Shown here piece by piece: positions 1 to 64,000 of a stretch of DNA of 64,000 bases. The stretch covers positions 186,001 through 250,000 of the forward strand of contig JAKLJL010000001.1 of the NCBI GenBank assembly GCA_023151185.1, written 5' to 3'. The position numbers and the translations under genes are program-made. The stretch comes from Bacteroidota bacterium (GTDB taxonomy: Bacteria; Bacteroidota; JABWAT01). The notes beneath the pieces were generated by a model. It had not been told where the DNA came from. It saw only the letters and a list, made by a program, of their open reading frames with translations, and ran no database searches. Numbering within the stretch: position 1 is the stretch's first letter; every line of letters starts with the position of its first letter.

Positions 1-2
1 TC

Positions 3-2513
3 AAAAATCTGGAAATTACGTCAGAACACTTCAGAGCCCTCTACAATAATCTTGAATTTGAATACTTTGTTTATGACAGCAGGAAGGTAAACCGTCTCAG
101 GCAGTTTGCAACCAGTAATCAGCTGCAAATCATGGTGATTAATATTGACGCCTTCCGCAAAGATTTCTCAGACATCAATGAAGACAAAAAAAGTAACGTT
201 ATTTTTAAGGAAAATGACAAATTATCCGGCCGTAAACCCATTGAGTTTATTCAGGCTACCCAGCCCTTTGTTTTTATTGATGAGCCACAGAGTGTAGATT
301 CTACACCTAAAGCCCAGGAAGCCATTAAATCTTTAAACCCGCTTTGTATTTTCCGGTTTTCTGCAACCCACCGCAATGTTTATAATCTGGTTTATAAACT
401 TGATCCGGTTCAGTCGTACAAGCTTCATTTGGTAAAGCAAATTGTCGTTGCATCTGTTACCGGTGTCAACGCCCAGAATGATGCCTATGTAAAACTGCTT
501 GAGGTTGATAACAAAAAGGGAATCCGGGCAAAAATCAGAGTTCAGGTACAGGCTGGAAGCCTCGTGAAGGAAAAAGATATCTGGGTAACCCAGAATACGG
601 ATCTTTTTTCTCTTTCGAATGAACGGACTGCCTATCAGAATGGATTTGAAGTTTTGGATATAAGTGCAGAACCCGGCAATGAATTCGTAGATTTTACCCT
701 TGGCCGTCTTTACAAAGGCCAGGAACGGGGTGGCATTCAGGATGATGTTACAGATGTACAGATACGCAATACCATCAAGAAACATCTTGACAAAGAACTG
801 CAGCTTAAAGGTCAGGGAATCAAAGTTCTGAGTTTGTTTTTCGTTGATAAGGTTTCAAATTACCGGGCCTATGATACAGAAGGAAAACCACAAAAAGGAA
901 AATTTGCCCTTTTGTTTGAAAAATTCTATGGGGAACTCATTGCATTGCCCCAATACCGTGAACTGGCGGTTCATCCGGTAGAGATGCTTCATGACGGTTA
1001 CTTTTCACAGGATAAAAAGGGCGTCTATAAAGATACAAACGGGTCAACACAGGCAGATGATGATACTTATGCCAAAATCATGCGAAACAAGGAACAATTA
1101 TTGTCGTTTGAAGAACCGTTGAAATTTATTTTTTCACATTCTGCCTTGAGAGAGGGCTGGGACAGCCCAAATGTTTTCCAGATTTGCACACTTAATGAAA
1201 CCCGTTCAGCCATGAAGAAGCGCCAGGAAATCGGGCGTGGACTCCGGCTTCCCGTAAATCAGACCGGAGAACGTGTTTTTGATGATACTATTAATAAGTT
1301 GACCATCATTGCAAATGAGAGCTATGAAGAATTTGCTGCAAAGCTGCAGACCGAATACGAAGAAGATTGCGGCGTAACCTTTGGAAAGGTTCCCCGGCTT
1401 GCTTTTAAAGGGATTAGCTACTGGAAGGAAGAAACGGAATCCGCCTACACTAAAGATCATTCCGTTCAAATCTGGTCGGAATTGGTGGGAAATGGATTTC
1501 TGGATGAAAAAGGGAAAATTCTTCCTTCCTTTCAGCCTTCAGAACCGGGTTTTACTTTGAAATTATCAGAGGCATTTTCTGTTTCAGAGCCAGATATTGT
1601 GTCTGTTTTACAGACCTACCTGATGGAACGTCATATCAGGAGGGAAGAAGAGCCTAAGCATCTGAAAATTAACAAACAGATTTTCCTGGATCCTGAGTTT
1701 GAAAACCTGTGGTCAAAAATCAGATACCGGACTACCTATCAGGTGGAGTACGAAACCGGTAAATTGGTTGATAATTGTATTGATGCCATTAAAAAAATGG
1801 AAAAGATTGAGCCGGTTTCAATCCGTTACCGGGAAGCACAACTGGGTGTAGATAAAAAAGGTGTTAGTGCTTTTGAAACAAAATCCAATTTGTATCAGGT
1901 CACCTATGTTGGAAAATTGCCGGATGTGATCGCCTATCTCCAAAAACAAACCGAACTGACCCGCAATACATTGGTTCAGATTCTGGTCAAAAGTAACAGG
2001 CTTGCAGAGTTCGCAATTAATCCGCAGAAATTTATGGATGAAGTTTCAGCAATCATAACCAGGGAACTTCATAAGCTGATGATTGATGGAATCAAATATG
2101 AAAAGCTAACGGTTGGGCATACAGAATGGAGTATGCAACTATTCAGGGACGCAGAATTAAAAGAATACTTTGATCAATGCCTTGAAGTTAAAAAATCGGT
2201 TTACGATCATATTGTTTATGAAAGTGAAATAGAACGGAAATTTGCAGAAAATCTGGATTTAAGAGAAGATATTAAGCTTTTTGTCAAATTGCCCTCCTGG
2301 TTCAGAGTTGAAACCCCAATTGGTGAGTATAACCCCGACTGGGCAATTGTTAAACATGAAGACAGCACCATTTATTTAGTCAGGGAAACAAAAAGTACAC
2401 TGAACTTTGATAAGTTAAGGAATACCGAATCAGATAAAATAAAATGCGGCAGGCGGCATTTTGAGGCCATCGGCGTGAATTTCAATGTGGTTACCTCATC
2501 AAATGAAATCTGA
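3..2513 (+). CDS. res: Type III restriction enzyme, Res subunit (5' end outside window)
   Basis: The reading frame is open from the first bases of the window, so the N-terminal part with the Walker A motif lies outside it; about 836 residues remain. Helicase motif II is visible as VFIDEPQS near residue 95, motif V as HSALREGWDSPNVFQ and motif VI as RQEIGRGLRLP, which together are typical of the superfamily 2 motor of type III Res proteins. Near the C-terminus PDWA followed by RETK fits the PD-(D/E)xK nuclease of the same family. Res cuts DNA together with a Mod methyltransferase, which should lie upstream. The stop overlaps the ATG of the next gene by 11 bases, indicating one transcript. The stretch is visibly AT-richer than DNA after 4100, suggesting acquisition by transfer. 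Confidence 0.93.
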   Translation, partial: KNLEITSEHFRALYNNLEFEYFVYDSRKVNRLRQFATSNQLQIMVINIDAFRKDFSDINEDKKSNVIFKENDKLSGRKPIEFIQATQPFVFIDEPQSVDSTPKAQEAIKSLNPLCIFRFSATHRNVYNLVYKLDPVQSYKLHLVKQIVVASVTGVNAQNDAYVKLLEVDNKKGIRAKIRVQVQAGSLVKEKDIWVTQNTDLFSLSNERTAYQNGFEVLDISAEPGNEFVDFTLGRLYKGQERGGIQDDVTDVQIRNTIKKHLDKELQLKGQGIKVLSLFFVDKVSNYRAYDTEGKPQKGKFALLFEKFYGELIALPQYRELAVHPVEMLHDGYFSQDKKGVYKDTNGSTQADDDTYAKIMRNKEQLLSFEEPLKFIFSHSALREGWDSPNVFQICTLNETRSAMKKRQEIGRGLRLPVNQTGERVFDDTINKLTIIANESYEEFAAKLQTEYEEDCGVTFGKVPRLAFKGISYWKEETESAYTKDHSVQIWSELVGNGFLDEKGKILPSFQPSEPGFTLKLSEAFSVSEPDIVSVLQTYLMERHIRREEEPKHLKINKQIFLDPEFENLWSKIRYRTTYQVEYETGKLVDNCIDAIKKMEKIEPVSIRYREAQLGVDKKGVSAFETKSNLYQVTYVGKLPDVIAYLQKQTELTRNTLVQILVKSNRLAEFAINPQKFMDEVSAIITRELHKLMIDGIKYEKLTVGHTEWSMQLFRDAELKEYFDQCLEVKKSVYDHIVYESEIERKFAENLDLREDIKLFVKLPSWFRVETPIGEYNPDWAIVKHEDSTIYLVRETKSTLNFDKLRNTESDKIKCGRRHFEAIGVNFNVVTSSNEI

Positions 2514-3073
2514 AGAACAACTACTCAGTGAACTTGAGTCTATTCTGAATGATAAGTATTCATTTTACCAGAAGGATAAGGAAAAGCCTCAGATATTTGC
2601 TGATCTCAAAAGCAAAAAAACATAAACTTTTATTTATTGAATCAGCACAAAAAGATGTTGTTTCCTTAACTATTTATTTTCACAATCACCTTTATTATGA
2701 AAAAAAGAATCCGGAACCAAAGACCGTCTTCCTTACCATTCTGAATAAAGAATTTAAAATTGAAATGGAAAACCTTGCCACTAAAATAAAATTTTGGGAA
2801 ACCCCGGAAGGTATTGCCTGGAAAAGGTTGCTGGGAATTGGCAGCAAATTAGGTGAACATTCAACTTTGAATCCTCAAAAAACTTATAAGCGCAATTCTG
2901 AGATTACAAAAGAGATTGAAAAACTGAGGAACTTTCTGAAAAAAATTCCCGACGGTGGTGAATTGATTTATGACAAGTTACCGGTAGATATCAAAAAAAG
3001 TCTCAAGGTGACGTATCCTGATGTTTATTCAATGATTGAAAAGCATTTGATTAAGTTAAAAAAGCGACAATAG
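2503..3073 (+). pseudogene. Small protein of unknown function, first of two tandem paralogues, frameshifted in an A7 tract
   Basis: An ATG inside the end of res opens a frame reading MKSEEQLLSELESILN..., which stops at 2623-2625 just after seven A (2614-2620). The frame one base further on continues HKLLFIESAQKDV... to 3073. Removing one A joins the two parts into a protein of about 189 residues that aligns without a gap to the next gene (IFADLKSKKHKLLF against IFTDLKEKGRRLLF; later IYFHNHLYYEKK against DYFKLHIYYEKR; GGELIYDKLPVDIKKSLK against GGDTIYKNLPLDIKRYIK). This could be a decayed gene, a phase-variable gene, programmed or transcriptional slippage, or an assembly error. I recognise no family. 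Charged, probably helical, with no signal peptide or membrane segment. A separate start at 2549 is unlikely because that frame lacks the homologous N-terminus. Confidence 0.75.
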
Positions 3074-3087
3074 AGGATGTAACCGGG

Positions 3088-3654
3088 ATGCAATCCAAAG
3101 GCGATACAGCTAACGACAAAATCTTATTGCATGAACTTGATAAGGCAATAATTGAAAACAGTCACTATCTCCGTGCCCCTGAAAAACCAGCCATCTTTAC
3201 CGATTTAAAAGAAAAAGGAAGGCGGTTGCTTTTTGTACAAACAGCCGTTGAAGATGGATATACGATCCGGGATTATTTCAAACTTCATATTTACTACGAA
3301 AAAAGGGAATCAAAACTGGAATCACTTTTTTTCATCAGACAACAAGAAAAGTCAACAACTGCTATTAAAAAGCTCATTGAGGAAATGAAATATCTAAATA
3401 CGCCTTATGCAAAAATAGCAATTGAGCTTCATTCAGTCTGGGCGAAAATCGGTAAAGCATCGGAATTGAATCCAACAGGTGAAGTAACCCGATCGATATA
3501 CCTTCGTCATGAAGTTGAAAAACTAAGGATTTTTGTTGAGAAAATACCACAGGGCGGGGATACAATCTATAAAAACCTCCCTTTGGATATTAAACGGTAT
3601 ATCAAAACAGTATTTCCTACGCTCTACGAAAAAATAGAGAAACACATACTTTGA
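3088..3654 (+). CDS. Small protein of unknown function, intact paralogue of the preceding gene
   Basis: A 188-residue soluble, charged protein that I do not recognise. It begins 14 bases after the stop of its frameshifted sister, with a GAGGAT ribosome-binding sequence upstream, so the two and res look like one operon. Shared blocks with the sister are an N-terminal IF.DLK segment, a central YF..H.YYEK motif, a middle block with G..SELNP or G.HSTLNP, and a C-terminal GG..IY..LP.DIK segment. No catalytic motif, zinc site, DNA-binding motif or membrane segment is evident. Position directly behind a type III restriction gene suggests an accessory or unrelated defence or cargo role, but this is association only. 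Confidence 0.75.
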   Translation: MQSKGDTANDKILLHELDKAIIENSHYLRAPEKPAIFTDLKEKGRRLLFVQTAVEDGYTIRDYFKLHIYYEKRESKLESLFFIRQQEKSTTAIKKLIEEMKYLNTPYAKIAIELHSVWAKIGKASELNPTGEVTRSIYLRHEVEKLRIFVEKIPQGGDTIYKNLPLDIKRYIKTVFPTLYEKIEKHIL

Positions 3655-3993
3655 AAAGCAGTTCAGAATTTAAAATTGCTTTTCCTGAATTGGTTTTTGA
3701 AGAGCTAACTCCTTAATCCCGATTCTCGGGTTGGGCCAGCCTAAGTCCGGAAGGACAATCCAAAAATTCTTTTGTTTGTTGTTTTAAATACCCATAATGA
3801 AGATTTTCCATTTCCGCCCGGGTTGGCTTCGAGAGCCACAGCCACCGGGGGTACCCCAAGGCTTCGCCACGGGCAAGCAACCTGTCACCCCTCTGGGTCG
3901 AGGAATATGCGTTTTCGTGTAATGATGTCGCATGCAACGCCTCTACACAAAAAGAACCCGGGGACCCGGCATCCCAAAAAAATCTTCCCAAAA
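3655..3993. other. Spacer between the restriction cluster and ffs
   Basis: About 340 bases with no gene I can support. Short hairpins are visible: CCCGA/TCGGG at 3718-3730 and GTCC-GGAA-GGAC at 3745-3756, neither followed by a T run. Base composition changes here from AT-rich to the GC content of the rest of the window. Open frames of 96 (minus) and 109 (plus) codons cross it but overlap each other, and the plus one runs into the SRP RNA. Confidence 0.6.
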
Positions 3994-4022
3994 TTGAGTT
4001 CATTCCGAAAAGTGATTACCTT
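3994..4022 (+). promoter_or_regulatory. Probable sigma-70 promoter of ffs
   Basis: TTGAGT and TACCTT are separated by 17 bases. The expected start point is about 4029-4030, which coincides with the first base of the terminal stem of the SRP RNA. Confidence 0.5.
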
Positions 4023-4028
4023 TAAAGT

Positions 4029-4135
4029 TCCTGAGGCAAGTCCTGTACGACGAGGAAACGCCGAACTCCGCCAGGTCCGGAAGGAAGCAACGGTAGGATG
4101 AGGAATCGGGTGATGCAGGGGTGCTTGCTTCAGGA
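4029..4135 (+). ncRNA. ffs: Small signal recognition particle RNA (4.5S RNA)
   Basis: The conserved Ffh-binding hairpin is plain: CAGGTCCGGAAGGAAGCA at 4072-4089 with the GGAA tetraloop at 4079-4082, closed by CCG/CGG. The ends CCTGAGGCAAG and CTTGCTTCAGG pair to close a hairpin of about 107 nt, the usual size of the short bacterial form without an Alu domain. Pairing can be extended outward with TTTAAAGTT and AATTTTAAA. The RNA pairs with Ffh to target nascent membrane proteins. No T-run terminator follows, so the transcript may run into the transaldolase gene and be processed. Confidence 0.92.
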
Positions 4136-4168
4136 ATTTTAAATTCAGGAACCTTCCGGGGAGAGTGT

Positions 4169-4813
4169 ATGAAATTTTTTATTGATACCGCCAACTTATC
4201 CGAAATCCGGGAAGCTGCGAGCCTCGGGATTCTGGACGGAGTGACAACCAACCCAAGTCTGGTGGCTGCCGAAGGTGTCAGGGATTTTCATGCCCACATC
4301 GCCGAAATCTGCAAACTGGTTCCCGGTCCGGTTTCCGCAGAAGTAGTTTCGACTGACTTTAAGGGCATGATGGCCGAAGCCGAAAAACTCCTGACGATTG
4401 CCCCGAATGTCACCATCAAAGTTCCCCTGACCAAAGACGGATTAAAAGCCTGTAAAACCATTACCGATAACGGGAATATGGTGAATGTGACCCTGTGCTT
4501 TTCTCCCGCCCAGGCGTTGCTGGCAGCCAAAGCCGGTGCCACGTTTATCTCTCCTTTCGTTGGCCGTCTGGATGATATTTCCCATAACGGCATGCAACTG
4601 ATCGAGCAGATCGTAACCATTTACCGAAACTACGACTTCCAGACAGAAGTTCTGGTTGCTTCGGTCCGCCACCCTCTTCATATCGTAGATGCTGCCCTCA
4701 TCGGGGCCGACGTTGCCACCATGCCCTTTAAGGTTTTCGATCAGTTGGTCAAACATCCGCTTACCGATTCAGGAATTGAAAAATTTCTGAAGGACTGGAA
4801 CAAAAACCAGTAA
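4169..4813 (+). CDS. tal: Transaldolase / fructose-6-phosphate aldolase family (TalC-type)
   Basis: A 214-residue protein of the small, single-domain transaldolase type (subfamily of TalC/FSA). Family blocks seen: FIDTANL at the N-terminus, [16 protein letters not shown], then IKVPLT with the Schiff-base lysine, [28 protein letters not shown] and a C-terminal segment ending KFLKDW. It moves dihydroxyacetone units between sugar phosphates in the non-oxidative pentose phosphate pathway, in the cytoplasm. The start was placed at the ATG after GGGGAGAG because family members begin MKFFIDTA; an upstream in-frame ATG would lie inside the SRP RNA. True transaldolase and aldolase activity cannot be separated here. 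Confidence 0.93.
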
Positions 4814-4851
4814 ATTCCGAACTAATCTTTCATCAGAACCGACAAAATGCC

Positions 4852-6039
4852 ATGATGAAACCTAATCGGAGTCACTTACCTATGATTGCCACCCTTTTTC
4901 TGCTGCTTTTAACAGCCTGTTCGGGACCTTCGACCGGTGAACCCCCTGCCGGAAAAGAACCTTCGGTACTGAATGCCGCCGAAACAACCCGCCTGCTGGA
5001 CAGCCTGAACCAAACCCTGACCGTATCCCGAACCACCATCCTCACTGAAGCTGTGAAAAAAATCAGTCCGGCTGTAGTGGGAATCAACGTAACTGAAATC
5101 CGGGAATACCGCGATCCGCTTGCCGAAATGTTCCGGAACGATCCCTGGTTTCAGCAGTTTTTCGGAAACCGGTCCTACAAACAGGAAGTGAAGGGGCTTG
5201 GCTCCGGATTCCTGATTTCACCCGATGGCTACATTCTGACCAACTTTCACGTGGCCGGGAACGCCTCCAAAATCATCGTGACCATGGCCGGCGGCAAGAA
5301 GTACGATGCCGAAATCATCGGGGCGGATTATACCTCGGATATCGCCCTGATCAAGGTCAAGGGTGAAGACTTTCCCTATTTAAAACTCGGCAATTCGGAT
5401 GAAGTCATGATCGGGGAATGGGTGATTGCCCTCGGGAATCCGTTCGGACTGTTCGAAATCAATGATAAACCCACCGTAACGGTTGGGGTCGTCTCGAATG
5501 TCGGACTCAATTTCTCACCCATGGACAACCGGGTTTACCGGGACATGATCCAGACCGATGCTGCCATCAATTCCGGAAATTCCGGCGGACCGCTGTGCAA
5601 TGCGCTCGGTGAAGTCGTTGGAGTGAACAGTTTCATTTATACCGGCAACCAGTACAGCAGCGGCAACATCGGACTTGGATTTTCCATTTCGATCAACCGG
5701 GTGAAGATGATTGTGGAAGAGCTGAAGAAAAACGGAAAAGTCAACCGGGATTTTTATTCAGGACTGAAGGTTCAGAATCTGGATCCGATCGTCGCCAAAT
5801 ACTTTAAAATTCAGGAAACCGGCGGAGTGGTGGTCGTGGAAGTCGAAAAAGGCAGTCCGGCAGAAAAGGCAGATATCAAACCGGCTGATGTCATTACCCG
5901 GATCAATTCCGTTTCCATCCGGTCAGACCGGGATCTTCAGATTTTTATTGCTGACTCCCGGCCGGGTGATAAACTGGATTTAACCCTGTTCAGGGATGGA
6001 TCTGAAATCAGGCGCACGGTAATTCTGGCGAAGAAGTAG
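4852..6039 (+). CDS. HtrA/DegP-type serine protease, lipoprotein, one PDZ domain
   Basis: A 395-residue S1C protease. The N-terminus has a hydrophobic segment ending LLLTAC (lipid-attachment Cys 23), so it is probably anchored in a membrane facing the periplasm. The catalytic triad is His133 (TNFHVAG), Asp163 (TSDIALI) and Ser244 (SGNSGGP). A single PDZ domain follows (about 290-390, VEKGSPAEKADIKPADVI). DegP of E. coli has two PDZ domains and DegS one; this protein has the DegS-like layout but with a lipobox rather than a membrane anchor. Likely role: breakdown of misfolded envelope proteins or signalling of envelope stress. Two adjacent ATG codons are possible starts. Confidence 0.93.
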   Translation: MMKPNRSHLPMIATLFLLLLTACSGPSTGEPPAGKEPSVLNAAETTRLLDSLNQTLTVSRTTILTEAVKKISPAVVGINVTEIREYRDPLAEMFRNDPWFQQFFGNRSYKQEVKGLGSGFLISPDGYILTNFHVAGNASKIIVTMAGGKKYDAEIIGADYTSDIALIKVKGEDFPYLKLGNSDEVMIGEWVIALGNPFGLFEINDKPTVTVGVVSNVGLNFSPMDNRVYRDMIQTDAAINSGNSGGPLCNALGEVVGVNSFIYTGNQYSSGNIGLGFSISINRVKMIVEELKKNGKVNRDFYSGLKVQNLDPIVAKYFKIQETGGVVVVEVEKGSPAEKADIKPADVITRINSVSIRSDRDLQIFIADSRPGDKLDLTLFRDGSEIRRTVILAKK

Positions 6040-6046
6040 GGGAAGA

Positions 6047-6095
6047 AGACAGGAGACAGGAGACAGAAGTCAGAAGACAGAAGTCAGGAGACAGG
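6047..6095. repeat. Seven imperfect heptamers, unit AGACAGG
   Basis: Seven head-to-tail 7-bp units run between the htrA-like gene and purB: AGACAGG, AGACAGG, AGACAGA, AGTCAGA, AGACAGA, AGTCAGG, AGACAGG. One strand is purine-rich. The rest of this 180-base spacer has no clear element apart from a weak CCTTC/GAAGG hairpin followed by CTTTTT near 6180. Confidence 0.85.
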
Positions 6096-6223
6096 AGAAA
6101 GTGAATTTTGCTCCCGCCCTTTAATAAGAGGGGAGTTTGGAATCCGGGGACCTTCCGTCGGCAGAAGGGTTTGCGCTTTTTATAATTCAAAATCCGTAAT
6201 TATTAATTCGTGTCAGGTTTAAT

Positions 6224-7522
6224 TTGATCGATCGATATACCCGAAAGGAAATGGGGGACATCTGGTCCACCGAAAACAAGTTCCGGAAATGGATGGAAAT
6301 AGAAATTCTGGCCTGCGAAGCCCGGGCTGAACTGGGAGAAATTCCGGTTTCTGCTGCCCGGACTATCCGTGAAAAAGCCAGTTTCCATGCGGAAACGGTT
6401 CTGGAAATCGAAAATACGGTTAAGCATGATGTGATCGCTTTCCTGACCAATATGAATAGTTTCATCGGTGAAGATTCCCGGTTTGTCCACCAGGGAATGA
6501 CCTCGTCGGATATTCTGGATACGGGACTTTCGGTTCAGATGGCCGAAGCTGCACGGCTTCTGAAACGGGATCTGGAAAAACTCAGGGATATTCTGGCCCG
6601 CCGGGCTAAAGAATTCAAATATACCATTCAGATCGGCCGGACTCACGGAATTCATGCCGAGCCGGTGACCTTTGGTCTGAAACTGGCTCTGTGGTTCGAT
6701 GAGACCCGCCGGAATCTGACCCGTCTGGAACAGGCAACCGACCGGATATCGGTAGGAAAAATCAGTGGCGCGGTAGGAACTTTTGAGCATCTGACCCCCA
6801 AAGTCGAAGAGTATGTCTGCGAAAAACTGGGACTGAAGCCGGCCCCCGTCTCCACCCAGATCATTCAGCGTGACCGCCACGCCGAGTTCCTCGCCACCCT
6901 GGCTGTTATTGGCTCCTCCCTCGAAAAATTTGCAACTGAAATCCGCCACCTCCAGAAAACCGAAGTGCTCGAAGCTGAGGAATTTTTCTCAAAGGGCCAG
7001 AAGGGATCTTCGGCTATGCCGCACAAACGGAATCCGATTGTGTGTGAACGGATCGCCGGGCTGGCCAGAATCCTGAGGGGTAATGCACTTGCCGGCCTGG
7101 AAAACGTAGCCTTGTGGCATGAACGTGATATCAGCCATTCTTCTGTTGAACGGGTGATCATCCCCGACAGTACCATTCTGCTTCATTACATGCTTCATCT
7201 GATGACGGATGTGCTGGATAGACTGATCGTTTACCCTGAAAACATGCAGAAAAACCTGGAGATTACCCACGGACTTACCTTCTCACAAACCCTGCTGATT
7301 GCCCTGACCAACAAGGGATTAAGCCGGGAAGCTTCCTACCTGATGGTTCAGCGAAATGCCATGAAAACCTGGGAAACCCGCCGGCCGTTTACCGAATATG
7401 TTCTGGAAGATGCAGAAATCATGGCGCATTTTTCGAAGGAAGAAATCGGATCGCTGTTTGATTTGAAAAAAAGTATCCGCAATATTGACTACATTTTTAA
7501 CCGTGTGGGGCTCGGAGAGTAA
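6224..7522 (+). CDS. purB: Adenylosuccinate lyase
   Basis: A 432-residue member of the fumarase/aspartase superfamily. It splits SAICAR to AICAR plus fumarate and adenylosuccinate to AMP plus fumarate. The superfamily signature is complete as [12 protein letters not shown] at about 262-273; the histidine blocks TSSDILDT and [10 protein letters not shown] are also present. The start is TTG: this reads [14 protein letters not shown], matching the family N-terminus (MIxRYTR), and no upstream ATG is in frame. purC follows two bases after the stop, so the two are co-transcribed and carry out consecutive steps of purine synthesis in reverse order. Confidence 0.97.
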
Positions 7523-7524
7523 AA

Positions 7525-8238
7525 ATGGCAGAGAAAAAAGAACTTCTTTACGAAGGAAAAGCCAAACGGGTTTTTGCAACCGGTGATCCCGATCTGGTCA
7601 TTCAGGATTTTAAGGATGATGCTACTGCCTTCAACGGACTTAAAAAGGGGCAGATTGCGGATAAGGGAGTGGTGAACAATACCATCTCGAGTGCCCTTTT
7701 TACCCTTCTCGAATCGAAAGGGATCAGGACTCACTTCATTTCCCGGCTGTCTGAACGGGAAATGCTGATTAAAAAACTGACCATTCTGCCGGTTGAACTG
7801 GTGGTTCGGAACGTAGCAGCCGGCAGTCTGTGCAAACGGTACGGAATTAAGGAAGGCCTGGTCCTTGATCAGCCCATCATCGAATGTTATTTCAAGAATG
7901 ATGCCCTGGGCGATCCGCTGATGAATGATGACCATGTGGTCATGTTCAATCTGGCAACCCGGGAGCAACTGGCTGAGATTAAAAGTCAGGCCGTTAAAAT
8001 CAACATTATTCTGAAATCCTATTTTCTGGAACGCGGACTAAAACTCATCGACTTTAAACTGGAATTCGGCGTTCATAAAGGAGAGGTCTTGCTGGGGGAT
8101 GAAATTTCGCCCGATACCTGCCGGTTCTGGGATTCTGTCACCAATGAAAAAATGGACAAGGACCGGTTCCGTCTGGATCTGGGCTCTGTCGAAGAAACCT
8201 ATCAGGAAGTTCTTTCCCGGATTACCGGTAAAGCCTGA
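7525..8238 (+). CDS. purC: SAICAR synthetase
   Basis: Phosphoribosylaminoimidazole-succinocarboxamide synthase, 237 residues, full length for the single-domain bacterial form. It joins CAIR and aspartate using ATP. Visible blocks are LLYEGKAKRVFATGD at the N-terminus (nucleotide loop), FISRLSEREML, LPVELVVRNVAAGSL, and the C-terminal LIDFKLEFGVHKGEVLLGDEIS with SPDTCRFWD. Its product is the substrate of PurB, whose gene ends two bases upstream. Starts with ATG. Confidence 0.97.
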   Translation: MAEKKELLYEGKAKRVFATGDPDLVIQDFKDDATAFNGLKKGQIADKGVVNNTISSALFTLLESKGIRTHFISRLSEREMLIKKLTILPVELVVRNVAAGSLCKRYGIKEGLVLDQPIIECYFKNDALGDPLMNDDHVVMFNLATREQLAEIKSQAVKINIILKSYFLERGLKLIDFKLEFGVHKGEVLLGDEISPDTCRFWDSVTNEKMDKDRFRLDLGSVEETYQEVLSRITGKA

Positions 8239-8253
8239 AGCAAAGGAAACTGA

Positions 8254-8922
8254 ATGTTTACCAAATACGGACTTTCTACCCTTCTGACGACGGTGTTTAT
8301 CTCGCTGGGCGTTATCCTTTTTTCAACCTCGTTTCTTTCCGGATTTCCGCTGATCAGCCTGATCCTGAACCTGACAGGTTTGTTTTTTATTGTTTTTGCG
8401 CTGAATTTCTTCCGGGATCCGTTCCGGGCGGTTGATCAGAATCCCGATTCAATCGTTTCACCGGCAGACGGGAAAGTGGTTCTGATCAAATCGCTGCCGC
8501 ACGATGAGTTTATCGGCGGGCCTGCGACTCTGGTGGCGGTTTTTATGTCGCCGCTGAACGTTCACGTGAACCGGGTTCCCATGGATGGTGAAGTTAAACT
8601 GCTCAGATACCAGCCGGGTCTTTTCCTGAAAGCCTGGGAAGACAAAGCCTCGGATGTGAATGAAAGAAGTGAAATCGGAATTGTAAACGGGTCCAAAAAA
8701 GTTCTGTTTAAACAGATTGCCGGTTTTGTAGCCCGCAGAATTGTGTTTCCTGATCTTGAGGAAGGGAAAAAAGTCACCAAGGGTAACCGGTTTGGGATGA
8801 TCAAATTCGGAAGCCGGGTGGATGTTATTGTACCGGCCTCCTACGAAATCAAAGTTACCGTCGGGCAGATCACCCGTGCGGCAGAAACGGTCATTGCCCT
8901 GACTCCCGGGGATAAGGCATGA
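8254..8922 (+). CDS. psd: Phosphatidylserine decarboxylase proenzyme, short type
   Basis: A 222-residue decarboxylase that makes phosphatidylethanolamine from phosphatidylserine. Two hydrophobic segments occupy residues 8-52. Family blocks: SPADGKVV (about 69-76), FMSPLNVHVNR (97-107) and MIKFGSRVDV near the C-terminus, where self-cleavage should occur between Gly186 and Ser187 to leave the pyruvoyl cofactor. This is the short form without the long N-terminal region of E. coli Psd. It overlaps the next gene, pssA, by four bases (ATGA), so substrate maker and consumer are translationally coupled. Confidence 0.95.
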   Translation: MFTKYGLSTLLTTVFISLGVILFSTSFLSGFPLISLILNLTGLFFIVFALNFFRDPFRAVDQNPDSIVSPADGKVVLIKSLPHDEFIGGPATLVAVFMSPLNVHVNRVPMDGEVKLLRYQPGLFLKAWEDKASDVNERSEIGIVNGSKKVLFKQIAGFVARRIVFPDLEEGKKVTKGNRFGMIKFGSRVDVIVPASYEIKVTVGQITRAAETVIALTPGDKA

Positions 8923-9641
8923 GAATCACCCGCGCGGTTATTCCCAACTTTTTTACGGTTCTGAATATGTTCTGCGGCCTGAATGCCGTCATTGCTGCTC
9001 ATGACCTCAACTTTTCTGCTGCTGCCTGGTTTATTGTCTTTGGCGGCCTGTTCGATGCCCTCGACGGATTTATGGCCAGGCTGACCAATTCGGCCAGTGA
9101 ATTCGGTGTTGAACTCGACTCCCTCAGCGATCTGGTTACCTTTGGGGTTGCTCCCAGTTTTATGGTTTACCAGCTTGGACTGAAAGATATTGAAACCTGG
9201 GGCATTCTCATTTCGTCCCTGCTGATGATCGGCGGCGGTCTGCGCCTGGCCCGGTTCAACGTTCAGCTTGTCGGGTTCGACAAGGATTATTTCAATGGAC
9301 TTCCCATACCCGGTCAGGCCGTGGTGGTCTGTGCACTGGTTCTGACCCAGAAGAATCATCCTGATCTGCTTCCGTTTGATTTGATGGCAGTTCTTCCCTG
9401 GCTCGTCATTTTTCTGGCACTGCTGATGGTCAGCCATGTGAAGTATGATACCATTCCCAAGTTCAGCAAACGGGCTATTAAAAAAGAACCGGTTAAGTTT
9501 TTTGTGTTTATGCTGCTGATTCTGGCCATTGTGGTTTTCAGGGAAGTCGGCCTTCTTTTTGGGATGCTGGCCTATCTGATCATCGGTCTGGTGCGGTACG
9601 GAATTAAGTTTGTGGCCGGATCTCCGGCTCAGACGACCTGA
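8919..9641 (+). CDS. pssA: CDP-diacylglycerol-serine O-phosphatidyltransferase
   Basis: A 240-residue integral membrane enzyme of the CDP-alcohol phosphatidyltransferase family. The metal-binding signature DG-x2-AR-x8-G-x3-D-x3-D is complete (from DALDGFMARL through ASEFGVELDSLSD, about 47-69). At least six hydrophobic segments are seen. It makes phosphatidylserine from CDP-diacylglycerol and serine, which Psd, encoded directly upstream and overlapping by four bases, decarboxylates. Confidence 0.95.
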   Translation: MRITRAVIPNFFTVLNMFCGLNAVIAAHDLNFSAAAWFIVFGGLFDALDGFMARLTNSASEFGVELDSLSDLVTFGVAPSFMVYQLGLKDIETWGILISSLLMIGGGLRLARFNVQLVGFDKDYFNGLPIPGQAVVVCALVLTQKNHPDLLPFDLMAVLPWLVIFLALLMVSHVKYDTIPKFSKRAIKKEPVKFFVFMLLILAIVVFREVGLLFGMLAYLIIGLVRYGIKFVAGSPAQTT

Positions 9642-9670
9642 TTTTGAATTTATCCTGAACAGGACTCCCC

Positions 9671-9919
9671 ATGTATAAAGCTACGATTCAAATTGTCCTC
9701 AGGCCTTCTATCCTGGATGTGCAGGGAAAGGCAGTTCTTCATGCGGTTCATGATCTGGGTTACCCGGCAGTCGGGCAGATCCGGATCGGGAAAGTTGCTG
9801 AAGTGACGCTTTCTGCAGGCTCACCCGAAGAAGCAGAAAAGCAAGTCAGGGAAATCAGTCAGAAACTTCTGGCCAATCCGGTCATGGAAGATTTTTCCTT
9901 TACCCTGGAGAAACTCTGA
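9671..9919 (+). CDS. purS: FGAM synthase subunit PurS
   Basis: An 82-residue protein beginning YKATIQIVLRPSILDVQGKAV, the usual N-terminus of PurS, and containing GYPAVGQIRIGK. PurS, PurQ and the small PurL form the three-part formylglycinamide ribonucleotide amidotransferase used where PurL is not a single large chain. purQ begins one base after the stop. purL is not in this window. Confidence 0.95.
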   Translation: MYKATIQIVLRPSILDVQGKAVLHAVHDLGYPAVGQIRIGKVAEVTLSAGSPEEAEKQVREISQKLLANPVMEDFSFTLEKL

Positions 9920-9920
9920 A

Positions 9921-10628
9921 ATGAGTCAGCTTCATATCGGTGTTGTTCAGTTTCCCGGATCCAATTGCGACCATGATGCCGTCCATGCCTGGCAAACTGC
10001 CGGACAAAAGGTGAGCCTGATCTGGCACAAAAATTCAGATCTTGAAGGTGCAGATGTCATTTTTCTTCCGGGTGGATTTTCGTACGGGGATTACCTCAGG
10101 TGCGGAGCCATTGCGAAATACTCTCCGGTGATGAAAGAAGTGGTCCGGTTTGCCAATCAGGGCGGGCTGGTTATCGGTGTTTGCAATGGGTTTCAGATTT
10201 TGCTTGAGGCCGGGTTACTTCCCGGGGTCATGCTTCCGAACCAAAGCCTGAAATTTATCTGCCGCCAGGTGAACCTGAAGGTCGTGACCCGCCAGTCCAG
10301 TTTCACTTCTGCCTATCAGGAGGGCCAGGTGATCCGGGTTCCGGTTGCCCATGGGGAGGGGAATTACTTTGCGGATGAGGACACCCTGAAATCGCTTCAG
10401 GACCATCATCAGATTCTGTTTCAGTATTGCGAAAGTGACGGTTCTGTCACAGATTCCGCCAATATTAACGGATCAATGTTGAATATTGCCGGAATAATGA
10501 GTAAATCCGGAAACGTTTTAGGGATGATGCCTCATCCCGAACGGGCCGTTGAATCAGTTTTGGGGTCACAAGATGGTTTGGGTGTTTTTCAGTCAGTTCT
10601 TAACTCATTTGCAGAAAAGGCGGATTAA
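9921..10628 (+). CDS. purQ: FGAM synthase glutaminase subunit PurQ
   Basis: A 235-residue class I glutamine amidotransferase that supplies ammonia to PurL. The N-terminal VVQFPGSNCDHD is diagnostic. Nucleophile Cys88 lies in GVCNGFQIL, and the His and Glu of the triad are in MMPHPERAVE near the C-terminus. An FSYGDYLRCGAIA block (about 53-65) is also typical. It lies one base downstream of purS, so the pair is coupled. The following lipoprotein gene overlaps its 3' end. Confidence 0.96.
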   Translation: MSQLHIGVVQFPGSNCDHDAVHAWQTAGQKVSLIWHKNSDLEGADVIFLPGGFSYGDYLRCGAIAKYSPVMKEVVRFANQGGLVIGVCNGFQILLEAGLLPGVMLPNQSLKFICRQVNLKVVTRQSSFTSAYQEGQVIRVPVAHGEGNYFADEDTLKSLQDHHQILFQYCESDGSVTDSANINGSMLNIAGIMSKSGNVLGMMPHPERAVESVLGSQDGLGVFQSVLNSFAEKAD

Positions 10629-11505
10629 TTCTGCCCTGATTCCGGTAGCACTTCTGATTCTTGCAGGATGTGCAGGAACTCAGTCAGCCAACGAACCGGC
10701 CGCCCCTGGTGCGGTGACTCCTGAGCCGGTTCATTATCCGGCACCTGTTGAATATTCCGCTGATCAGATGACCGGGTTCCGGACAGACCTGACTGCGTTT
10801 TTTGCCCAAACCGGTGCCCGGTATGAAAAGACCGAGATTGACTCGCTACTTTTTACCGTCAGACACCTGCAATACGGCAATCCGCACCTGAATCTGATGG
10901 CAGGCAAATCTGCCGGTTCTGAAGGGTTCACCTCAGACGAACTGGATGCGGCCCTCAGGCTGCTGTTTTCCAGATGGAGCCGCCTGTTCAATACCGATGG
11001 CCGGGATCTGAAAATCCAGTCAACCGAAGAAACCGGCGAGTATGTACAGATTACCTACCGGAAACAATTCCCGCAGGATTACCCGTTTGCCAATCCGGAA
11101 TTTAATCTGATCGAAGTCATTATCTCAAGACAGGGAGAACTGGGCTACCTCAGTTCAACGGCTGTTCCTGACCTTCCAATGCCCCGGATAACCTGGAATG
11201 ATCCCGAAAAAAGCCGCCGGGAGTTGTATCAGTATAAATTCAGCTACGAAAAAAACGGCCGGAATCAGGTCTATGTCATTCAGGATCTGGGAGTTGTCTC
11301 CGGCGGAAAGCAGTCTGCTCTTGTTCTGGTCAGGAGAAAAAAAGGGAACAGCGATCTGGAACTCCGTCCGGATAATATTTCGCTGACTTACCACTACACC
11401 TGGGAATTCCTGATCACCCCCGAAGAAGGGAAACCGGCCCTGTTCAAAGTCTACGTTGATGCCCTCACCGGGGAAATTCTAGAAAGTTATAATCTGGGCT
11501 CCTGA
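10609..11505 (+). CDS. Lipoprotein of unknown function
   Basis: About 298 residues from the TTG proposed here. The short basic MQKRR start followed by a hydrophobic run and LILAGC (lipobox) makes a textbook lipoprotein signal, so this TTG, 20 bases inside purQ, is preferred over in-frame ATG and GTG codons further upstream, which would add non-signal-like sequence. No clear Shine-Dalgarno is present; translation is probably coupled to purQ. After a Pro-rich linker there is a region of about 260 residues whose C-terminus (LFKVYVDALTGEILESY) resembles the end of PepSY-type domains. I do not recognise the rest. Expected on the periplasmic side of a membrane. Confidence 0.75.
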   Translation: MQKRRINSALIPVALLILAGCAGTQSANEPAAPGAVTPEPVHYPAPVEYSADQMTGFRTDLTAFFAQTGARYEKTEIDSLLFTVRHLQYGNPHLNLMAGKSAGSEGFTSDELDAALRLLFSRWSRLFNTDGRDLKIQSTEETGEYVQITYRKQFPQDYPFANPEFNLIEVIISRQGELGYLSSTAVPDLPMPRITWNDPEKSRRELYQYKFSYEKNGRNQVYVIQDLGVVSGGKQSALVLVRRKKGNSDLELRPDNISLTYHYTWEFLITPEEGKPALFKVYVDALTGEILESYNLGS

Positions 11506-11516
11506 CAGGGTCTTTC

Positions 11517-11545
11517 TTGATATTCTAACGATAACTAACTACTTT
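11517..11545 (+). promoter_or_regulatory. Possible sigma-70 promoter of tatA
   Basis: TTGATA and TACTTT separated by 17 bases in the AT-rich gap before tatA; the -10 is weak. Confidence 0.35.
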
Positions 11546-11575
11546 TAAAGTCTAACTTTTTGATAGGGTAAAACT

Positions 11576-11809
11576 ATGTTCGGGTTAAGCGGCGGCGAAA
11601 TTATTCTGATTCTGGTTGTTTTTCTGATCCTTTTCGGAAGCAAGAAAATTCCTGAATTTGCACAATCGCTTGGAAAAGGGATGCGGGAATTCAAAAAAGC
11701 GGCCAGCGACATTCAGACCGAGATTGAGCAGGACCCTAAAAAAGCCGCTACACCGCCAGTCCAGCAACCTCCAGTTGAAACTGCCCAGAAGACAGAACCT
11801 AAAAATTAA
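11576..11809 (+). CDS. tatA: Sec-independent translocase subunit TatA/TatB
   Basis: A 77-residue protein with the TatA architecture: one N-terminal membrane helix ([16 protein letters not shown]), the hinge with Gly and the FGSKKIPE motif, then an amphipathic helix ([15 protein letters not shown]) and a Gln/Pro-rich polar tail. It forms the pore-like assembly that carries folded proteins across the inner membrane with TatC, which is not in the window. TatA and TatB cannot be separated with confidence; the length and sequence favour TatA. An AGGG ribosome-binding sequence lies nine bases before the ATG. Confidence 0.9.
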
Positions 11810-11837
11810 TCCTTGCTGATAAAAGATTCCTCCTATT

Positions 11838-13268
11838 GTGAAACTGTATTCTACATTCTCTGAATTCCGTGCCGATCTTCAATCTGGAAAAGTAACCTGC
11901 GAAGGGTATGTAACCGATCTGCTGAAGGAAATTAAAAACCAGCAGGATCTGAACTGCTACCTTGAAACATTTGATGAAAGTGCTCTGGACCAGGCCCGCA
12001 AGGCTGATGCCAAACTGAAGGCCGGGCAAGCCGGTAAACTGGCCGGGATGGTCATTGCCATCAAGGATGTGATCAACATCAAGGGAAAAAAAGTTTCCTG
12101 TGCCTCGAAAATCCTTGAAAATTTCACTTCGGTTTATCATGCAACGGTCATAGAGAAACTGCTTGCTGAAGATGCCATACTCATCGGCCGGACCAACATG
12201 GACGAATTTGCCATGGGGTCCTCGAATGAAAACAGTGCTTTCGGACCTGTCCGGAATCCGGTTGATAAAACCCGGGTTCCCGGTGGCAGTTCGGGCGGAA
12301 GTGCTGTTGCCGTTGCAGCTAAGCTGGCCATGACGTCACTGGGTTCAGACACCGGCGGATCCATCCGGTTTCCTGCTGCTCTGTGCGGGGTTACGGGAAT
12401 GAAACCGACTTATGGCCGGGTTTCCCGGTACGGTCTTGTGGCGTATGCTTCCTCTTTCGATCAGATCGGTCCGTTTGCCAATTCGGTCAGTGACCTTGCA
12501 CTGGTGATGGAAGTTATTTCAGGCCATGATGAGAAGGATTCAACCTCCTCACCCAAACCGGTCGAACCCTTCGGCCAGGGCTTGGGCAACTCCATTTCCT
12601 CCCTGAAATTCGGAATCCCCAAGCAATATCTGGGTGACGGCCTTCAGCCGGAAGTCCGGGAAAAACTGACGGCTGCAGCCGGGTATCTGAAAAGTCTGGG
12701 CTGTCAGGTGACCGAAGTTGAACTTCCGCATACCGAGTATTGTATTGCAACCTACTATATTCTGACCACTGCCGAAGCGTCAAGTAATCTGGCCCGGTAT
12801 GATGGTGTGCGGTATTCCTTCAGAAGCAAGGATCCCGTAACACTGAACGACATGTACGTCAGAAGCCGGTCTGAAGGATTTGGCGCAGAAGTCAAACGGC
12901 GGATCATGCTGGGAACCTATGTTCTTTCTGCCGGATACTATGATGCCTACTATACCAAGGCTCAAAAGGTCAGGAGACTGATCCGGGAAGATTTTACCAA
13001 AGCATTTGACCAGGTTGATGTCCTGCTGACACCGACCTCACCCTCACCAGCATTCAAAATCGGGGAGAAAACGACCAATCCCCTCGAAATGTACCTTTCG
13101 GATATTTACACCGTATCGGCGAATCTGGCCGGCATTCCAGGAATTTCGGTTCCGGCAGGAACTGCTTCAGACGGATTACCTGTCGGTGTTCAGCTTCTCG
13201 GGAAACATTTCGATGAGCAAACGCTTTTGAATGCTGCTTATCATATCGAAAAAGCAAACCTGAAATAA
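11838..13268 (+). CDS. gatA: Glutamyl/aspartyl-tRNA amidotransferase subunit A
   Basis: A 476-residue amidase-signature protein. The Ser-cisSer-Lys triad can be placed at Lys76 (AIKDVI), Ser151 (GGSSGGSA) and Ser175 (DTGGSIRFP), a constant offset of three from the numbering I recall for the Staphylococcus enzyme (79/154/178). It releases ammonia from glutamine for conversion of Glu-tRNA(Gln) or Asp-tRNA(Asn), working with GatB and GatC, which are not adjacent here. Start codon is GTG with no good Shine-Dalgarno, which leaves the exact start slightly uncertain; the reading [14 protein letters not shown] has the expected N-terminal length. Confidence 0.95.
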
Positions 13269-13281
13269 TCGGAGAACAGAA

Positions 13282-14154
13282 ATGGCAGTTTTGGTTGACA
13301 AAACCACCCGGGTCATTGTCCAGGGGATTACCGGACATGAAGGCAGTTTTCATACCCAGCAAATGAAAGAATACGGGACACCGGTTGTTGGCGGTGTAAC
13401 CCCCGGCAAAGGCGGATTGCTTCATGAAGGAACTCCGGTATTTAATTCTGTCGGGGATGCTGTCAGAGAAACTGGTGCCAATACGTCGATTATTTTCGTT
13501 CCGGCGGTTGCAGCCGGCGATGCCATAATGGAAGCGGCGGATGCGGGAATCCGGCTGGTCATCTGCATCACAGAAGGAATTCCGGTTAATGACATGATGA
13601 AAGCCTGGACGTATATTCAGGGAAAAGGAACCCGTCTGATCGGTCCCAACTGTCCCGGAATTATCACCCCCGGGATTGGCAAAATCGGGATCATGCCCGG
13701 ATTTATTTTTTCACCGGGCCGGGTCGGTCTGATTTCAAGATCCGGGACGCTGACTTATGAAGCGGTCAACCAGCTTACTCAACTTGGACTCGGGCAGTCT
13801 ACTGCCATCGGAATCGGCGGTGACCCGATCATCGGAACCCGTCATATCGATGCGGTGAAACTGTTCAATGAAGATCCGGAAACGGATGCCATTGTTCTGA
13901 TCGGGGAAATCGGCGGTACAGACGAGGAAGATGCTGCACGGTACATCCGGGATCATGTTAAAAAACCGGTAGTTGGTTTCATTGCCGGCCAGACAGCACC
14001 TCCGGGAAGACGGATGGGACATGCCGGTGCCATTATTTCGGGCGGTAAAGGAACTGCAGCAGAAAAAGTCAAAACCATGAAGGAATGCGGCATTCATGTT
14101 GCCGATTCACCGGCTGTAATTGGTGAAACCATGAAACGTGTTCTTGGAAAATAA
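13282..14154 (+). CDS. sucD: Succinyl-CoA synthetase alpha subunit
   Basis: A 290-residue subunit of the TCA-cycle enzyme that converts succinyl-CoA to succinate with formation of ATP or GTP. The N-terminal Rossmann/CoA-binding region has [16 protein letters not shown] and [20 protein letters not shown] and [12 protein letters not shown] are typical of the family. The phosphorylated histidine is His247 in [14 protein letters not shown]. The beta subunit gene sucC is not next to it, unlike in E. coli; a scattered sucC/sucD is common in Bacteroidota-like genomes. A GGAG site precedes the ATG. Confidence 0.96.
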
Positions 14155-14194
14155 TTTCTATAACTCATAAAACAGAAAACCATCGGAGCTTAAA

Positions 14195-14629
14195 ATGGCC
14201 ACAGAAAGAACCCTTGCAATCCTGAAACCTGACTGTGTCAGGAAAAATCTGGTTGGGAAAGTCACAACCCAGATTCAGGAAGCAGGTTTTAAAATTATCG
14301 CAATGAAAATGACCCGTCTGACCAAAGAAACGGCTGGCGGATTTTATGAAGTCCATAAGGAACGTCCGTTTTTTGGTGAACTGGTTGACTTCATGTCATC
14401 CGGCCCCTGTGTTCCCATTGTACTTGAAAAAGACAATGCTGTTGCTGATTTCAGGAAACTGATCGGGGCCACCAACCCGGCCAATGCCGAACCCGGTACG
14501 GTTCGTAAATTATATGCAGACTCGGTTGGCGAAAACATTGTTCACGGTTCCGATTCTGCCGAAAATGCCAAGATTGAAATCAATTACCACTTTGCTTCCT
14601 CTGACCTGGTTGCCAATTACGGTTTCTGA
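14195..14629 (+). CDS. ndk: Nucleoside diphosphate kinase
   Basis: A 144-residue enzyme that equalises nucleoside triphosphate pools. The start [18 protein letters not shown], the block [15 protein letters not shown] and the active-site NIVHGSDS with phosphohistidine His117 match the family along the whole length. A GGAG ribosome-binding site precedes the ATG. A strong hairpin with a T run follows at 14641-14678, ending this transcript but lying inside the 5' part of the next reading frame. Confidence 0.97.
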
Positions 14630-15845
14630 TCTGCTTCGCCATTACCGGAAAACCACCGGTAATGGCCTTCTTTTTTTTCTGGTCCTTTTTCATACCCTTC
14701 TGTTTTCTTCCTGTTCCCGTGCTGCTCCTCCAGATTCCATCAAACGGGTTTCCCTGGGATCCGAACAGGCCTGGTCCGGCGGGCGCCTCTCCGGTTCTTC
14801 CTATCTTCTGTTGACAAACCGCCCGAGTCAGACCAGTTTTAATCTGGCCGATTCCCTGATATCCGCAAAGAAACTGATCCGGATTTTTTCACCTGAACAT
14901 GGGTTTGATACCCGGCTGCCTGATGGTGTCCTGTCTGAAACAGAACCGGTTTATAACGGCATTCCGGTGGTGTCGTTATATGGAAAGAAGAAACGGCCGG
15001 ACCGGACTGATTTTGCCGGCGGGGATACCCTGCTGATCGATCTGCAGGATGCGGGGCTTCGGTTTTATACCTATCTGACGACTGCTGTTTACTGTGCAGA
15101 AGAAGCGGCCGCAGCCGGAATTCCCGTCATTCTTCTTGACCGCCCTGATCCGCTTGGCGGCGAGGTCACCGAGGGTCCGATTCTTCAGAATGAGTTCAGA
15201 AGCTTTGTCGGGTGTCTGCCGGTGCCGGTGAGGTACGGGATGACACTGGGTGAACTGCTGACCCTGGCAAAAGGGGAAAACTGGCTGAAGAACAGCCGGT
15301 TGCTTGACCTGAGAGTCATCCGGGTAGCCGGATGGAGGCGGTCATTTCTGTGGCCGGATACCAACCTGGAGTGGGTACCTCCCAGCCCGAACCTTCCTGA
15401 TTTTCAAACGCTGCAACTGTACTCAGGTACCTGCCTGTTTGAAGGAACCGCCATCAGTGAAGGACGGGGAACCCATACGCCGTTTCTTTGGATCGGGGCC
15501 CCCTGGTTCAGTTCAGAAAAATCAGACACGCTCCTGATGTGGGGAATCCGGGCCGTCAGAGAGGACCGGCTGATACGTGAACTTCCCGGCCGGGCAGTCA
15601 ATCCAAAATATAAAAATCAGAAGATTTCCGGTTACAGGCTGTCGGTGATTGCCGGGCAGGAGGCATCCCCGTTGCAATGGAGTCTTTCGATCATCCGGGA
15701 GGAACTTGAAAAAAATCCGGAGAGGCTGGCCCTCCGTGATCATTTCTGGCTGCTGTGGGGAAACCGGTCCCTGACCGAAACTCCCGAAATGAAACAGGAA
15801 TCTGACCGGTTCAGAGAGACCAGAAAAAGATACCTTTTATACTAA
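14610..15845 (+). CDS. NamZ-like exo-beta-N-acetylmuramidase family (DUF1343) lipoprotein
   Basis: About 411 residues. Diagnostic blocks are [67 protein letters not shown] and [13 protein letters not shown], then [15 protein letters not shown]1343 proteins include NamZ, which removes terminal N-acetylmuramic acid from peptidoglycan fragments. A hydrophobic signal ([16 protein letters not shown]) ends in a lipobox, so a periplasm-facing lipoprotein. No ATG is in frame near the signal; TTG at 14610, overlapping ndk by 20 bases, is the best candidate, though CTG codons nearby are possible. The signal-peptide codons are formed partly by the hairpin and T run that look like the ndk terminator. Confidence 0.85.
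14641..14678 (+). terminator. Rho-independent terminator after ndk, inside the next gene's signal-peptide codons
   Basis: ATTACCGG and CCGGTAAT pair around a 7-base loop, followed by GGCCTTC and eight T. It lies within the open frame of the NamZ-like gene. Confidence 0.7.
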
Positions 15846-15851
15846 GGAAGA

Positions 15852-16334
15852 TTAATACCGGTTTTTGACTTTGAGGATTGCACATAACCGGTCAACAAAA
15901 TCCGCCTGAGCCGGATTCATTTTTTTCTTGGCCATTTCGGGGTGAAAAAACATGGCTTTATCCGTTTCGGGGTAAACGGAAACGATACCGGAATTTGGCG
16001 GCCATTCCAGATTGAAGGTATTGCTGGTTATTTCCGTATTTTCATCCACATTTCCTTCAAATGCCCAGCAATACACGGTTTTACCGCCTCTTTGAACAAC
16101 ATATCCCAGGGGGATGAATTCAGCCCCGTCAGGGGATAGGCCGGTTTCTTCGGTAAATTCACGGCAGGCGGCATCGATCAGATTTTCTTCGGGTTCCACA
16201 CAGCCTTTGGGAATGCTCCAGACACCCCAGTCTTTATTTCTGAAATAAGGGCCACCCGGGTGGGCAAGAAAAACTTCCAGCCGGGAATTGACGATCCGGT
16301 ACATCAGAAGTCCGGCAGAGGTGATGTGTGGCAT
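15852..16334 (-). CDS. Nudix hydrolase
   Basis: About 160 residues. The Nudix box is complete: G-x5-E-x7-REUxEExGU appears as GCVEPEENL followed by IDAACREFTEETGL. The N-terminal SAGLLMYRI and PGGPYFRNKDWGVWSIPKG belong to a subgroup of NTP pyrophosphohydrolases that includes diadenosine-polyphosphate and mutator-type enzymes; the substrate cannot be told. The start was set at the ATG preceded by AGGA at the right distance; an upstream TTG would add 17 residues (MKKKPGIRIYRVSAQEH). It converges on the NamZ-like gene with six bases between the stops. Confidence 0.92.
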   Translation of the reverse strand: MPHITSAGLLMYRIVNSRLEVFLAHPGGPYFRNKDWGVWSIPKGCVEPEENLIDAACREFTEETGLSPDGAEFIPLGYVVQRGGKTVYCWAFEGNVDENTEITSNTFNLEWPPNSGIVSVYPETDKAMFFHPEMAKKKMNPAQADFVDRLCAILKVKNRY

Positions 16335-16483
16335 GTGTTCCTGAGCAGAAACTCTGTAGATACGAATTCCGGGCTTCTTTTTCAACTTACTGTTTCTTAC
16401 AGAACGGATAAAAACTGGTCACTCCCGGTTCATAAACGGCCCGTACGATTCCAAAATAAGGTTTCGGTTAGTATCTTTAACTT

Positions 16484-17152
16484 ATGATGAAAAAAGAATT
16501 TGAGCTGGTTCTTCAGCCTTCCGGGAAAACACTCCCTGCCGGTAAAATCTTCTGTATCGGCAGAAACTATGCCAGCCACGCCAAAGAACTGGGGAATGAG
16601 GTGCCCTCGCAGCCTGTCCTTTTCATGAAGGGCAGTACTGCCTTGTGGCCGGCGGACCGCCCGGTTCCGTTTCCGGCTCATGGCTCTGATCTGCAGCATG
16701 AAGCAGAGCTTGTGGTTCTGATCGGCCGGGAAGGAAAAAATATTCCGGAAGCGGAGGCGTTTTCTTATGTTGCGGGGTACGGAATCGGGCTGGACCTGAC
16801 CCTTCGGGATTTGCAGAGCCAGTTGAAAAAAGCCGGATTGCCCTGGGAAGTTTCGAAATCATTTGATGCCTCTGCACCGCTTGGATTGTTTTCGGACCGG
16901 GTAACAGATCCGGCCAACCTTGAAATTACCTGCGAAGTAAACGGTGAACTGCGCCAGCATGGATTTTCCAGAAACCTGATATTTCCCATCCCGTTTCTCA
17001 TTTCCTGGATCAGCCGGGCCTTTACCCTGGAACCCGGAGATCTCATTTTTACCGGCACTCCTGAAGGTGTCGGGTCATTAAAGCCGGGTGACCACGTCCG
17101 GGTTGCAATATCCGGAATCGGTTCTTCCGATTTTTACCTATCCGGCGACTGA
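16484..17152 (+). CDS. Fumarylacetoacetate hydrolase (FAH) family protein
   Basis: A 222-residue cytoplasmic protein with the FAH C-terminal fold only. Blocks: IFCIGRNYASHAKELGN, PVLFMKGSTAL, HEAELVVLIGR (metal-binding glutamates), GYGIGLDLTLRDLQ, KSFDASAPLG and GDLIFTGTPEGVG. Members cleave C-C bonds in oxo-acids or act as oxaloacetate tautomerase or decarboxylase, acylpyruvase and similar; the sequence does not choose between these. Adjacent ATG codons are both possible starts. The M23 peptidase gene starts three bases after the stop, so an operon is likely, with no obvious functional link. Confidence 0.93.
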   Translation: MMKKEFELVLQPSGKTLPAGKIFCIGRNYASHAKELGNEVPSQPVLFMKGSTALWPADRPVPFPAHGSDLQHEAELVVLIGREGKNIPEAEAFSYVAGYGIGLDLTLRDLQSQLKKAGLPWEVSKSFDASAPLGLFSDRVTDPANLEITCEVNGELRQHGFSRNLIFPIPFLISWISRAFTLEPGDLIFTGTPEGVGSLKPGDHVRVAISGIGSSDFYLSGD

Positions 17153-17155
17153 TTT

Positions 17156-19243
17156 ATGAACCGGTTGTCCCTGATTTTCTTTTTGAGCCTGATGTCCCCA
17201 TTCAGCTCTTTTCCGCAACCGGCCGAACCGTATAAACCGATCCAGGCTTCCGGTTTAAATATGATCTGGCCGACTGATGCCAGCCATGAACTGACCTCGA
17301 CTTTTGCCGAATTCCGGTCCACCCATTACCATTACGGCATTGATATAAAAACCTGGAACCAAACCGGGTACAAAGTTTTTTCTGCTGAAACCGGATATGT
17401 CTCCAGAATCCGGGTTTCACCAACCGGGTACGGAAAGGCTTTATATATCACACACCCCGGCGGATTTGTTACCGTTTACGGCCATCTGGACGGGTTTGCG
17501 GGAAAAATTGGTCAGTTTGTCCGGAAAAAGCACTATGAACTGGAAAACAATGAACTGAACCTGTTTCTGAACCCGAAGGATTTGCCGGTTAAGAAAGGGG
17601 ACCTGGTTGCCTTTACCGGTGAGACCGGAGTTGGAACCCCGCACCTTCATTTCGAGATCCGGGACCCGGAAGGCAATGAACTGAACCCGCTGTTTATTGA
17701 AAGAGGAGAGTTTCAGGATGAAATTCTGCCGGTAATCAAGGCATTTGCAGTAAAACCGGCTCAGCTTTCTGATGAGGTCAACGGAAAGTCTGTGTCCGCA
17801 GTTTACAGAAACTTCAGGAAGGCCGGGCCCGGACTTTTAATTCTGGATGAGGTTCCGGAAATTACCGGGCAGGCAGGATTTCTGGTTGATGGCTATGATC
17901 TGAGTTCTGCCAGATCGAATCAGTTTGGATATTACGACATTTTGCTTGAGATTGACAGCAAGCCCTTTTTCAGGACCCGGTATGATTCTTTCCCGGTAGA
18001 GAGTGCCAGGTTTATCCTGACTGACCGCGATCAGGAACTCGCCTATAAAGGAGAGGGCCGGTTTATCAAATTGTTCAGGACTGATGAAACTCCGGTTAAA
18101 ATTCACACCGACTACTCCGGAATGCAAGGGTGGGCCGGTGAGTTGCAGCCCGGGGAGCATGCGGGAAAGCTTACTGTCTCCGATCTGTATGGTAATAAAA
18201 CAAGTCTGGAATTCAGATTCAGGATTTCAGGAACTGAAAAAATTGCCCATGCTGAACTGGATCAGGCACCGGTCAGGTCTGATGCCGGCATACAGGGCAT
18301 TCGTCTTGGGACTAAAGATAAAGATTTCGTTTCCTATGACTTCAATCCCGGCAACCCCTTTTTCTCAGCGGATGATCTGGATACTGTTCATGTTTTCTGT
18401 GATGATCACCTGCTCAGGGTTGTTATTCAGGGGAAACGGGCCGAACAAAAAGCGGTTAAAATTGCCGTTATTCAAGGGTCTGATGTTCTGGTTCCCGTAA
18501 AGGCTGAGTCCGGACCGGGTGAACTCAGAGTTGACTTTCCGGTACCGGAAGGAAAATCTGATTATTCAGTATCGGTGGTGGTTTGGTCAGGGGCAGAAAA
18601 CCTGTTTGACCGGACTGTCAGTCTGCATAAAATAACGACCAGCAGAGACGTTAAGACCCCTGCCGGTTCGGTAGTTTCATTCGGCACCGAAACCTTTTTC
18701 TCTCCTCAGTGGATCAGTTTGACTGAGAATGGGAAAGATCAGGCACAAAGCGGTTATTTTTTAAGTATCGGACCGCCGTGGGTTGCTTTTCACAAATCAG
18801 CTAAAATCCAATTTTCTGAAGCCGGTCTCACCCCCGGAACGGATCTTTACAGGAAGAGAAGAGGTTATTTGCAGTTTGCGGACCTGGTTGACTTACCGGA
18901 TCTGGCCGGAAGTATTCAGGCTGGCGGGACTTATTGTTTGAGCCGGGATACGGTTCCTCCGGTTGTGCTGCCCAAACCTGGGAAAAATAACCTGACCGTC
19001 TCGCCCGGAACCAAACTGAAATTCAGGCTGACTGATACCGGTTCAGGTTTAGCAACCGGTTCAATTGAGGTAAATATAAACGGAAGCTGGTGTCTGGCAG
19101 AATTTGATCCTGAAAAAGAGCTTCTTGCGGTGGATACCCAACATCTGAAGCCAGACTCTCTGTATGTAATTAAGGTCCATGTCAGTGATCAGGCCGGAAA
19201 TAAAACGGCAGAAAAGTTTGAATGGAAAGGTAAACGGCTATGA
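17156..19243 (+). CDS. Secreted M23-family metallopeptidase
   Basis: A 695-residue protein with an N-terminal signal peptide (about 1-20). The M23 (LytM/lysostaphin-like) domain sits at about 35-185: zinc ligands His59 and Asp63 in HYGIDIKT, then the HxH of HLHFEIRD at His163 and His165, and TGYVSRIRVSPTGYGKALYI. Such domains cut peptide cross-links of peptidoglycan, or are inactive regulators. Here the ligands are intact. The remaining 500 residues look like beta-sandwich repeats without a recognised name, the last with an SDQAGNKT ending. It overlaps the GWxTD gene by four bases (ATGA), so the two are translationally coupled. Confidence 0.92.
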   Translation: MNRLSLIFFLSLMSPFSSFPQPAEPYKPIQASGLNMIWPTDASHELTSTFAEFRSTHYHYGIDIKTWNQTGYKVFSAETGYVSRIRVSPTGYGKALYITHPGGFVTVYGHLDGFAGKIGQFVRKKHYELENNELNLFLNPKDLPVKKGDLVAFTGETGVGTPHLHFEIRDPEGNELNPLFIERGEFQDEILPVIKAFAVKPAQLSDEVNGKSVSAVYRNFRKAGPGLLILDEVPEITGQAGFLVDGYDLSSARSNQFGYYDILLEIDSKPFFRTRYDSFPVESARFILTDRDQELAYKGEGRFIKLFRTDETPVKIHTDYSGMQGWAGELQPGEHAGKLTVSDLYGNKTSLEFRFRISGTEKIAHAELDQAPVRSDAGIQGIRLGTKDKDFVSYDFNPGNPFFSADDLDTVHVFCDDHLLRVVIQGKRAEQKAVKIAVIQGSDVLVPVKAESGPGELRVDFPVPEGKSDYSVSVVVWSGAENLFDRTVSLHKITTSRDVKTPAGSVVSFGTETFFSPQWISLTENGKDQAQSGYFLSIGPPWVAFHKSAKIQFSEAGLTPGTDLYRKRRGYLQFADLVDLPDLAGSIQAGGTYCLSRDTVPPVVLPKPGKNNLTVSPGTKLKFRLTDTGSGLATGSIEVNINGSWCLAEFDPEKELLAVDTQHLKPDSLYVIKVHVSDQAGNKTAEKFEWKGKRL

Positions 19244-20667
19244 ATTTTAACCCGGTACTGAAAGGATTTTCTCATATTTGCCTTTCAGCGGTTCTTTTTA
19301 CAGGTCTCTCGACCTGTTCCCATTCAGAGTCAGTGAAGCAATATATTGCAGAACAAACAAATCCGTTTAATAAGAAGCATGTCACCTTCGCTGTTTATTC
19401 CAAAATACAGGCACGGACGTTATCCTTATTTTTTTCACTGCAAACGCCCCGTAATGAGTTAACCTTCCATCAGACCCCAACCGGTTTTTCTGCTGCCTAT
19501 TCTATAAGGCTGAATGTAAAGGCTGAAACAGGGGAGGTGATACTCGATACTCTGGTAAGAGGGGAAATTAGAGTTTCAGATTTTAGTCAGACCCGGGCCT
19601 TTGTTCTTGAGAAAAGACATTTGCCTTTACCCCTCACCCGGGGGGTATATAAAATAGACGGGTTGTTTATTGATGAGAACAGCAAAACTGAACTTGTGTT
19701 TTCATCGGGGTATACCATAGATCCGAAAGACTATCCGGTACAGCTTTCCAGCCTGAGGTTTCAGGAAACAGCAGAACAAAATGATATTTCGCTTACCAAA
19801 CGGCTCTCATTTGGATCGGGCAAAAACCCCGGGCTTAATTTTGAAATTGATTCACAGCCGGGTGACGCAGAAAAACGGGTTCAGGTTTTAATAACCCGCC
19901 TCAGAGCAGATACCCTGACAGCACGTCCGATCTGGGGTATTAACCCGATTGAAGGAACCATTGAAACCCGCGGCTATAAGATGCATAATCCGCTTTATAC
20001 GTTTACTCTTCTGGATACAACTCTTTCCGGATCTGAATCCGGTACCCGTTCCTTCCGGACTCAGCTCCCTGACACGTTACAGGAAGGGGTTTTTGAAGGC
20101 CAGATTCTGGTACGCTCGGGTGATCAGGTATTTACTTCCAAAAAAGAATTGTTTTATCTGTTCCCAAGGGGGTTCCCTTATTTCCGTTCAATAAAAGAAG
20201 CTGTTGCCCCTCTGAAATATCTGGCAACACAAAGTGAACTGGAGGATCTTTATTCGGGCGGAGATAGTTTGCTGAAGGAAAAATTTGACAGATTCTGGTT
20301 GAAACTGTCAAATAACAACCTTGAAAGTGCAAAAAGGAAAATTGCCCTGTATTATCAGCGGGCAGAAGAAGCGAATTTTCTGTTTTCGATGTATAAACCC
20401 GGCTGGAAAACCGACCTTGGGATGTTATACATTTTTCTCGGACCACCCGAAATGGTTGAATGGAAACCGACGAAACTTACCTGGTATTATTTTTACAGGA
20501 GGGCAGGTGGCCGTATTCCGCTGGAATTTAATCCGATCCGGGTTGATAATGTAATTGTCGGATATTCGTTTGACCGGTATTCTGATAATTATTTTGACCG
20601 GCTTTCTTACTACACCTATGAAGATTTTTGGCTCGAATACCGGCGTGAATGGGAAAAAAACAACTGA
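19240..20667 (+). CDS. GWxTD-domain lipoprotein
   Basis: A 475-residue protein. Its signal ends in GLSTC, a lipobox, so it should be a lipoprotein of the cell envelope. Near the C-terminus (about 387-400) is GWKTDLGMLYIFLGPPE, the signature of the GWxTD domain, known from Bacteroidota, Ignavibacteriota, Acidobacteriota and relatives and of unknown function. The middle part, rich in beta strands, has no name I can give. The coupling to a M23 peptidase gene upstream suggests an envelope or cell-wall role, as inference only. The stop TGA is followed after one base by the ATG of the SDR gene. Confidence 0.9.
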   Translation: MNFNPVLKGFSHICLSAVLFTGLSTCSHSESVKQYIAEQTNPFNKKHVTFAVYSKIQARTLSLFFSLQTPRNELTFHQTPTGFSAAYSIRLNVKAETGEVILDTLVRGEIRVSDFSQTRAFVLEKRHLPLPLTRGVYKIDGLFIDENSKTELVFSSGYTIDPKDYPVQLSSLRFQETAEQNDISLTKRLSFGSGKNPGLNFEIDSQPGDAEKRVQVLITRLRADTLTARPIWGINPIEGTIETRGYKMHNPLYTFTLLDTTLSGSESGTRSFRTQLPDTLQEGVFEGQILVRSGDQVFTSKKELFYLFPRGFPYFRSIKEAVAPLKYLATQSELEDLYSGGDSLLKEKFDRFWLKLSNNNLESAKRKIALYYQRAEEANFLFSMYKPGWKTDLGMLYIFLGPPEMVEWKPTKLTWYYFYRRAGGRIPLEFNPIRVDNVIVGYSFDRYSDNYFDRLSYYTYEDFWLEYRREWEKNN

Positions 20668-20668
20668 A

Positions 20669-21337
20669 ATGAACCCTATTTTTATCTCTGGGGCATCGGG
20701 CTCGCTTGGGCTTTCAGTTGCCGAGTATTTTTCATTGAACGGATACCGGATAATTGGAACGTATTCTTCAGAAAAGCCAGACCGCAGGTTGCCCGAAACA
20801 ACCTGGCTGCACTGGAAATCGGGTGATTTGCAACTGACTGCACTTTTAACTGAAGCTCTGATGGAGGAATCCGGAATTCAGGCGTGGTTTCATTTCAGCG
20901 GGAGTTTCTGGGGTGGTTTTCTGGCTGAAAATACACCAGCCGGGAAGATCAGAGCCCAGACTGAGACCAATTTCCTGTCTGCAGCCGAGTTGTGTCCGGT
21001 CGTGTTACCGCTTCTGAACAAAGAGGCCCATTCGGCAGTTGTTTTTATCGGGGCTCAGGCCGGGTTGGAACCGGCACCTCAGTATGCCGCCTACGGTGCT
21101 TCGAAGGCAGCCCTGATTCATTTTTCGCAGAGTCTCGCAAAGGAATATTCCGGAACCGGCATCCGGGTTAATACTCTTGTTCCCACCACAATTGACACAC
21201 CGGCCAACAGAAAGCAGTTTCCCGAAGCCGGATTCACCAACTGGATTCAAATTCAGGAAATGATATCGGTTCTTGGGTTTTTACTTTCAGATGGGGCTTC
21301 TGCCGTTAACGGATCTGTAATCCGTCTGGAGAGATAA
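20669..21337 (+). CDS. Short-chain dehydrogenase/reductase family protein
   Basis: A 222-residue Rossmann-fold oxidoreductase. The nucleotide site GASGSLGLSVA is at 8-18 and the catalytic pair Tyr142 and Lys146 is in YGASKAAL. The usual catalytic serine, 13 residues before Tyr, is Ala129 (FIGAQAGL). The ending IRVNTLVPTTIDTPANR followed by FLLSDGASAVNGSVI resembles an SDR subgroup close to quinonoid dihydropteridine reductase in which, as I remember it, the serine is also often missing. Substrate unknown. The start was put at the ATG after the GWxTD stop because upstream codons would lie inside that gene and add non-family sequence. Confidence 0.9.
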   Translation: MNPIFISGASGSLGLSVAEYFSLNGYRIIGTYSSEKPDRRLPETTWLHWKSGDLQLTALLTEALMEESGIQAWFHFSGSFWGGFLAENTPAGKIRAQTETNFLSAAELCPVVLPLLNKEAHSAVVFIGAQAGLEPAPQYAAYGASKAALIHFSQSLAKEYSGTGIRVNTLVPTTIDTPANRKQFPEAGFTNWIQIQEMISVLGFLLSDGASAVNGSVIRLER

Positions 21338-21339
21338 TT

Positions 21340-21561
21340 CTGGAACCTGTTATTTGTTTTTGTACCGGAGTCACCCTGGCAGAGATTGAGGCAGCCGTCA
21401 GAGCCGGGAAGACTACCCTTGAACGGGTTTCGGAAAGTACCGGAGCCGGATCGCAGTGCTGCAGTTGTCACCCTGATCTGGAGGTGATCATTCCGTCTTT
21501 ACTGAGCAAAATCAAAAAAGAAGAACAGGCAGATCAGGCCGGTCAGTTGGGCCTGTTCTAA
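21340..21561 (+). CDS. BFD-like [2Fe-2S]-binding small protein, non-AUG start
   Basis: A 73-residue frame with the four cysteines of a BFD-type [2Fe-2S] domain: CFC near residues 6-8, 31 residues, then CCSC, which is C-x-C-x31-C-x2-C. Between them TLAEIEAAVRAGKTTLERVSEST matches the helical pattern of bacterioferritin-associated ferredoxin and similar domains. There is no ATG, GTG or TTG between the in-frame upstream stop (21307) and the first cysteine. GGAGAG at 21329-21334 sets a start at CTG 21340 or ATT 21337. It follows the SDR gene by two bases and converges on the TlpA-like gene with a four-base overlap of the stops. Likely an electron-transfer or iron-related partner. Confidence 0.8.
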   Translation: MEPVICFCTGVTLAEIEAAVRAGKTTLERVSESTGAGSQCCSCHPDLEVIIPSLLSKIKKEEQADQAGQLGLF

Positions 21562-22064
21562 TCTGAGTACCACCAGTAATCCCACCAAAGCTGCCAGTCG
21601 CCGTAATATCCTTCCTGAATTTTAACAATCTGACCGGTTTCGTTGATCAGAAAGCTGGTCGGAAGCTTTTCGATGGGGTGGATTGTGTTAAGCCTGGCCA
21701 TAAGCGAAGCCGTTGGCAAAATAACCGGGTAGTCCGGATTGTTTGACTCAAGCCAGGTTTTGAGGTCATCCGGGTCGTCATTTGAAATTCCGATAACCAC
21801 CACTTTTTTCCCGTCGTGAATCCGGGCCAGTCCAGGCATTTCAAGCCGGCACGGCGGGCACCAGGTTGCCCAAACATTCAGAATAACCAGTTTGCCTTTC
21901 AGAGACTCTGAGGAAATCCAGTTTCCCCGGATATCTTTCTCACTAAACGTAATTTGCTGAGGGTTTTCGGGTGCCGGGCTGTGCCCCCACCAGGAAATGA
22001 AAAGCAGCATACCGCCAATCGTCAAAATCCAGGAGCCCAGTGATTTTAAGTGTATCCGGTTCAT
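21558..22064 (-). CDS. TlpA/ResA-like thioredoxin, membrane-anchored
   Basis: A 168-residue protein with an N-terminal membrane anchor (about 8-26) and a periplasmic thioredoxin fold. The active site is WATWCPPC with Cys69 and Cys72; VILNVWATW and KLPTSFLINETGQIV are typical of the TlpA/ResA/DsbE group that keeps apocytochrome c thiols reduced or handles copper sites. It is divergently transcribed from the cbb3 oxidase operon, so a role in cytochrome c or CuB-site maturation is plausible but not shown. Confidence 0.93.
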   Translation of the reverse strand: MNRIHLKSLGSWILTIGGMLLFISWWGHSPAPENPQQITFSEKDIRGNWISSESLKGKLVILNVWATWCPPCRLEMPGLARIHDGKKVVVIGISNDDPDDLKTWLESNNPDYPVILPTASLMARLNTIHPIEKLPTSFLINETGQIVKIQEGYYGDWQLWWDYWWYSD

Positions 22065-22276
22065 TTTACCATTTTTATCTTAAGACAGGTCTGATGCAAA
22101 CTACAGTCACGGGTGTCATTTCGGGGTCAATAAAAGATATAAATGTCTCTATGTGTCTTAGAAGTTGATTAGAAATGCCATCAAAATGTAAAAAAAGTGG
22201 AAATCTGGGGGGTGGAAGTGGAATATTTGCTCCGGAATCTGCGGGTGCCATGCCAAACCAAAGAGGGGTGCAGCAG

Positions 22277-23710
22277 ATGAAGATGAACAAAAAACATGAG
22301 GTGACTATGGAAGAAAGATATGACAGCTGGCCTGTGAAGGCCTACACCTATTCCATGATCATCTGGGGTATTGCATCGCTTCTCTATGGGATTCTGATCT
22401 CACTCCAGCTGGTCTATCCGGAATGGAATTTTGGTGAATGGTTTTCTTACGGAAGACTTCGGCCAATTCATACCAATGGCGGGGCTTTTGGCTTTGGACT
22501 ATCCGGTATTTTTGCACTCTCCTACTACATGGTTCCAAGGCTGACCAAATCACCTTTGTTCCTGCCCGGGATTGCAAAACTGAATTTCTGGATTTATAAT
22601 TTTACTATTGCAGCCGCCGTGATTACCCTGCATCTTGGGTTCAGCACGACGAAGGAATATGCCGAGCTTGAGTGGCCTATTGACCTTCTGGTTGTAATTG
22701 TCTGGGTTCTCTGGGCTTTGAATATGGTTGGTACCATTCTGACCAAAAAGGTTGATAAAATGTATGTATCGCTGTGGTACATTATTGCAACAGTTCTTGG
22801 TGTTGCAGTTCTTTACATTTTCAACAACCTTGCAGTACCTGCCAGTCTGTTTAAATCGTATTCTCTGTATGCAGGTGTCAATGATGCCAACGTACAATGG
22901 TGGTACGGACACAATGCGGTCGCTTTTGTGTTTACAACCCCAATTCTTGCGATCTTTTTCTACTTTTTCCCGAAAGTTACCAATCTGCCGCTTTATTCAC
23001 ACCGGCTCAGTATTGTGGCTTTCTGGTCTCTGGTTTTTATGTATTTGTGGACAGGTGCTCACCACCTTATCTGGACTCCGGTTCCGGACTGGATTCAAAC
23101 CGTGGCAATTGCCTTCTCCCTGATGCTGATTGCTCCAAGCTGGGGCAGTGTGATCAACGGATATATGACCATGGGCAATAACTGGGAGCAAATGAAGACC
23201 AATTATCTGGCCAAGTTTTTCATCATGGGCATTACCTTCTACGGGCTTCAAACCCTTCAGGGTCCGTCCCAGGCCATCCGGTCCATTTCTTCCCTGATTC
23301 ACTACACCGATTGGGTACCCGGTCACGTACACATGGGCACAATGGGTTGGTTTGCCATGACCATTATGGCATCCTTCTATTATGTGATTCCGAAAATTTA
23401 TAAAACTGAATTGTATTCGGTTAAACTGGCCAATACTCACTTCTGGCTGGTCTTTACCGGACAGATTATTTACAGTATCAGTATGTGGATTGCCGGAATC
23501 ATGCAGGGTGCCATGTGGAAAGCCACAAACCCGGATGGATCCCTGAAGTACACCTTCCAGGATTCAATTACCGCATCCTACCCCTACTGGGATCTGCGTG
23601 CTCTGGGCGGCGTGATCTTTCTTGCCGGTGCACTTGTCTTTGCCTATAACATTTTCAAAACCATTCAAAAAGGAAGCAACGCTTCCGCCAAGACTGAAGG
23701 TGCTGTATGA
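22277..23710 (+). CDS. ccoN: cbb3-type cytochrome c oxidase subunit I
   Basis: A 477-residue haem-copper oxidase subunit with about 12 membrane helices. Ligands seen: His65 (RPIHTNGGAFG, low-spin haem b), His212 (WYGHNAVAFVF) and His262/His263 (TGAHHLIW) for CuB, and His350/His352 (VPGHVHMGTMG) for the haems. It is the O2-reducing subunit of the high-affinity oxidase used at low oxygen. The start was placed at the ATG after GAGGGG; the open frame extends 34 codons upstream without resembling the family. It overlaps ccoO by four bases. Subunits I and II are separate genes here, not fused as in some Bacteroidota. Confidence 0.97.
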   Translation: MKMNKKHEVTMEERYDSWPVKAYTYSMIIWGIASLLYGILISLQLVYPEWNFGEWFSYGRLRPIHTNGGAFGFGLSGIFALSYYMVPRLTKSPLFLPGIAKLNFWIYNFTIAAAVITLHLGFSTTKEYAELEWPIDLLVVIVWVLWALNMVGTILTKKVDKMYVSLWYIIATVLGVAVLYIFNNLAVPASLFKSYSLYAGVNDANVQWWYGHNAVAFVFTTPILAIFFYFFPKVTNLPLYSHRLSIVAFWSLVFMYLWTGAHHLIWTPVPDWIQTVAIAFSLMLIAPSWGSVINGYMTMGNNWEQMKTNYLAKFFIMGITFYGLQTLQGPSQAIRSISSLIHYTDWVPGHVHMGTMGWFAMTIMASFYYVIPKIYKTELYSVKLANTHFWLVFTGQIIYSISMWIAGIMQGAMWKATNPDGSLKYTFQDSITASYPYWDLRALGGVIFLAGALVFAYNIFKTIQKGSNASAKTEGAV

Positions 23711-24411
23711 GTGATCAACAAGTCAACACACTGGAGCGGAAACCCGTTATCCTGATTATTGTAACCCTGGTTGTCATCCTGATCGGCAGCGTGGTTACCG
23801 CCCTTCTCCCTTTCTTCATGGAAGGAATGGAAGTTAAGATTGATACCGTAAGACCTTACACTGCACTTGAGCTGGAAGGCCGTGACCTTTACATGCGTGA
23901 AGGCTGCAATAACTGCCATACCCAAACGGTAAGACCGTTACGGGATGAAGTTCTGCGGTACGGAGAGTTTTCAAAATCGGGTGAATTTGCCTATGATCAT
24001 CCTTTCCTCTGGGGATCGAAACGGACCGGACCTGATCTGGCCCGTATCGGCGGCAAATATCCGGATTCCTGGCACGTGCAGCACATGGTAGACCCCCGGT
24101 CCATCGTTCCGCAATCAAATATGCCTTCCTATGCTTTTATGGCTGACCGCCCGCTGGACGGATCAACCATCCAAAGCAAGATGGAAGCACTCAGAACGGT
24201 TGGGGTTCCTTACACCGATGAGGAAATTGCTGCCGCACCGGCCACTCTGACCGGGAAAACTGAAATGGATGCCATCATTGCCTATCTCCAGGTTCTTGGA
24301 ACAATGATCAATAAGGCACCGGTAGAAACTGTTACTGATTCGACAGCCGTTGCAGACAGCACTGCAGCCCCTGCCGATTCTGCCGCTGTAACCCCTGCAG
24401 AGGCCAGGTAA
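23707..24411 (+). CDS. ccoO: cbb3-type oxidase subunit II, mono-haem cytochrome c
   Basis: A 234-residue subunit with one N-terminal membrane helix (about 13-36) and a periplasmic cytochrome c domain. The haem site is CNNCH (Cys67, Cys70, His71) in the family block LYMREGCNNCHTQTVRPLRDE; GTGPDLA-like (RTGPDLARIGG) and SNMPSYAFM with the methionine ligand follow. The C-terminus is an Ala/Asp/Thr-rich tail. It passes electrons to CcoN. Overlaps ccoN by ATGA and is followed one base after its stop by a small membrane-protein gene. Confidence 0.97.
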   Translation: MSDQQVNTLERKPVILIIVTLVVILIGSVVTALLPFFMEGMEVKIDTVRPYTALELEGRDLYMREGCNNCHTQTVRPLRDEVLRYGEFSKSGEFAYDHPFLWGSKRTGPDLARIGGKYPDSWHVQHMVDPRSIVPQSNMPSYAFMADRPLDGSTIQSKMEALRTVGVPYTDEEIAAAPATLTGKTEMDAIIAYLQVLGTMINKAPVETVTDSTAVADSTAAPADSAAVTPAEAR

Positions 24412-24412
24412 A

Positions 24413-24568
24413 ATGGGATATATCCATGCGATATTAACTGTTTTACTGGGACTCAGCATGCTGGGAATCATTATATTCTATTACCGAAAAAGCATTAAAC
24501 AGTCGGTTGAGCAGCCAAAATTTGATATGCTCAAAGACGACGAGGAGACGACAGATGGAAGAAAATAA
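24413..24568 (+). CDS. ccoQ: CcoQ-like small membrane subunit
   Basis: A 51-residue frame between ccoO and ccoP: one predicted membrane helix (about 4-23, LTVLLGLSMLGIIIFYYRKS) and a short acidic cytoplasmic tail with DDEET. Size, topology, the YYRKS border and position match CcoQ/FixQ, the small subunit that stabilises the cbb3 complex. Starts one base after the ccoO stop and overlaps the start of ccoP by 14 bases, so coupled. Sequence similarity alone would be too weak; position decides. Confidence 0.8.
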   Translation: MGYIHAILTVLLGLSMLGIIIFYYRKSIKQSVEQPKFDMLKDDEETTDGRK

Positions 24569-25070
24569 AGAAAAACAATCCGGTTCAGATTATGACGGAA
24601 TTGAATACCGGGAAGAAACCCGGCATAAACTTCCGATCAGCTTTATTCTGATTGCATTGGTTCTTCTGGGATTTGGTATCTACTACACACCAACTTACCT
24701 GCCAATTGTATCCGGCTGGACCCAGGAAGGTGAATACAATGAAGAAAAAGCACTTCTGGAGAAAAAAGCAGCTTCGATGGTTGTTGATTCAGTGAAATAC
24801 GATCAGTATTTCGGTGATGCTGCGGCAATTGAAGCAGGAAAAGCCCTTTACTCGACCCAACCTTGTGCTGCCTGCCACGGCCCTGCCGGAGAAGGCGCAA
24901 TCGGTCCAAACCTGACTGATGCAGAGTGGGTGTACGGCGGTGATGCCAAAGCCATTTACAAGTCAATTGAAAATGGCCGTCCGAAAGGTATGCCGGCTTA
25001 CAAAGGGCAGATCCAAACAGATGATGTTCTGAAGCTTACCGCTTTTGTTCACAGTCTTTCTGCAAAATAA
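24555..25070 (+). CDS. ccoP: cbb3-type oxidase subunit III, single-haem form
   Basis: A 171-residue subunit. One membrane helix at about 27-45 (ISFILIALVLLGFGIYY) and one cytochrome c domain with CAACH (Cys104, Cys107, His108) and the axial Met146 in GMPAYKG. Proteobacterial CcoP has two haem sites and about 300 residues; this form has only one and lacks the second helix. Start at the ATG after GAGGAGA; the open frame extends upstream into the ccoQ-like gene. A terminator follows at 25094-25123, separating the structural from the assembly genes. Confidence 0.93.
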   Translation: MEENKEKQSGSDYDGIEYREETRHKLPISFILIALVLLGFGIYYTPTYLPIVSGWTQEGEYNEEKALLEKKAASMVVDSVKYDQYFGDAAAIEAGKALYSTQPCAACHGPAGEGAIGPNLTDAEWVYGGDAKAIYKSIENGRPKGMPAYKGQIQTDDVLKLTAFVHSLSAK

Positions 25071-25093
25071 GTCCAAACTAACCTGATCAAATG

Positions 25094-25123
25094 AAAAAGG
25101 GCATTTCGGTGCCCTTTTTTTTT
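25094..25123 (+). terminator. Rho-independent terminator after ccoP
   Basis: A-rich upstream arm, GGGCA/TGCCC stem with the loop TTTCGG, then nine T. It ends the ccoNOQP transcript 75 bases before ccoG. Confidence 0.85.
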
Positions 25124-25196
25124 CTAACCTGATTTTCATTTTCCATCTGACATTCCCTTTCCAAAAGAAACTCAGAGTGTAAAAAAGGAGAAACCA

Positions 25197-26429
25197 ATGA
25201 GAAAAGTGCCCTACCACCACCCGGAACAAGGACTCTATACCAACCGCCGCCGTTGGGTCGGACTCAGTTTTTTTGCAGTTCTGGTGGGAATCCCGTTTCT
25301 GGTGATTGACGGAGCCAGTTTCTTTCTGTTTAATTTTACTGAGATGGAGTTTCACCTGTTCTTCAGAGTGTTTCCCTTTACCCAGTTTTATGTGCTTCTG
25401 GCACTGACTTTTTCCTTTGTCGCCCTGCTGGTCTATATCACCGTGATCTGGGGACGGGTTTGGTGCGGCTGGATGTGTCCCCAAACCATTATCAGTGATT
25501 TTTTAAGGGTGTTTGAAAAATTCTGGCTGCCCAGAAAAAACATTAAAGGTCTCCAGAAGGTTTTCAGGCAGGCTGCTGCCTATCTGACCATGTCCGGATT
25601 TGTTCTCGTGGTCAGTCTGGATATAATCTGGTATTTCATCACCCCGTATGATTTTTTCAGTAAGGCAACTGCCGGAACCCTGAGCACCTTTGCACTTGGG
25701 TCACTGGCTGTTACCTTTCTTGTCACCTGGATTGATATGGTTTGGGTCCGCCAGAGTTTTTGTGAGTATCTCTGCCCTTACGCCAAAATGCAGGGGTCTT
25801 TGTTTTCTGAAACCACTACAGTCGTCGCCTACGATCAGGAAAGAGGCGCCACAGATTGCACCAAATGCATGATGTGCGTCAGAGTCTGCCCGTCCGGAAT
25901 TGACATCCGGGACGGACTTCAGATGGCCTGTATTGCCTGTGCGGCCTGTATTGATGCCTGTGAACCGATTATGGCCAAAAAAGGCAAACCAACCCTGGTC
26001 AGGTACTGGTCAGAATCAAAAATTCCGTCACTCCTGAAAGACAGATCCCTGATTTTAGCCGGTCTTGGAGTCTTGGCCTTTCTGTTCGTTATCTGGCAGA
26101 TTTTCTTCAAAGTTGACATGGCCGTAAGTCTGAGCCGGAATGCTGCGTTTACCGGAAAACACGTTGGCGACCAGATTGTAAACGGATATATTCTGACAAT
26201 TGATAACCTTGCCCAGAGTGAAAAACATGTTACTGTTTCGGTTGAACCTGCCGGATTTAAACTGCTTCCGCCGGTAGAAAACTACCTGATCAGGGGAACT
26301 GAAACCGCACGGTTACCGATTATTGTTGAAACATCCAATGAAAACGGAAATTCTGGTTTTATCTTAGTGGTCCGGGATGATACCGGATACCAAAAAGAAA
26401 TAAAACAGGGTTTTTTCCGTGGCAAGTAA
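25197..26429 (+). CDS. ccoG: Cytochrome oxidase accessory protein CcoG (RdxA-like)
   Basis: A 410-residue polyferredoxin-type membrane protein. Segments: N-terminal YHHPEQGLYTNRRRW typical of CcoG, membrane helices, the WCGWMCPQ site at 90-94, CEYLCPY near 189-193, then two ferredoxin clusters, CTKCMMCVRVCP (221-231) and CIACAACIDACEP (246-255). The C-terminus is a periplasmic Ig-like domain. CcoG is thought to reduce copper for insertion into the oxidase. A GGAGA site precedes the ATG. It overlaps the FixH-like gene by 11 bases. Confidence 0.95.
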   Translation: MRKVPYHHPEQGLYTNRRRWVGLSFFAVLVGIPFLVIDGASFFLFNFTEMEFHLFFRVFPFTQFYVLLALTFSFVALLVYITVIWGRVWCGWMCPQTIISDFLRVFEKFWLPRKNIKGLQKVFRQAAAYLTMSGFVLVVSLDIIWYFITPYDFFSKATAGTLSTFALGSLAVTFLVTWIDMVWVRQSFCEYLCPYAKMQGSLFSETTTVVAYDQERGATDCTKCMMCVRVCPSGIDIRDGLQMACIACAACIDACEPIMAKKGKPTLVRYWSESKIPSLLKDRSLILAGLGVLAFLFVIWQIFFKVDMAVSLSRNAAFTGKHVGDQIVNGYILTIDNLAQSEKHVTVSVEPAGFKLLPPVENYLIRGTETARLPIIVETSNENGNSGFILVVRDDTGYQKEIKQGFFRGK

Positions 26430-26892
26430 AGTACCAACACATTGGGTTATCACTATTCCGCTATTATTTGTAGCCTTGATTGCAGGTCTGGTTCACATTA
26501 TTTATGTGGGAACCGACCTGTTTACCCCGCCGGTCAAGGATGATTTTAAAAAACAGCAGGAGTTTTTCCAGCCTGAGTCTGACCGGAGAGCCAAACAGGC
26601 AGCTTCAGGCATTGATCTGAAGATCCGCCTTTCTTCCTTTTCAGCCGGCGAAAACAAACTGACGTTTTACTTTACCCCCAAACAGGCCTTGTCAGCGGCA
26701 GATACAGGCAGGTTTATCCTCTACCGGGTTAATTCTGTTGCAACCGATTCCCTTCATCTGGTTTTACCCGATACAGACTCCTCGTATTCATTTACCCACC
26801 AGTTTAATGAATCAGGCGAATGGTACCTGAAAGCAGGCGTTCCGCTGGATTCATTTTACTTCCGGAAAGAATTCCGGTTCAAAATCAGATAA
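26419..26892 (+). CDS. ccoH: FixH/CcoH-like assembly protein
   Basis: A 157-residue protein with one N-terminal membrane helix (about 10-30, VITIPLLFVALIAGLVHII) and a periplasmic beta-rich domain with a GEWYLKAGV ending like FixH. GTG start, overlapping ccoG by 11 bases. The sequence is diverged from proteobacterial FixH; the position between ccoG and ccoI supports the call. Role: needed for assembly or stability of the cbb3 oxidase, probably with CcoI. Confidence 0.82.
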   Translation: MASKVPTHWVITIPLLFVALIAGLVHIIYVGTDLFTPPVKDDFKKQQEFFQPESDRRAKQAASGIDLKIRLSSFSAGENKLTFYFTPKQALSAADTGRFILYRVNSVATDSLHLVLPDTDSSYSFTHQFNESGEWYLKAGVPLDSFYFRKEFRFKIR

Positions 26893-26901
26893 CGGCCGCC
26901 C

Positions 26902-29385
26902 ATGCAAAAAGGCGTCCACTTTTATTGTGATCATTGCAGTAAGCTGACCCCTGAAAAAAAGCTGACCAAAACGCCTGTAAATGGCGTTGAACGGCATTTC
27001 TGCTGTCCGGGCTGTGAGTTGTCATTCAAGGTCCTGAAACAGGTCGGCTTTGATGACTACTACAACCTGCAGCGCAAAGAACTCGGGCTGGATGAAGACC
27101 GGGGTGCGGTAACTCTTTCCTCTGAAGAAGAAGCCCGGATGAAAGAATTGTACGGTGAATTTGTTCAGGGTGAAGGCCCGATCAAACTTGCTTACCTGAA
27201 AATTGAAAAAATCCATTGCGCAGCCTGTGTGTTTGCCAATGAAGAAATCATCCGGAAAATGACCGGGGTTCTGGAATTCTCCATCAACCCGGGGACTCAC
27301 CGATCCAAAATACGGTGGGATGACCGGTTGATATCGCTTGCCGAAATTTTAAATACAATTGCAGGCATTGGGTATTATGCCTACCCGTTCCATCCTTCCA
27401 AAGCCAAACCAACCCTGGATGCCGAAACCCGTGACCTGACAACACGCCTGGGTGCTTCTGCCCTGATATCAATGAATGTGATGCTGCTGGCAATCGGGCT
27501 TTATGCGGGATATTTTCAGGGAATCGATCCCCAGATCCGGGCCTTTATCCAGTGGATTGTGATGATTATGACCATTCCCGGGGTTTTTTATGCCGGAAAG
27601 CCGATTCTGCAGGGAGCCTGGTATAACCTGAAAGCTAAAAGTCCGGGAATGGATGTTCTGATCGCCACCGGAACCCTGTCTGCCTTTTTTCTTTCGGTCT
27701 GGCATGTCATGACGGGAACGGGTGAAACTTATTTCGATACGGCCAATATGCTGATCTTTTTCATCCTTCTTGGTCGGTATGTCGAAGCAAAAGCCAAGCA
27801 GAAAATCATCCGTGAAACCGATAAATATGAAGATTACCGGATTGAAACTGTAACCCGGGTTATGGACGGAATCCGGGTGAATATCAGTCTTGAAGAAGTC
27901 AAACCTGGTATGGTGCTCGAGTTTTATCCGGGTGATGTGATCCCGGCTGACGGGTTGCTGGCTGAAGGTGAAACCTCTTTTGATGAATCGGTTCTGACCG
28001 GGGAATCCCGTCCCAGAAGAAAAAAAAACGGTGATCAGGTTATTTCGGGCAGCAGAAACCTGACAGAACGGTTCACCATGACGGTTACCCACGCCGGTGA
28101 AGGAACCATTTTTTCACGTGTCCTTGAGCTGATAGAAGACAGCCAACTAAGCAAATCCCCGATTTCCCGGTTGGTTGATCAGGTCTCAGTCCGGTTTATC
28201 TATGCGATATTGGTGTTAAGTGGCCTTAGTTTTATCTGGTGGAATCTGAACGGCGGTCTGGGAATCGCTTTTCCAGTTGCCGTATCGGTTTTAGTGATTG
28301 CCTGCCCCTGTGCACTGGGTATTGCAACCCCTATGGCGCTTCTGGTGGGTACGGGTGAATCTCTTAAAAAGGGGGTTCTGATAAAAAACGGCGAGGTTCT
28401 GGAAGAACTTGTAAAGACAGATCAGGTGGTTTTTGATAAAACCGGAACGTTGACTACTGGGGTGATGACCGTTGTACGGGTACAATCCCTGAATCAGAGG
28501 CTCGACAGTCAGGAGTTACGGGCCTCTCTGGCTCATGCCGAAACTGAAGTTTTTCACCCGGTTGCACGGGCCATCAGAACCCACTTTTATGCAGAAACGG
28601 GTGGGTATCAGCCCTATTCCGGATTTCAGGCTCTGGGTGGGATGGGCATCCGGTTTGAATCGGCTGGAAAAGAGGTTTTTGCAGGGAACCTGAGACTGAT
28701 GACCGAAATGGGAGTTGATACGGTTGGTCTGGAGTCCCGGATGATGGAACTTTCAGCGGAGGGGAAGGTTCCCGTTCTGGTGGCAGTGGGCCGTCAGCCG
28801 GTGCTTCTTATTGAAATTGCAGATGAAATCAGACCGGATGCAAAAGAAACTCTGGCGAAACTGAAAAAGCTGGGCCTGCCGGTCATGATCCTGTCTGGTG
28901 ACCGGAAAGAAAACGTTTACAGGCTTGCAGAAGAACTGGGTCTTTCGCCTGATCAGGTCAGAGGAGAACTTTCTCCGGAAGATAAAACAGCCGAAATCAA
29001 GAAATTGAGCGCTGAGGGGAAAAAAGTGATGATGGTTGGTGACGGTGTCAACGATGCTCCCAGCCTGGCACTGGCTTCGGTTGGGATTTCAATGGGAGAA
29101 GGAAGTTCCATCAGTCTTGAAAATTCAGGAGTAATTCTGCTGAATAACACACTTTCATCGGTAGTTAAAACCCTGGTTTTTGCAAAGTCAACCTACCGGA
29201 AAATCAGGCAAAATCTGTTCTGGGCCCTTTTTTACAATGTAGTGATGATTCCTCTGGCCTTGTTCGCTGTACTCATCCCGATATATGCTGCCATGGCCAT
29301 GTCACTCAGTTCCATTTCTGTAGTGGTCAATTCGTTGTACCTTAAAAGAACCGCCGGAAAAAGGCTCCGTCAGATGGGTTATTGA
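26902..29385 (+). CDS. ccoI: Copper-transporting P1B-type ATPase, CcoI/FixI type
   Basis: An 827-residue pump. The N-terminus has a Cys-rich region (CDHC, then HFCCPGCE at about 32-39) seen in FixI/CcoI proteins, then an HMA domain with CAAC (Cys106, Cys109). The ion-site CPC motif is near 468-470 (VIACPCALGIATP), the phosphorylated Asp in DKTGT near 512, the HP motif near 551 and GDGVND near 714. It exports copper across the inner membrane for the haem-copper site of the oxidase. Between ccoH and ccoS in the assembly operon. Confidence 0.96.
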   Translation: MQKGVHFYCDHCSKLTPEKKLTKTPVNGVERHFCCPGCELSFKVLKQVGFDDYYNLQRKELGLDEDRGAVTLSSEEEARMKELYGEFVQGEGPIKLAYLKIEKIHCAACVFANEEIIRKMTGVLEFSINPGTHRSKIRWDDRLISLAEILNTIAGIGYYAYPFHPSKAKPTLDAETRDLTTRLGASALISMNVMLLAIGLYAGYFQGIDPQIRAFIQWIVMIMTIPGVFYAGKPILQGAWYNLKAKSPGMDVLIATGTLSAFFLSVWHVMTGTGETYFDTANMLIFFILLGRYVEAKAKQKIIRETDKYEDYRIETVTRVMDGIRVNISLEEVKPGMVLEFYPGDVIPADGLLAEGETSFDESVLTGESRPRRKKNGDQVISGSRNLTERFTMTVTHAGEGTIFSRVLELIEDSQLSKSPISRLVDQVSVRFIYAILVLSGLSFIWWNLNGGLGIAFPVAVSVLVIACPCALGIATPMALLVGTGESLKKGVLIKNGEVLEELVKTDQVVFDKTGTLTTGVMTVVRVQSLNQRLDSQELRASLAHAETEVFHPVARAIRTHFYAETGGYQPYSGFQALGGMGIRFESAGKEVFAGNLRLMTEMGVDTVGLESRMMELSAEGKVPVLVAVGRQPVLLIEIADEIRPDAKETLAKLKKLGLPVMILSGDRKENVYRLAEELGLSPDQVRGELSPEDKTAEIKKLSAEGKKVMMVGDGVNDAPSLALASVGISMGEGSSISLENSGVILLNNTLSSVVKTLVFAKSTYRKIRQNLFWALFYNVVMIPLALFAVLIPIYAAMAMSLSSISVVVNSLYLKRTAGKRLRQMGY

Positions 29386-29436
29386 CCGGTTGTCTCTGGG
29401 TTAGGCATCCGGTATCTTTGGAAAAACGGAGTTTTT

Positions 29437-29622
29437 ATGATTTCCATCTATATTCTGATCCTGCTTTCCCTTCTCGTTGCCGCCGGAGCCTTTGTCCTTT
29501 ACTTATGGGCAGTCCGGACCGGTCAGTTTGAGGATCTTGAGGAAACCAAATTCCAGATTTTTGACGAAGATGATGAGACCGGAACCGGTTCTCACCCCGA
29601 AACCCGCCAACCTAAACCCTGA
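29437..29622 (+). CDS. ccoS: cbb3 oxidase maturation protein CcoS
   Basis: A 61-residue protein with one N-terminal membrane helix and the diagnostic YLWAVRTGQFEDLEE segment of CcoS, followed by an acidic tail. It is required in other bacteria for insertion of cofactors into the cbb3 oxidase. It ends the assembly gene set; creD begins eight bases further on and may be in the same transcript. Confidence 0.93.
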   Translation: MISIYILILLSLLVAAGAFVLYLWAVRTGQFEDLEETKFQIFDEDDETGTGSHPETRQPKP

Positions 29623-29630
29623 GGTTTTTT

Positions 29631-30953
29631 ATGATCCAATCTAAATCCGGCCAATCGGTCGGACTGCGTCTGGCGATAATTTTTGGTCTTTCGCTGATTC
29701 TGATGATTCCTGCAATTCTGATTTCCAATCTGGTGGAAGAACGGAACTGGACGGGAACTGAAGCTGTAACCGAGGTCGGTTCCAAGTGGGGGGCTTCCCA
29801 AACCCTGACAGGTCCGGTTATAGCGGTGCCTTTTAAAGCAACCGTCATTGAAGACGGGAAACCCCGGACTTTTACCCGGAATTTTTATTTCCTGCCTGAG
29901 TCCCTGTCTGTTACCGGAAGCCTTGCGCCACAGATCCGTTCGAGAGGAATTTTCCAGGTCACGTTGTATCAGGCAAACCTGAAGTTAAAAGGGAATTTCA
30001 GATTGCCCGACGTTGCTGAGTTCGGATTAAAACCCGAACAAATGCTTTGGGATCAGGCCTTTATCAGTCTGGGAATTTCTGACCTTAAAGGTATTCAGGA
30101 ACAGGTGGCTCTCACGTTTGGAGACACAACCCGGAATATGAATCCGAGTGTTCTGAGTAATGCCTTTCTGAAATCGGGGTTAAGTGACCATCTCAATCTG
30201 AATCCTTCAAACCCGGTGATGCCGTTCTCTGCCAGCCTGATGCTGAATGGAAGTTCTGACTTTTTTGTTGTCCCCTCCGGGATGGAAACGGTGGTCCGGC
30301 TGGAGTCCGGCTGGCCCTCTCCCAAATTTGACGGCGGATTTCTTCCTGACGAAAAACGGCTCTCCGACTCCGGGTTCACCGCCTACTGGAAAGTTCTTCA
30401 CCTGAACAGAAATTTTCCTCAGGCCTGGATTGATGGCGACTTTAATCTGGAAGAATCCCGGTTTGGCGTCAGTCTCAAGATCCCGGTCGATCATTATGCA
30501 AAAACCAGCCGGACTTTAAAATATGCCATTATGTTCATCGGGCTTACGTTTCTGGCTTTTTTTATGGTTGAGATTTCTTCCAGACGCCGTATTCACCCGG
30601 TTCAGTATCTGCTCATCGGGCTTGGCCTGATCATATTTTACACGCTGCTGCTGTCCATTTCTGAACATCTTGGCTTTAATGCAGCCTACTGGATTTCTGC
30701 CGGTGCGATTTTGCTGCTGATCGGCGGATATGCCCGTGCGGTTCTCAGGTCTCTTCGGTCAGCAGGGCTGATTTCGGGACTTCTCCTGATTCTGTACCTG
30801 TTCCTTTTCGTGGTTCTTCAGCTTGAAGATTATGCACTTCTGATCGGTAGCCTCGGGCTGTTTACCGTTCTGGCAACTGTTATGTATGCGACCCGGAATT
30901 ATGACTGGTTCAATCCGGATTCTCTGAGGGAAGGATCTGATTCGGCGGAATAA
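29631..30953 (+). CDS. creD: CreD-like inner-membrane protein
   Basis: A 440-residue protein of the CreD (Cet) family. One N-terminal membrane helix (LRLAIIFGLSLILMIPAILISNLVEER), a long periplasmic domain containing GPVIAVPF and FLPESLSVTGSLAPQIRSRGIF, then five or more helices in the last 140 residues. In E. coli CreD is under CreBC control and affects envelope integrity and colicin E2 tolerance; its biochemical role is unknown. Nothing in the surroundings points to CreBC here. Follows ccoS closely. Confidence 0.92.
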   Translation: MIQSKSGQSVGLRLAIIFGLSLILMIPAILISNLVEERNWTGTEAVTEVGSKWGASQTLTGPVIAVPFKATVIEDGKPRTFTRNFYFLPESLSVTGSLAPQIRSRGIFQVTLYQANLKLKGNFRLPDVAEFGLKPEQMLWDQAFISLGISDLKGIQEQVALTFGDTTRNMNPSVLSNAFLKSGLSDHLNLNPSNPVMPFSASLMLNGSSDFFVVPSGMETVVRLESGWPSPKFDGGFLPDEKRLSDSGFTAYWKVLHLNRNFPQAWIDGDFNLEESRFGVSLKIPVDHYAKTSRTLKYAIMFIGLTFLAFFMVEISSRRRIHPVQYLLIGLGLIIFYTLLLSISEHLGFNAAYWISAGAILLLIGGYARAVLRSLRSAGLISGLLLILYLFLFVVLQLEDYALLIGSLGLFTVLATVMYATRNYDWFNPDSLREGSDSAE

Positions 30954-30966
30954 CCTGTAGCCTGCA

Positions 30967-30991
30967 CCCCGGATTTTTTTCAATTCCGGGG
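30967..30991. terminator. Hairpin between convergent genes
   Basis: CCCCGGA and TCCGGGG enclose an 11-base loop that holds the T run. It sits between the stops of creD and the minus-strand lipoprotein and may serve both directions. Confidence 0.5.
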
Positions 30992-31002
30992 TACTGGTCC
31001 GT

Positions 31003-31677
31003 TCAGAAGGTAAAAGAAGCCGTAGCCGGCTGATCGTTCCGGATGGTGACCTGCTTCGATTGCATGACTCCCTTGTAAAGAACCAGCAGTGTCATAGATT
31101 CTGAAATCCGCCTGGTCCCGATTGTATTTCCGGTTGCATCCGTGAGTTTCGTTTCAAATCCGGAACCCAGAGTTTTAATTGGAAAGGTCATTTTTCCTGA
31201 TGCATCCGTTTTGGTCAGCGGCGTTGAAGACCCGATGGTAGCTTCAGTATGATCAGAAAGAACCAGATGACCTTCTGTGTGCATTTTTCCCGCAGAAATA
31301 TGATAGGTATAAACACCGTTTGCAAAGCTGCCGGGTGAAAAGGAAACTGAATTATTGCCCTTTGGTCCGGTGCCGGTGTAAATTGTTTGCAGAACCTGAT
31401 CAGACAGATAACGGGTTAGAGTAACCGTCACATCCGATTCCTCTGTCAGAGTAAATGAAATGACCGATGACGGGCAGGGTTTAGAAAGATTTTGAACGCC
31501 TGAATTGTTTTGTGTGAAAAGATAATAAAGGGAAGCGCCTTCGACCGGGTTTCCGCCGGGGTCAGTAACCGAAACAGTGAGTTGGGGGTCAGGCTCCGGA
31601 TCATCGCCGTTTTCAGTGCAGGAAGCCAGAAAAAATGCAGTCAAGCCGGAAACCAACAGTATGATGGGTGTTTTCAT
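31003..31677 (-). CDS. Lipoprotein with FlgD-like Ig domain
   Basis: About 224 residues. The start is the ATG behind an excellent AAGGAGAT site; nine further codons upstream are open but unneeded. The signal ends FFLASC, a lipobox, followed by a Glu/Asp/Pro linker (ENGDDPEPDPQ). Then a beta-sandwich with VTDPGGNPVEGASLYY and a second domain (ISFTLTEESDVTVTL and FANGVYTYHI) like the FlgD Ig-like repeats used by secreted proteins of this group. No enzyme motif. Probably a surface or periplasmic protein of unknown role. Confidence 0.75.
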   Translation of the reverse strand: MKTPIILLVSGLTAFFLASCTENGDDPEPDPQLTVSVTDPGGNPVEGASLYYLFTQNNSGVQNLSKPCPSSVISFTLTEESDVTVTLTRYLSDQVLQTIYTGTGPKGNNSVSFSPGSFANGVYTYHISAGKMHTEGHLVLSDHTEATIGSSTPLTKTDASGKMTFPIKTLGSGFETKLTDATGNTIGTRRISESMTLLVLYKGVMQSKQVTIRNDQPATASFTF

Positions 31678-31778
31678 TGGGATCTCCTTGAAATAGACTG
31701 GCAAAAATAAAGGAAACCCGAAGTATTAAAAAGTGCAAATAAACAGATGAAGATTAGAAATGTATTTGAAAGTTATCA

Positions 31779-32564
31779 ATGACCAGCAGACTATCCTGGC
31801 TGATTTTAGGAGTTTCCCTTTTAGGGGTCTCCTGCAAACCCACCGGGCCGGTGCCTGGTCCGGTTTCTGAACCGGTGCCGGCCAGTCCTGAAAAACCCCG
31901 GTTTGGCAAATATGCCCGTGCCCTCGACAATCAGAACGTGGTTCCCTATCTGACCGATTACGGGGAGAAAAATCCGCAGACGCTGATCAGAATCCGGACT
32001 TCTCTTGGGGATATGAAGATCAGACTCTACACCGAAACCCCGCTTCACAGAGCCAATTTCCTGAGACTGATCAATCATGATTTTTTTGACAGCACCTTGT
32101 TTTACCGGGTTGTAAAAGGATTTGCCATTCAGGGCGGTGATACAGACCGTGAGGGAAGAAAAGATTATAAAAACAGTTTTGGATCATTTTCACTTCCTGC
32201 AGAATTTCATCCGGGTTATTTCCATAAAAAAGGAGCACTTGCCGCAACCCGTGACTATACCGACAACCCGGATAAACGGTCGAGCCCTTTCGAATTTTAT
32301 ATCGTTCAGGGGACAACGTTCAATGAGCCTGATCTGGATAAAATCGAACGGGAACAACACGTCAGGTTCAGCAGGGAACAACGGGACTATTATCTTTCAG
32401 GAAAGCCGGGGGCAGCTCATCTTGATAATGAACACACCGTTTTCGGAGAGGTCATTTCAGGGTTGGACGTGATCGATAAGATTACGGAAGTCCGCACAGA
32501 TCAGGGTGGATGGCCGTATGAGGATGTTGTGATCACGGATATTGAGATCCTGCCGGGAAATTAA
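31779..32564 (+). CDS. Cyclophilin-type peptidyl-prolyl isomerase lipoprotein
   Basis: A 261-residue protein with a lipobox signal (LLGVSC, about 19) and a Pro-rich linker, then a cyclophilin domain from about residue 65: TSLGDMKIRLYTETPLHRANFL, FYRVVKGFAIQGGD with the catalytic-type Arg, and HTVFGEVISGLDVIDKI. An insertion of about 35 residues (PDLDKIEREQHV to GKPGAAHLDN) sits before the HTVFGEV strand. It should help proline isomerisation in the periplasm, for example during outer-membrane protein folding. Monocistronic by spacing. Confidence 0.93.
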   Translation: MTSRLSWLILGVSLLGVSCKPTGPVPGPVSEPVPASPEKPRFGKYARALDNQNVVPYLTDYGEKNPQTLIRIRTSLGDMKIRLYTETPLHRANFLRLINHDFFDSTLFYRVVKGFAIQGGDTDREGRKDYKNSFGSFSLPAEFHPGYFHKKGALAATRDYTDNPDKRSSPFEFYIVQGTTFNEPDLDKIEREQHVRFSREQRDYYLSGKPGAAHLDNEHTVFGEVISGLDVIDKITEVRTDQGGWPYEDVVITDIEILPGN

Positions 32565-32670
32565 TCTGCGATGTTTTGTTTAAACCAGCCCGGCAATAAA
32601 AATCAGGCGTAAATTTTTGGTTTCCCGGTTACTTAAATTCAAATTTGCAGAAGGTTAACTCTGGGGACTT

Positions 32671-33570
32671 ATGCCGCACACCGGTGAACTCGCAGCACTT
32701 CTGACCGCCGTTTTCTGGACAATTACTGCCTTATCCTTTGAACGGGCCAGCAAATCCATCGGGTCCCTTCCGGTTAATCTGCTGCGGTTGCTGATCGCAT
32801 TTCTGTTAATTTCGGTCTATTCGGGAATAACCCGCGGCTTTTTCCTTCCGGTCGATGCCGGATTGCATGCCTGGGTTTGGCTGATGCTGTCCGGATTTGT
32901 AGGATTTGTTTTGGGTGACCTCTTTCTTTTCAGGTCGTATCTGGAAGTCAGTGCCCGGGTTTCCATGCTGATTATGGCGCTTGCCCCCCCGATGACCGCA
33001 GTTTTCGGGTGGGTTTTTCTGGGCGAAACTCTTACCTGGTACCATATTGGCGGTATGCTGATGACCCTTTGCGGAATATCGGTTGTCATTCTGGATCAGC
33101 CTGGTTCCGAGAGTAAAACCGGTAAAGTGAAACTGAAATATTCTGCAAAGGGAATTCTGCTTGCTTTTGGCGGCGCTGTCGGGCAGGCACTCGGGCTGAT
33201 TCTCAGTAAAATAGGGATGGGTAGTTATGATGCCTTTGCCTCGACCCAGATCCGGATCATTGCCGGGATCCTGGGGTTTCTTCTGATTTTCATCTTCCTG
33301 CGCCGTCTTAACCAGATTCCGGCTGCAGTCAGGAACAAAAATGCCATGTCCTGGCTGACTTTGGGTGCTTTTTTCGGACCTTTTCTTGGCGTTTCCTTTT
33401 CACTCCTGGCAGTCCAGCATACTCAGGCTGGTATTGCTGCAACCATCATGTCGATTGTCCCGATTCTGATCATTCCGCCGTCAGTTTTATTTCTCGGTGA
33501 AAAAGTGACCCTCAGAGAAGTCGTTGGTGCAGTTCTTTCTGTTGGCGGGGTGGCAATTCTGTTTTTGTAG
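32671..33570 (+). CDS. EamA/DMT-superfamily transporter
   Basis: A 299-residue inner-membrane protein with about ten hydrophobic helices in two EamA repeats (about 5-140 and 155-298). Repeat signatures include PPMTAVFGWVFLGETLTWYHIGGMLMTLCGI and, in the second half, IIPPSVLFLGEKVTLREVVGA; each is given only in part by family consensus. Substrates of this family range from amino acids to nucleosides and the sequence does not tell which. Stands alone in its strand context; a 281-base spacer follows with the promoter of the PKD gene. Confidence 0.92.
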   Translation: MPHTGELAALLTAVFWTITALSFERASKSIGSLPVNLLRLLIAFLLISVYSGITRGFFLPVDAGLHAWVWLMLSGFVGFVLGDLFLFRSYLEVSARVSMLIMALAPPMTAVFGWVFLGETLTWYHIGGMLMTLCGISVVILDQPGSESKTGKVKLKYSAKGILLAFGGAVGQALGLILSKIGMGSYDAFASTQIRIIAGILGFLLIFIFLRRLNQIPAAVRNKNAMSWLTLGAFFGPFLGVSFSLLAVQHTQAGIAATIMSIVPILIIPPSVLFLGEKVTLREVVGAVLSVGGVAILFL

Positions 33571-33770
33571 ATCCATTTTGGCTGGATAAATCCCGACGAA
33601 AAACGACACGGATTACAATATATGACAACAGAAGTATGGGAGAACTGAATTGGAATTCCATGAAAATTCCGAAACTTTCCTGACTTTTCATTGAAACTGG
33701 CCTGTTTTTTTTCTTTCTTTACGGCTTATTCCGGATACTAAACTGAGAACAGGTTTTTCAGGGGAAGTGT

Positions 33771-33799
33771 TTGTACTTTTCTGATTAACATAATATAAT
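33771..33799 (+). promoter_or_regulatory. Near-consensus sigma-70 promoter of the PKD-protein gene
   Basis: TTGTAC, exactly 17 bases, then TATAAT, about 50 bases before the ATG at 33852. The rest of the 281-base spacer shows nothing clear. Confidence 0.7.
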
Positions 33800-33851
33800 A
33801 AGTGTAATCAGGTGTCCGGGTCTGTTGGATTAACAAGTCAGTGAAGGTTTT

Positions 33852-36800
33852 ATGAGAAAATGGATCGGATACGCCGGAACCACAACCTTTCTTTTTTTAA
33901 TCAGCTTAAGTGGAACCGCTTTTGCTCAATCGGATGTCTTTCTTTCTGTTGCCGGAAAGAATGTAAAATCAGAAAACGGGGATAAAACTCACCGGTTTGA
34001 CTACTGGATCAGACCGAATTCAGATGCTTCTGATGCCTTTATCCAACTGTTTGATGCCGGAATTGCCGGTGCATCTGATCTTCTGGAAGACGGACCGAAT
34101 ACCCAAACTGAATTTGAATTATTCCCATTCGACGCCCTTTATGAACTGAACGGGACTGACCTTGTTCCCAGAGCCTCAGACAGTAAGCCTTCGGTAATAC
34201 TTTCTGCCGGTGCTGAAAGCAAATACTCAAACCGGTGGGTGAATTTTGCTCCGGTTAAAGGGCATGGAAACGGATACATCCTCAGGGTTAAAGCCGAAGC
34301 AGGCGATGACATCAATAATTTCAAGATCATTGTAACCGAAAAGGAAGGCCAGTTTACCCAAAGTTCCCGGTGGCAGGTTCTTTCAAGTGATTTATCAGTA
34401 ACTGTATTTAACCTGAACCAGCGGGATGAGATTCAGTTTCAACCTGCTTTTGATTCTGAATTTGAACCGCCGCAACTGGAACTGGTCGGCAGGGATGACT
34501 CCAAAATTTATATCAAAGACTACTTTGGCCAGGCTTTTGAAGTTGGGAAAGATCCTGTTAACTGGAATGCAGAGCAATTCGGGATTCAGAATCAATGGGG
34601 AATTACCATTACCGGAAGTGATGATCAGGCCAATACGTTGGGCATATATGGTATCGGGAAGCCGGTACTGTGGAACCTGAATTTTATTTCAACGGCCATT
34701 CTTTCCAAACCGAAAGTAAATATTGCAAGTCAGACCGTAGAAGACTGCTTTTCAATGTATTTTGCCCTTGAGGTCCCCCCCGACCAGCTATCCACGAAAA
34801 ACAAGGCAGCCTTTATCTATGGTGAAAACCAGTTTGTAGAAGGCGGATCAGCAACCATCAATTTCGGAAATCCCGGATCTTACCCGGTTAACGTCATTTT
34901 CCCCACACAAAAAGTTTACTTCCCGCAATACTGGACCTATTCCACCTCGGTAACCTTCAGAGAAAGACCCAATGCGGTAATCGTATCCGATAAGGATAAT
35001 GTAGCCCCATCCGAACCCATAAAATTTTCGGCCATTACCCCTCAGGGAAAGGCCAATGACGGTTTGCGGTACATGTGGTTTGTTAATGATCAGCTTAGAA
35101 AAACTGATGTCAAGTTTGATTTTTCGAGTATCATCCCAGGAGTTTATCAGGTTAAACTGGTCGTATCCGGCGAAAATACCAATTCCTCCTGTGCTTCTGA
35201 TACGGCATCCAAACAGATTATCGTGAACTCACAGCCGTACACCGAAATAACAGGAGTTGAAAAATTTGCCCAGCGGGAAGAAGTGAAATTCTCGGCAAAA
35301 AACGCAGAGGATCAGGACGGACAGCCTCTGACCTATTTATGGTCAGGGACCGGGATTGTGTCGAGTGATGCACAGCCCGAGGTTACCCTGAAACATGAGA
35401 AAAACGGTAACTTTGAAATCAGCCTGACGGTCAGCGATCCGATTAACGCCTCGAATTCACATTTTAAAGCTACGTTTAAATACAAGGTCAATGCACCGCC
35501 AACTCCGATTTTCGATCTGATCGAAATGGCAAGCACTGACCAGAAGATCGGGCTGAACTCAGAAAAAACCATTGACCCGGATAATAAATCACTGAAGGTT
35601 GACTGGCTGATTTCTGACGGGAGAACCCTTACGGGAAGTGTCAATACGGTGACGTTTCCGAAACCCGGCATTTATACTGTAACGCTTCGGGTTGATGATG
35701 GGGAAGGATGTTCCAATTCGGTTCAGACCCTGGAACGGACTCTGGTTGTAAACCATCCGCCGGTTCCTGTCATTCTCGCCAAGGCGAAGGATTTTTCGGC
35801 CACCCAGTTTTTCAATGCCGACAGTTCAAAGGATGCCGATCAGGGAATATTCACCTATACATGGGATTTTGGCGACGGGACCAAGGATATCGGTAACCGG
35901 GTTACCCACGTTTACCAGAAGCCCGGAACTTATCTGGTTTCCCTGACAGTGGATGACGGACAGAGAATGGCGAATTCCATTCAGACCAGCACCCATACTA
36001 TTCAGATCAATGACCTTCCGGTTGCGGTTATAACTGCGCCTGATAAACACGATCCGGCCAATAATCTGGAAGTCAGTGCCGAGAAATCGGTCGACTCTGA
36101 TGGTAAGATCACCTCTTATGAATGGCTGCTGAACGGAGCCGTATTTTCGAATGAAGCAAAAGCTTCCACCCCACTTTCGACCCCCGGTGATCATGTTCTG
36201 ACCCTGAAAGTAAAAGATGATTCCAATTTCGATCAGGCAGTTACGGTGGTGTCCAAGAAAGTCCATGTCAATGAATCTCCCCTTCCGAAGGTGACCTTCA
36301 GCCCGAAAGTGGCCGATCCGGAAACACCGGTTGAATTTGACGCCACCGGTTCGGTTGATCCGGATGGAAAAATCAAAAATTTCCGCTGGACGTTTTCTGA
36401 CGGGGTGGTGATGACCGGCGAGAAAGTCACCAAGAAATTTTCCAGGCCGGGGTATGAGAAGTTTTCACTTTCTGTTGATGATGGCGAAGGATTCAGCAAC
36501 TCGGTTATGCTGCTTCCTGATCAGGTTGTGCTCATCAATACTGCGCCCAAAATAGTTACTAAACGGATGATCAAGTCGAATGCACGCCGGGTACAGCTCG
36601 ATGCCTCTCCTAGTACCGATGCAGACGGACAGGAGTTAAAGTTTCTCTGGACCTTCCCTGATGGAGGAAAAAGTGAGAAACCGGCTGTACAATGGTATGC
36701 TCCTGAAGGTGGAACCTATAAATTGGCTATTCAGGTAGACGATCAGCAGAAAAGACCAAATTCAATCCAGTCGGATACGGTTCTGGTGACAGTCAACCGC

Positions 36801-38588
36801 CCGCCGGTGGCGATCATTGATTCTTTTCTGGTGGTGAAAGCCGGCCGGCAGATTCAGTTCGATGCATCGAAAAGTTATGACCCGGATGGAGATCCCGTCA
36901 AAGTAAAATGGAATTTCGGTACCGGAGTTTCAGCCGAAGGTTTACAGGCCCAAACCCTGTTTACCAAACCTGGATTTTATATGGTTACCGCTGAGCTGAC
37001 AGACGGATTTACCTCTCAGCCGGTCATTTCATCGGTTGCAGTTGAAGTTCAAAATTACCCGGTAGCCAGCATGGGGTTTTCGGATACAACTGCCTTTATC
37101 GGAAAAAGCTTTTTTTTTAACGGAACTGCTTCAGAATATCAGTCAGGGAAAATTACGTATTATGAATGGGATTTTGGGAACGGGGATAAAGCTTACGGGC
37201 CCAATGTGGCGTATGCCTTTAAAACAACCGGCAAATATGTTGTAACCCTGACGGTAAAAGGCGGTGATGCTGGAATTGAACAGCCTCTGAGCCAGATTTC
37301 CGGAACTGTAAAAGTTCTCGACGGTCCGGTTGCGGTTATCAAATGCCCCGACTGGGTCTCGCCGGATGAACCGGTCCGGATTGATGGGGCCCCCTCTTTA
37401 TCGCCGGTCACCATAACCAGCTTTCAGTGGAAAATTAAGAGCCTGACGGATTCTGTCCTGTATACCGGTCCGGTAGTCAACCATACTTTTACCCGCACCG
37501 GAAAGTATCTGGTAAGTCTTATGATCACCAACGGAGACCAGACCAATAATACCGCACATTCCGAAAAAGTAATTACGGTCAATGCCCGGCCGCAGCCAGC
37601 CTGGGTGGTTCCTGAGCAAATCGGTGAGGGTGATCCGCTGGTGCTCGATGCCCGGCAGTCTGTCGACCCGGATGGAATCATTACCTTGTTCGAATGGAAG
37701 CTGAACGGAAAAGTAATTGGTACAGATCCGTTTATTTTGGTTCCGTCTCCCCGTTTCGGGAAATACGACCTGGAACTTAAAGTGTACGACAATTCCACAA
37801 CGACCACGAAGACGGCAGTTTTAACCCAAAGCCTGGCCGTCAATGCTGCACCACTGCCTAAAATTGTGCTTCCGTTGCCGGTATATGAAAATGAACCTGT
37901 TGTGCTGAAGGCTGCAGATGTAAAAGACCGGGATGGTGATGACCTTAAAACCACCTGGAAACTGGATGGTTTAACCGTCACCGATCCTTCACTGAAACTG
38001 GCTCAGGGAACGTACAAACTTCTCCTGCTTCAGGATGACGGCCGGGGTCTTTCGAATTCTGCCGATAGTATTGAGCAACTGATTGTCGTAAAGCCTTCTC
38101 CTTACATAACAATCAAGGCACCGGAAATTGTGAGTCAGGGAACCATTCTTACCTCTGAACAATTTTTCCTTCCTGAGTTTGCCGGATTTCATTCAGCCGG
38201 AAAAGTTCAGTCTGTCTGGATTGCAGATACTCTTGGTCCCAGAACTATCCGGGTGGTTTGGAAACCCAGAAATGAGATCCTGAAACAGGAGAATTTCCCG
38301 GTTGAAGTGTGGGAAGCCCTGGCTTTTAAGTCAGCCGAAAATACCCGTCTCGAAGCAGAATGGAATCCTGCAAATCCCTATCTCATTCTGGATGCACCCG
38401 AAATCAACCGCCCGGAAGAAAAGAACGTCATTTATGAATGGTTTAACGGCGGGAAGTCGGTGGGTTACGGTCAGAGTATCAGTGTGAAAATCCAACAGGG
38501 CGAAAATCAGTTTACCCTGAGGGTTAAAGACAAGGATATTTATGGCGGGACTCCGGCAGAAACCATTTACACGGTGATTGCCAAATAA
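33852..38588 (+). CDS. Large secreted protein with about twelve PKD-type repeats
   Basis: A 1578-residue protein with a signal peptide (about 1-26, ending GTAFA). Residues 27 to about 370 form a unique N-terminal region. From about 375 to 1430 come some twelve Ig/PKD-like repeats of roughly 85-90 residues, many with the PKD pattern (WDFGDGT, HVYQKPGTYLVSLTV, YEWDFGNGD, KTTGKYVVTLTV, SVDPDGKI). The last 150 residues differ again. No enzymatic motif and no type IX sorting domain or C-terminal anchor are seen. PKD repeats usually act as spacers or adhesion modules outside the cell. It stands alone between its own promoter and a strong terminator. Confidence 0.88.
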   Translation: MRKWIGYAGTTTFLFLISLSGTAFAQSDVFLSVAGKNVKSENGDKTHRFDYWIRPNSDASDAFIQLFDAGIAGASDLLEDGPNTQTEFELFPFDALYELNGTDLVPRASDSKPSVILSAGAESKYSNRWVNFAPVKGHGNGYILRVKAEAGDDINNFKIIVTEKEGQFTQSSRWQVLSSDLSVTVFNLNQRDEIQFQPAFDSEFEPPQLELVGRDDSKIYIKDYFGQAFEVGKDPVNWNAEQFGIQNQWGITITGSDDQANTLGIYGIGKPVLWNLNFISTAILSKPKVNIASQTVEDCFSMYFALEVPPDQLSTKNKAAFIYGENQFVEGGSATINFGNPGSYPVNVIFPTQKVYFPQYWTYSTSVTFRERPNAVIVSDKDNVAPSEPIKFSAITPQGKANDGLRYMWFVNDQLRKTDVKFDFSSIIPGVYQVKLVVSGENTNSSCASDTASKQIIVNSQPYTEITGVEKFAQREEVKFSAKNAEDQDGQPLTYLWSGTGIVSSDAQPEVTLKHEKNGNFEISLTVSDPINASNSHFKATFKYKVNAPPTPIFDLIEMASTDQKIGLNSEKTIDPDNKSLKVDWLISDGRTLTGSVNTVTFPKPGIYTVTLRVDDGEGCSNSVQTLERTLVVNHPPVPVILAKAKDFSATQFFNADSSKDADQGIFTYTWDFGDGTKDIGNRVTHVYQKPGTYLVSLTVDDGQRMANSIQTSTHTIQINDLPVAVITAPDKHDPANNLEVSAEKSVDSDGKITSYEWLLNGAVFSNEAKASTPLSTPGDHVLTLKVKDDSNFDQAVTVVSKKVHVNESPLPKVTFSPKVADPETPVEFDATGSVDPDGKIKNFRWTFSDGVVMTGEKVTKKFSRPGYEKFSLSVDDGEGFSNSVMLLPDQVVLINTAPKIVTKRMIKSNARRVQLDASPSTDADGQELKFLWTFPDGGKSEKPAVQWYAPEGGTYKLAIQVDDQQKRPNSIQSDTVLVTVNRPPVAIIDSFLVVKAGRQIQFDASKSYDPDGDPVKVKWNFGTGVSAEGLQAQTLFTKPGFYMVTAELTDGFTSQPVISSVAVEVQNYPVASMGFSDTTAFIGKSFFFNGTASEYQSGKITYYEWDFGNGDKAYGPNVAYAFKTTGKYVVTLTVKGGDAGIEQPLSQISGTVKVLDGPVAVIKCPDWVSPDEPVRIDGAPSLSPVTITSFQWKIKSLTDSVLYTGPVVNHTFTRTGKYLVSLMITNGDQTNNTAHSEKVITVNARPQPAWVVPEQIGEGDPLVLDARQSVDPDGIITLFEWKLNGKVIGTDPFILVPSPRFGKYDLELKVYDNSTTTTKTAVLTQSLAVNAAPLPKIVLPLPVYENEPVVLKAADVKDRDGDDLKTTWKLDGLTVTDPSLKLAQGTYKLLLLQDDGRGLSNSADSIEQLIVVKPSPYITIKAPEIVSQGTILTSEQFFLPEFAGFHSAGKVQSVWIADTLGPRTIRVVWKPRNEILKQENFPVEVWEALAFKSAENTRLEAEWNPANPYLILDAPEINRPEEKNVIYEWFNGGKSVGYGQSISVKIQQGENQFTLRVKDKDIYGGTPAETIYTVIAK

Positions 38589-38620
38589 AAACAATCCGCA
38601 ATCTCAGGCTTTTGAAGTGA

Positions 38621-38657
38621 AAAGGCATCCGGAAAAATTCCGGATGCCTTTTTTTTT
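38621..38657. terminator. Bidirectional terminator
   Basis: AAAGGCATCCGGAA and TTCCGGATGCCTTT pair over 14 bp with a three-base loop; T run on the plus strand, A run on the other side. It ends the PKD gene and lies at the stop codon of the convergent acyl-CoA ligase gene. Confidence 0.88.
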
Positions 38658-40332
38658 AGGTATACAGATACCGTTTTATTTTCTGGGTTGGAGTTTTTTC
38701 GAAAGGTTCGGTCTGTTCGATGATTTTTGAAAGTCTGGCGAACCGGCTCACCTTGTTATTTGTGTCGGTTTTAACCGATTCGAGAAAATCCAGGATGATC
38801 CGCCGGCTTTCCTGTTCAGATCGGTTCGGGTGCTTTCTAAGTTCTTCATCAATCACCTCATAATTCAGATAAACCCGGGCAGAAAGCTGGCCGGCCTCTT
38901 CATAGACCAGAGACTCCAGAATCCACTCAAATTCATTCAGAACAGCTTCAATTTCTTCCGGATAAATATTCTCACCGCTGGGACCGAGAATCATGTTTTT
39001 AAGCCGGCCTTTGATATACAGATATCCGTCTTTGTCAAAAACACCCAGATCTCCCGACTTAAACCAGCCGTCGGCGGTCATCACCTCAGCCGTTTTCTGC
39101 GGATCCCGGTAATATCCCTTCATCACATTTGGTGCCTTAATCCAGATTTCTCCTTCGCCGGTTACCGGGTGCGGATTCGAAATCCGGATTTGCATCCCAT
39201 TCAGTGGTTTCCCGGTTGATTTGTACCGGGTTCCGGCAGGATCGGTACCGGCAACAAGCGGGGCAGTTTCAGTGAGCCCATACCCGATGGCATAGGGGAA
39301 CCGGGCTTCTCTGAGAAAAAGTTCCACGTCTGAAGCCAGTCCGGCGCCGCCGATGCAAAACATTTTCAGGTGTCCGCCAAAAGTTTCCAGAAGCTTTTTT
39401 CCGGCGGCTTTGTTCAGCAGTTTCCTGACCGGTGCAAACGGATATAGCCTCCGGATGAGGAAATTCCCGGTCAGTTTCGGCAGAATTCTGAGCTTGTACA
39501 TTTTTTCTATGACCAGCGGGACCGAAAGCATCACCGTGGGTTTAACTTTTGCCATAGCCGGGACCAGAACGGCAGCCGTCGGCGGTTTGTCCAGATAGTA
39601 AATACAGGCGCCATGAGCCACCGGCGACAGAAATCCCAGTGTGCATTCATAAGTATGGGCCAGGGGCAGAATGGAGAGAAACCGGTCTCCGGGCACAATG
39701 GAAACCAGTTCCAGCGTCTTAAGAACGTCAAAAACCAGATTTTCATGACTCAGCATCACCCCTTTTGAGTGGCCTGTCGTTCCTGATGTGTAGATGATTA
39801 CTGCAAGGTCATCCGGGTCGACTTCCGAACGGGTTTTTCCCATCCATTTCATGGCCTTTTCCTTCAGGTGAGACAGTTTGGTTTCGCCCGAATGGATAAA
39901 TCCTTCCATAAAACTGCCGGCAGGTTTTACTTTAAAGGAATCCATAAAAATCTGAACAACACCGGTCAGATCTTCGATTTTTCCGGCCAGCTTGTTGGAT
40001 ACGAAAACCAATTTGGATTCTGAGTGACGGATAATGTGCCCGATTGCACTGGCATGAAAGTCTGGCAGTATTGGAACGGCAACAGCCCCCATTGTGGTAA
40101 CCGCCAGATAGGTAACCCCCCAGTTGATCTGGTTTTCACCCAGAATGGCGACCCGGTCCCCTTTGATAATCCCATGGTGCCTGAGCAGGGTTTTTACTTC
40201 CTGGATCCGGTACCTGAGATCCTGGTAGGTCAAAAACTTGCCCTCGGTGTCTCCGAACACCGGCCGTGAGGAAAACTGGGAAAGAGATCTTTCGAGCAGT
40301 TCAGTTAAAGTCAGCGATTTGAGAGGCGTCAT
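38656..40332 (-). CDS. AMP-forming acyl-CoA ligase
   Basis: About 558 residues of the ANL superfamily (acyl-CoA synthetases). The phosphate loop is IIYTSGTTGHSKGVMLSH, followed by LPLAHTYE, the adenine motif IGYGLTETAPLV, WFKSGDLGVFDKDGYLYIKGR and a C-terminal NIYPEEIEAVL. Probably activates fatty or aryl acids for breakdown or lipid synthesis; the chain length is unknown. The start was put at MTPLKSLTLTELL, since the 13 codons before it would be an odd hydrophobic stretch; a GGA lies upstream. A second ligase of this kind is encoded at 42343. Confidence 0.92.
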   Translation of the reverse strand: MTPLKSLTLTELLERSLSQFSSRPVFGDTEGKFLTYQDLRYRIQEVKTLLRHHGIIKGDRVAILGENQINWGVTYLAVTTMGAVAVPILPDFHASAIGHIIRHSESKLVFVSNKLAGKIEDLTGVVQIFMDSFKVKPAGSFMEGFIHSGETKLSHLKEKAMKWMGKTRSEVDPDDLAVIIYTSGTTGHSKGVMLSHENLVFDVLKTLELVSIVPGDRFLSILPLAHTYECTLGFLSPVAHGACIYYLDKPPTAAVLVPAMAKVKPTVMLSVPLVIEKMYKLRILPKLTGNFLIRRLYPFAPVRKLLNKAAGKKLLETFGGHLKMFCIGGAGLASDVELFLREARFPYAIGYGLTETAPLVAGTDPAGTRYKSTGKPLNGMQIRISNPHPVTGEGEIWIKAPNVMKGYYRDPQKTAEVMTADGWFKSGDLGVFDKDGYLYIKGRLKNMILGPSGENIYPEEIEAVLNEFEWILESLVYEEAGQLSARVYLNYEVIDEELRKHPNRSEQESRRIILDFLESVKTDTNNKVSRFARLSKIIEQTEPFEKTPTQKIKRYLYT

Positions 40333-40481
40333 TTCGCATCCGTAAAAAAGTAAAAACACAAGTATAACCATTCCGGTTTGTAAAGGGAATGTAAAACTGA
40401 GAAACAGCGGGTTTTTTTACTTGTATTTTAATGTTTGAAAACCAGCGTGCCCCGTCTATCTTTGTACTTCTTTTATCCGAA

Positions 40482-41711
40482 ATGAACAGAAAACCATCCC
40501 TGATTGCCATTTTCCTGACCATTTTCATTGATCTGATCGGGTTTGGTATTGTCATCCCCCTGCTTCCGTTTTATGCCCTTGATTACCAGGCTTCTGCCCT
40601 GGAAGTGACCCTGCTGTCGACCGTGTTTTCTCTGATGCAATTCATTTTTGCTCCCTTCTGGGGAAGCCTGTCCGACAGGTTCGGCCGGCGGCCCATTCTC
40701 CTGTTCTCCATTGTCGGAAATTTGGTTTCCTATACCGTTTTTGCATTTGCAGGCAGTTTATGGGTTCTGTTTCTGTCACGGATTATGGCCGGGACGTTCA
40801 GTGCCAATTTTGGTGCTGCCCAGGCATATATTGCCGATATTACCACCCAGGAAAACCGGTCGAAGGGAATGGGCCTGGTCGGGGCTGCATTCGGACTGGG
40901 GTTTATCTTCGGTCCGGCTATCGGCGGTATTCTTTCTCCGTACGGGTTTGAAGTCCCCGGTCTGGCAGCCGTTGGGCTTTGTTTGGTTAATTTATTTTTC
41001 GCCTGGTTCTTCCTTCCCGAAAGTTATCCGAAAGAAGCCAGAGAAAAAGCTCCACGGCAAAAAACAGCCAAACCGGGTCCGCTGACATTATTCCGGAATG
41101 TTCTGATACTGAAAACGGACAGAAAACATACCTTTACCCTGATCATGTTCTTTTTTCTGACAGTTCTGGCACATGCCGTTTATGAGTCAACTTTCGCTTT
41201 GCTCATGGCAACCCAGATGAAATTTGATGCCCGGCAGGTTGGGTATCTGTTTACCCTGGTCGGGGTTACAACGGCAGTAATTCAAGGCGGACTGATCGGG
41301 AAGCTGACTCAGTATTTCGGCAGCCGGAAGTTAATTGTAACCGGCCTTCTACTGGCCTCGGCAGCTTTGCTTATTCTCCCGCTGAACACGGCTGGCTCTC
41401 TCTCTCTTCTAATTGCAGTAACGGTTCTTTATGCACTGGGGCTTGCACTATTTTCACCAAGTGCCAATGCCCTCATTTCAACCTCTGCCGGAGAGCATGA
41501 ACAGGGAAAGGTCATGGGAATTTCGCAGGGCTTTGCCAGTCTGGGCCGGATCATCGGGCCAATCTGGGGTGGACTTGCATTCGGAACTCTGGGACCTGCT
41601 GCACCGTTTCATTCCTCAGCAGCCTTAATGATCCTTTCACTTGCCCTGACCTGGTGGTATTTTTCAAAGGAACCGGCTCAGGTGCATCACCCGAAAAAGG
41701 AGTCAGCATGA
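40482..41711 (+). CDS. Major facilitator superfamily efflux transporter (TetA-like)
   Basis: About 409 residues with 12 membrane helices. The MFS motif between helices 2 and 3 is clear (GSLSDRFGRRPILL), with DLIGFGIVIPLLPFY in helix 1 and AGTFSANFGAAQAYIADIT, features of the drug:H+ antiporter-1 group that includes TetA. The substrate is unknown, and TetA-like similarity alone does not mean tetracycline resistance. The start was set at MNRKPSL; 17 further codons are open upstream. The stop overlaps the ATG of the adenosyltransferase gene by four bases. Confidence 0.92.
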   Translation: MNRKPSLIAIFLTIFIDLIGFGIVIPLLPFYALDYQASALEVTLLSTVFSLMQFIFAPFWGSLSDRFGRRPILLFSIVGNLVSYTVFAFAGSLWVLFLSRIMAGTFSANFGAAQAYIADITTQENRSKGMGLVGAAFGLGFIFGPAIGGILSPYGFEVPGLAAVGLCLVNLFFAWFFLPESYPKEAREKAPRQKTAKPGPLTLFRNVLILKTDRKHTFTLIMFFFLTVLAHAVYESTFALLMATQMKFDARQVGYLFTLVGVTTAVIQGGLIGKLTQYFGSRKLIVTGLLLASAALLILPLNTAGSLSLLIAVTVLYALGLALFSPSANALISTSAGEHEQGKVMGISQGFASLGRIIGPIWGGLAFGTLGPAAPFHSSAALMILSLALTWWYFSKEPAQVHHPKKESA

Positions 41712-42262
41712 AACTGTATACAAAAACCGGCGATGCCGGAGAAACCAGTTTATTTGGTGGGGAGCGGGTCAGCAAAGCCTCTCTCCGTGTGGATGCCTAC
41801 GGGACGGTTGATGAATTGAACTCAGTTCTGGGAGTCGTCAGGCTGGCTACCCGGGAACTCTTACCGGAAGATGAACTTTTAAAACAGATCCAGAATGATC
41901 TTTTTATTCTCGGGGCGGATCTGGCAACTCCTGCAGCGCAAAAACCCGGTCCTGATGTACCCAGAATTTCTTCCTCCCATTTTGCCCTTCTCGAAAAGAA
42001 AATAGATTTCTACCAGGAAAATTGCCCGCCGTTCAGGTTTTTCGTCCTCCCTGGCGGCTCGGTCCCTTCTGCCCATCTGCATGTGGCCCGTACCGTTTGC
42101 CGGCGGGCTGAACGTCTGGTGGTTGCCCTTGCAGGTTCATCTCCCGATTTTGACCAGATTATCATTTATCTGAACCGGCTTTCGGATCTGCTTTTTATCC
42201 TGGCACGATATCTGAACCTTCAGGCCGGTATTCCGGAAACTGAATGGAAAGTTCAGGGTTGA
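41708..42262 (+). CDS. Cob(I)alamin adenosyltransferase, PduO type
   Basis: A 184-residue enzyme that makes adenosylcobalamin from ATP and reduced cobalamin. Family blocks: KLYTKTGDAGETSLFGGERVSK (N-terminal ATP loop, given in part), VDELNSVLGVVR, the helix with FVLPGGS and the segment ARTVCRRAERLVVAL, then YLNRLSDLLFILARYLN. Preceded by AAGGAG and overlapping the MFS gene. Adenosylcobalamin would serve methylmalonyl-CoA mutase, which handles propionyl-CoA from odd-chain fatty acids; its position just before a fatty-acid ligase fits this, but no mutase gene is in the window. Confidence 0.95.
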   Translation: MKLYTKTGDAGETSLFGGERVSKASLRVDAYGTVDELNSVLGVVRLATRELLPEDELLKQIQNDLFILGADLATPAAQKPGPDVPRISSSHFALLEKKIDFYQENCPPFRFFVLPGGSVPSAHLHVARTVCRRAERLVVALAGSSPDFDQIIIYLNRLSDLLFILARYLNLQAGIPETEWKVQG

Positions 42263-42342
42263 TTTTTACCCGGTAAACATGCATATTCCTGCACTGGTTT
42301 TCTTATCGCAATCACTTCACATCGCCGAAATTCGAGGAAATT

Positions 42343-44130
42343 ATGAGCTCACAGCCAACCCGTCTGTTCGAACTGCTCGAACACTCCCGTGATCTTTACG
42401 GAAGAAAGGATGCACTGGTCAATAAGGTAAACGGCCGGTGGATCCGGTATTCTGCCGAAGAAAGTGTACTCCTGGCCGAACAGTTTGCTCTGGGTTTATA
42501 TGATCTGGGAATCAGGAAAGGGGACATGGTCGGGATTGTTTCTGAGAACCGTCCGGAGTGGAATTTTATCGATATGGGGTGTCTGTCTCTTGGCGTTGTT
42601 CTGGTTCCGCTTTATCCGACTTCGGCTCTCGATCAGGCTGAATATATTCTGAATGATGCCGGAGTCAAACTCTTTTTCGTCAGTACAGAAGAACTGAATG
42701 ACCGGTTTAAATCTATTTACCCGAATGTAAAATCCTGTACAAAGGTATTTACCATCAATAATGTTGAAGGGATGCCGTTCTGGAAAGATGTTCTGCATGC
42801 CGGTGAAAAACTGATGACAGAAAAGCCCGGACTGATCGGCGACTTGAAAGCGGCCGTTTCACCGGATGACCTTGCAACTCTCATCTATACCTCGGGTACC
42901 ACCGGCGAACCGAAAGGGGTTATGCTGACCCATGCCAATATCGTCAGCAATGTTGTGGCCTGTACACAGGTTCTGGATATTACCCCCGGGAAAGATAAAG
43001 TTCTTTCCTTTCTTCCGCTGTGTCACTCCTTTGAACGGATGGTGAACTATTTCTACCAATACAGCGGTCTCGGTATTTATTATGCCGAATCAATGGAAAC
43101 CATTGCCGATAACCTGAAGGAAGTTCAGCCCAACCTGTTTACCACTGTTCCCCGCCTCCTTGAAAAAGTCTACGACAAAATCGTGGGAAAAGGGGCTGCA
43201 CTGAAGGGAATTAAACGTCAGCTTTTCTTCTGGGCATTAAACCTTGCAAAAGCCTACAATCCCGAAAAAAATCAGGGAATCTGGTACAATTTCCAGCTTG
43301 CTCTGGCAAACAAGCTCATTTTTTCGAAATGGCGGGAAGCTCTTGGCGGTAATCTGAGCTACATTGTAGCCGGTGGTGCCGCCCTGTCACCCAAACTCGC
43401 CACTGTTTTTACTGCCGGCCGCATTTTAATCCTGCAGGGCTACGGACTTACAGAAACATCGCCGGTAATTTCAGTTAACAAGGTCAACCGGAACCGGATC
43501 GGTTCCATCGGGCCGGTAATCCCGAATGTTCAGGTAAAAATCGGCGAGGACGGAGAAATTCTGGCAACCGGACCGAATATTATGCGGGGCTATTACAATA
43601 AGCCCGAAGCAACCGCAGAAGTCATCCGGGACGGTTGGTTCCACACCGGTGACATTGGTCATCTGGATGCTGACGGATTCCTCTACATCACTGACCGGAA
43701 AAAGGAGATTTTTAAAACTTCAGGCGGTAAGTACATTGCTCCGCAGCCGATCGAGAATGAACTGAAGTCTTCCCGGTTTATCGAACAGGCCATGGTAATC
43801 GGTGAAGGTCATAAATTCCCGGCAGCCTTTATTGTGCCGTCCTTCCTCCAGCTAACCGACCATTTCCGCCGGAAGCACACCAAACTGCTGGATAACTACG
43901 AAATGATCCATAACCCCGAAGTGATTGACCTCCTTGAAAAGGAAGTTGCCCGTGTTAATGAACGCCTGAGCCAAACAGATAAAATCAAAAAATTCAGACT
44001 GCTCCATCACGAATGGACGATCGACAGCGGGGAATTGACTCCAACTCTGAAACCCCGCAGAAAAGTCATCCTCCAAAAATATGCAACGCTGGCTGATGAC
44101 ATTTATGCCAATGAGGATCTGGAAATCTGA
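42343..44130 (+). CDS. Long-chain acyl-CoA synthetase
   Basis: A 595-residue ANL-superfamily enzyme similar to the FadD15/ACSL group. The phosphate loop is LIYTSGTTGEPKGVMLTH, with SFLPLCHSFER, the adenine motif LQGYGLTETSPVIS, WFHTGDIGHLDADGFLYITDRKKEIFKTSGGKYIAP and the C-terminal ending TPTLKPRRKVI typical of long-chain enzymes. It activates long-chain fatty acids to CoA esters before beta-oxidation. GAGG ribosome-binding site. Two hairpins follow and separate it from the beta-oxidation operon downstream. Confidence 0.94.
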   Translation: MSSQPTRLFELLEHSRDLYGRKDALVNKVNGRWIRYSAEESVLLAEQFALGLYDLGIRKGDMVGIVSENRPEWNFIDMGCLSLGVVLVPLYPTSALDQAEYILNDAGVKLFFVSTEELNDRFKSIYPNVKSCTKVFTINNVEGMPFWKDVLHAGEKLMTEKPGLIGDLKAAVSPDDLATLIYTSGTTGEPKGVMLTHANIVSNVVACTQVLDITPGKDKVLSFLPLCHSFERMVNYFYQYSGLGIYYAESMETIADNLKEVQPNLFTTVPRLLEKVYDKIVGKGAALKGIKRQLFFWALNLAKAYNPEKNQGIWYNFQLALANKLIFSKWREALGGNLSYIVAGGAALSPKLATVFTAGRILILQGYGLTETSPVISVNKVNRNRIGSIGPVIPNVQVKIGEDGEILATGPNIMRGYYNKPEATAEVIRDGWFHTGDIGHLDADGFLYITDRKKEIFKTSGGKYIAPQPIENELKSSRFIEQAMVIGEGHKFPAAFIVPSFLQLTDHFRRKHTKLLDNYEMIHNPEVIDLLEKEVARVNERLSQTDKIKKFRLLHHEWTIDSGELTPTLKPRRKVILQKYATLADDIYANEDLEI

Positions 44131-44139
44131 CCGGTTGCT

Positions 44140-44169
44140 GTTCCGGCCGGTAGCAGCACCGGCCGGAAC
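44140..44169 (+). terminator. Perfect 12-bp hairpin after the acyl-CoA synthetase gene
   Basis: GTTCCGGCCGGT and ACCGGCCGGAAC with a six-base loop. No long T run follows directly. Confidence 0.55.
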
Positions 44170-44255
44170 AAACCTCTTGCTTTTCATAGTCCCGGCAGGT
44201 TACCTTTATAAAAAGTTTTTCAGTCGCAATCAGGTTCTCAGATTCAATTTTACAG

Positions 44256-44277
44256 AAAGTCCGGAAGGCCTTTTTTT
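44256..44277 (+). terminator. Second hairpin with T run before the fadN operon
   Basis: AAAGTCC-GGAA-GGCCTTT with one mismatch, running into seven T. It would stop read-through from upstream before the operator at 44284. Confidence 0.55.
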
Positions 44278-44283
44278 ATACCC

Positions 44284-44309
44284 TATTAATGAACGGTGAG
44301 TCATTAATA
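44284..44309. promoter_or_regulatory. 26-bp inverted repeat, candidate operator of the beta-oxidation operon
   Basis: TATTAATGA, eight bases, TCATTAATA: two perfect 9-base arms, 65 bases before the fadN-like ATG. The size and symmetry fit a dimeric TetR- or MarR-type repressor. Fatty-acid oxidation operons are commonly controlled by such acyl-CoA-sensing repressors; the regulator is not in the window. Confidence 0.55.
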
Positions 44310-44373
44310 GAAAATATCAGTGATTTAAGTCAAATAAAAATAATAAGTTTCAATTCTGAATAATGGAGATTTC

Positions 44374-46776
44374 ATGAAGCGATCCTTTAAAAAGGCAGCC
44401 GTTTTGGGTTCTGGAGTGATGGGGTCCCGGATTGCAGCACATCTGGCGAATAACGGCCTGGATGTTCTTCTGCTGGATATTGTACCGAAACAGCTTTCGG
44501 ATGAAGATCAGAAGAAAGGCCTGTCGGAGACTTCGCCGGCATTCAGGAATAAACTGGCAGCATCAGGCCTGGATCAGGCGGTAAAATCAAACCCGGCGGC
44601 ATTTTACCGGGCAGATTTAGCCACACGGGTAAAGACGGGCAATTTCGAAGATCACTTTGCTGAGATCCGGGAAGCAGACTGGATTATTGAAGCGGTGATT
44701 GAAAACCTTGAAATTAAAAAATCAGTTTTTGAACAGGTTGATAAGTTCAGAAAACCCGGCTCGATTGTCTCAACGAATACCTCCGGAATCCCCGTCAATC
44801 TGATGACAGCCGGCCGTTCAGAGGACTTTAAAAAACATTTCCTGGGGACTCACTTTTTCAATCCGCCCCGGTATCTGAAATTACTTGAAGTGATTCCGAC
44901 CCCCGAAACGGACCGGGAAGTCGTGAATTGTATTCTGAAGTATGGCGATTTGTATCTGGGAAAAACCACGGTTGAGTGCAAAGACACTCCGGATTTCATT
45001 GCCAATCGCATCGGTGTTTTCGGCATAATGAATACGTTCAGGGTGATGCAGGAACTCGATCTGTCCATTGAGGAGGTAGATAAACTGACGGGTCCGGTGA
45101 TCGGCAGGCCCAAATCAGCAACGTTCAGAACGGCAGACATCGTCGGGCTGGATACGCTGGTCATGGTTGCCTCGCACCTGTATGAAGCCCTTCCGGATGA
45201 TGAAAAACGGGATGTATTTAAAGTGCCCGGGTTTCTTCAGAAACTGGTTGAAAACAGGTGGCTGGGTGATAAGACCAAACAGGGGTTCTTCAAAAAAGTT
45301 AAAAAAGAAGACGGCACTTCAGAAATTCTGGCACTTGACCTGAAAAGTCTTGACTACCAGCCAAAGAAAAAAGTGTCCTTCCCAACCCTTGACATGACAA
45401 AACCGGTCGAAGATCTGTCCACCCGGCTGAAAATGATGTACATGGGAATGGACAAGGCGGCTTCCTTTTTCAGGATCATGTCTGAGGAGTTATTCGCCTA
45501 TACATCAGCGAGAATCCCAGAAATATCGGATGATTTATACCGGGTGGATAAAGCATTGAAAGGCGGATTCGGGTGGGATCTGGGTCCGTTTGAACTTTGG
45601 GATGTACTGGGTTTAAAACGGGTTGCCGAATCGATGGAAAAAAATGGCAGAAAACCGGCTCCCTGGGTTTCAGAACTTCTTGCAGCGGGAAATACAGCTT
45701 TCTACATCAGGAAGGAAGGAAAACGGTACTACTATGACATTCCGTCCAGATCCTACCAGTTGGTTCCCGATTCTGAACGGTACATTCTGCTGGATGATCT
45801 CAGGGCAACAAAGGTGATTGACAAAAATGCAGCAGCCTCTCTTTTTGATCTGGGTGACGGAGTTCTGGGTCTGGAATTCCATTCCAAAATGAATGCAATC
45901 GGCCCTGATACAGTCAGCTTTGTACTGAAGGCATTTGATAAAATGGAATCTGGCTGGGAGGGAATGGTCATTGGAAACCAGGCACCAAACTTTTCTGCCG
46001 GTGCCAATCTGGCCCTGTTGCTGATGGCTGCCAATGAAGGTGACTATGATGAAATTGAACTGATGATCCGCCAATTTCAGAGAATGACCATGCGGGTCCG
46101 GTACTCAGCCCAGCCGGTTGTTGTGGCTCCGCACGGACTGACCCTTGGGGGCGGCTGTGAGCTGACTCTCCATGCCGATCACGTTCAGGCGGCTGCCGAA
46201 ACTTACATTGGGTTGGTTGAAGTAGGGGTTGGCCTGATCCCGGCTGGCGGCGGAACGAAGGAAATGACTCTGCGCGCAATGGATAAAGTAGCCGATGGCG
46301 ATGTGGTGCTTCCCAATCTGCGGGATGCCTTTATGGTCATGGGAACCGGAAAGGTGGCAACATCGGCTCATGAAGCCCTTCCAATGGGGATATTAAGATC
46401 AACCGACGGTATTTCAGTCAATAAAGACCGGCAGATTCTGGATGCGAAACGCCAGGTTCTTGCAATGGCAGCAGCCGGTTACCAGCAACCCCGGGAAAGA
46501 AAAGACATTCGTGTACTGGGGAAGGCAGGTCTGGCCACGATTAAAGCCAGCATTTATCTGATGTGGATGGCCAGACAAATTACGGATTATGACAAAGTGG
46601 TTGCCGAAAAACTGGCTTATATCATGTGTGGCGGTAATTTAAGTGAAGAAACCCGGGTTTCTGAACAGTATCTGCTTGACCTTGAACGGGAAGCATTTGT
46701 CCAGTTATGCGGTGAACGCCGGACTCTTGAACGGATTCAGCACATGTTAAAAACCGGTAAACCGTTAAGAAACTGA
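44374..46776 (+). CDS. fadN: 3-hydroxyacyl-CoA dehydrogenase / enoyl-CoA hydratase fusion (FadN-like)
   Basis: An 800-residue bifunctional beta-oxidation enzyme with the dehydrogenase first. NAD-binding VLGSGVMGSRIAAHLANNG is at 10-28, followed by STNTSGIPV, THFFNPPRYLKLLEVIP and two C-terminal helical domains to about residue 470. From about 490 a crotonase domain follows: NQAPNFSAGANL (oxyanion loop) and LTLGGGCELTLHAD, GLVEVGVGLIPAGGGTKE with the catalytic glutamates. This order is that of Bacillus FadN rather than E. coli FadB, where the hydratase comes first. First gene of an operon with thiolase and acyl-CoA dehydrogenase. The GGAG site precedes the ATG. Confidence 0.95.
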   Translation: MKRSFKKAAVLGSGVMGSRIAAHLANNGLDVLLLDIVPKQLSDEDQKKGLSETSPAFRNKLAASGLDQAVKSNPAAFYRADLATRVKTGNFEDHFAEIREADWIIEAVIENLEIKKSVFEQVDKFRKPGSIVSTNTSGIPVNLMTAGRSEDFKKHFLGTHFFNPPRYLKLLEVIPTPETDREVVNCILKYGDLYLGKTTVECKDTPDFIANRIGVFGIMNTFRVMQELDLSIEEVDKLTGPVIGRPKSATFRTADIVGLDTLVMVASHLYEALPDDEKRDVFKVPGFLQKLVENRWLGDKTKQGFFKKVKKEDGTSEILALDLKSLDYQPKKKVSFPTLDMTKPVEDLSTRLKMMYMGMDKAASFFRIMSEELFAYTSARIPEISDDLYRVDKALKGGFGWDLGPFELWDVLGLKRVAESMEKNGRKPAPWVSELLAAGNTAFYIRKEGKRYYYDIPSRSYQLVPDSERYILLDDLRATKVIDKNAAASLFDLGDGVLGLEFHSKMNAIGPDTVSFVLKAFDKMESGWEGMVIGNQAPNFSAGANLALLLMAANEGDYDEIELMIRQFQRMTMRVRYSAQPVVVAPHGLTLGGGCELTLHADHVQAAAETYIGLVEVGVGLIPAGGGTKEMTLRAMDKVADGDVVLPNLRDAFMVMGTGKVATSAHEALPMGILRSTDGISVNKDRQILDAKRQVLAMAAAGYQQPRERKDIRVLGKAGLATIKASIYLMWMARQITDYDKVVAEKLAYIMCGGNLSEETRVSEQYLLDLEREAFVQLCGERRTLERIQHMLKTGKPLRN

Positions 46777-46825
46777 TACCACTTCTCAGGAATTTCAATC
46801 AACTCAGCTCCAGACAGGAGGAATT

Positions 46826-48007
46826 GTGCAGGAAGCTTACATTGTTGCCGGTTACAGAACGGCAGTCGGGAAATCAGGAAAGGGGACACTTCGGTTTACC
46901 AGGCCGGATGACCTCGCAGCAGAAGTAATTAAAAAACTGATCGGATCTGTCCCTGAACTGGATCCTTCAAGAATCGAAGATGTGATCATGGGCTGTGCCA
47001 TGCCTGAGGCTGAACAGGGGTTCAATATGGGCCGCATGATTTCCTTGCTGGCCGGACTCCCGCTTTCGGTCCCGGGCATGACGGTGAACCGGTTTTGTGC
47101 CTCCGGGCTCGAAACCATTGCACTCGGAGTGGCTAAAATCCGGTCTGGAATGTCGGATGTGATTATCGCCGGCGGAGCAGAAAGTATGAGCCTAGTTCCC
47201 ATGGGCGGGTTTAAATTTTCGGCGAATCCCAAACTGGTTGAAACCGTTCCCAATTATTATCTGGGAATGGGACTCACGGCAGAACTTGTCAGAGAAAAGT
47301 ATGGTATTTCGCGTGAGGATCAGGACGCCTTTGCGCTCAGGAGCCATCAGCGGGCCCTAAAAGCTATTGCCGACGGAAAGTTTGCCGGTGAAATTGTGCC
47401 GGTAACCATCGAGAGAACCTTTTTAAATGAAAAAGGCAAAATTTCAAAGGAAACGACGGTATTTCAGGTGGATGAAGGACCCCGTGTGGATACAACTTCC
47501 GAACGGCTTGCAGCACTGAAACCTGCCTTCCTTACCAACGGAACTGTGACTGCCGGGAATTCCAGCCAAACCTCGGATGGAGCAGCAGCGGTACTGATTG
47601 TATCCGAAAAAATCCTGAAGGAATTGAATCTAAAACCGCTTGCCAGGCTGATCACCTACCAGGTCGCAGGCGTCCATCCCGAAATAATGGGAATCGGACC
47701 GGTTGAAGCCATCCCGGCTGCATTGAAAAAATCGGGTCTTACCCTGGCAGATATCGGTTTGACCGAATTGAATGAAGCCTTTGCCGCCCAATCCCTGGCG
47801 GTCATCCGGCAGACAGGTCTGGATGAAGAGAAAACAAATGTTAACGGGGGGGCTATTGCACTTGGACACCCGTTGGGATGTTCAGGTGCCAAACTGACCG
47901 TTTCGCTTTTGAATGAACTGAACAGAAGACAACTGAACTATGGCATGGTAACAGCCTGTGTAGGTGGCGGACAGGGTGTTGCCGGAATTTTTGAAAATTT
48001 AGCATAA
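46826..48007 (+). CDS. fadA: Acetyl-CoA acyltransferase (3-ketoacyl-CoA thiolase)
   Basis: A 393-residue degradative thiolase. Nucleophile Cys91 is in [37 protein letters not shown] with the catalytic His, and [15 protein letters not shown] with the second Cys complete the active site. It releases acetyl-CoA in the last step of each beta-oxidation round. GTG start behind a perfect AGGAGG, which fixes the start. Lies 49 bases after fadN and 11 before the dehydrogenase gene. Confidence 0.96.
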
Positions 48008-48018
48008 AGGGAAAATCC

Positions 48019-49794
48019 ATGGCAGAAACCGTAAAAGGCGGCGAATTCCTCATTTCGGAAACGCCCGGGAATCTGGTGTTCACACCCGAAGACTTTACCG
48101 AAGAACACAAAATGATTGCAGAACTGACCCGGAATTTCGTGGATCAGGAAGTGGTTCCGCATCTTGATGACATTGATAAGCTTAAAGAAGGACTCCTTGC
48201 CGGTATTATGAAGAAAGCCGGTGAACAGGGACTTTTGTCCGTGGCTGTCCCTGAAGAATATGGCGGAATGGAAGTGGATAAAACCACCTCGATTATTGTG
48301 GCCGAAAATTCAGGAAAAGGGGCCTCTTTCGCAGTTTCTCTGGGAGCACATACCGGAATTGGAACTTTGCCGATTCTGTATTTCGGTACCGGAGAGCAAA
48401 AGCAAACCTACATCCCCAAACTGGCCTCCGGCGAGTGGCTGGGTGCCTATGCACTGACCGAAGCCGGATCCGGATCGGATGCACTGGGCGCAAGATCCCG
48501 GGCTGAAAAATCGGCAGACGGAAAATCCTGGATTCTGAACGGTGAGAAAATGTGGATCACCAATGCGGGATTTGCCGATGTTTTCATTGTTTTCGCCAAA
48601 GTGGACGGCGAGCAGTTTACCGGGTTTATTGTTGAAAGAACCGATCCCGGTGTTTCCCTTGGCGCAGAAGAGAAGAAAATGGGCATAAAGGGATCTTCAA
48701 CCCGGGTAGTCAAGATGGATAATTGCACCATCCCGGCAGACCGTGTATTGGGAGAAATCGGGAAAGGGCATAAAATTGCCTTCAATATTCTGAATGTGGG
48801 ACGTTTCAAATTGGGGGCTTCAACCATTGGTGCCTCTAAATACGTTCAGTCAGAGGCGGTCAAATATGCAAATGAACGTAAACAGTTCGGGGTTCCGATT
48901 GGCACTTTCGGGGCCATGCAGCATAAACTGGCCGAAATGGCAATCCGGAATTATGTGGGTGAATCAATGCTGTACCGGACGGCCGGTCTGCTTGATCTTG
49001 CTACCGCCGGAAAAAAGGCCACGACACCTGAAGGGGCCGAAGCGGTTTTGAAGGGAATTGAAGAGTTTGCGGTAGAATGTTCTATCCTCAAAATTGCCGG
49101 ATCTGAAATTCTGGATTACGTGGTGGATGAAGGAGTGCAGGTTCTCGGCGGATACGGATTCAGTGCTGAATATCCGATGGACCGGCCCTACCGGGACAGC
49201 CGGATCAACCGGATTTTTGAAGGAACCAACGAAATTAACCGCCTGCTGATTCCCGGAATGCTCCTGAAACGGGCCATGAAAGGGCAATTGAACCTGATGG
49301 GGCCAGCCATGGCGGTTCAGGGCGAACTGATGTCAATCGGCGGACTTGAAGAGGGAACCGGAGACCTTTTCGAAGCTGAAAAGAAAGCATTGGCTAATGC
49401 TAAAAAAGTCTTTCTGATGGTAGCCGGTTACGGCGTTCAGAAATATATGGATAAGATTGCCGATGAACAGGAAATCATGATGAATGTAGCCGATATCGTC
49501 ATTGATATTTTCGGGATGGAGTCCGCCCTGATCCGCACCGAAAAACGGATTAAAAAAGAAGGCCAGGCAGCTTGCTCTCATCTGGTGGATGCCGTCACGG
49601 TTTTCGTTAATGACGCCGTTGATCGGATCAGTTCCAACGGGAAGAATGCCATCGCTTCAATGAGTGAAGGAGATGAAATGAAAATGCTGCTTTCCGGTCT
49701 GAAACGGTTCACCCGCTGGACACCGGTAAACACCCGCGATGCCCGCCGCCGGATTGCCCTGCGGCAACTGGAATCGGGCGGATATAACATGTAA
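48019..49794 (+). CDS. Acyl-CoA dehydrogenase
   Basis: A 591-residue flavoprotein, longer than the usual 380-390 because of a C-terminal extension of about 180 residues as in Bacillus FadE. Signatures: AYALTEAGSGSDALG (FAD/substrate loop), GEKMWITNAGFADVF, KMGIKGSSTRVV, QFGVPIGTFGAMQHKLAEM and GGYGFSAEYPMDRPYRDSRINRIFEGTNEINR, the catalytic base lying in that last block. It carries out the first oxidation of beta-oxidation, passing electrons to ETF. Third gene of the fadN-fadA operon, ended by a terminator. Confidence 0.95.
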   Translation: MAETVKGGEFLISETPGNLVFTPEDFTEEHKMIAELTRNFVDQEVVPHLDDIDKLKEGLLAGIMKKAGEQGLLSVAVPEEYGGMEVDKTTSIIVAENSGKGASFAVSLGAHTGIGTLPILYFGTGEQKQTYIPKLASGEWLGAYALTEAGSGSDALGARSRAEKSADGKSWILNGEKMWITNAGFADVFIVFAKVDGEQFTGFIVERTDPGVSLGAEEKKMGIKGSSTRVVKMDNCTIPADRVLGEIGKGHKIAFNILNVGRFKLGASTIGASKYVQSEAVKYANERKQFGVPIGTFGAMQHKLAEMAIRNYVGESMLYRTAGLLDLATAGKKATTPEGAEAVLKGIEEFAVECSILKIAGSEILDYVVDEGVQVLGGYGFSAEYPMDRPYRDSRINRIFEGTNEINRLLIPGMLLKRAMKGQLNLMGPAMAVQGELMSIGGLEEGTGDLFEAEKKALANAKKVFLMVAGYGVQKYMDKIADEQEIMMNVADIVIDIFGMESALIRTEKRIKKEGQAACSHLVDAVTVFVNDAVDRISSNGKNAIASMSEGDEMKMLLSGLKRFTRWTPVNTRDARRRIALRQLESGGYNM

Positions 49795-49800
49795 TCCAAT

Positions 49801-49829
49801 AAAAAAGCCGGTTTTAAACCGGCTTTTTT
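49801..49829. terminator. Bidirectional terminator after the beta-oxidation operon
   Basis: AAAAAAGCCGG and CCGGCTTTTTT flank a short AT loop; works for the operon on the plus strand and the TPR gene on the minus strand. Confidence 0.85.
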
Positions 49830-49858
49830 ATTTCTGAAAACCAAATAAAATGCAGAAG

Positions 49859-50737
49859 CTAAAGTGCGGGCAAAACAACGGCACCCGACACCAGCTTGCG
49901 TAATGGAACTAACTTTTTTTCCTCAAGCCGCTTATTTGCGAACCGCGTGGTTTTAACAGCTCCCAATATATTGGCATAATAAAATAATCCTGTTGCTGCA
50001 GAAAAAGTTGCAGTTAACGGGTAACCCTCATGATTTGTTTTTTCTGCTTTCCAAACAGCCCAGGTTCCAAATCCAAATAATGCCGTCATACCAAATGCGT
50101 TCAGTCCATCAATCCAATGGCCCGTGTATGCCTGTCCTGATCCGGGAATAAAGGCGGAAAAAAGACCCGCTGTAACTTCCGATTTGGGTTCAATCTGCAG
50201 CAGTTCAGAAACCAAATCAAACAATTGGGCTGATATCCTGAGAATCAGACTGTCGCCGGAAGAGGACCTCAGTTTACTCAATTCCTCTTTTGCTTCTTCA
50301 TATCTTCCTTCTTCTGCGAGAAAGGAGGCATTTAGCAAAAAACCGGTTTCTGTTATTTCAATTTCCCTGGATTCCTCGATTGCAGTTCTTGCCATAATAA
50401 AATTGGACTGATCCTGATAGGATCTTGCCAGCAAAAAATAGGCAGTTAATTTTGTATCTGCTGTAGTTCCTTCCCGGTTTAAAATTTCACTGATGTGGTA
50501 GGTTGCCTGAACAGGTTTGCTGCTTTTTAAATATGATTCTGCAATCCAAAGGTCAATCTGACTTTTCCGTTCAGGAGTAGATTCAAAATATTTCATTTCC
50601 TTCCAAACCGAAATTGCCCTGAAATAATCCTGCTGTTTATATAAGTCATCCGCAAAACCAGCTTTATCCTGGGCCAGAAGCAGATCTGAAGAAAAAAATG
50701 TAAAAAAGAAAAAAATAAATGATACAGATTTCAGCAT
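49859..50737 (-). CDS. Exported TPR protein with C-terminal membrane region, unknown function
   Basis: A 292-residue protein. Signal peptide (about 1-22, ending LLLAQ), then a helical region of about 23-190 with TPR-like pairs (DDLYKQQDYFRAISVWKEM and YFLLARSYQDQSNFIMARTAIEE, shown in part). From about 190 come LFSAFIPGSGQAYTGHWIDGLNAF and two hydrophobic segments, a Gly/Pro-rich membrane element similar to small TM2/DUF5683-like modules. Encoded 18 bases after a YidD-like gene on the same strand, so the two probably act together; the nature of the action is unknown to me. Confidence 0.75.
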   Translation of the reverse strand: MLKSVSFIFFFFTFFSSDLLLAQDKAGFADDLYKQQDYFRAISVWKEMKYFESTPERKSQIDLWIAESYLKSSKPVQATYHISEILNREGTTADTKLTAYFLLARSYQDQSNFIMARTAIEESREIEITETGFLLNASFLAEEGRYEEAKEELSKLRSSSGDSLILRISAQLFDLVSELLQIEPKSEVTAGLFSAFIPGSGQAYTGHWIDGLNAFGMTALFGFGTWAVWKAEKTNHEGYPLTATFSAATGLFYYANILGAVKTTRFANKRLEEKKLVPLRKLVSGAVVLPAL

Positions 50738-50755
50738 AACAGAACCGGGCTCGTT

Positions 50756-51127
50756 TCAGTAGGTGAGATATCCTTCGTCATCCAATTTCAATATACCATC
50801 CTGGCGGACACGCAGGGAATAATAAAAATACATGGAATCATGCTCTCTGTACCAGGCTCTGTCTATAAAAAAGGCAAAACCAGTCAGAACTCCATATTTT
50901 CGGATTGCATTCAGGGTGAAATTTGAACAGGATGTATAGTAGGGGCAACGGGTTACGGAGTTGGGCCCGATTTGGGCCTGATAAAATTTTACAAGTGCAA
51001 TTCCAGGATTAAAAACCGAACTGTCAGAAAATGCAGGAAGTGACTCCCCGGGCTCCCAGCCTTCTGTAATCGGTTGTCCCGAAACACTTAACGGCAGGAG
51101 TAAAAAAATAAATATGCGGGAAAGCAT
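50756..51127 (-). CDS. YidD-family protein with signal peptide
   Basis: A 123-residue protein. The core from about 43 (ALVKFYQAQIGPNSVTRCPYYTSCSNFTLNAIRKYG, shown in two parts here: ALVKFYQAQIGPN and RCPYYTSCSNFTLNAI) is the YidD (haemolytic domain) family with Cys61 and Cys67. Ordinary YidD is about 70-90 residues, lies on the cytoplasmic side of the inner membrane and helps YidC-dependent insertion. This one has an N-terminal signal-like sequence (about 1-17, ending VSGQ) and a 25-residue linker, suggesting export. Its ATG directly follows a hairpin and nine T, with no Shine-Dalgarno. Confidence 0.85.
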   Translation of the reverse strand: MLSRIFIFLLLPLSVSGQPITEGWEPGESLPAFSDSSVFNPGIALVKFYQAQIGPNSVTRCPYYTSCSNFTLNAIRKYGVLTGFAFFIDRAWYREHDSMYFYYSLRVRQDGILKLDDEGYLTY

Positions 51128-51155
51128 AAAAAAAAAGGCTGGCAGAGCCAGCCTT
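51128..51155 (-). terminator. Hairpin and T9 directly before the YidD-like start codon
   Basis: On the minus strand AAGGCTGGC-TCT-GCCAGCCTT is followed by nine T and then at once by the ATG of the YidD-like gene. It should end the PEGA lipoprotein transcript. Confidence 0.75.
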
Positions 51156-51163
51156 AAATCTGA

Positions 51164-51652
51164 TCAGTTCTGGACCATTGGTACAACCATTTGCCGGAGC
51201 TCACCTTGGGAGTCTTTGGCGGTAAATACTGCATATAGTGCCTCGGATTTTCCATCCAGACTTGCGGTTGTCAAATTAACGGTAATGTCATTTGGTTCGA
51301 GCTTTTTCCAGGAACCGGCAGCGATATCAATTACAACTCCAATAACCCCGCCAATACAAATGTTTCCCCAGAATGCACCTTCAATAGCGCCAGGGCTCAC
51401 AGAAACTTTCTGGTCTTTGTATCCATCCAGAGAAACAGTCACGACATAATCTTTGTCTTTTTTTAACTTGAATTTCGCAGGCGTTTTTCCTTCAAAAACA
51501 GCAACACCTGCCTGGTTTGTGACCGTAATTTTTGCATCGCCGGGTGTCGAGTTAACCTTCATTTCCTGATTGCCACCCTTCATAATAGTTGCACAAGAAG
51601 AAAAGAAAGATAGAATCAGCAGTGCCATCCCGAACTTAGTGACCTGTTTCAT
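51164..51652 (-). CDS. PEGA-domain lipoprotein
   Basis: A 162-residue protein with a lipobox (LSFFSSC, Cys about 20) followed by ATIMKGGNQEMKVNSTPGDAKI, a common opening of PEGA-type lipoproteins in this group. The PEGA domain spans about 28-95 (VFEGKTPAKFKLKKDKDY, VVTVSLDGYKDQKVSV), then a Gly/Ile-rich hydrophobic segment (about 98-118) and a beta-rich C-terminus. PEGA domains are thought to bind or space at the cell surface. First of three minus-strand genes, but separated from the next by a terminator. Confidence 0.85.
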   Translation of the reverse strand: MKQVTKFGMALLILSFFSSCATIMKGGNQEMKVNSTPGDAKITVTNQAGVAVFEGKTPAKFKLKKDKDYVVTVSLDGYKDQKVSVSPGAIEGAFWGNICIGGVIGVVIDIAAGSWKKLEPNDITVNLTTASLDGKSEALYAVFTAKDSQGELRQMVVPMVQN

Positions 51653-51749
51653 TTTTACCCCTGAATTTTTGGTTTTTATTTTTGGTGAAGAACAAAGTTA
51701 AACAGAAAAAAATAATCATTCAACCAATAATTAAGGAAAAGGAAGAAAT

Positions 51750-52970
51750 TTAAAACGAACAGGCCAGTCTAAGCCGGAAACCTGAATATTTTGTCCCGTC
51801 AAGCGGATGGCCGGAATCGGGCATATTGATTTCAGATTCTGAATAAAGCAGTTCTGCAGAGGACAGGATTTGTTCTGCCAACTGGTTTTCTACCAGACCG
51901 GATATAAACCTGAACACGCCCTGTGTGGTGACTTCGTACCCGGCCGTGCGGATCTGGCGGTAATAACCCTCCTGGTTTTCATACCCGTTCATGGCTGTAA
52001 AGGTATTCAGCAGGGAAACGGCCCATCCCCGCTGAACAATGACATCAGGGTCACGCTGCAGGCCAATGAGGTGTTTAGTCAAGCTGATGTGGGAGGGGGA
52101 GGACGTATAATTCCCCCATCTGTCAACCATTAATTCGCCAATGTTGACTGATCCGTTCAGCCCAATTAACGTGTAAGTTTTCCCATCAAAATCAAACAGA
52201 ACTTCTGCCAGAGAACCGTATCCAATGTTGAAGGTTTTGGGTAACGGATCCTTTTGAATGGGGTCAACGTACACGAGTCTTTCTCCGGTATTGATCAGAG
52301 AAGCCCCGATTGAACCAAACCAGTTCAGTTTACCCCAGCCCCAATTACCTTGACCCGGTAGCAGGTTATGAAGCGGAGCCCGGGCAAGAAGACCAAAGGA
52401 ATAGGCATTTCCATCCGAAATTCCACGTCTGCCATCTGCATTTTTATGAGGATTCAGGTGGGAATTGATCCGGGTGAAAGAGGCCCCGGCAGAAAACTCG
52501 GCAAACCAGGTATAGCCAACCGAAAGGGAAAACGTGTTGGCTTCTTCCCAGGAATTGAACCGGTACAGTTCGTTGCCGGTCTGGTCTGTCTGAACATTTT
52601 CTCCGAGATCAAAATATTTTTTCACCCAGGTAAACTGGGTTTTGAAGGGAAGGCCTGTTTGACTCTCAAAATTATAGCCGGCTGAAACGAAATTGGTTGA
52701 AAGGTCGTTTCTATCAAGATTTGGCATCCAGACAGTGTGCTGCCATCCAGCCGAGAAATTGATGTCTGAAGTTTCGGTTGGGATCCAGGCCGGATTGTCA
52801 ACTGAGAGAAACGGGTCGTTCATGATCAGGGCTACGCCGGATCTGCCCATGCTGTTAATCGTTGCAGAAGGCGCAATCCTTAAAAAAGGAACGGCAGTCG
52901 TTTTTAGTTGGGCGCTAAGGGTAACCGGGATCAAAACGGACGTCATTAGTGCTACGGACAGCTTTTTCAT
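51750..52970 (-). CDS. PorV/PorQ-family outer-membrane protein
   Basis: A 406-residue protein with a signal peptide (1-20, ending TLSAQ) and the N-terminal FLRIAPSATINSMGRSGVALIMNDPFLSVDNPAWIP pattern (shown in part) of the PorV/PorQ (UPF0164) family, followed by amphipathic beta strands and a terminal aromatic (RLACSF), as expected of an outer-membrane barrel. In Bacteroidota, PorV shuttles type IX secretion cargo and PorQ is a related barrel; without other T9SS genes here the exact role is open. A second family member is encoded at 59098. Confidence 0.85.
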   Translation of the reverse strand: MKKLSVALMTSVLIPVTLSAQLKTTAVPFLRIAPSATINSMGRSGVALIMNDPFLSVDNPAWIPTETSDINFSAGWQHTVWMPNLDRNDLSTNFVSAGYNFESQTGLPFKTQFTWVKKYFDLGENVQTDQTGNELYRFNSWEEANTFSLSVGYTWFAEFSAGASFTRINSHLNPHKNADGRRGISDGNAYSFGLLARAPLHNLLPGQGNWGWGKLNWFGSIGASLINTGERLVYVDPIQKDPLPKTFNIGYGSLAEVLFDFDGKTYTLIGLNGSVNIGELMVDRWGNYTSSPSHISLTKHLIGLQRDPDVIVQRGWAVSLLNTFTAMNGYENQEGYYRQIRTAGYEVTTQGVFRFISGLVENQLAEQILSSAELLYSESEINMPDSGHPLDGTKYSGFRLRLACSF

Positions 52971-53095
52971 GAGAAATCTCCGGGATGTGAAAAAATTCAG
53001 ATTCCTGACAGTCTTACGAAAATAATGAGATTTGTTTCATGAATGAAAACCGGAAAGAGAGAAAGGCGGGTTTAAGTTTTAAGCAGGCTCAGATA

Positions 53096-53137
53096 AAACA
53101 AAAATGCCCGGTGAACCGTTCAGGCGGCACACCGGGC
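53096..53137 (-). terminator. Terminator of the KAS III-like gene
   Basis: GCCCGGTG and CACCGGGC with an inner CCG/CGG pair; on the minus strand it is followed by ATTTTTGTTTT. Confidence 0.75.
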
Positions 53138-53159
53138 TTTACCAACCGGGGTTGAACTT

Positions 53160-54239
53160 TCAGGGCATCCGGTAGGCAACCGAATTCACATTCATTCCGG
53201 CACCGACCGAAGCGAAGACTACATGATCACCGGAAGCAATATCCTGATCCGGGAAGAGTCCTTTCATGATCCGGTCAAGAACGACCGGAATGGTTGCAAC
53301 TGAATTATTTCCCATCCAGGAAATGGCCATCGGCATAAAGCCATCCGGGATGGTTTCATCGCCGTTCTGACTGAAAACCCGTTTCAGAATAGCTTCATTC
53401 ATTTTACCGTTAGCCTGGTGCATCAGGGCCTTTTTGAATTCCGACAGTTTAAGTCCGGCTTTGCTGAGACAGTCTGAGATGACGCCGGGAACTGTTGTAA
53501 CCGCATATTCGTACAATTTCCGCCCATCCATTTTCAGAAAAAGATCACCCGGGCAATAGCCTGGCTTGTAGGAATCTCCCAGCCAGAGGTAAAAGGCCTC
53601 AGTTACCGTATCCGACCGCATGGCAGTTGAGAGAATTCCGACCGGAGTTTCACTTTCTCTGGCTTCCAGGATAACCGCACCGGCCCCGTCCGAGTAAATC
53701 ATGGTATCCCGGTCATGAGGATCAACGATCCGGGAAAGAGTTTCAGTGCCGATCACCAGAACCCGTTTGGCTTCGCCGGATTTGATGTAATAATTACCCT
53801 GAATGACTCCCTGAAGCCAGCCTGGGCAGCCGAAGGGCAGATCGTAGGCAACCGTTTTTGGATTCCGGATTCCCAGCTTATGTTTAACCCGGGCCGCCAG
53901 AGATGGAAGCATGTCGATCCGGGAAGACCCATAGCGGATGTCACCGAAATTATGCGCCACAATGATATAATCCAGATCTTCCTTATCAGTATCTGAAGAA
54001 GTCAGAGCCCGTTCGGCAGCAAAGGTTCCCAGGTCGGAAGCCATGTGATCCCGGTCAGCCCAGCGGCGTTCGGTAATGGTGGTAATTTTCTCAAATTTCC
54101 GGATTATTTCGTCGGCCGGACTGGCAATCGGAGTTCCATCGGGGTTGTAAAACGTATAATCCAGAAAATGGGAGTTGGGGATAACCTGATCGGGAATAAA
54201 AGATCCGGTTCCGGAAATGACAGACCAGAGAGAAGACAT
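53160..54239 (-). CDS. 3-oxoacyl-ACP synthase III family protein (FabH-like)
   Basis: A 359-residue thiolase-fold enzyme. Triad: Cys138 (LPFGCPGWLQG), His274 (LMHQANGKMNEA) and Asn311 (SWMGNNSVATIP). Length exceeds that of E. coli FabH (317) through an extended N-terminal half, as in related KAS III enzymes of Bacteroidota. It could start fatty-acid synthesis by joining acetyl-CoA and malonyl-ACP, or make a special ketone or acyl product; there are no fab genes around it to help. GAGG ribosome-binding site before the ATG, and own terminator, so a single-gene unit. Confidence 0.92.
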   Translation of the reverse strand: MSSLWSVISGTGSFIPDQVIPNSHFLDYTFYNPDGTPIASPADEIIRKFEKITTITERRWADRDHMASDLGTFAAERALTSSDTDKEDLDYIIVAHNFGDIRYGSSRIDMLPSLAARVKHKLGIRNPKTVAYDLPFGCPGWLQGVIQGNYYIKSGEAKRVLVIGTETLSRIVDPHDRDTMIYSDGAGAVILEARESETPVGILSTAMRSDTVTEAFYLWLGDSYKPGYCPGDLFLKMDGRKLYEYAVTTVPGVISDCLSKAGLKLSEFKKALMHQANGKMNEAILKRVFSQNGDETIPDGFMPMAISWMGNNSVATIPVVLDRIMKGLFPDQDIASGDHVVFASVGAGMNVNSVAYRMP

Positions 54240-54479
54240 AAATACCTCAATTTTGCAATTGCATCAGCAGAGAAAAGAAGAAAACTGAATTGAATTCTTC
54301 ACGGCAGTACGGCAAAACAGTTTAGTTATTGCCGGATTGCGTCGGTTTTTGATAAAAAACTTAATCTAATGTACAGAAGTTGCTTGTTATCCTCAAAATG
54401 AACTGCACTTTTTCGTTTATAAATTGGTTAGAGTTTTCGAATTGAAACCGAAATTTTTTAACTTGATACCCATCAACCC

Positions 54480-54511
54480 GTCAGGAAAACCGGCCGGTCT
54501 GGCTGCCTGAC
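54480..54511 (+). promoter_or_regulatory. Hairpin in the leader of purE
   Basis: GTCAGG and CCTGAC enclose a GC-rich 20-base loop, 20 bases before the purE ATG. No purine-riboswitch core is visible. The remaining 290-base divergent spacer is AT-rich without a promoter I can defend. Confidence 0.35.
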
Positions 54512-54531
54512 ACAACCGGAAATATATTTTT

Positions 54532-55014
54532 ATGACGCCACTTGTCGGAATTATCATGGGAAGCCGGTCAGACTGGGAAACCATGAAAGCTGCTGCAGAT
54601 TTGCTCGACTCTTTCGGGATTCCTTTCGAAACTGAAATTGTTTCTGCCCACCGGACGCCTGAAAAACTGGTTTCCTATGCAACTTCTGCAGAAACCCGGG
54701 GTCTTGAAGTGATTATCGCCGGAGCCGGGGGTGCAGCCCACCTTCCGGGAATGACTGCCTCCATGACCGTTCTTCCGGTTCTGGGAGTTCCGGTTCAGTC
54801 GAAGGCACTCAGCGGACTCGATTCACTGCTTTCCATCGTTCAAATGCCGGGAGGAATTCCGGTCGGAACGCTTGCAATCGGTGAAGCCGGAGCAAAAAAT
54901 GCCGCAATTCTGGCTGCATCAATTCTGGGGATCAAGTATCCTGAATACCGCCAGGCGGTTTCCCGTTTCAGAAAAAACCAAACCGACGCCGTTCTGAAAG
55001 ACCAAATAGAATGA
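54532..55014 (+). CDS. purE: N5-CAIR mutase
   Basis: A 160-residue class I Pur[16 protein letters not shown] at the N-terminus, the active-site histidine in SAHRTPEKL and [12 protein letters not shown] are typical. It turns N5-CAIR into CAIR, the substrate of PurC encoded at 7525. It overlaps purK by four bases (ATGA), and the pair carries out consecutive steps. No Shine-Dalgarno is evident in the AT-rich sequence before the ATG. Confidence 0.97.
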
Positions 55015-56147
55015 TCAAACCCGGAAAAATAATCGGTATCATCGGGAACGGCCAGCTTGGGCGGATGAGTGCCATCGAAGCAAAAAAAATGGGATATCAG
55101 GTGTATGTTTACGGCCCCGGAACGGAAACGCCGGCCGGTCAGGTTTCTGATATCGAAGTTGACGGGCACTATGATGATATTAATAAACTGACGCTGTTTG
55201 CACAGGGATGTGATGTGCTGACGTTTGAATTTGAAAATATTCCGGCCATTTCTCTCGAAGCCATCCGGGCGGTGACCCCCATCCATCCCGATCCGTCTGT
55301 GCTTGAAATTTCCCAGAACCGCCTGGGAGAAAAAAACTGGTTCGAGGCCAACGGATTCCCGACCACGCCGTTTGAAGAAGTCCGTTCGGCAGAGGAAGTC
55401 GGATCAACAGTAAAAAAATGGAACACGCGCGCCGTTATTAAAACCCTTACCCTGGGGTATGACGGAAAAGGGCAGACCAAGGTTGACCCGGGTTCAGATT
55501 TTGCTGCTGCCTGGAAATCGGCTGGTGTCCAAACGGCCATTCTGGAAAAATGGGTGGATTTTGATCATGAGATTTCGGTTATCGTGGCCCGCAATGAATC
55601 GGGTGAAGTGGTGACCTATCCTGTCTTTGAAAACATCCACCGGAATCATATTCTGGATACAACGATTTTCCCGGCCAGGCTTGAGAAACCGGTGAAACGT
55701 CAGGCACGGGAACTGGCAAAATCGATGGCAGAAAAAATGAACCTGATCGGGCTCCTGACCATTGAGTTGTTTGTCACCTCAGACGGACGCCTTCTGGTAA
55801 ATGAAATTGCTCCCAGACCCCACAACTCGGGTCATGTGACCTTTGATGTCTGCCCGGTCAGCCAGTTTCAGCAGCACATCCGGGCAATCTGCAACCTGCC
55901 TTTGGGAAACACAGAACCTCTTACGCCTGGTGTGATGATCAATATTCTGGGAGATTCCTGGACGGATGGGGAACCCAACTGGAAACATCTGCTGTCCATG
56001 GATTTTGTTAACCTGCATCTGTACGGAAAACTGGATCCGAAACCAGGTCGAAAAATGGGACACGTTGTCAAATCGTTCAACGGAACTGATTTCTCGGATG
56101 TGGACCGCATCCGGCGGATTCTGAAAATTCCCCACCTTGACCTGTAA
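55011..56147 (+). CDS. purK: N5-carboxyaminoimidazole ribonucleotide synthase
   Basis: A 378-residue ATP-grasp enzyme that makes N5-CAIR from AIR, ATP and bicarbonate. N-terminal [28 protein letters not shown], the ATP-grasp block [28 protein letters not shown] and [12 protein letters not shown] with metal-binding residues are all present. Coupled to purE upstream; uvrC starts three bases after the stop, giving a purE-purK-uvrC-transporter run of closely packed genes. Confidence 0.97.
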
Positions 56148-56150
56148 CCC

Positions 56151-58001
56151 ATGACCGGACCACTGAAACCTACTCTGGCAGAAAAACTGGAAAACATCCC
56201 CACCAGCCCGGGTGTATATAAGTATTTTGATGATGCAGGGAAGGTTATTTACATTGGGAAGGCTAAAAACCTGAAAAACCGGGTGAAAAGCTATTTTCAG
56301 CAAAACCGGCCAAGAGATGCCAAAACCATTTCACTGATCAGCAACATCGAAAACGTTGAGTTCATCCGGACGGACTCAGAGATGGAAGCCCTGATTCTGG
56401 AAAATAACCTGGTCAAGGAATTCAAGCCCCGGTACAACATCAACCTGAAGGACGACAAGACTTTTCCCTACATCGTCGTCACCAGAGAAGAATTTCCAAG
56501 GGTCTATACCACCCGCCGGATGATCAGGAACGGGAGTCTGTATTTCGGGCCCTACACGAATGTCGGGAATATGAAGCAGGCGCTGAAAATGATCAAGGAT
56601 CTGTTTATGGTCCGGTCGTGCCAGCTTCCGTTAACTGAAGGGTCTGTACGGCAGGGAAAGTGGAAAGTCTGCCTCGATTATCACATTAAAAAATGTCTCG
56701 GGCCCTGCGAAGGGCATCAGTCCCGTCCTGATTATAACACCATGATCCGGCAGGTCGTTGAACTGATCAACGGAAAAACAACTACTTTAAAGAAGATTGT
56801 CCGTGAAGAAATGGAAATGCGGTCAGAAAACCTGGATTTTGAAAACGCTGCCATTCTGAGGGACCGCCTGGCAGCTCTTGAGGTCTATGAAGGCCGCCAG
56901 AAAATTGTCAATGATGACTTTGGTGACCGGGATGTTTTTGGGTTTGCATTTGGCCAGGAAGAAGCCTCCTGTGCGGTTCTGCAGGTCAGGGAGGGGAAAA
57001 TGGTCGGAAGTCAGCATTTTTACCTCGAAAAATTCAGCCAGGATCTCATGGCCGATGAAATTGAGTCATTTCTGTATAAATACTATCAAAATAATGCCTT
57101 CATTCCGTCAGAAATTGTCCTGAAGGACCTTCCGGAAGCAAGTTTTGAAGGTCTGGAAACGGTTCTGAAACCGGTTGCCGGGAAAAAGGTTCAGGTTGTG
57201 CATCCTAAAATCGGCGATAAGCTGCGCCTGCTGGAGATGGCCGAAAAAAATGCCGGGCACCTCCTGTCTGATCTGCTGCTGCAAAAACAGAAAAAAGTGG
57301 AAGACTTTGTTCCCGGTTCTGTGAAAGCTCTTCAGCGGGATCTGAGGCTGCCCTCACTGCCCCGGCGGATCGAATGCTTCGACAACTCGAATATTCAGGG
57401 AACCGATCCGGTTTCGTCGATGGTCTGTTTTTTTGACGGGAAACCCCGGAAATCGGACTACCGGAAATTCAAAGTAAAAACCGTTGAAGGTCCCGATGAT
57501 TTTGCCACCATGATGGAAATAATGGAACGCCGGTATAACGGCAGCTTATCCGAAGAATTGCCCCTGCCTGATCTGATCGTGATTGACGGTGGAAAAGGGC
57601 AGTTATCTCATGCCGCCGACGTACTTAAACAAACGAAGGCTGCCGGAATTCCCGTGATCGGACTTGCAAAAAAGCTTGAGGAAGTTTTTTTTCCGGGGGA
57701 TAAGGATCCGTACAATCTGCCCAAAACTTCGTCGGGGCTGAAACTGCTTCAGCAGGCCCGGGATGAAGCTCACCGGTTTGCCATTACCTTTCACCGTGAA
57801 CTCAGAGACAAGCGGACTTTACAGACCGAATTGACTCAGATTCCGACCATTGGGCCCGGGAAGGCAAAAAAATTGCTGGTGGAACTCGGTTCGGTTGAAG
57901 GAGTCCGCCAGGCCAATCAGTCAACATTGTCCGGCCTGGTCGGCGAGAAATCGGCTTCAGAACTCATTCAGTGGTTTTCAAAACAAACGGTTACGGAATA
58001 A
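56151..58001 (+). CDS. uvrC: Excinuclease ABC subunit C
   Basis: A 616-residue nucleotide-excision-repair nuclease with all domains: GIY-YIG at the N-terminus (SPGVYKYFDDAGKVIYIGKA, in part) for the 3' cut, a Cys-rich block (SCQLPLT to CLGPCEGH) at about 160-185, the UVR motif (NLDFENAAILRDRLAALE) at about 224-241 that binds UvrB, the RNase H-like endonuclease core (RIECFDNSNIQGTDPVSSMV and VIDGGKGQL) for the 5' cut, and a helix-hairpin-helix C-terminus (IPTIGPGKAKKLL). Complete and normal in length. Confidence 0.98.
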   Translation: MTGPLKPTLAEKLENIPTSPGVYKYFDDAGKVIYIGKAKNLKNRVKSYFQQNRPRDAKTISLISNIENVEFIRTDSEMEALILENNLVKEFKPRYNINLKDDKTFPYIVVTREEFPRVYTTRRMIRNGSLYFGPYTNVGNMKQALKMIKDLFMVRSCQLPLTEGSVRQGKWKVCLDYHIKKCLGPCEGHQSRPDYNTMIRQVVELINGKTTTLKKIVREEMEMRSENLDFENAAILRDRLAALEVYEGRQKIVNDDFGDRDVFGFAFGQEEASCAVLQVREGKMVGSQHFYLEKFSQDLMADEIESFLYKYYQNNAFIPSEIVLKDLPEASFEGLETVLKPVAGKKVQVVHPKIGDKLRLLEMAEKNAGHLLSDLLLQKQKKVEDFVPGSVKALQRDLRLPSLPRRIECFDNSNIQGTDPVSSMVCFFDGKPRKSDYRKFKVKTVEGPDDFATMMEIMERRYNGSLSEELPLPDLIVIDGGKGQLSHAADVLKQTKAAGIPVIGLAKKLEEVFFPGDKDPYNLPKTSSGLKLLQQARDEAHRFAITFHRELRDKRTLQTELTQIPTIGPGKAKKLLVELGSVEGVRQANQSTLSGLVGEKSASELIQWFSKQTVTE

Positions 58002-58003
58002 GT

Positions 58004-58933
58004 ATGCCAAATGCACTTCAGGAATCTGCAAAAAGAAAGGCGACCTGGTTTGCCTTTGCAGGCAACAGTTTTCTTTTCGTTCTGAAACTTTCCCTTGGGC
58101 TGATATCAGGGTCAATTGCCGTTATTTCGGATGCAATTCATTCTTTACTGGATATTGTGGCTACGATCATCATTGCCATCGGGATCAAAGTCGGGCGGGA
58201 AAAGGCAGACGCCGAGCATCCGTTTGGTCATCACCGGGCTGAGCCGATTGCCGGACTGATTATTGCAGTCATCGCCGGAATTCTGGCGGTTGAGGTCGTA
58301 CAGGAAGCAGTGACTTCTCTGTTTAAGGGTGAACGGGAAATCCTGGGAACAATTGCCATGCTGGCCTTAGCCCTGACGATTCTGACCAAAGTTATCATGG
58401 CCTGGTACCTCAGGCGTCTGTCAAAAAAGGTCCATTCTTCCTCTGTACGTGCACTGGCAATTGATTCAAGAAATGATGTTCTGGCCACATCGGTTGCACT
58501 CGCCGGGGTATTTGGGGCAGAACTCGGGTTTTCATCGGCAGATGCTCTTGCAGGGATCGTTGTTGCTGTTTTCATTTTTAAAGGCGGCTGGGAAATAGGA
58601 CTTGAAAATATTGACTACCTGATGGGAAAAACCGCAGATGAGGAAGTTCTCAGAAAAATCAGGTTTGCAGCACTTTCTGTAAAAGGGGTTCTGGCCCTGA
58701 ATACTCTGCGGTCTCATTATGTGGGCAATAAAATTCATGTTGAAATTCATATTGAGGTAGATCATCTCATGACAACCCGGGATTCCCATCAGATTTCGGA
58801 TGATGTTGAATCTGCCATTGAGTCTCTCGAAGATGTTTCCAAAGCCTTTGTTCACGTCGACCCGGTAAAAGTCCTTTCAGATGGTACCCGGGTCCCTTCC
58901 GGTTTCCACGAAAAACATCCTGAACTTGAATAA
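58004..58933 (+). CDS. Cation diffusion facilitator family transporter
   Basis: A 309-residue efflux protein with five to six membrane helices and a cytoplasmic metal-binding domain. The first metal-site segment is SDAIHSLLD, the loop HPFGHHRAE is characteristic, and the second segment has DSRNDVLAT (membrane site Asp residues). The C-terminal domain shows NKIHVEIHIEVDH. It exports divalent metal such as Zn2+, Fe2+ or Mn2+ in exchange for protons; which one cannot be told. The ATG lies two bases after uvrC; the frame is open further upstream inside uvrC but without family similarity. Confidence 0.94.
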   Translation: MPNALQESAKRKATWFAFAGNSFLFVLKLSLGLISGSIAVISDAIHSLLDIVATIIIAIGIKVGREKADAEHPFGHHRAEPIAGLIIAVIAGILAVEVVQEAVTSLFKGEREILGTIAMLALALTILTKVIMAWYLRRLSKKVHSSSVRALAIDSRNDVLATSVALAGVFGAELGFSSADALAGIVVAVFIFKGGWEIGLENIDYLMGKTADEEVLRKIRFAALSVKGVLALNTLRSHYVGNKIHVEIHIEVDHLMTTRDSHQISDDVESAIESLEDVSKAFVHVDPVKVLSDGTRVPSGFHEKHPELE

Positions 58934-59037
58934 GCCGGTAATCCGTTGGCTGGTTCCTTTCCGGTGGTCAGGATATCCTGCTCTGGGGGGAAAGTTTGTC
59001 TCCTGACCAGAAATAATAATAAAGTGTTAATACCGGT

Positions 59038-59066
59038 TTGTGTTTTGCGGTTATTATTGCTAAAAT
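59038..59066 (+). promoter_or_regulatory. Possible sigma-70 promoter of the PorV/PorQ-like gene
   Basis: TTGTGT, 17 bases, TAAAAT, ending 31 bases before the ATG at 59098. Confidence 0.45.
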
Positions 59067-59097
59067 GTCAGAAATGTTAAACTTTTCTGAGATAAAA

Positions 59098-60282
59098 ATG
59101 TATAAGTTGACTTGTTTCCTGGTGTGGATCCTGGTTTTTTTAAATGCCATTGGTCAGGACCGGATGAGCGGTCCCGCTAATTCCGCCTATTTGTTTTCCC
59201 TTCATGGATTTTCGGGGGCTTATCTGGATCACACCGGGTACAATCCTGTATTTTCGGAAGGGATGACCAATCCGGCATATTCAAATCCTGCAGCAGCAGC
59301 ATCCACCGGCAAGTTTCAAATCTGGACAAAATGGACCGGCAACTCAGAAATAAAGGATGCCTGGTTCGGGTTTGATTACCGTCAGAGAATTCCAGAAATA
59401 CCTTCTGGAATCGGAATCGCCTTTCCAGTTTGTGGATTGGTTGTTTCAGGCGGATTTTCCAGAGTTTTGAATACCAGCATTTTTGATGAAGGGATTCCGA
59501 GATCAATCCAGGGGAACCCGTCAGAAACCGGAGACAAGTTTGGTGTTTATATCAACGGAAGGCAGGATATTTATTCAGCATCCCTTTCCAAAAAATTTAA
59601 TTTCAGTAATTCGGACGGGACTTTTCTCGCAGTTGGTGTTTCAGTTAAATACAGCAAAGTCTCTGTTGAAACAACGGTTCTGGAAAATGTTGAATCGGGC
59701 AGGGATAATTCTGTTGCTGCGGGATTCGGAGCAATTTATTCTGGAATGGACCCAGACGGCAGAAGTTTTCGGGTTGGGCTTTCATTTGAACCCAGAGAAG
59801 TTCACAAGGGATCATTAACTGGCCATCCGGAATATTATTATGATCTTACCGGATCCGGTTTTTACCCGGCTGGCTTTAAAACCTATCTTCCTCACCGTTT
59901 TCATGGCGGCATTGAACTGAACTCCCAAAACGGAATCCGGAATTCTGTACAGGGGTCTCTGTTTTTAGGGGAAGGATCAGGTTTCATGAATACAAATCAA
60001 TATAGCCTGGCAGCCAGTACACAGGTTCCGGTTTTGGATTTTCTATCGGTTTCAGGGGGTGTTCTCTGGGATTCCTGGCGTTCAAATTCTGATATGGATG
60101 GAAACCCTGCAAAAAACTCGGACTTCAAATCAGTTTTCCTCACTGCCGGATTAAGTGCCAGGTTTTACGGGTTCTCGCTTTCTTTGGCCCTGGCAGATAA
60201 CCGGTTTTATTCAGGGGAACCGAGAAAACAAACTCTGATTACAGCCGGGATAAATTACGGATTTAACCTGGAGGATAAATAG
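59098..60282 (+). CDS. PorV/PorQ-like outer-membrane protein
   Basis: A 394-residue predicted outer-membrane barrel. Signal peptide at about 1-19 (LVFLNAIGQ), then MSGPANSAYLFSLHGFSGAYLDHTGYNPVF... and NPAYSNPAAAASTG, the conserved opening with the NPA motif of the PorV/PorQ/UPF0164 group, and alternating strands to a C-terminal GINYGFNLEDK. The start was set at MYKLTCFLV because it begins a proper signal peptide; the 20 open codons upstream do not. A broken second copy follows directly, so the gene was once duplicated in tandem. Confidence 0.8.
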   Translation: MYKLTCFLVWILVFLNAIGQDRMSGPANSAYLFSLHGFSGAYLDHTGYNPVFSEGMTNPAYSNPAAAASTGKFQIWTKWTGNSEIKDAWFGFDYRQRIPEIPSGIGIAFPVCGLVVSGGFSRVLNTSIFDEGIPRSIQGNPSETGDKFGVYINGRQDIYSASLSKKFNFSNSDGTFLAVGVSVKYSKVSVETTVLENVESGRDNSVAAGFGAIYSGMDPDGRSFRVGLSFEPREVHKGSLTGHPEYYYDLTGSGFYPAGFKTYLPHRFHGGIELNSQNGIRNSVQGSLFLGEGSGFMNTNQYSLAASTQVPVLDFLSVSGGVLWDSWRSNSDMDGNPAKNSDFKSVFLTAGLSARFYGFSLSLALADNRFYSGEPRKQTLITAGINYGFNLEDK

Positions 60283-60283
60283 A

Positions 60284-61477
60284 ATGAAAAGGCACATTTC
60301 TTTTTTTTCTAATCCTTTTATTATTTGGCAGAATAATAGCCCAGAACAGTGTTTGAACAGCTTACAATTTTTACCAGGAACCGGTTGGTTTTCAGATTCC
60401 TGCTCGGTACAGCCGGGGGTATAACCCCCTTTTTCCGGAAGGACCGGCCACTCTGGCAGATCAGAATCCGGCAGCACTTTCAGAATTTGACTCGGTACAG
60501 GCCGGGATTTCGTGGCGGGTGCTGACCGGCCTTCTTACCTGGGACCAAATTGGAAATTAAACCCAGGCCTGGCCTTTTATTCCAGTACCTGCAGGATTGG
60601 TTTTTCCCGGCAACTCATTTATCGTTGCTGCCGGGTATTCCCAGAAGTTTAATTTCAGGTTCTACACAGAACTGGAACAAAAACCAATGGAATACCCCGA
60701 GGGAACCGGTAACATTCTCAGGTGGGAGGAAGATTTTATCCACCATCAGGGTACACTTTCAGGTGCCTGGTTCAGCCGGAATATGTTTCTGCACGGTGAT
60801 CAGGTTTCAGCGGGGCTTCATCTTTCGTTTAATCAGCTTGCCTATTATTCGGAGATTGGCAAATTGGAGTTAGAGTCTTTCCCTGCCGGGTATTCGTGGG
60901 CTGCAGGAATTCAATACAGGGTCAGTTTTAATAACCAGTTCCGGGCAAGGACCGGACTTTTTTTATGAAAAAGGCTTCCGGCTGGACGGCACCGTGAACG
61001 TTAAGGGAAACAATGATCCAAATCCGGAAGCCTCTTCCGGTGCCTCTTCAAAGGTGGCTCCCGTTGTAGTCACTAATTGGCCTGGGATGGCCAGGTTCCC
61101 TGACAGACTTCATGGAGGATTTGAGCTGACTACCCGGAATCAGTATACGTTCTCTCTTCAGGCAACCTATATCCGGATGGATCAAACCTGGAAGGAGTAA
61201 AAAAACCAGCTCAATTTGGACGGGAATGCAGGAGTTCCGGTTACTGAAACCAGTTTCCTGACAGCCGGATTTTAGTCAGATTCCCAACTGGATGACTTTT
61301 TGCCATTTTTTTAATTTTTATAATCTGAAACAGTCCGGTTATTGCTCAATTTTCCTGACGGCAGGCCTTAACTTTGCATATCAGGCTTTTCTGGTCGATC
61401 TGGCTTTTGCTGACAACCACTTTTCATCAGGAAAAATCCGAACCCAGACCCAGTTCAAAGCCGGAATCAGCTACTAA
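60284..61477 (+). pseudogene. Decayed tandem copy of the preceding PorV/PorQ-like gene
   Basis: Starting one base after the upstream stop, pieces in different frames line up in order with the intact neighbour: GYNPLFPEGPATLADQNPAA at 60415-60480 against GYNPVFSEGMTNPAYSNPAA; IVAAGYSQKFNFRFYTELEQ; FPDRLHGGFELTTRNQYTFS against LPHRFHGGIELNSQNGIRNS; and at the end SIFLTAGLNFAYQ and DLAFADNHFSSGKIRTQTQF against SVFLTAGLSARFY and SLALADNRFYSGEPRKQTLI. Several frameshifts and stops (for example TAA near 60558, TGA near 60966, TAA at 61198) separate them. Many independent lesions argue for real decay rather than sequencing error. Confidence 0.85.
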
Positions 61478-61499
61478 TTTAAATTTTTCCGGTACACTC

Positions 61500-62555
61500 A
61501 TGTCATCCCTACTTCCTCAGATCCCGATTGATCTTCGTTCTGATACTGTAACCCGTCCGTCCAAAGAAATGCTGGAAGCAATGAAACAGGCACCGGTTGG
61601 TGATGATGTTTACGGCGAGGATCCGTCGGTGAACAGTCTTCAGAAATTCAGTGCCGAACTTTTCGGTAAGGAAGCCGGTTTATTTGTTCCTTCAGGTACC
61701 ATGGGGAATCAGCTTTGCCTCAGAGCCCATACTGAACCCGGCGATGAAGTTATCTGTGACTATAAGGCCCATATTTTCAATTATGAGTCGGGTGCTGCCG
61801 GGAATTTAAGCCAGGTTCAGTTGCATCCGCTTCATGGAAAGCATGGGATTCTTGAGGTTGACCAGATCCGGGAAGCCATCCGGGAAAAAGCCTACTGGAA
61901 TCCCTGGACGAAATTAATTGCCCTTGAAAATACCGGCAATAAGGCAGGCGGAACCGTATATCCGCTCGAAAGAATCCGGGCCATCCATGAATTTGCCCGG
62001 GAAAAGGGGCTTCTGCTGCATCTGGATGGTGCCAGACTTTGGAATGCCCACATTGAATCAGGGATTCCACTGAAGGAATATGCCCGGTATTTTGATAGCC
62101 TTTCAGTCTGTTTTTCAAAAGGACTTGGGGCGCCGGTCGGTTCAATGGTTCTGGGGACTGAGTCCTTTATCAGGAAAGTTCACCGGTTCCGGAAGATGTG
62201 GGGTGGTGGGATGCGTCAGGCAGGAAGTCTTGCTGCTGCGTGCCGGTTTGCAGTTACCCATCATCTCGAAGGAATCAGACAGGATCATATCCACCTGGGG
62301 ATTCTTGCCGAGGCTTTTTCAAAAATTCCGGGTGTTTCAATAGACTGGGAAACTGTCAGAACCAATATTCTGATCGCTGATGTCTCAGGAACAGGAAAAA
62401 CCGCTGCTGAGTGGTCGGCTCTTCTCAAAGAGGAAAATATTCTGGTTTCCCCATTTTCTGCCACTACCATCCGGATGGTGACACACCGGGATGTCACCCC
62501 AGGAATGATCGATACTGCTGTCACGGTATTTGAAAGCTTTTCCCAACCAAAATAA
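61500..62555 (+). CDS. ltaE: Low-specificity threonine aldolase
   Basis: A 351-residue PLP enzyme of fold type I that splits threonine or allo-threonine into glycine and acetaldehyde. The N-terminal PIDLRSDTVTRPSKEMLEAM, GDDVYGEDPSVNSL, FVPSGTMGNQL and LHLDGARLWNA are family blocks; the PLP lysine is Lys207 in CFSKGLGAPVGS. The start was set at the ATG giving MSSLLPQIPIDLRSD; the open frame continues upstream through the end of the pseudogene. No clear Shine-Dalgarno. RidA follows 15 bases later. Confidence 0.94.
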   Translation: MSSLLPQIPIDLRSDTVTRPSKEMLEAMKQAPVGDDVYGEDPSVNSLQKFSAELFGKEAGLFVPSGTMGNQLCLRAHTEPGDEVICDYKAHIFNYESGAAGNLSQVQLHPLHGKHGILEVDQIREAIREKAYWNPWTKLIALENTGNKAGGTVYPLERIRAIHEFAREKGLLLHLDGARLWNAHIESGIPLKEYARYFDSLSVCFSKGLGAPVGSMVLGTESFIRKVHRFRKMWGGGMRQAGSLAAACRFAVTHHLEGIRQDHIHLGILAEAFSKIPGVSIDWETVRTNILIADVSGTGKTAAEWSALLKEENILVSPFSATTIRMVTHRDVTPGMIDTAVTVFESFSQPK

Positions 62556-62570
62556 GAAAAAGGACTGAAA

Positions 62571-63029
62571 ATGACGCCTGAATCCAAACTTACTTCTTTG
62601 GGGATCACTCTTCCTCAACCTACGGCTCCCCTGGCCAATTACGTTCCGGTGAAACGTTCCGGAACAACACTTTACGTTTCAGGACAGTTACCGCTGGCCG
62701 ATGGGAAATTGCTGGCGGAAGGAAAAACCGGTGCTGAGGTTTCTCCGGAACTTGCTGCAACCTGTGCCCGGCAGTGTATCATTAATGCACTTGCGGCCAT
62801 CCGTGGTGAGATCGGAACTCTTGACCGGATCTTTCAGATTGTAAAACTAACCGGTTTTGTGGCTTCTGCCCCCGGGTTTACCGGTCAGCCTGCGGTGGTT
62901 AATGGTGCCAGTGATTTCCTGGTCGAAGTCTTTGGAGATGCCGGGCGGCATGCCAGATCTGCAGTTGGCGTTTCGGAGTTGCCCAGAAACGCACCGGTCG
63001 AAATTGAACTGATTGCCGAACTGAAGTAA
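62571..63029 (+). CDS. RidA family protein (YjgF/YER057c/UK114), long form
   Basis: A 152-residue protein, longer than RidA proper (about 128). Blocks: LYVSGQLPLADGKL, ARQCIINALAAIRGEIGTLDRI and HARSAVGVSELPRNAPVEIELIAEL, with the conserved Arg of the RidA pocket in HARSAVGV. RidA removes reactive enamines and imines formed by PLP enzymes such as threonine dehydratase, so its position behind a PLP-dependent threonine aldolase makes sense. AAGGA ribosome-binding site before the ATG. This longer type may have a different substrate. Confidence 0.92.
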   Translation: MTPESKLTSLGITLPQPTAPLANYVPVKRSGTTLYVSGQLPLADGKLLAEGKTGAEVSPELAATCARQCIINALAAIRGEIGTLDRIFQIVKLTGFVASAPGFTGQPAVVNGASDFLVEVFGDAGRHARSAVGVSELPRNAPVEIELIAELK

Positions 63030-63060
63030 CTGGTCGGATTCACCCTTCCAAACTTTGATT

Positions 63061-63089
63061 TTTACTCAGATTTATTCTAATTTTATAGT
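63061..63089 (+). promoter_or_regulatory. Probable sigma-70 promoter of tRNA-Thr (and atpD)
   Basis: TTTACT, 17 bases, TATAGT; the expected start is about 20 bases before the tRNA. Confidence 0.55.
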
Positions 63090-63115
63090 CTCTTTAAAAA
63101 TCGCTTTCTCATTTT

Positions 63116-64000
<885 letters not shown>

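Follow-up and report, generated by a model that had tools for sequence, protein, structure and literature searches.

The mode of action of YidD is poorly understood even in Escherichia coli. The E. coli protein is described as aiding YidC in membrane insertion (PMC3573977) and is placed in the SecYEG network (PMC8082313). Here we describe a YidD-like protein that is predicted to leave the cytoplasm, together with a predicted partner encoded beside it, in a 64,000-nucleotide stretch of DNA from a Bacteroidota bacterium (hereafter, the window). The original prediction knew of no described function for such a set of genes, and a search of open-licence papers likewise yielded no description of an exported YidD or of a pair formed by YidD and a TPR protein.

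The YidD-like protein and its partner in the window

As originally predicted, the locus comprises three consecutive open reading frames on the minus strand. The first (51164–51652) encodes a 162 aa PEGA-domain lipoprotein, with a lipobox-like FSSC read by eye and a domain match that passes narrowly (PF08308, 22.7 bits against a cut-off of 20.8). Just 5' of this gene, positions 51750–52970 of the window encode a PorV/PorQ-type protein that scores 78.6 bits, below the 90-bit NCBIfam cut-off. The second gene of the locus (50756–51127) encodes a YidD-like protein of 123 aa, which matches both PF01809 (43.7 bits, cut-off 27) and TIGR00278 (49.3 bits, cut-off 40); the latter cut-off is passed by exported and canonical YidD alike. 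After a gap of 18 bp between the YidD stop and the next start, the third gene (49859–50737) encodes a 292 aa protein, also predicted to be exported, that contains TPR-like repeats and the element GSGQAYTG (hereafter, the TPR/GSG protein).

Read from the sequence, residues 1–17 of the YidD-like protein (51077–51127, minus strand) form a putative signal peptide with cleavage predicted before Q18. The YidD core spans residues 43–90 (50858–51001, minus strand) and carries a CX5C pair (C61/C67), without the canonical third Cys and GG-DPVP end. The signal segment is separate from the helix that begins the core (residues 41–53) and a linker lies in between, in a poor, low-confidence AlphaFold2 model (64.2). 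Because the signal segment comes on top of the core helix, the view that it is itself part of a cytoplasmic amphipathic helix does not hold, and the original description of this copy as the housekeeping form plus a signal peptide and linker is borne out by a hydrophobic segment and linker that are absent from canonical YidD. A strongly hydrophobic 12-residue segment precedes the core in 98 of 102 exported sequences (four lie below the hydrophobicity line, and the references from genomes G227 and G108 are cut at or inside the signal sequence) vs 0 of 25 canonical YidDs, where the test covered residues after a Met and just three of the 25 had at least 12 such residues.

Export of the YidD-like protein, judged by eye and by simple counts, is further supported by an alignment of the predicted cleavage site. 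Q directly follows the site in all 43 aligned exported YidDs; five rows are too short for any further reading, and among the remaining 38 position −1 holds A, G or S in 32, and the first eight residues include a K or R in 34. The −3 residue is L in 13 of the 38, so that the classical −3 rule is followed only partly. We also examined named loci, the best 80 of 123 relatives retrieved with a pattern built on Ignavibacteria sequences, and 29 of these 80 match a stricter A-x-A-Q pattern.

Within the exported core, there is little or no variation at the tyrosine, the two Cys and the DR motif. The CX5C is present in 80 of the 80 named loci, exactly two Cys occur past residue 25 in 78, and the place of the third Cys is taken by D in all 80. 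The third Cys is also absent from the window copy and from G227, G230 and G010; it is kept in the exported YidDs of G108, G112, G135 and G189, and a single disulfide therefore does not describe all members. CX5C and third Cys occur together in all 30 canonical YidDs read (29 by pattern, L018 by eye). A search by sequence for a solved relative of the exported protein found none, the best match being to a TIR-domain protein at E 0.03.

For the neighboring protein, the original prediction had proposed a signal peptide, TPR-like helices and a GSGQAYTG membrane element. The protein is secreted as judged from its sequence, and although its TPR matches fall below the Pfam cut-offs (best 24.2 vs 27), its AlphaFold2 model (mean pLDDT 82.9, pTM 0.52) is built of helical repeats to about residue 180, followed by a short hairpin and two long helices that form a helical C-terminal part. 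This part (residues 186–263; 49949–50182, minus strand) does contain GSGQAYTG and is weakly DUF5683-like (13.4, below the gathering score of 26.7). Its proposed membrane nature is doubtful: the region is weakly hydrophobic (best 19-residue window 1.15), and in 33 of 40 aligned partner rows every window past residue 150 stays below 1.6, which argues against a classical membrane anchor and leaves anchoring uncertain. A Foldseek search with the model returned a mixture of TPR proteins that includes periplasmic ones (YbgF, BamD, SprE), with no match at E 0.001 or better and with the C-terminal part barely covered.

Linkage of the pair and its separation from canonical yidD

Two queries were run against 394 genomes of the phylum: the TPR/GSG protein of the window, and a profile built from 20 exported YidDs that include the window's. 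The best 44 YidD matches, one each in 44 genomes, score at least 63.3 bits, and the next among the matches listed scores 58.6. Of these 44, 32 were read (30 plus those of G189 and G010) and all are of the exported type, the other 12 being classed by score; matches at or below 58.6 bits were classed as canonical by score rather than by reading each. The conserved adjacency anticipated by the original prediction is found in all 44 genomes, each having a TPR/GSG match downstream of the exported-type YidD, on the same strand and within 1.5 kb. TPR/GSG matches occur in at least 50 of the 394 genomes, and both 44 and 50 are lower bounds, because scoring was confined to the top 6 or 10 first-pass candidates of each genome. 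Six of the genomes with a TPR/GSG match are without an exported-type YidD (G017, G038, G092, G252, G258 and G299); in four cases the match falls in a reading frame of about 1015 aa, in the remaining two the frames are 351 and 365 aa long, and no hidden YidD was found in the G038 region (best 5.7 bits).

The pair occurs in nine families. By hand count, 37 of the 44 genomes fall in three families that, from their named relatives, appear to be Ignavibacteria-type (f7, 25/25; f32, 11/13; f45, 1/1), and since these belong to one lineage, adjacency there is not independent. Elsewhere the pair is sporadic and its flanking genes differ (f1, 1/4; f4, 1/5; f17, 2/10; f30, 1/8; f39, 1/3; and f43, a single genome, 1/1). 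Among the named loci (best 80 of 123), the gene after exported yidD is a TPR homolog in 73 of the 79 that could be tested, with two successive TPR copies in 69. In L078 and L096 the TPR-like gene next to exported yidD is divergent or cut, and L100 has no TPR gene after it. TPR start and YidD stop overlap in 49 of 73 named loci (median −4 bp), a count that takes the TPR start nearest the stop and so favors small gaps. Moreover, in G108 the YidD and TPR/GSG parts are fused in frame in one 400-codon open reading frame, with one signal-like segment and without a second signal peptide ahead of the TPR/GSG part. A single-protein scan found no relatives in viral contigs, and a plasmid scan gave four weak matches, every one at a gene annotated yidD. 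The recurrence of exported YidD beside the same partner in the genomes examined suggests a two-protein envelope system, not described before, in some Bacteroidota-like bacteria.

The normal second yidD that the original prediction had proposed checking for near rpmH and rnpA is present in the same genome, on another contig, in the order dnaA, a kinase-like gene, rpmH, rnpA, yidD, yidC, mnmE and mnmG (names from reading the translations). The window's gene lies outside this rnpA-yidD-yidC cluster and is a different gene from the cluster copy; with a canonical yidD in the same genome, the exported copy is a paralog. In a phylogeny of YidD cores, a branch supported at 96/99 divides 22 of the 44 exported rows from 25 of the 30 canonical copies; the canonical copies L004, L011, L014, L016 and L018 were left out by the motif filter RC[HNR]P. 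Several exported branches are long, so the internal order of exported YidDs is unsure. These results suggest that automatic annotation gives one name, ‘membrane protein insertion efficiency factor YidD’, to two groups in different compartments.

The exported YidD was not found in two congeners of the window's organism, whose matches (L021 and L022) are canonical on reading, nor in G003, the other family member searched, whose match is far below the exported-type score. For YidD and for the TPR protein alike, the window's nearest relative is G227, which belongs to another family. Pairwise distances among the YidDs are correlated with those among the TPR proteins (Mantel r 0.84, n = 12), also outside Ignavibacteria (r 0.91, n = 7, P 0.004), and the nearest relatives of the two proteins agree in just 7 of 12 rows. 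That the pair is patchy across families and yet strictly linked points to transfer, or to repeated loss, of the two genes as a block. In our reading, the exported YidD is an old paralog, and the pair stays together through such events.

Other neighbors of the pair

In a few genomes, other genes lie beside the pair. In L107, L113 and L116 (3 of 80 loci), exported yidD and the TPR gene flank an LspA-like gene, which was identified by eye. In G112, G135 and G189 (families f17 and f39), a secreted protein is encoded directly upstream of exported yidD (L148:7763-8464, L149:2009-2746 and L151:8069-8797); among 394 genomes its profile matches only these three, the same three from which it was built, and one comparison of its f17 form with its f39 form gave E 2e-6. 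Its scores are below cut-off for LolA in G135 (13.6 vs 23.6) and for DUF4292 in G112 (13.1 vs 23), and the profile search lists neither for G189. With hhalign, the G189 protein scores 67 against DUF4292 and the G112/G135 proteins score 4 against LolA, with controls below 1. LolA and LolB occur in Bacteroidota according to PMC11885536, in the text of which ‘YidD’ does not appear. Taken with the PEGA lipoprotein gene near the pair in three genomes, the LspA-like gene and the LolA/DUF4292-like protein hint weakly, from few loci and similarities below cut-off, at a link to lipoproteins.

Several further neighbors were noted. A small secreted-looking protein of about 135 aa is encoded near the pair in G112 and G135 (L148:8614-9015 and L149:1456-1869), the L149 copy being without a Pfam match. 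Downstream of the TPR genes, many of the named Ignavibacteria loci carry an ACT-domain gene (42 of 80) and a DUF711 gene (35 of 80), as in L066:8167-11329 and similar loci, with LemA in 54 and a TPM-domain gene in 51 of 80. An acyl-CoA dehydrogenase near the pair, convergent in the window (where the gene was named by reading) and upstream in Ignavibacteria, was judged a coincidence.

A possible role in the envelope and comparison with described systems

We propose, as a tentative reading to which we give somewhat less than even chances, that the exported YidD and the TPR/GSG protein form a helper in the assembly or maturation of envelope proteins, outside the cytoplasm. Sequence supports export of the two proteins and their partnership: a YidD paralog would be made with a cleavable signal peptide, work outside the cytoplasm with the adjacent exported TPR/GSG protein, and form a functional unit with it. 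As to how the unit might act, we infer that the YidD core would rest on the outer face of a membrane via its retained amphipathic helix, with the CX5C pair held as a disulfide, and that the partner's TPR domain would recruit client proteins or further factors. The complex might then help envelope proteins, lipoproteins perhaps among them, to insert, fold or mature. A more specific version is rather doubtful: here the pair, having spread as a two-gene block, would be an undescribed extracytoplasmic counterpart of the YidC/YidD helper, in which a YidD paralog relocated across the inner membrane and a dedicated TPR protein build or mature outer-membrane proteins or lipoproteins. A YidD paralog that acts outside the cytoplasm with a constant partner would amount to a natural experiment on the function of the fold, and in Ignavibacteria-type bacteria the pair would make envelope assembly accessible to genetics.

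Other explanations fit parts of the same evidence. The exported YidD domain could instead serve the TPR protein as a small structural cap or as a binding module, with no role in membrane insertion, and the pair could serve another envelope task, such as stabilizing an outer-membrane or cell-wall complex. Loss of the third Cys and the GG-DPVP end in most exported members, the mixed outcome of the fold search with the TPR part and the G108 fusion would all suit such a module, but the near-invariance of the core tyrosine, the Cys pair and the DR motif suggests selection for something beyond a scaffold, and we regard this explanation as unlikely, if the strongest of the competitors. It is also conceivable that the CX5C is a thiol or metal site that operates extracytoplasmically and for which the TPR protein provides the docking partner. 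Retention of exactly this pair in nearly all named loci while the third Cys was lost fits that idea; however, the CX5C is equally present in the 30 canonical YidDs read, which marks it as an inherited feature of the fold and makes a redox or metal function improbable.

Least probable to us is that the PEGA lipoprotein, YidD and the TPR protein act together as a three-part envelope module, the trio of the original prediction. A PEGA gene lies directly upstream of the pair in two cases, the window and G108 (in the latter, a GTG or TTG start would make it overlap the fused gene), and it lies 1.4 kb away on the opposite strand in G135. But these are the only three pair genomes with the gene near the pair: PEGA proteins of this type occur in 18 of the 44 pair genomes and in 75 of 394 overall. 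In the window, moreover, a terminator-like hairpin with a T run (51135–51155, minus strand; −15.2 kcal/mol, z −2.89, with 2 of 200 shuffles equally good) follows the PEGA gene and ends just ahead of the yidD start, so that PEGA is probably a separate transcription unit; a region-wide scan for such hairpins found four vs a shuffle mean of 2.9, not above shuffles. Of the trio, then, the YidD/TPR pair stands and the PEGA lipoprotein is an occasional neighbor rather than a fixed part. Our preferred reading accordingly concerns a two-protein helper in envelope protein assembly or maturation.

Compared with described systems, the PEGA lipoprotein of the window is ordinary, sharing a lipobox (by eye) and PEGA domain with other lipoproteins of this kind. 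The TPR/GSG protein appears, from its sequence and model, to share an exported helical-repeat fold with periplasmic TPR envelope factors such as YbgF/CpoB, BamD and SprE; unlike them it has a YidD partner and an extra C-terminal part, and none of the Foldseek matches reached E 0.001. With DUF5683/TM2 proteins (PF18935, PF05154) it shares a PGxGxxY-type element followed by helices, whereas its matches to these families are below cut-off and the element is joined to a secreted TPR domain and is only weakly hydrophobic. The exported YidD shares with YidD (PF01809, TIGR00278) the core domain above cut-offs, the core helix and the CX5C. It differs in having a putative signal peptide and linker, in the adjacent TPR partner gene, in its position outside the rnpA-yidC cluster, in the loss from most members of the third Cys and GG-DPVP end, and in forming a group of its own in the tree (96/99).
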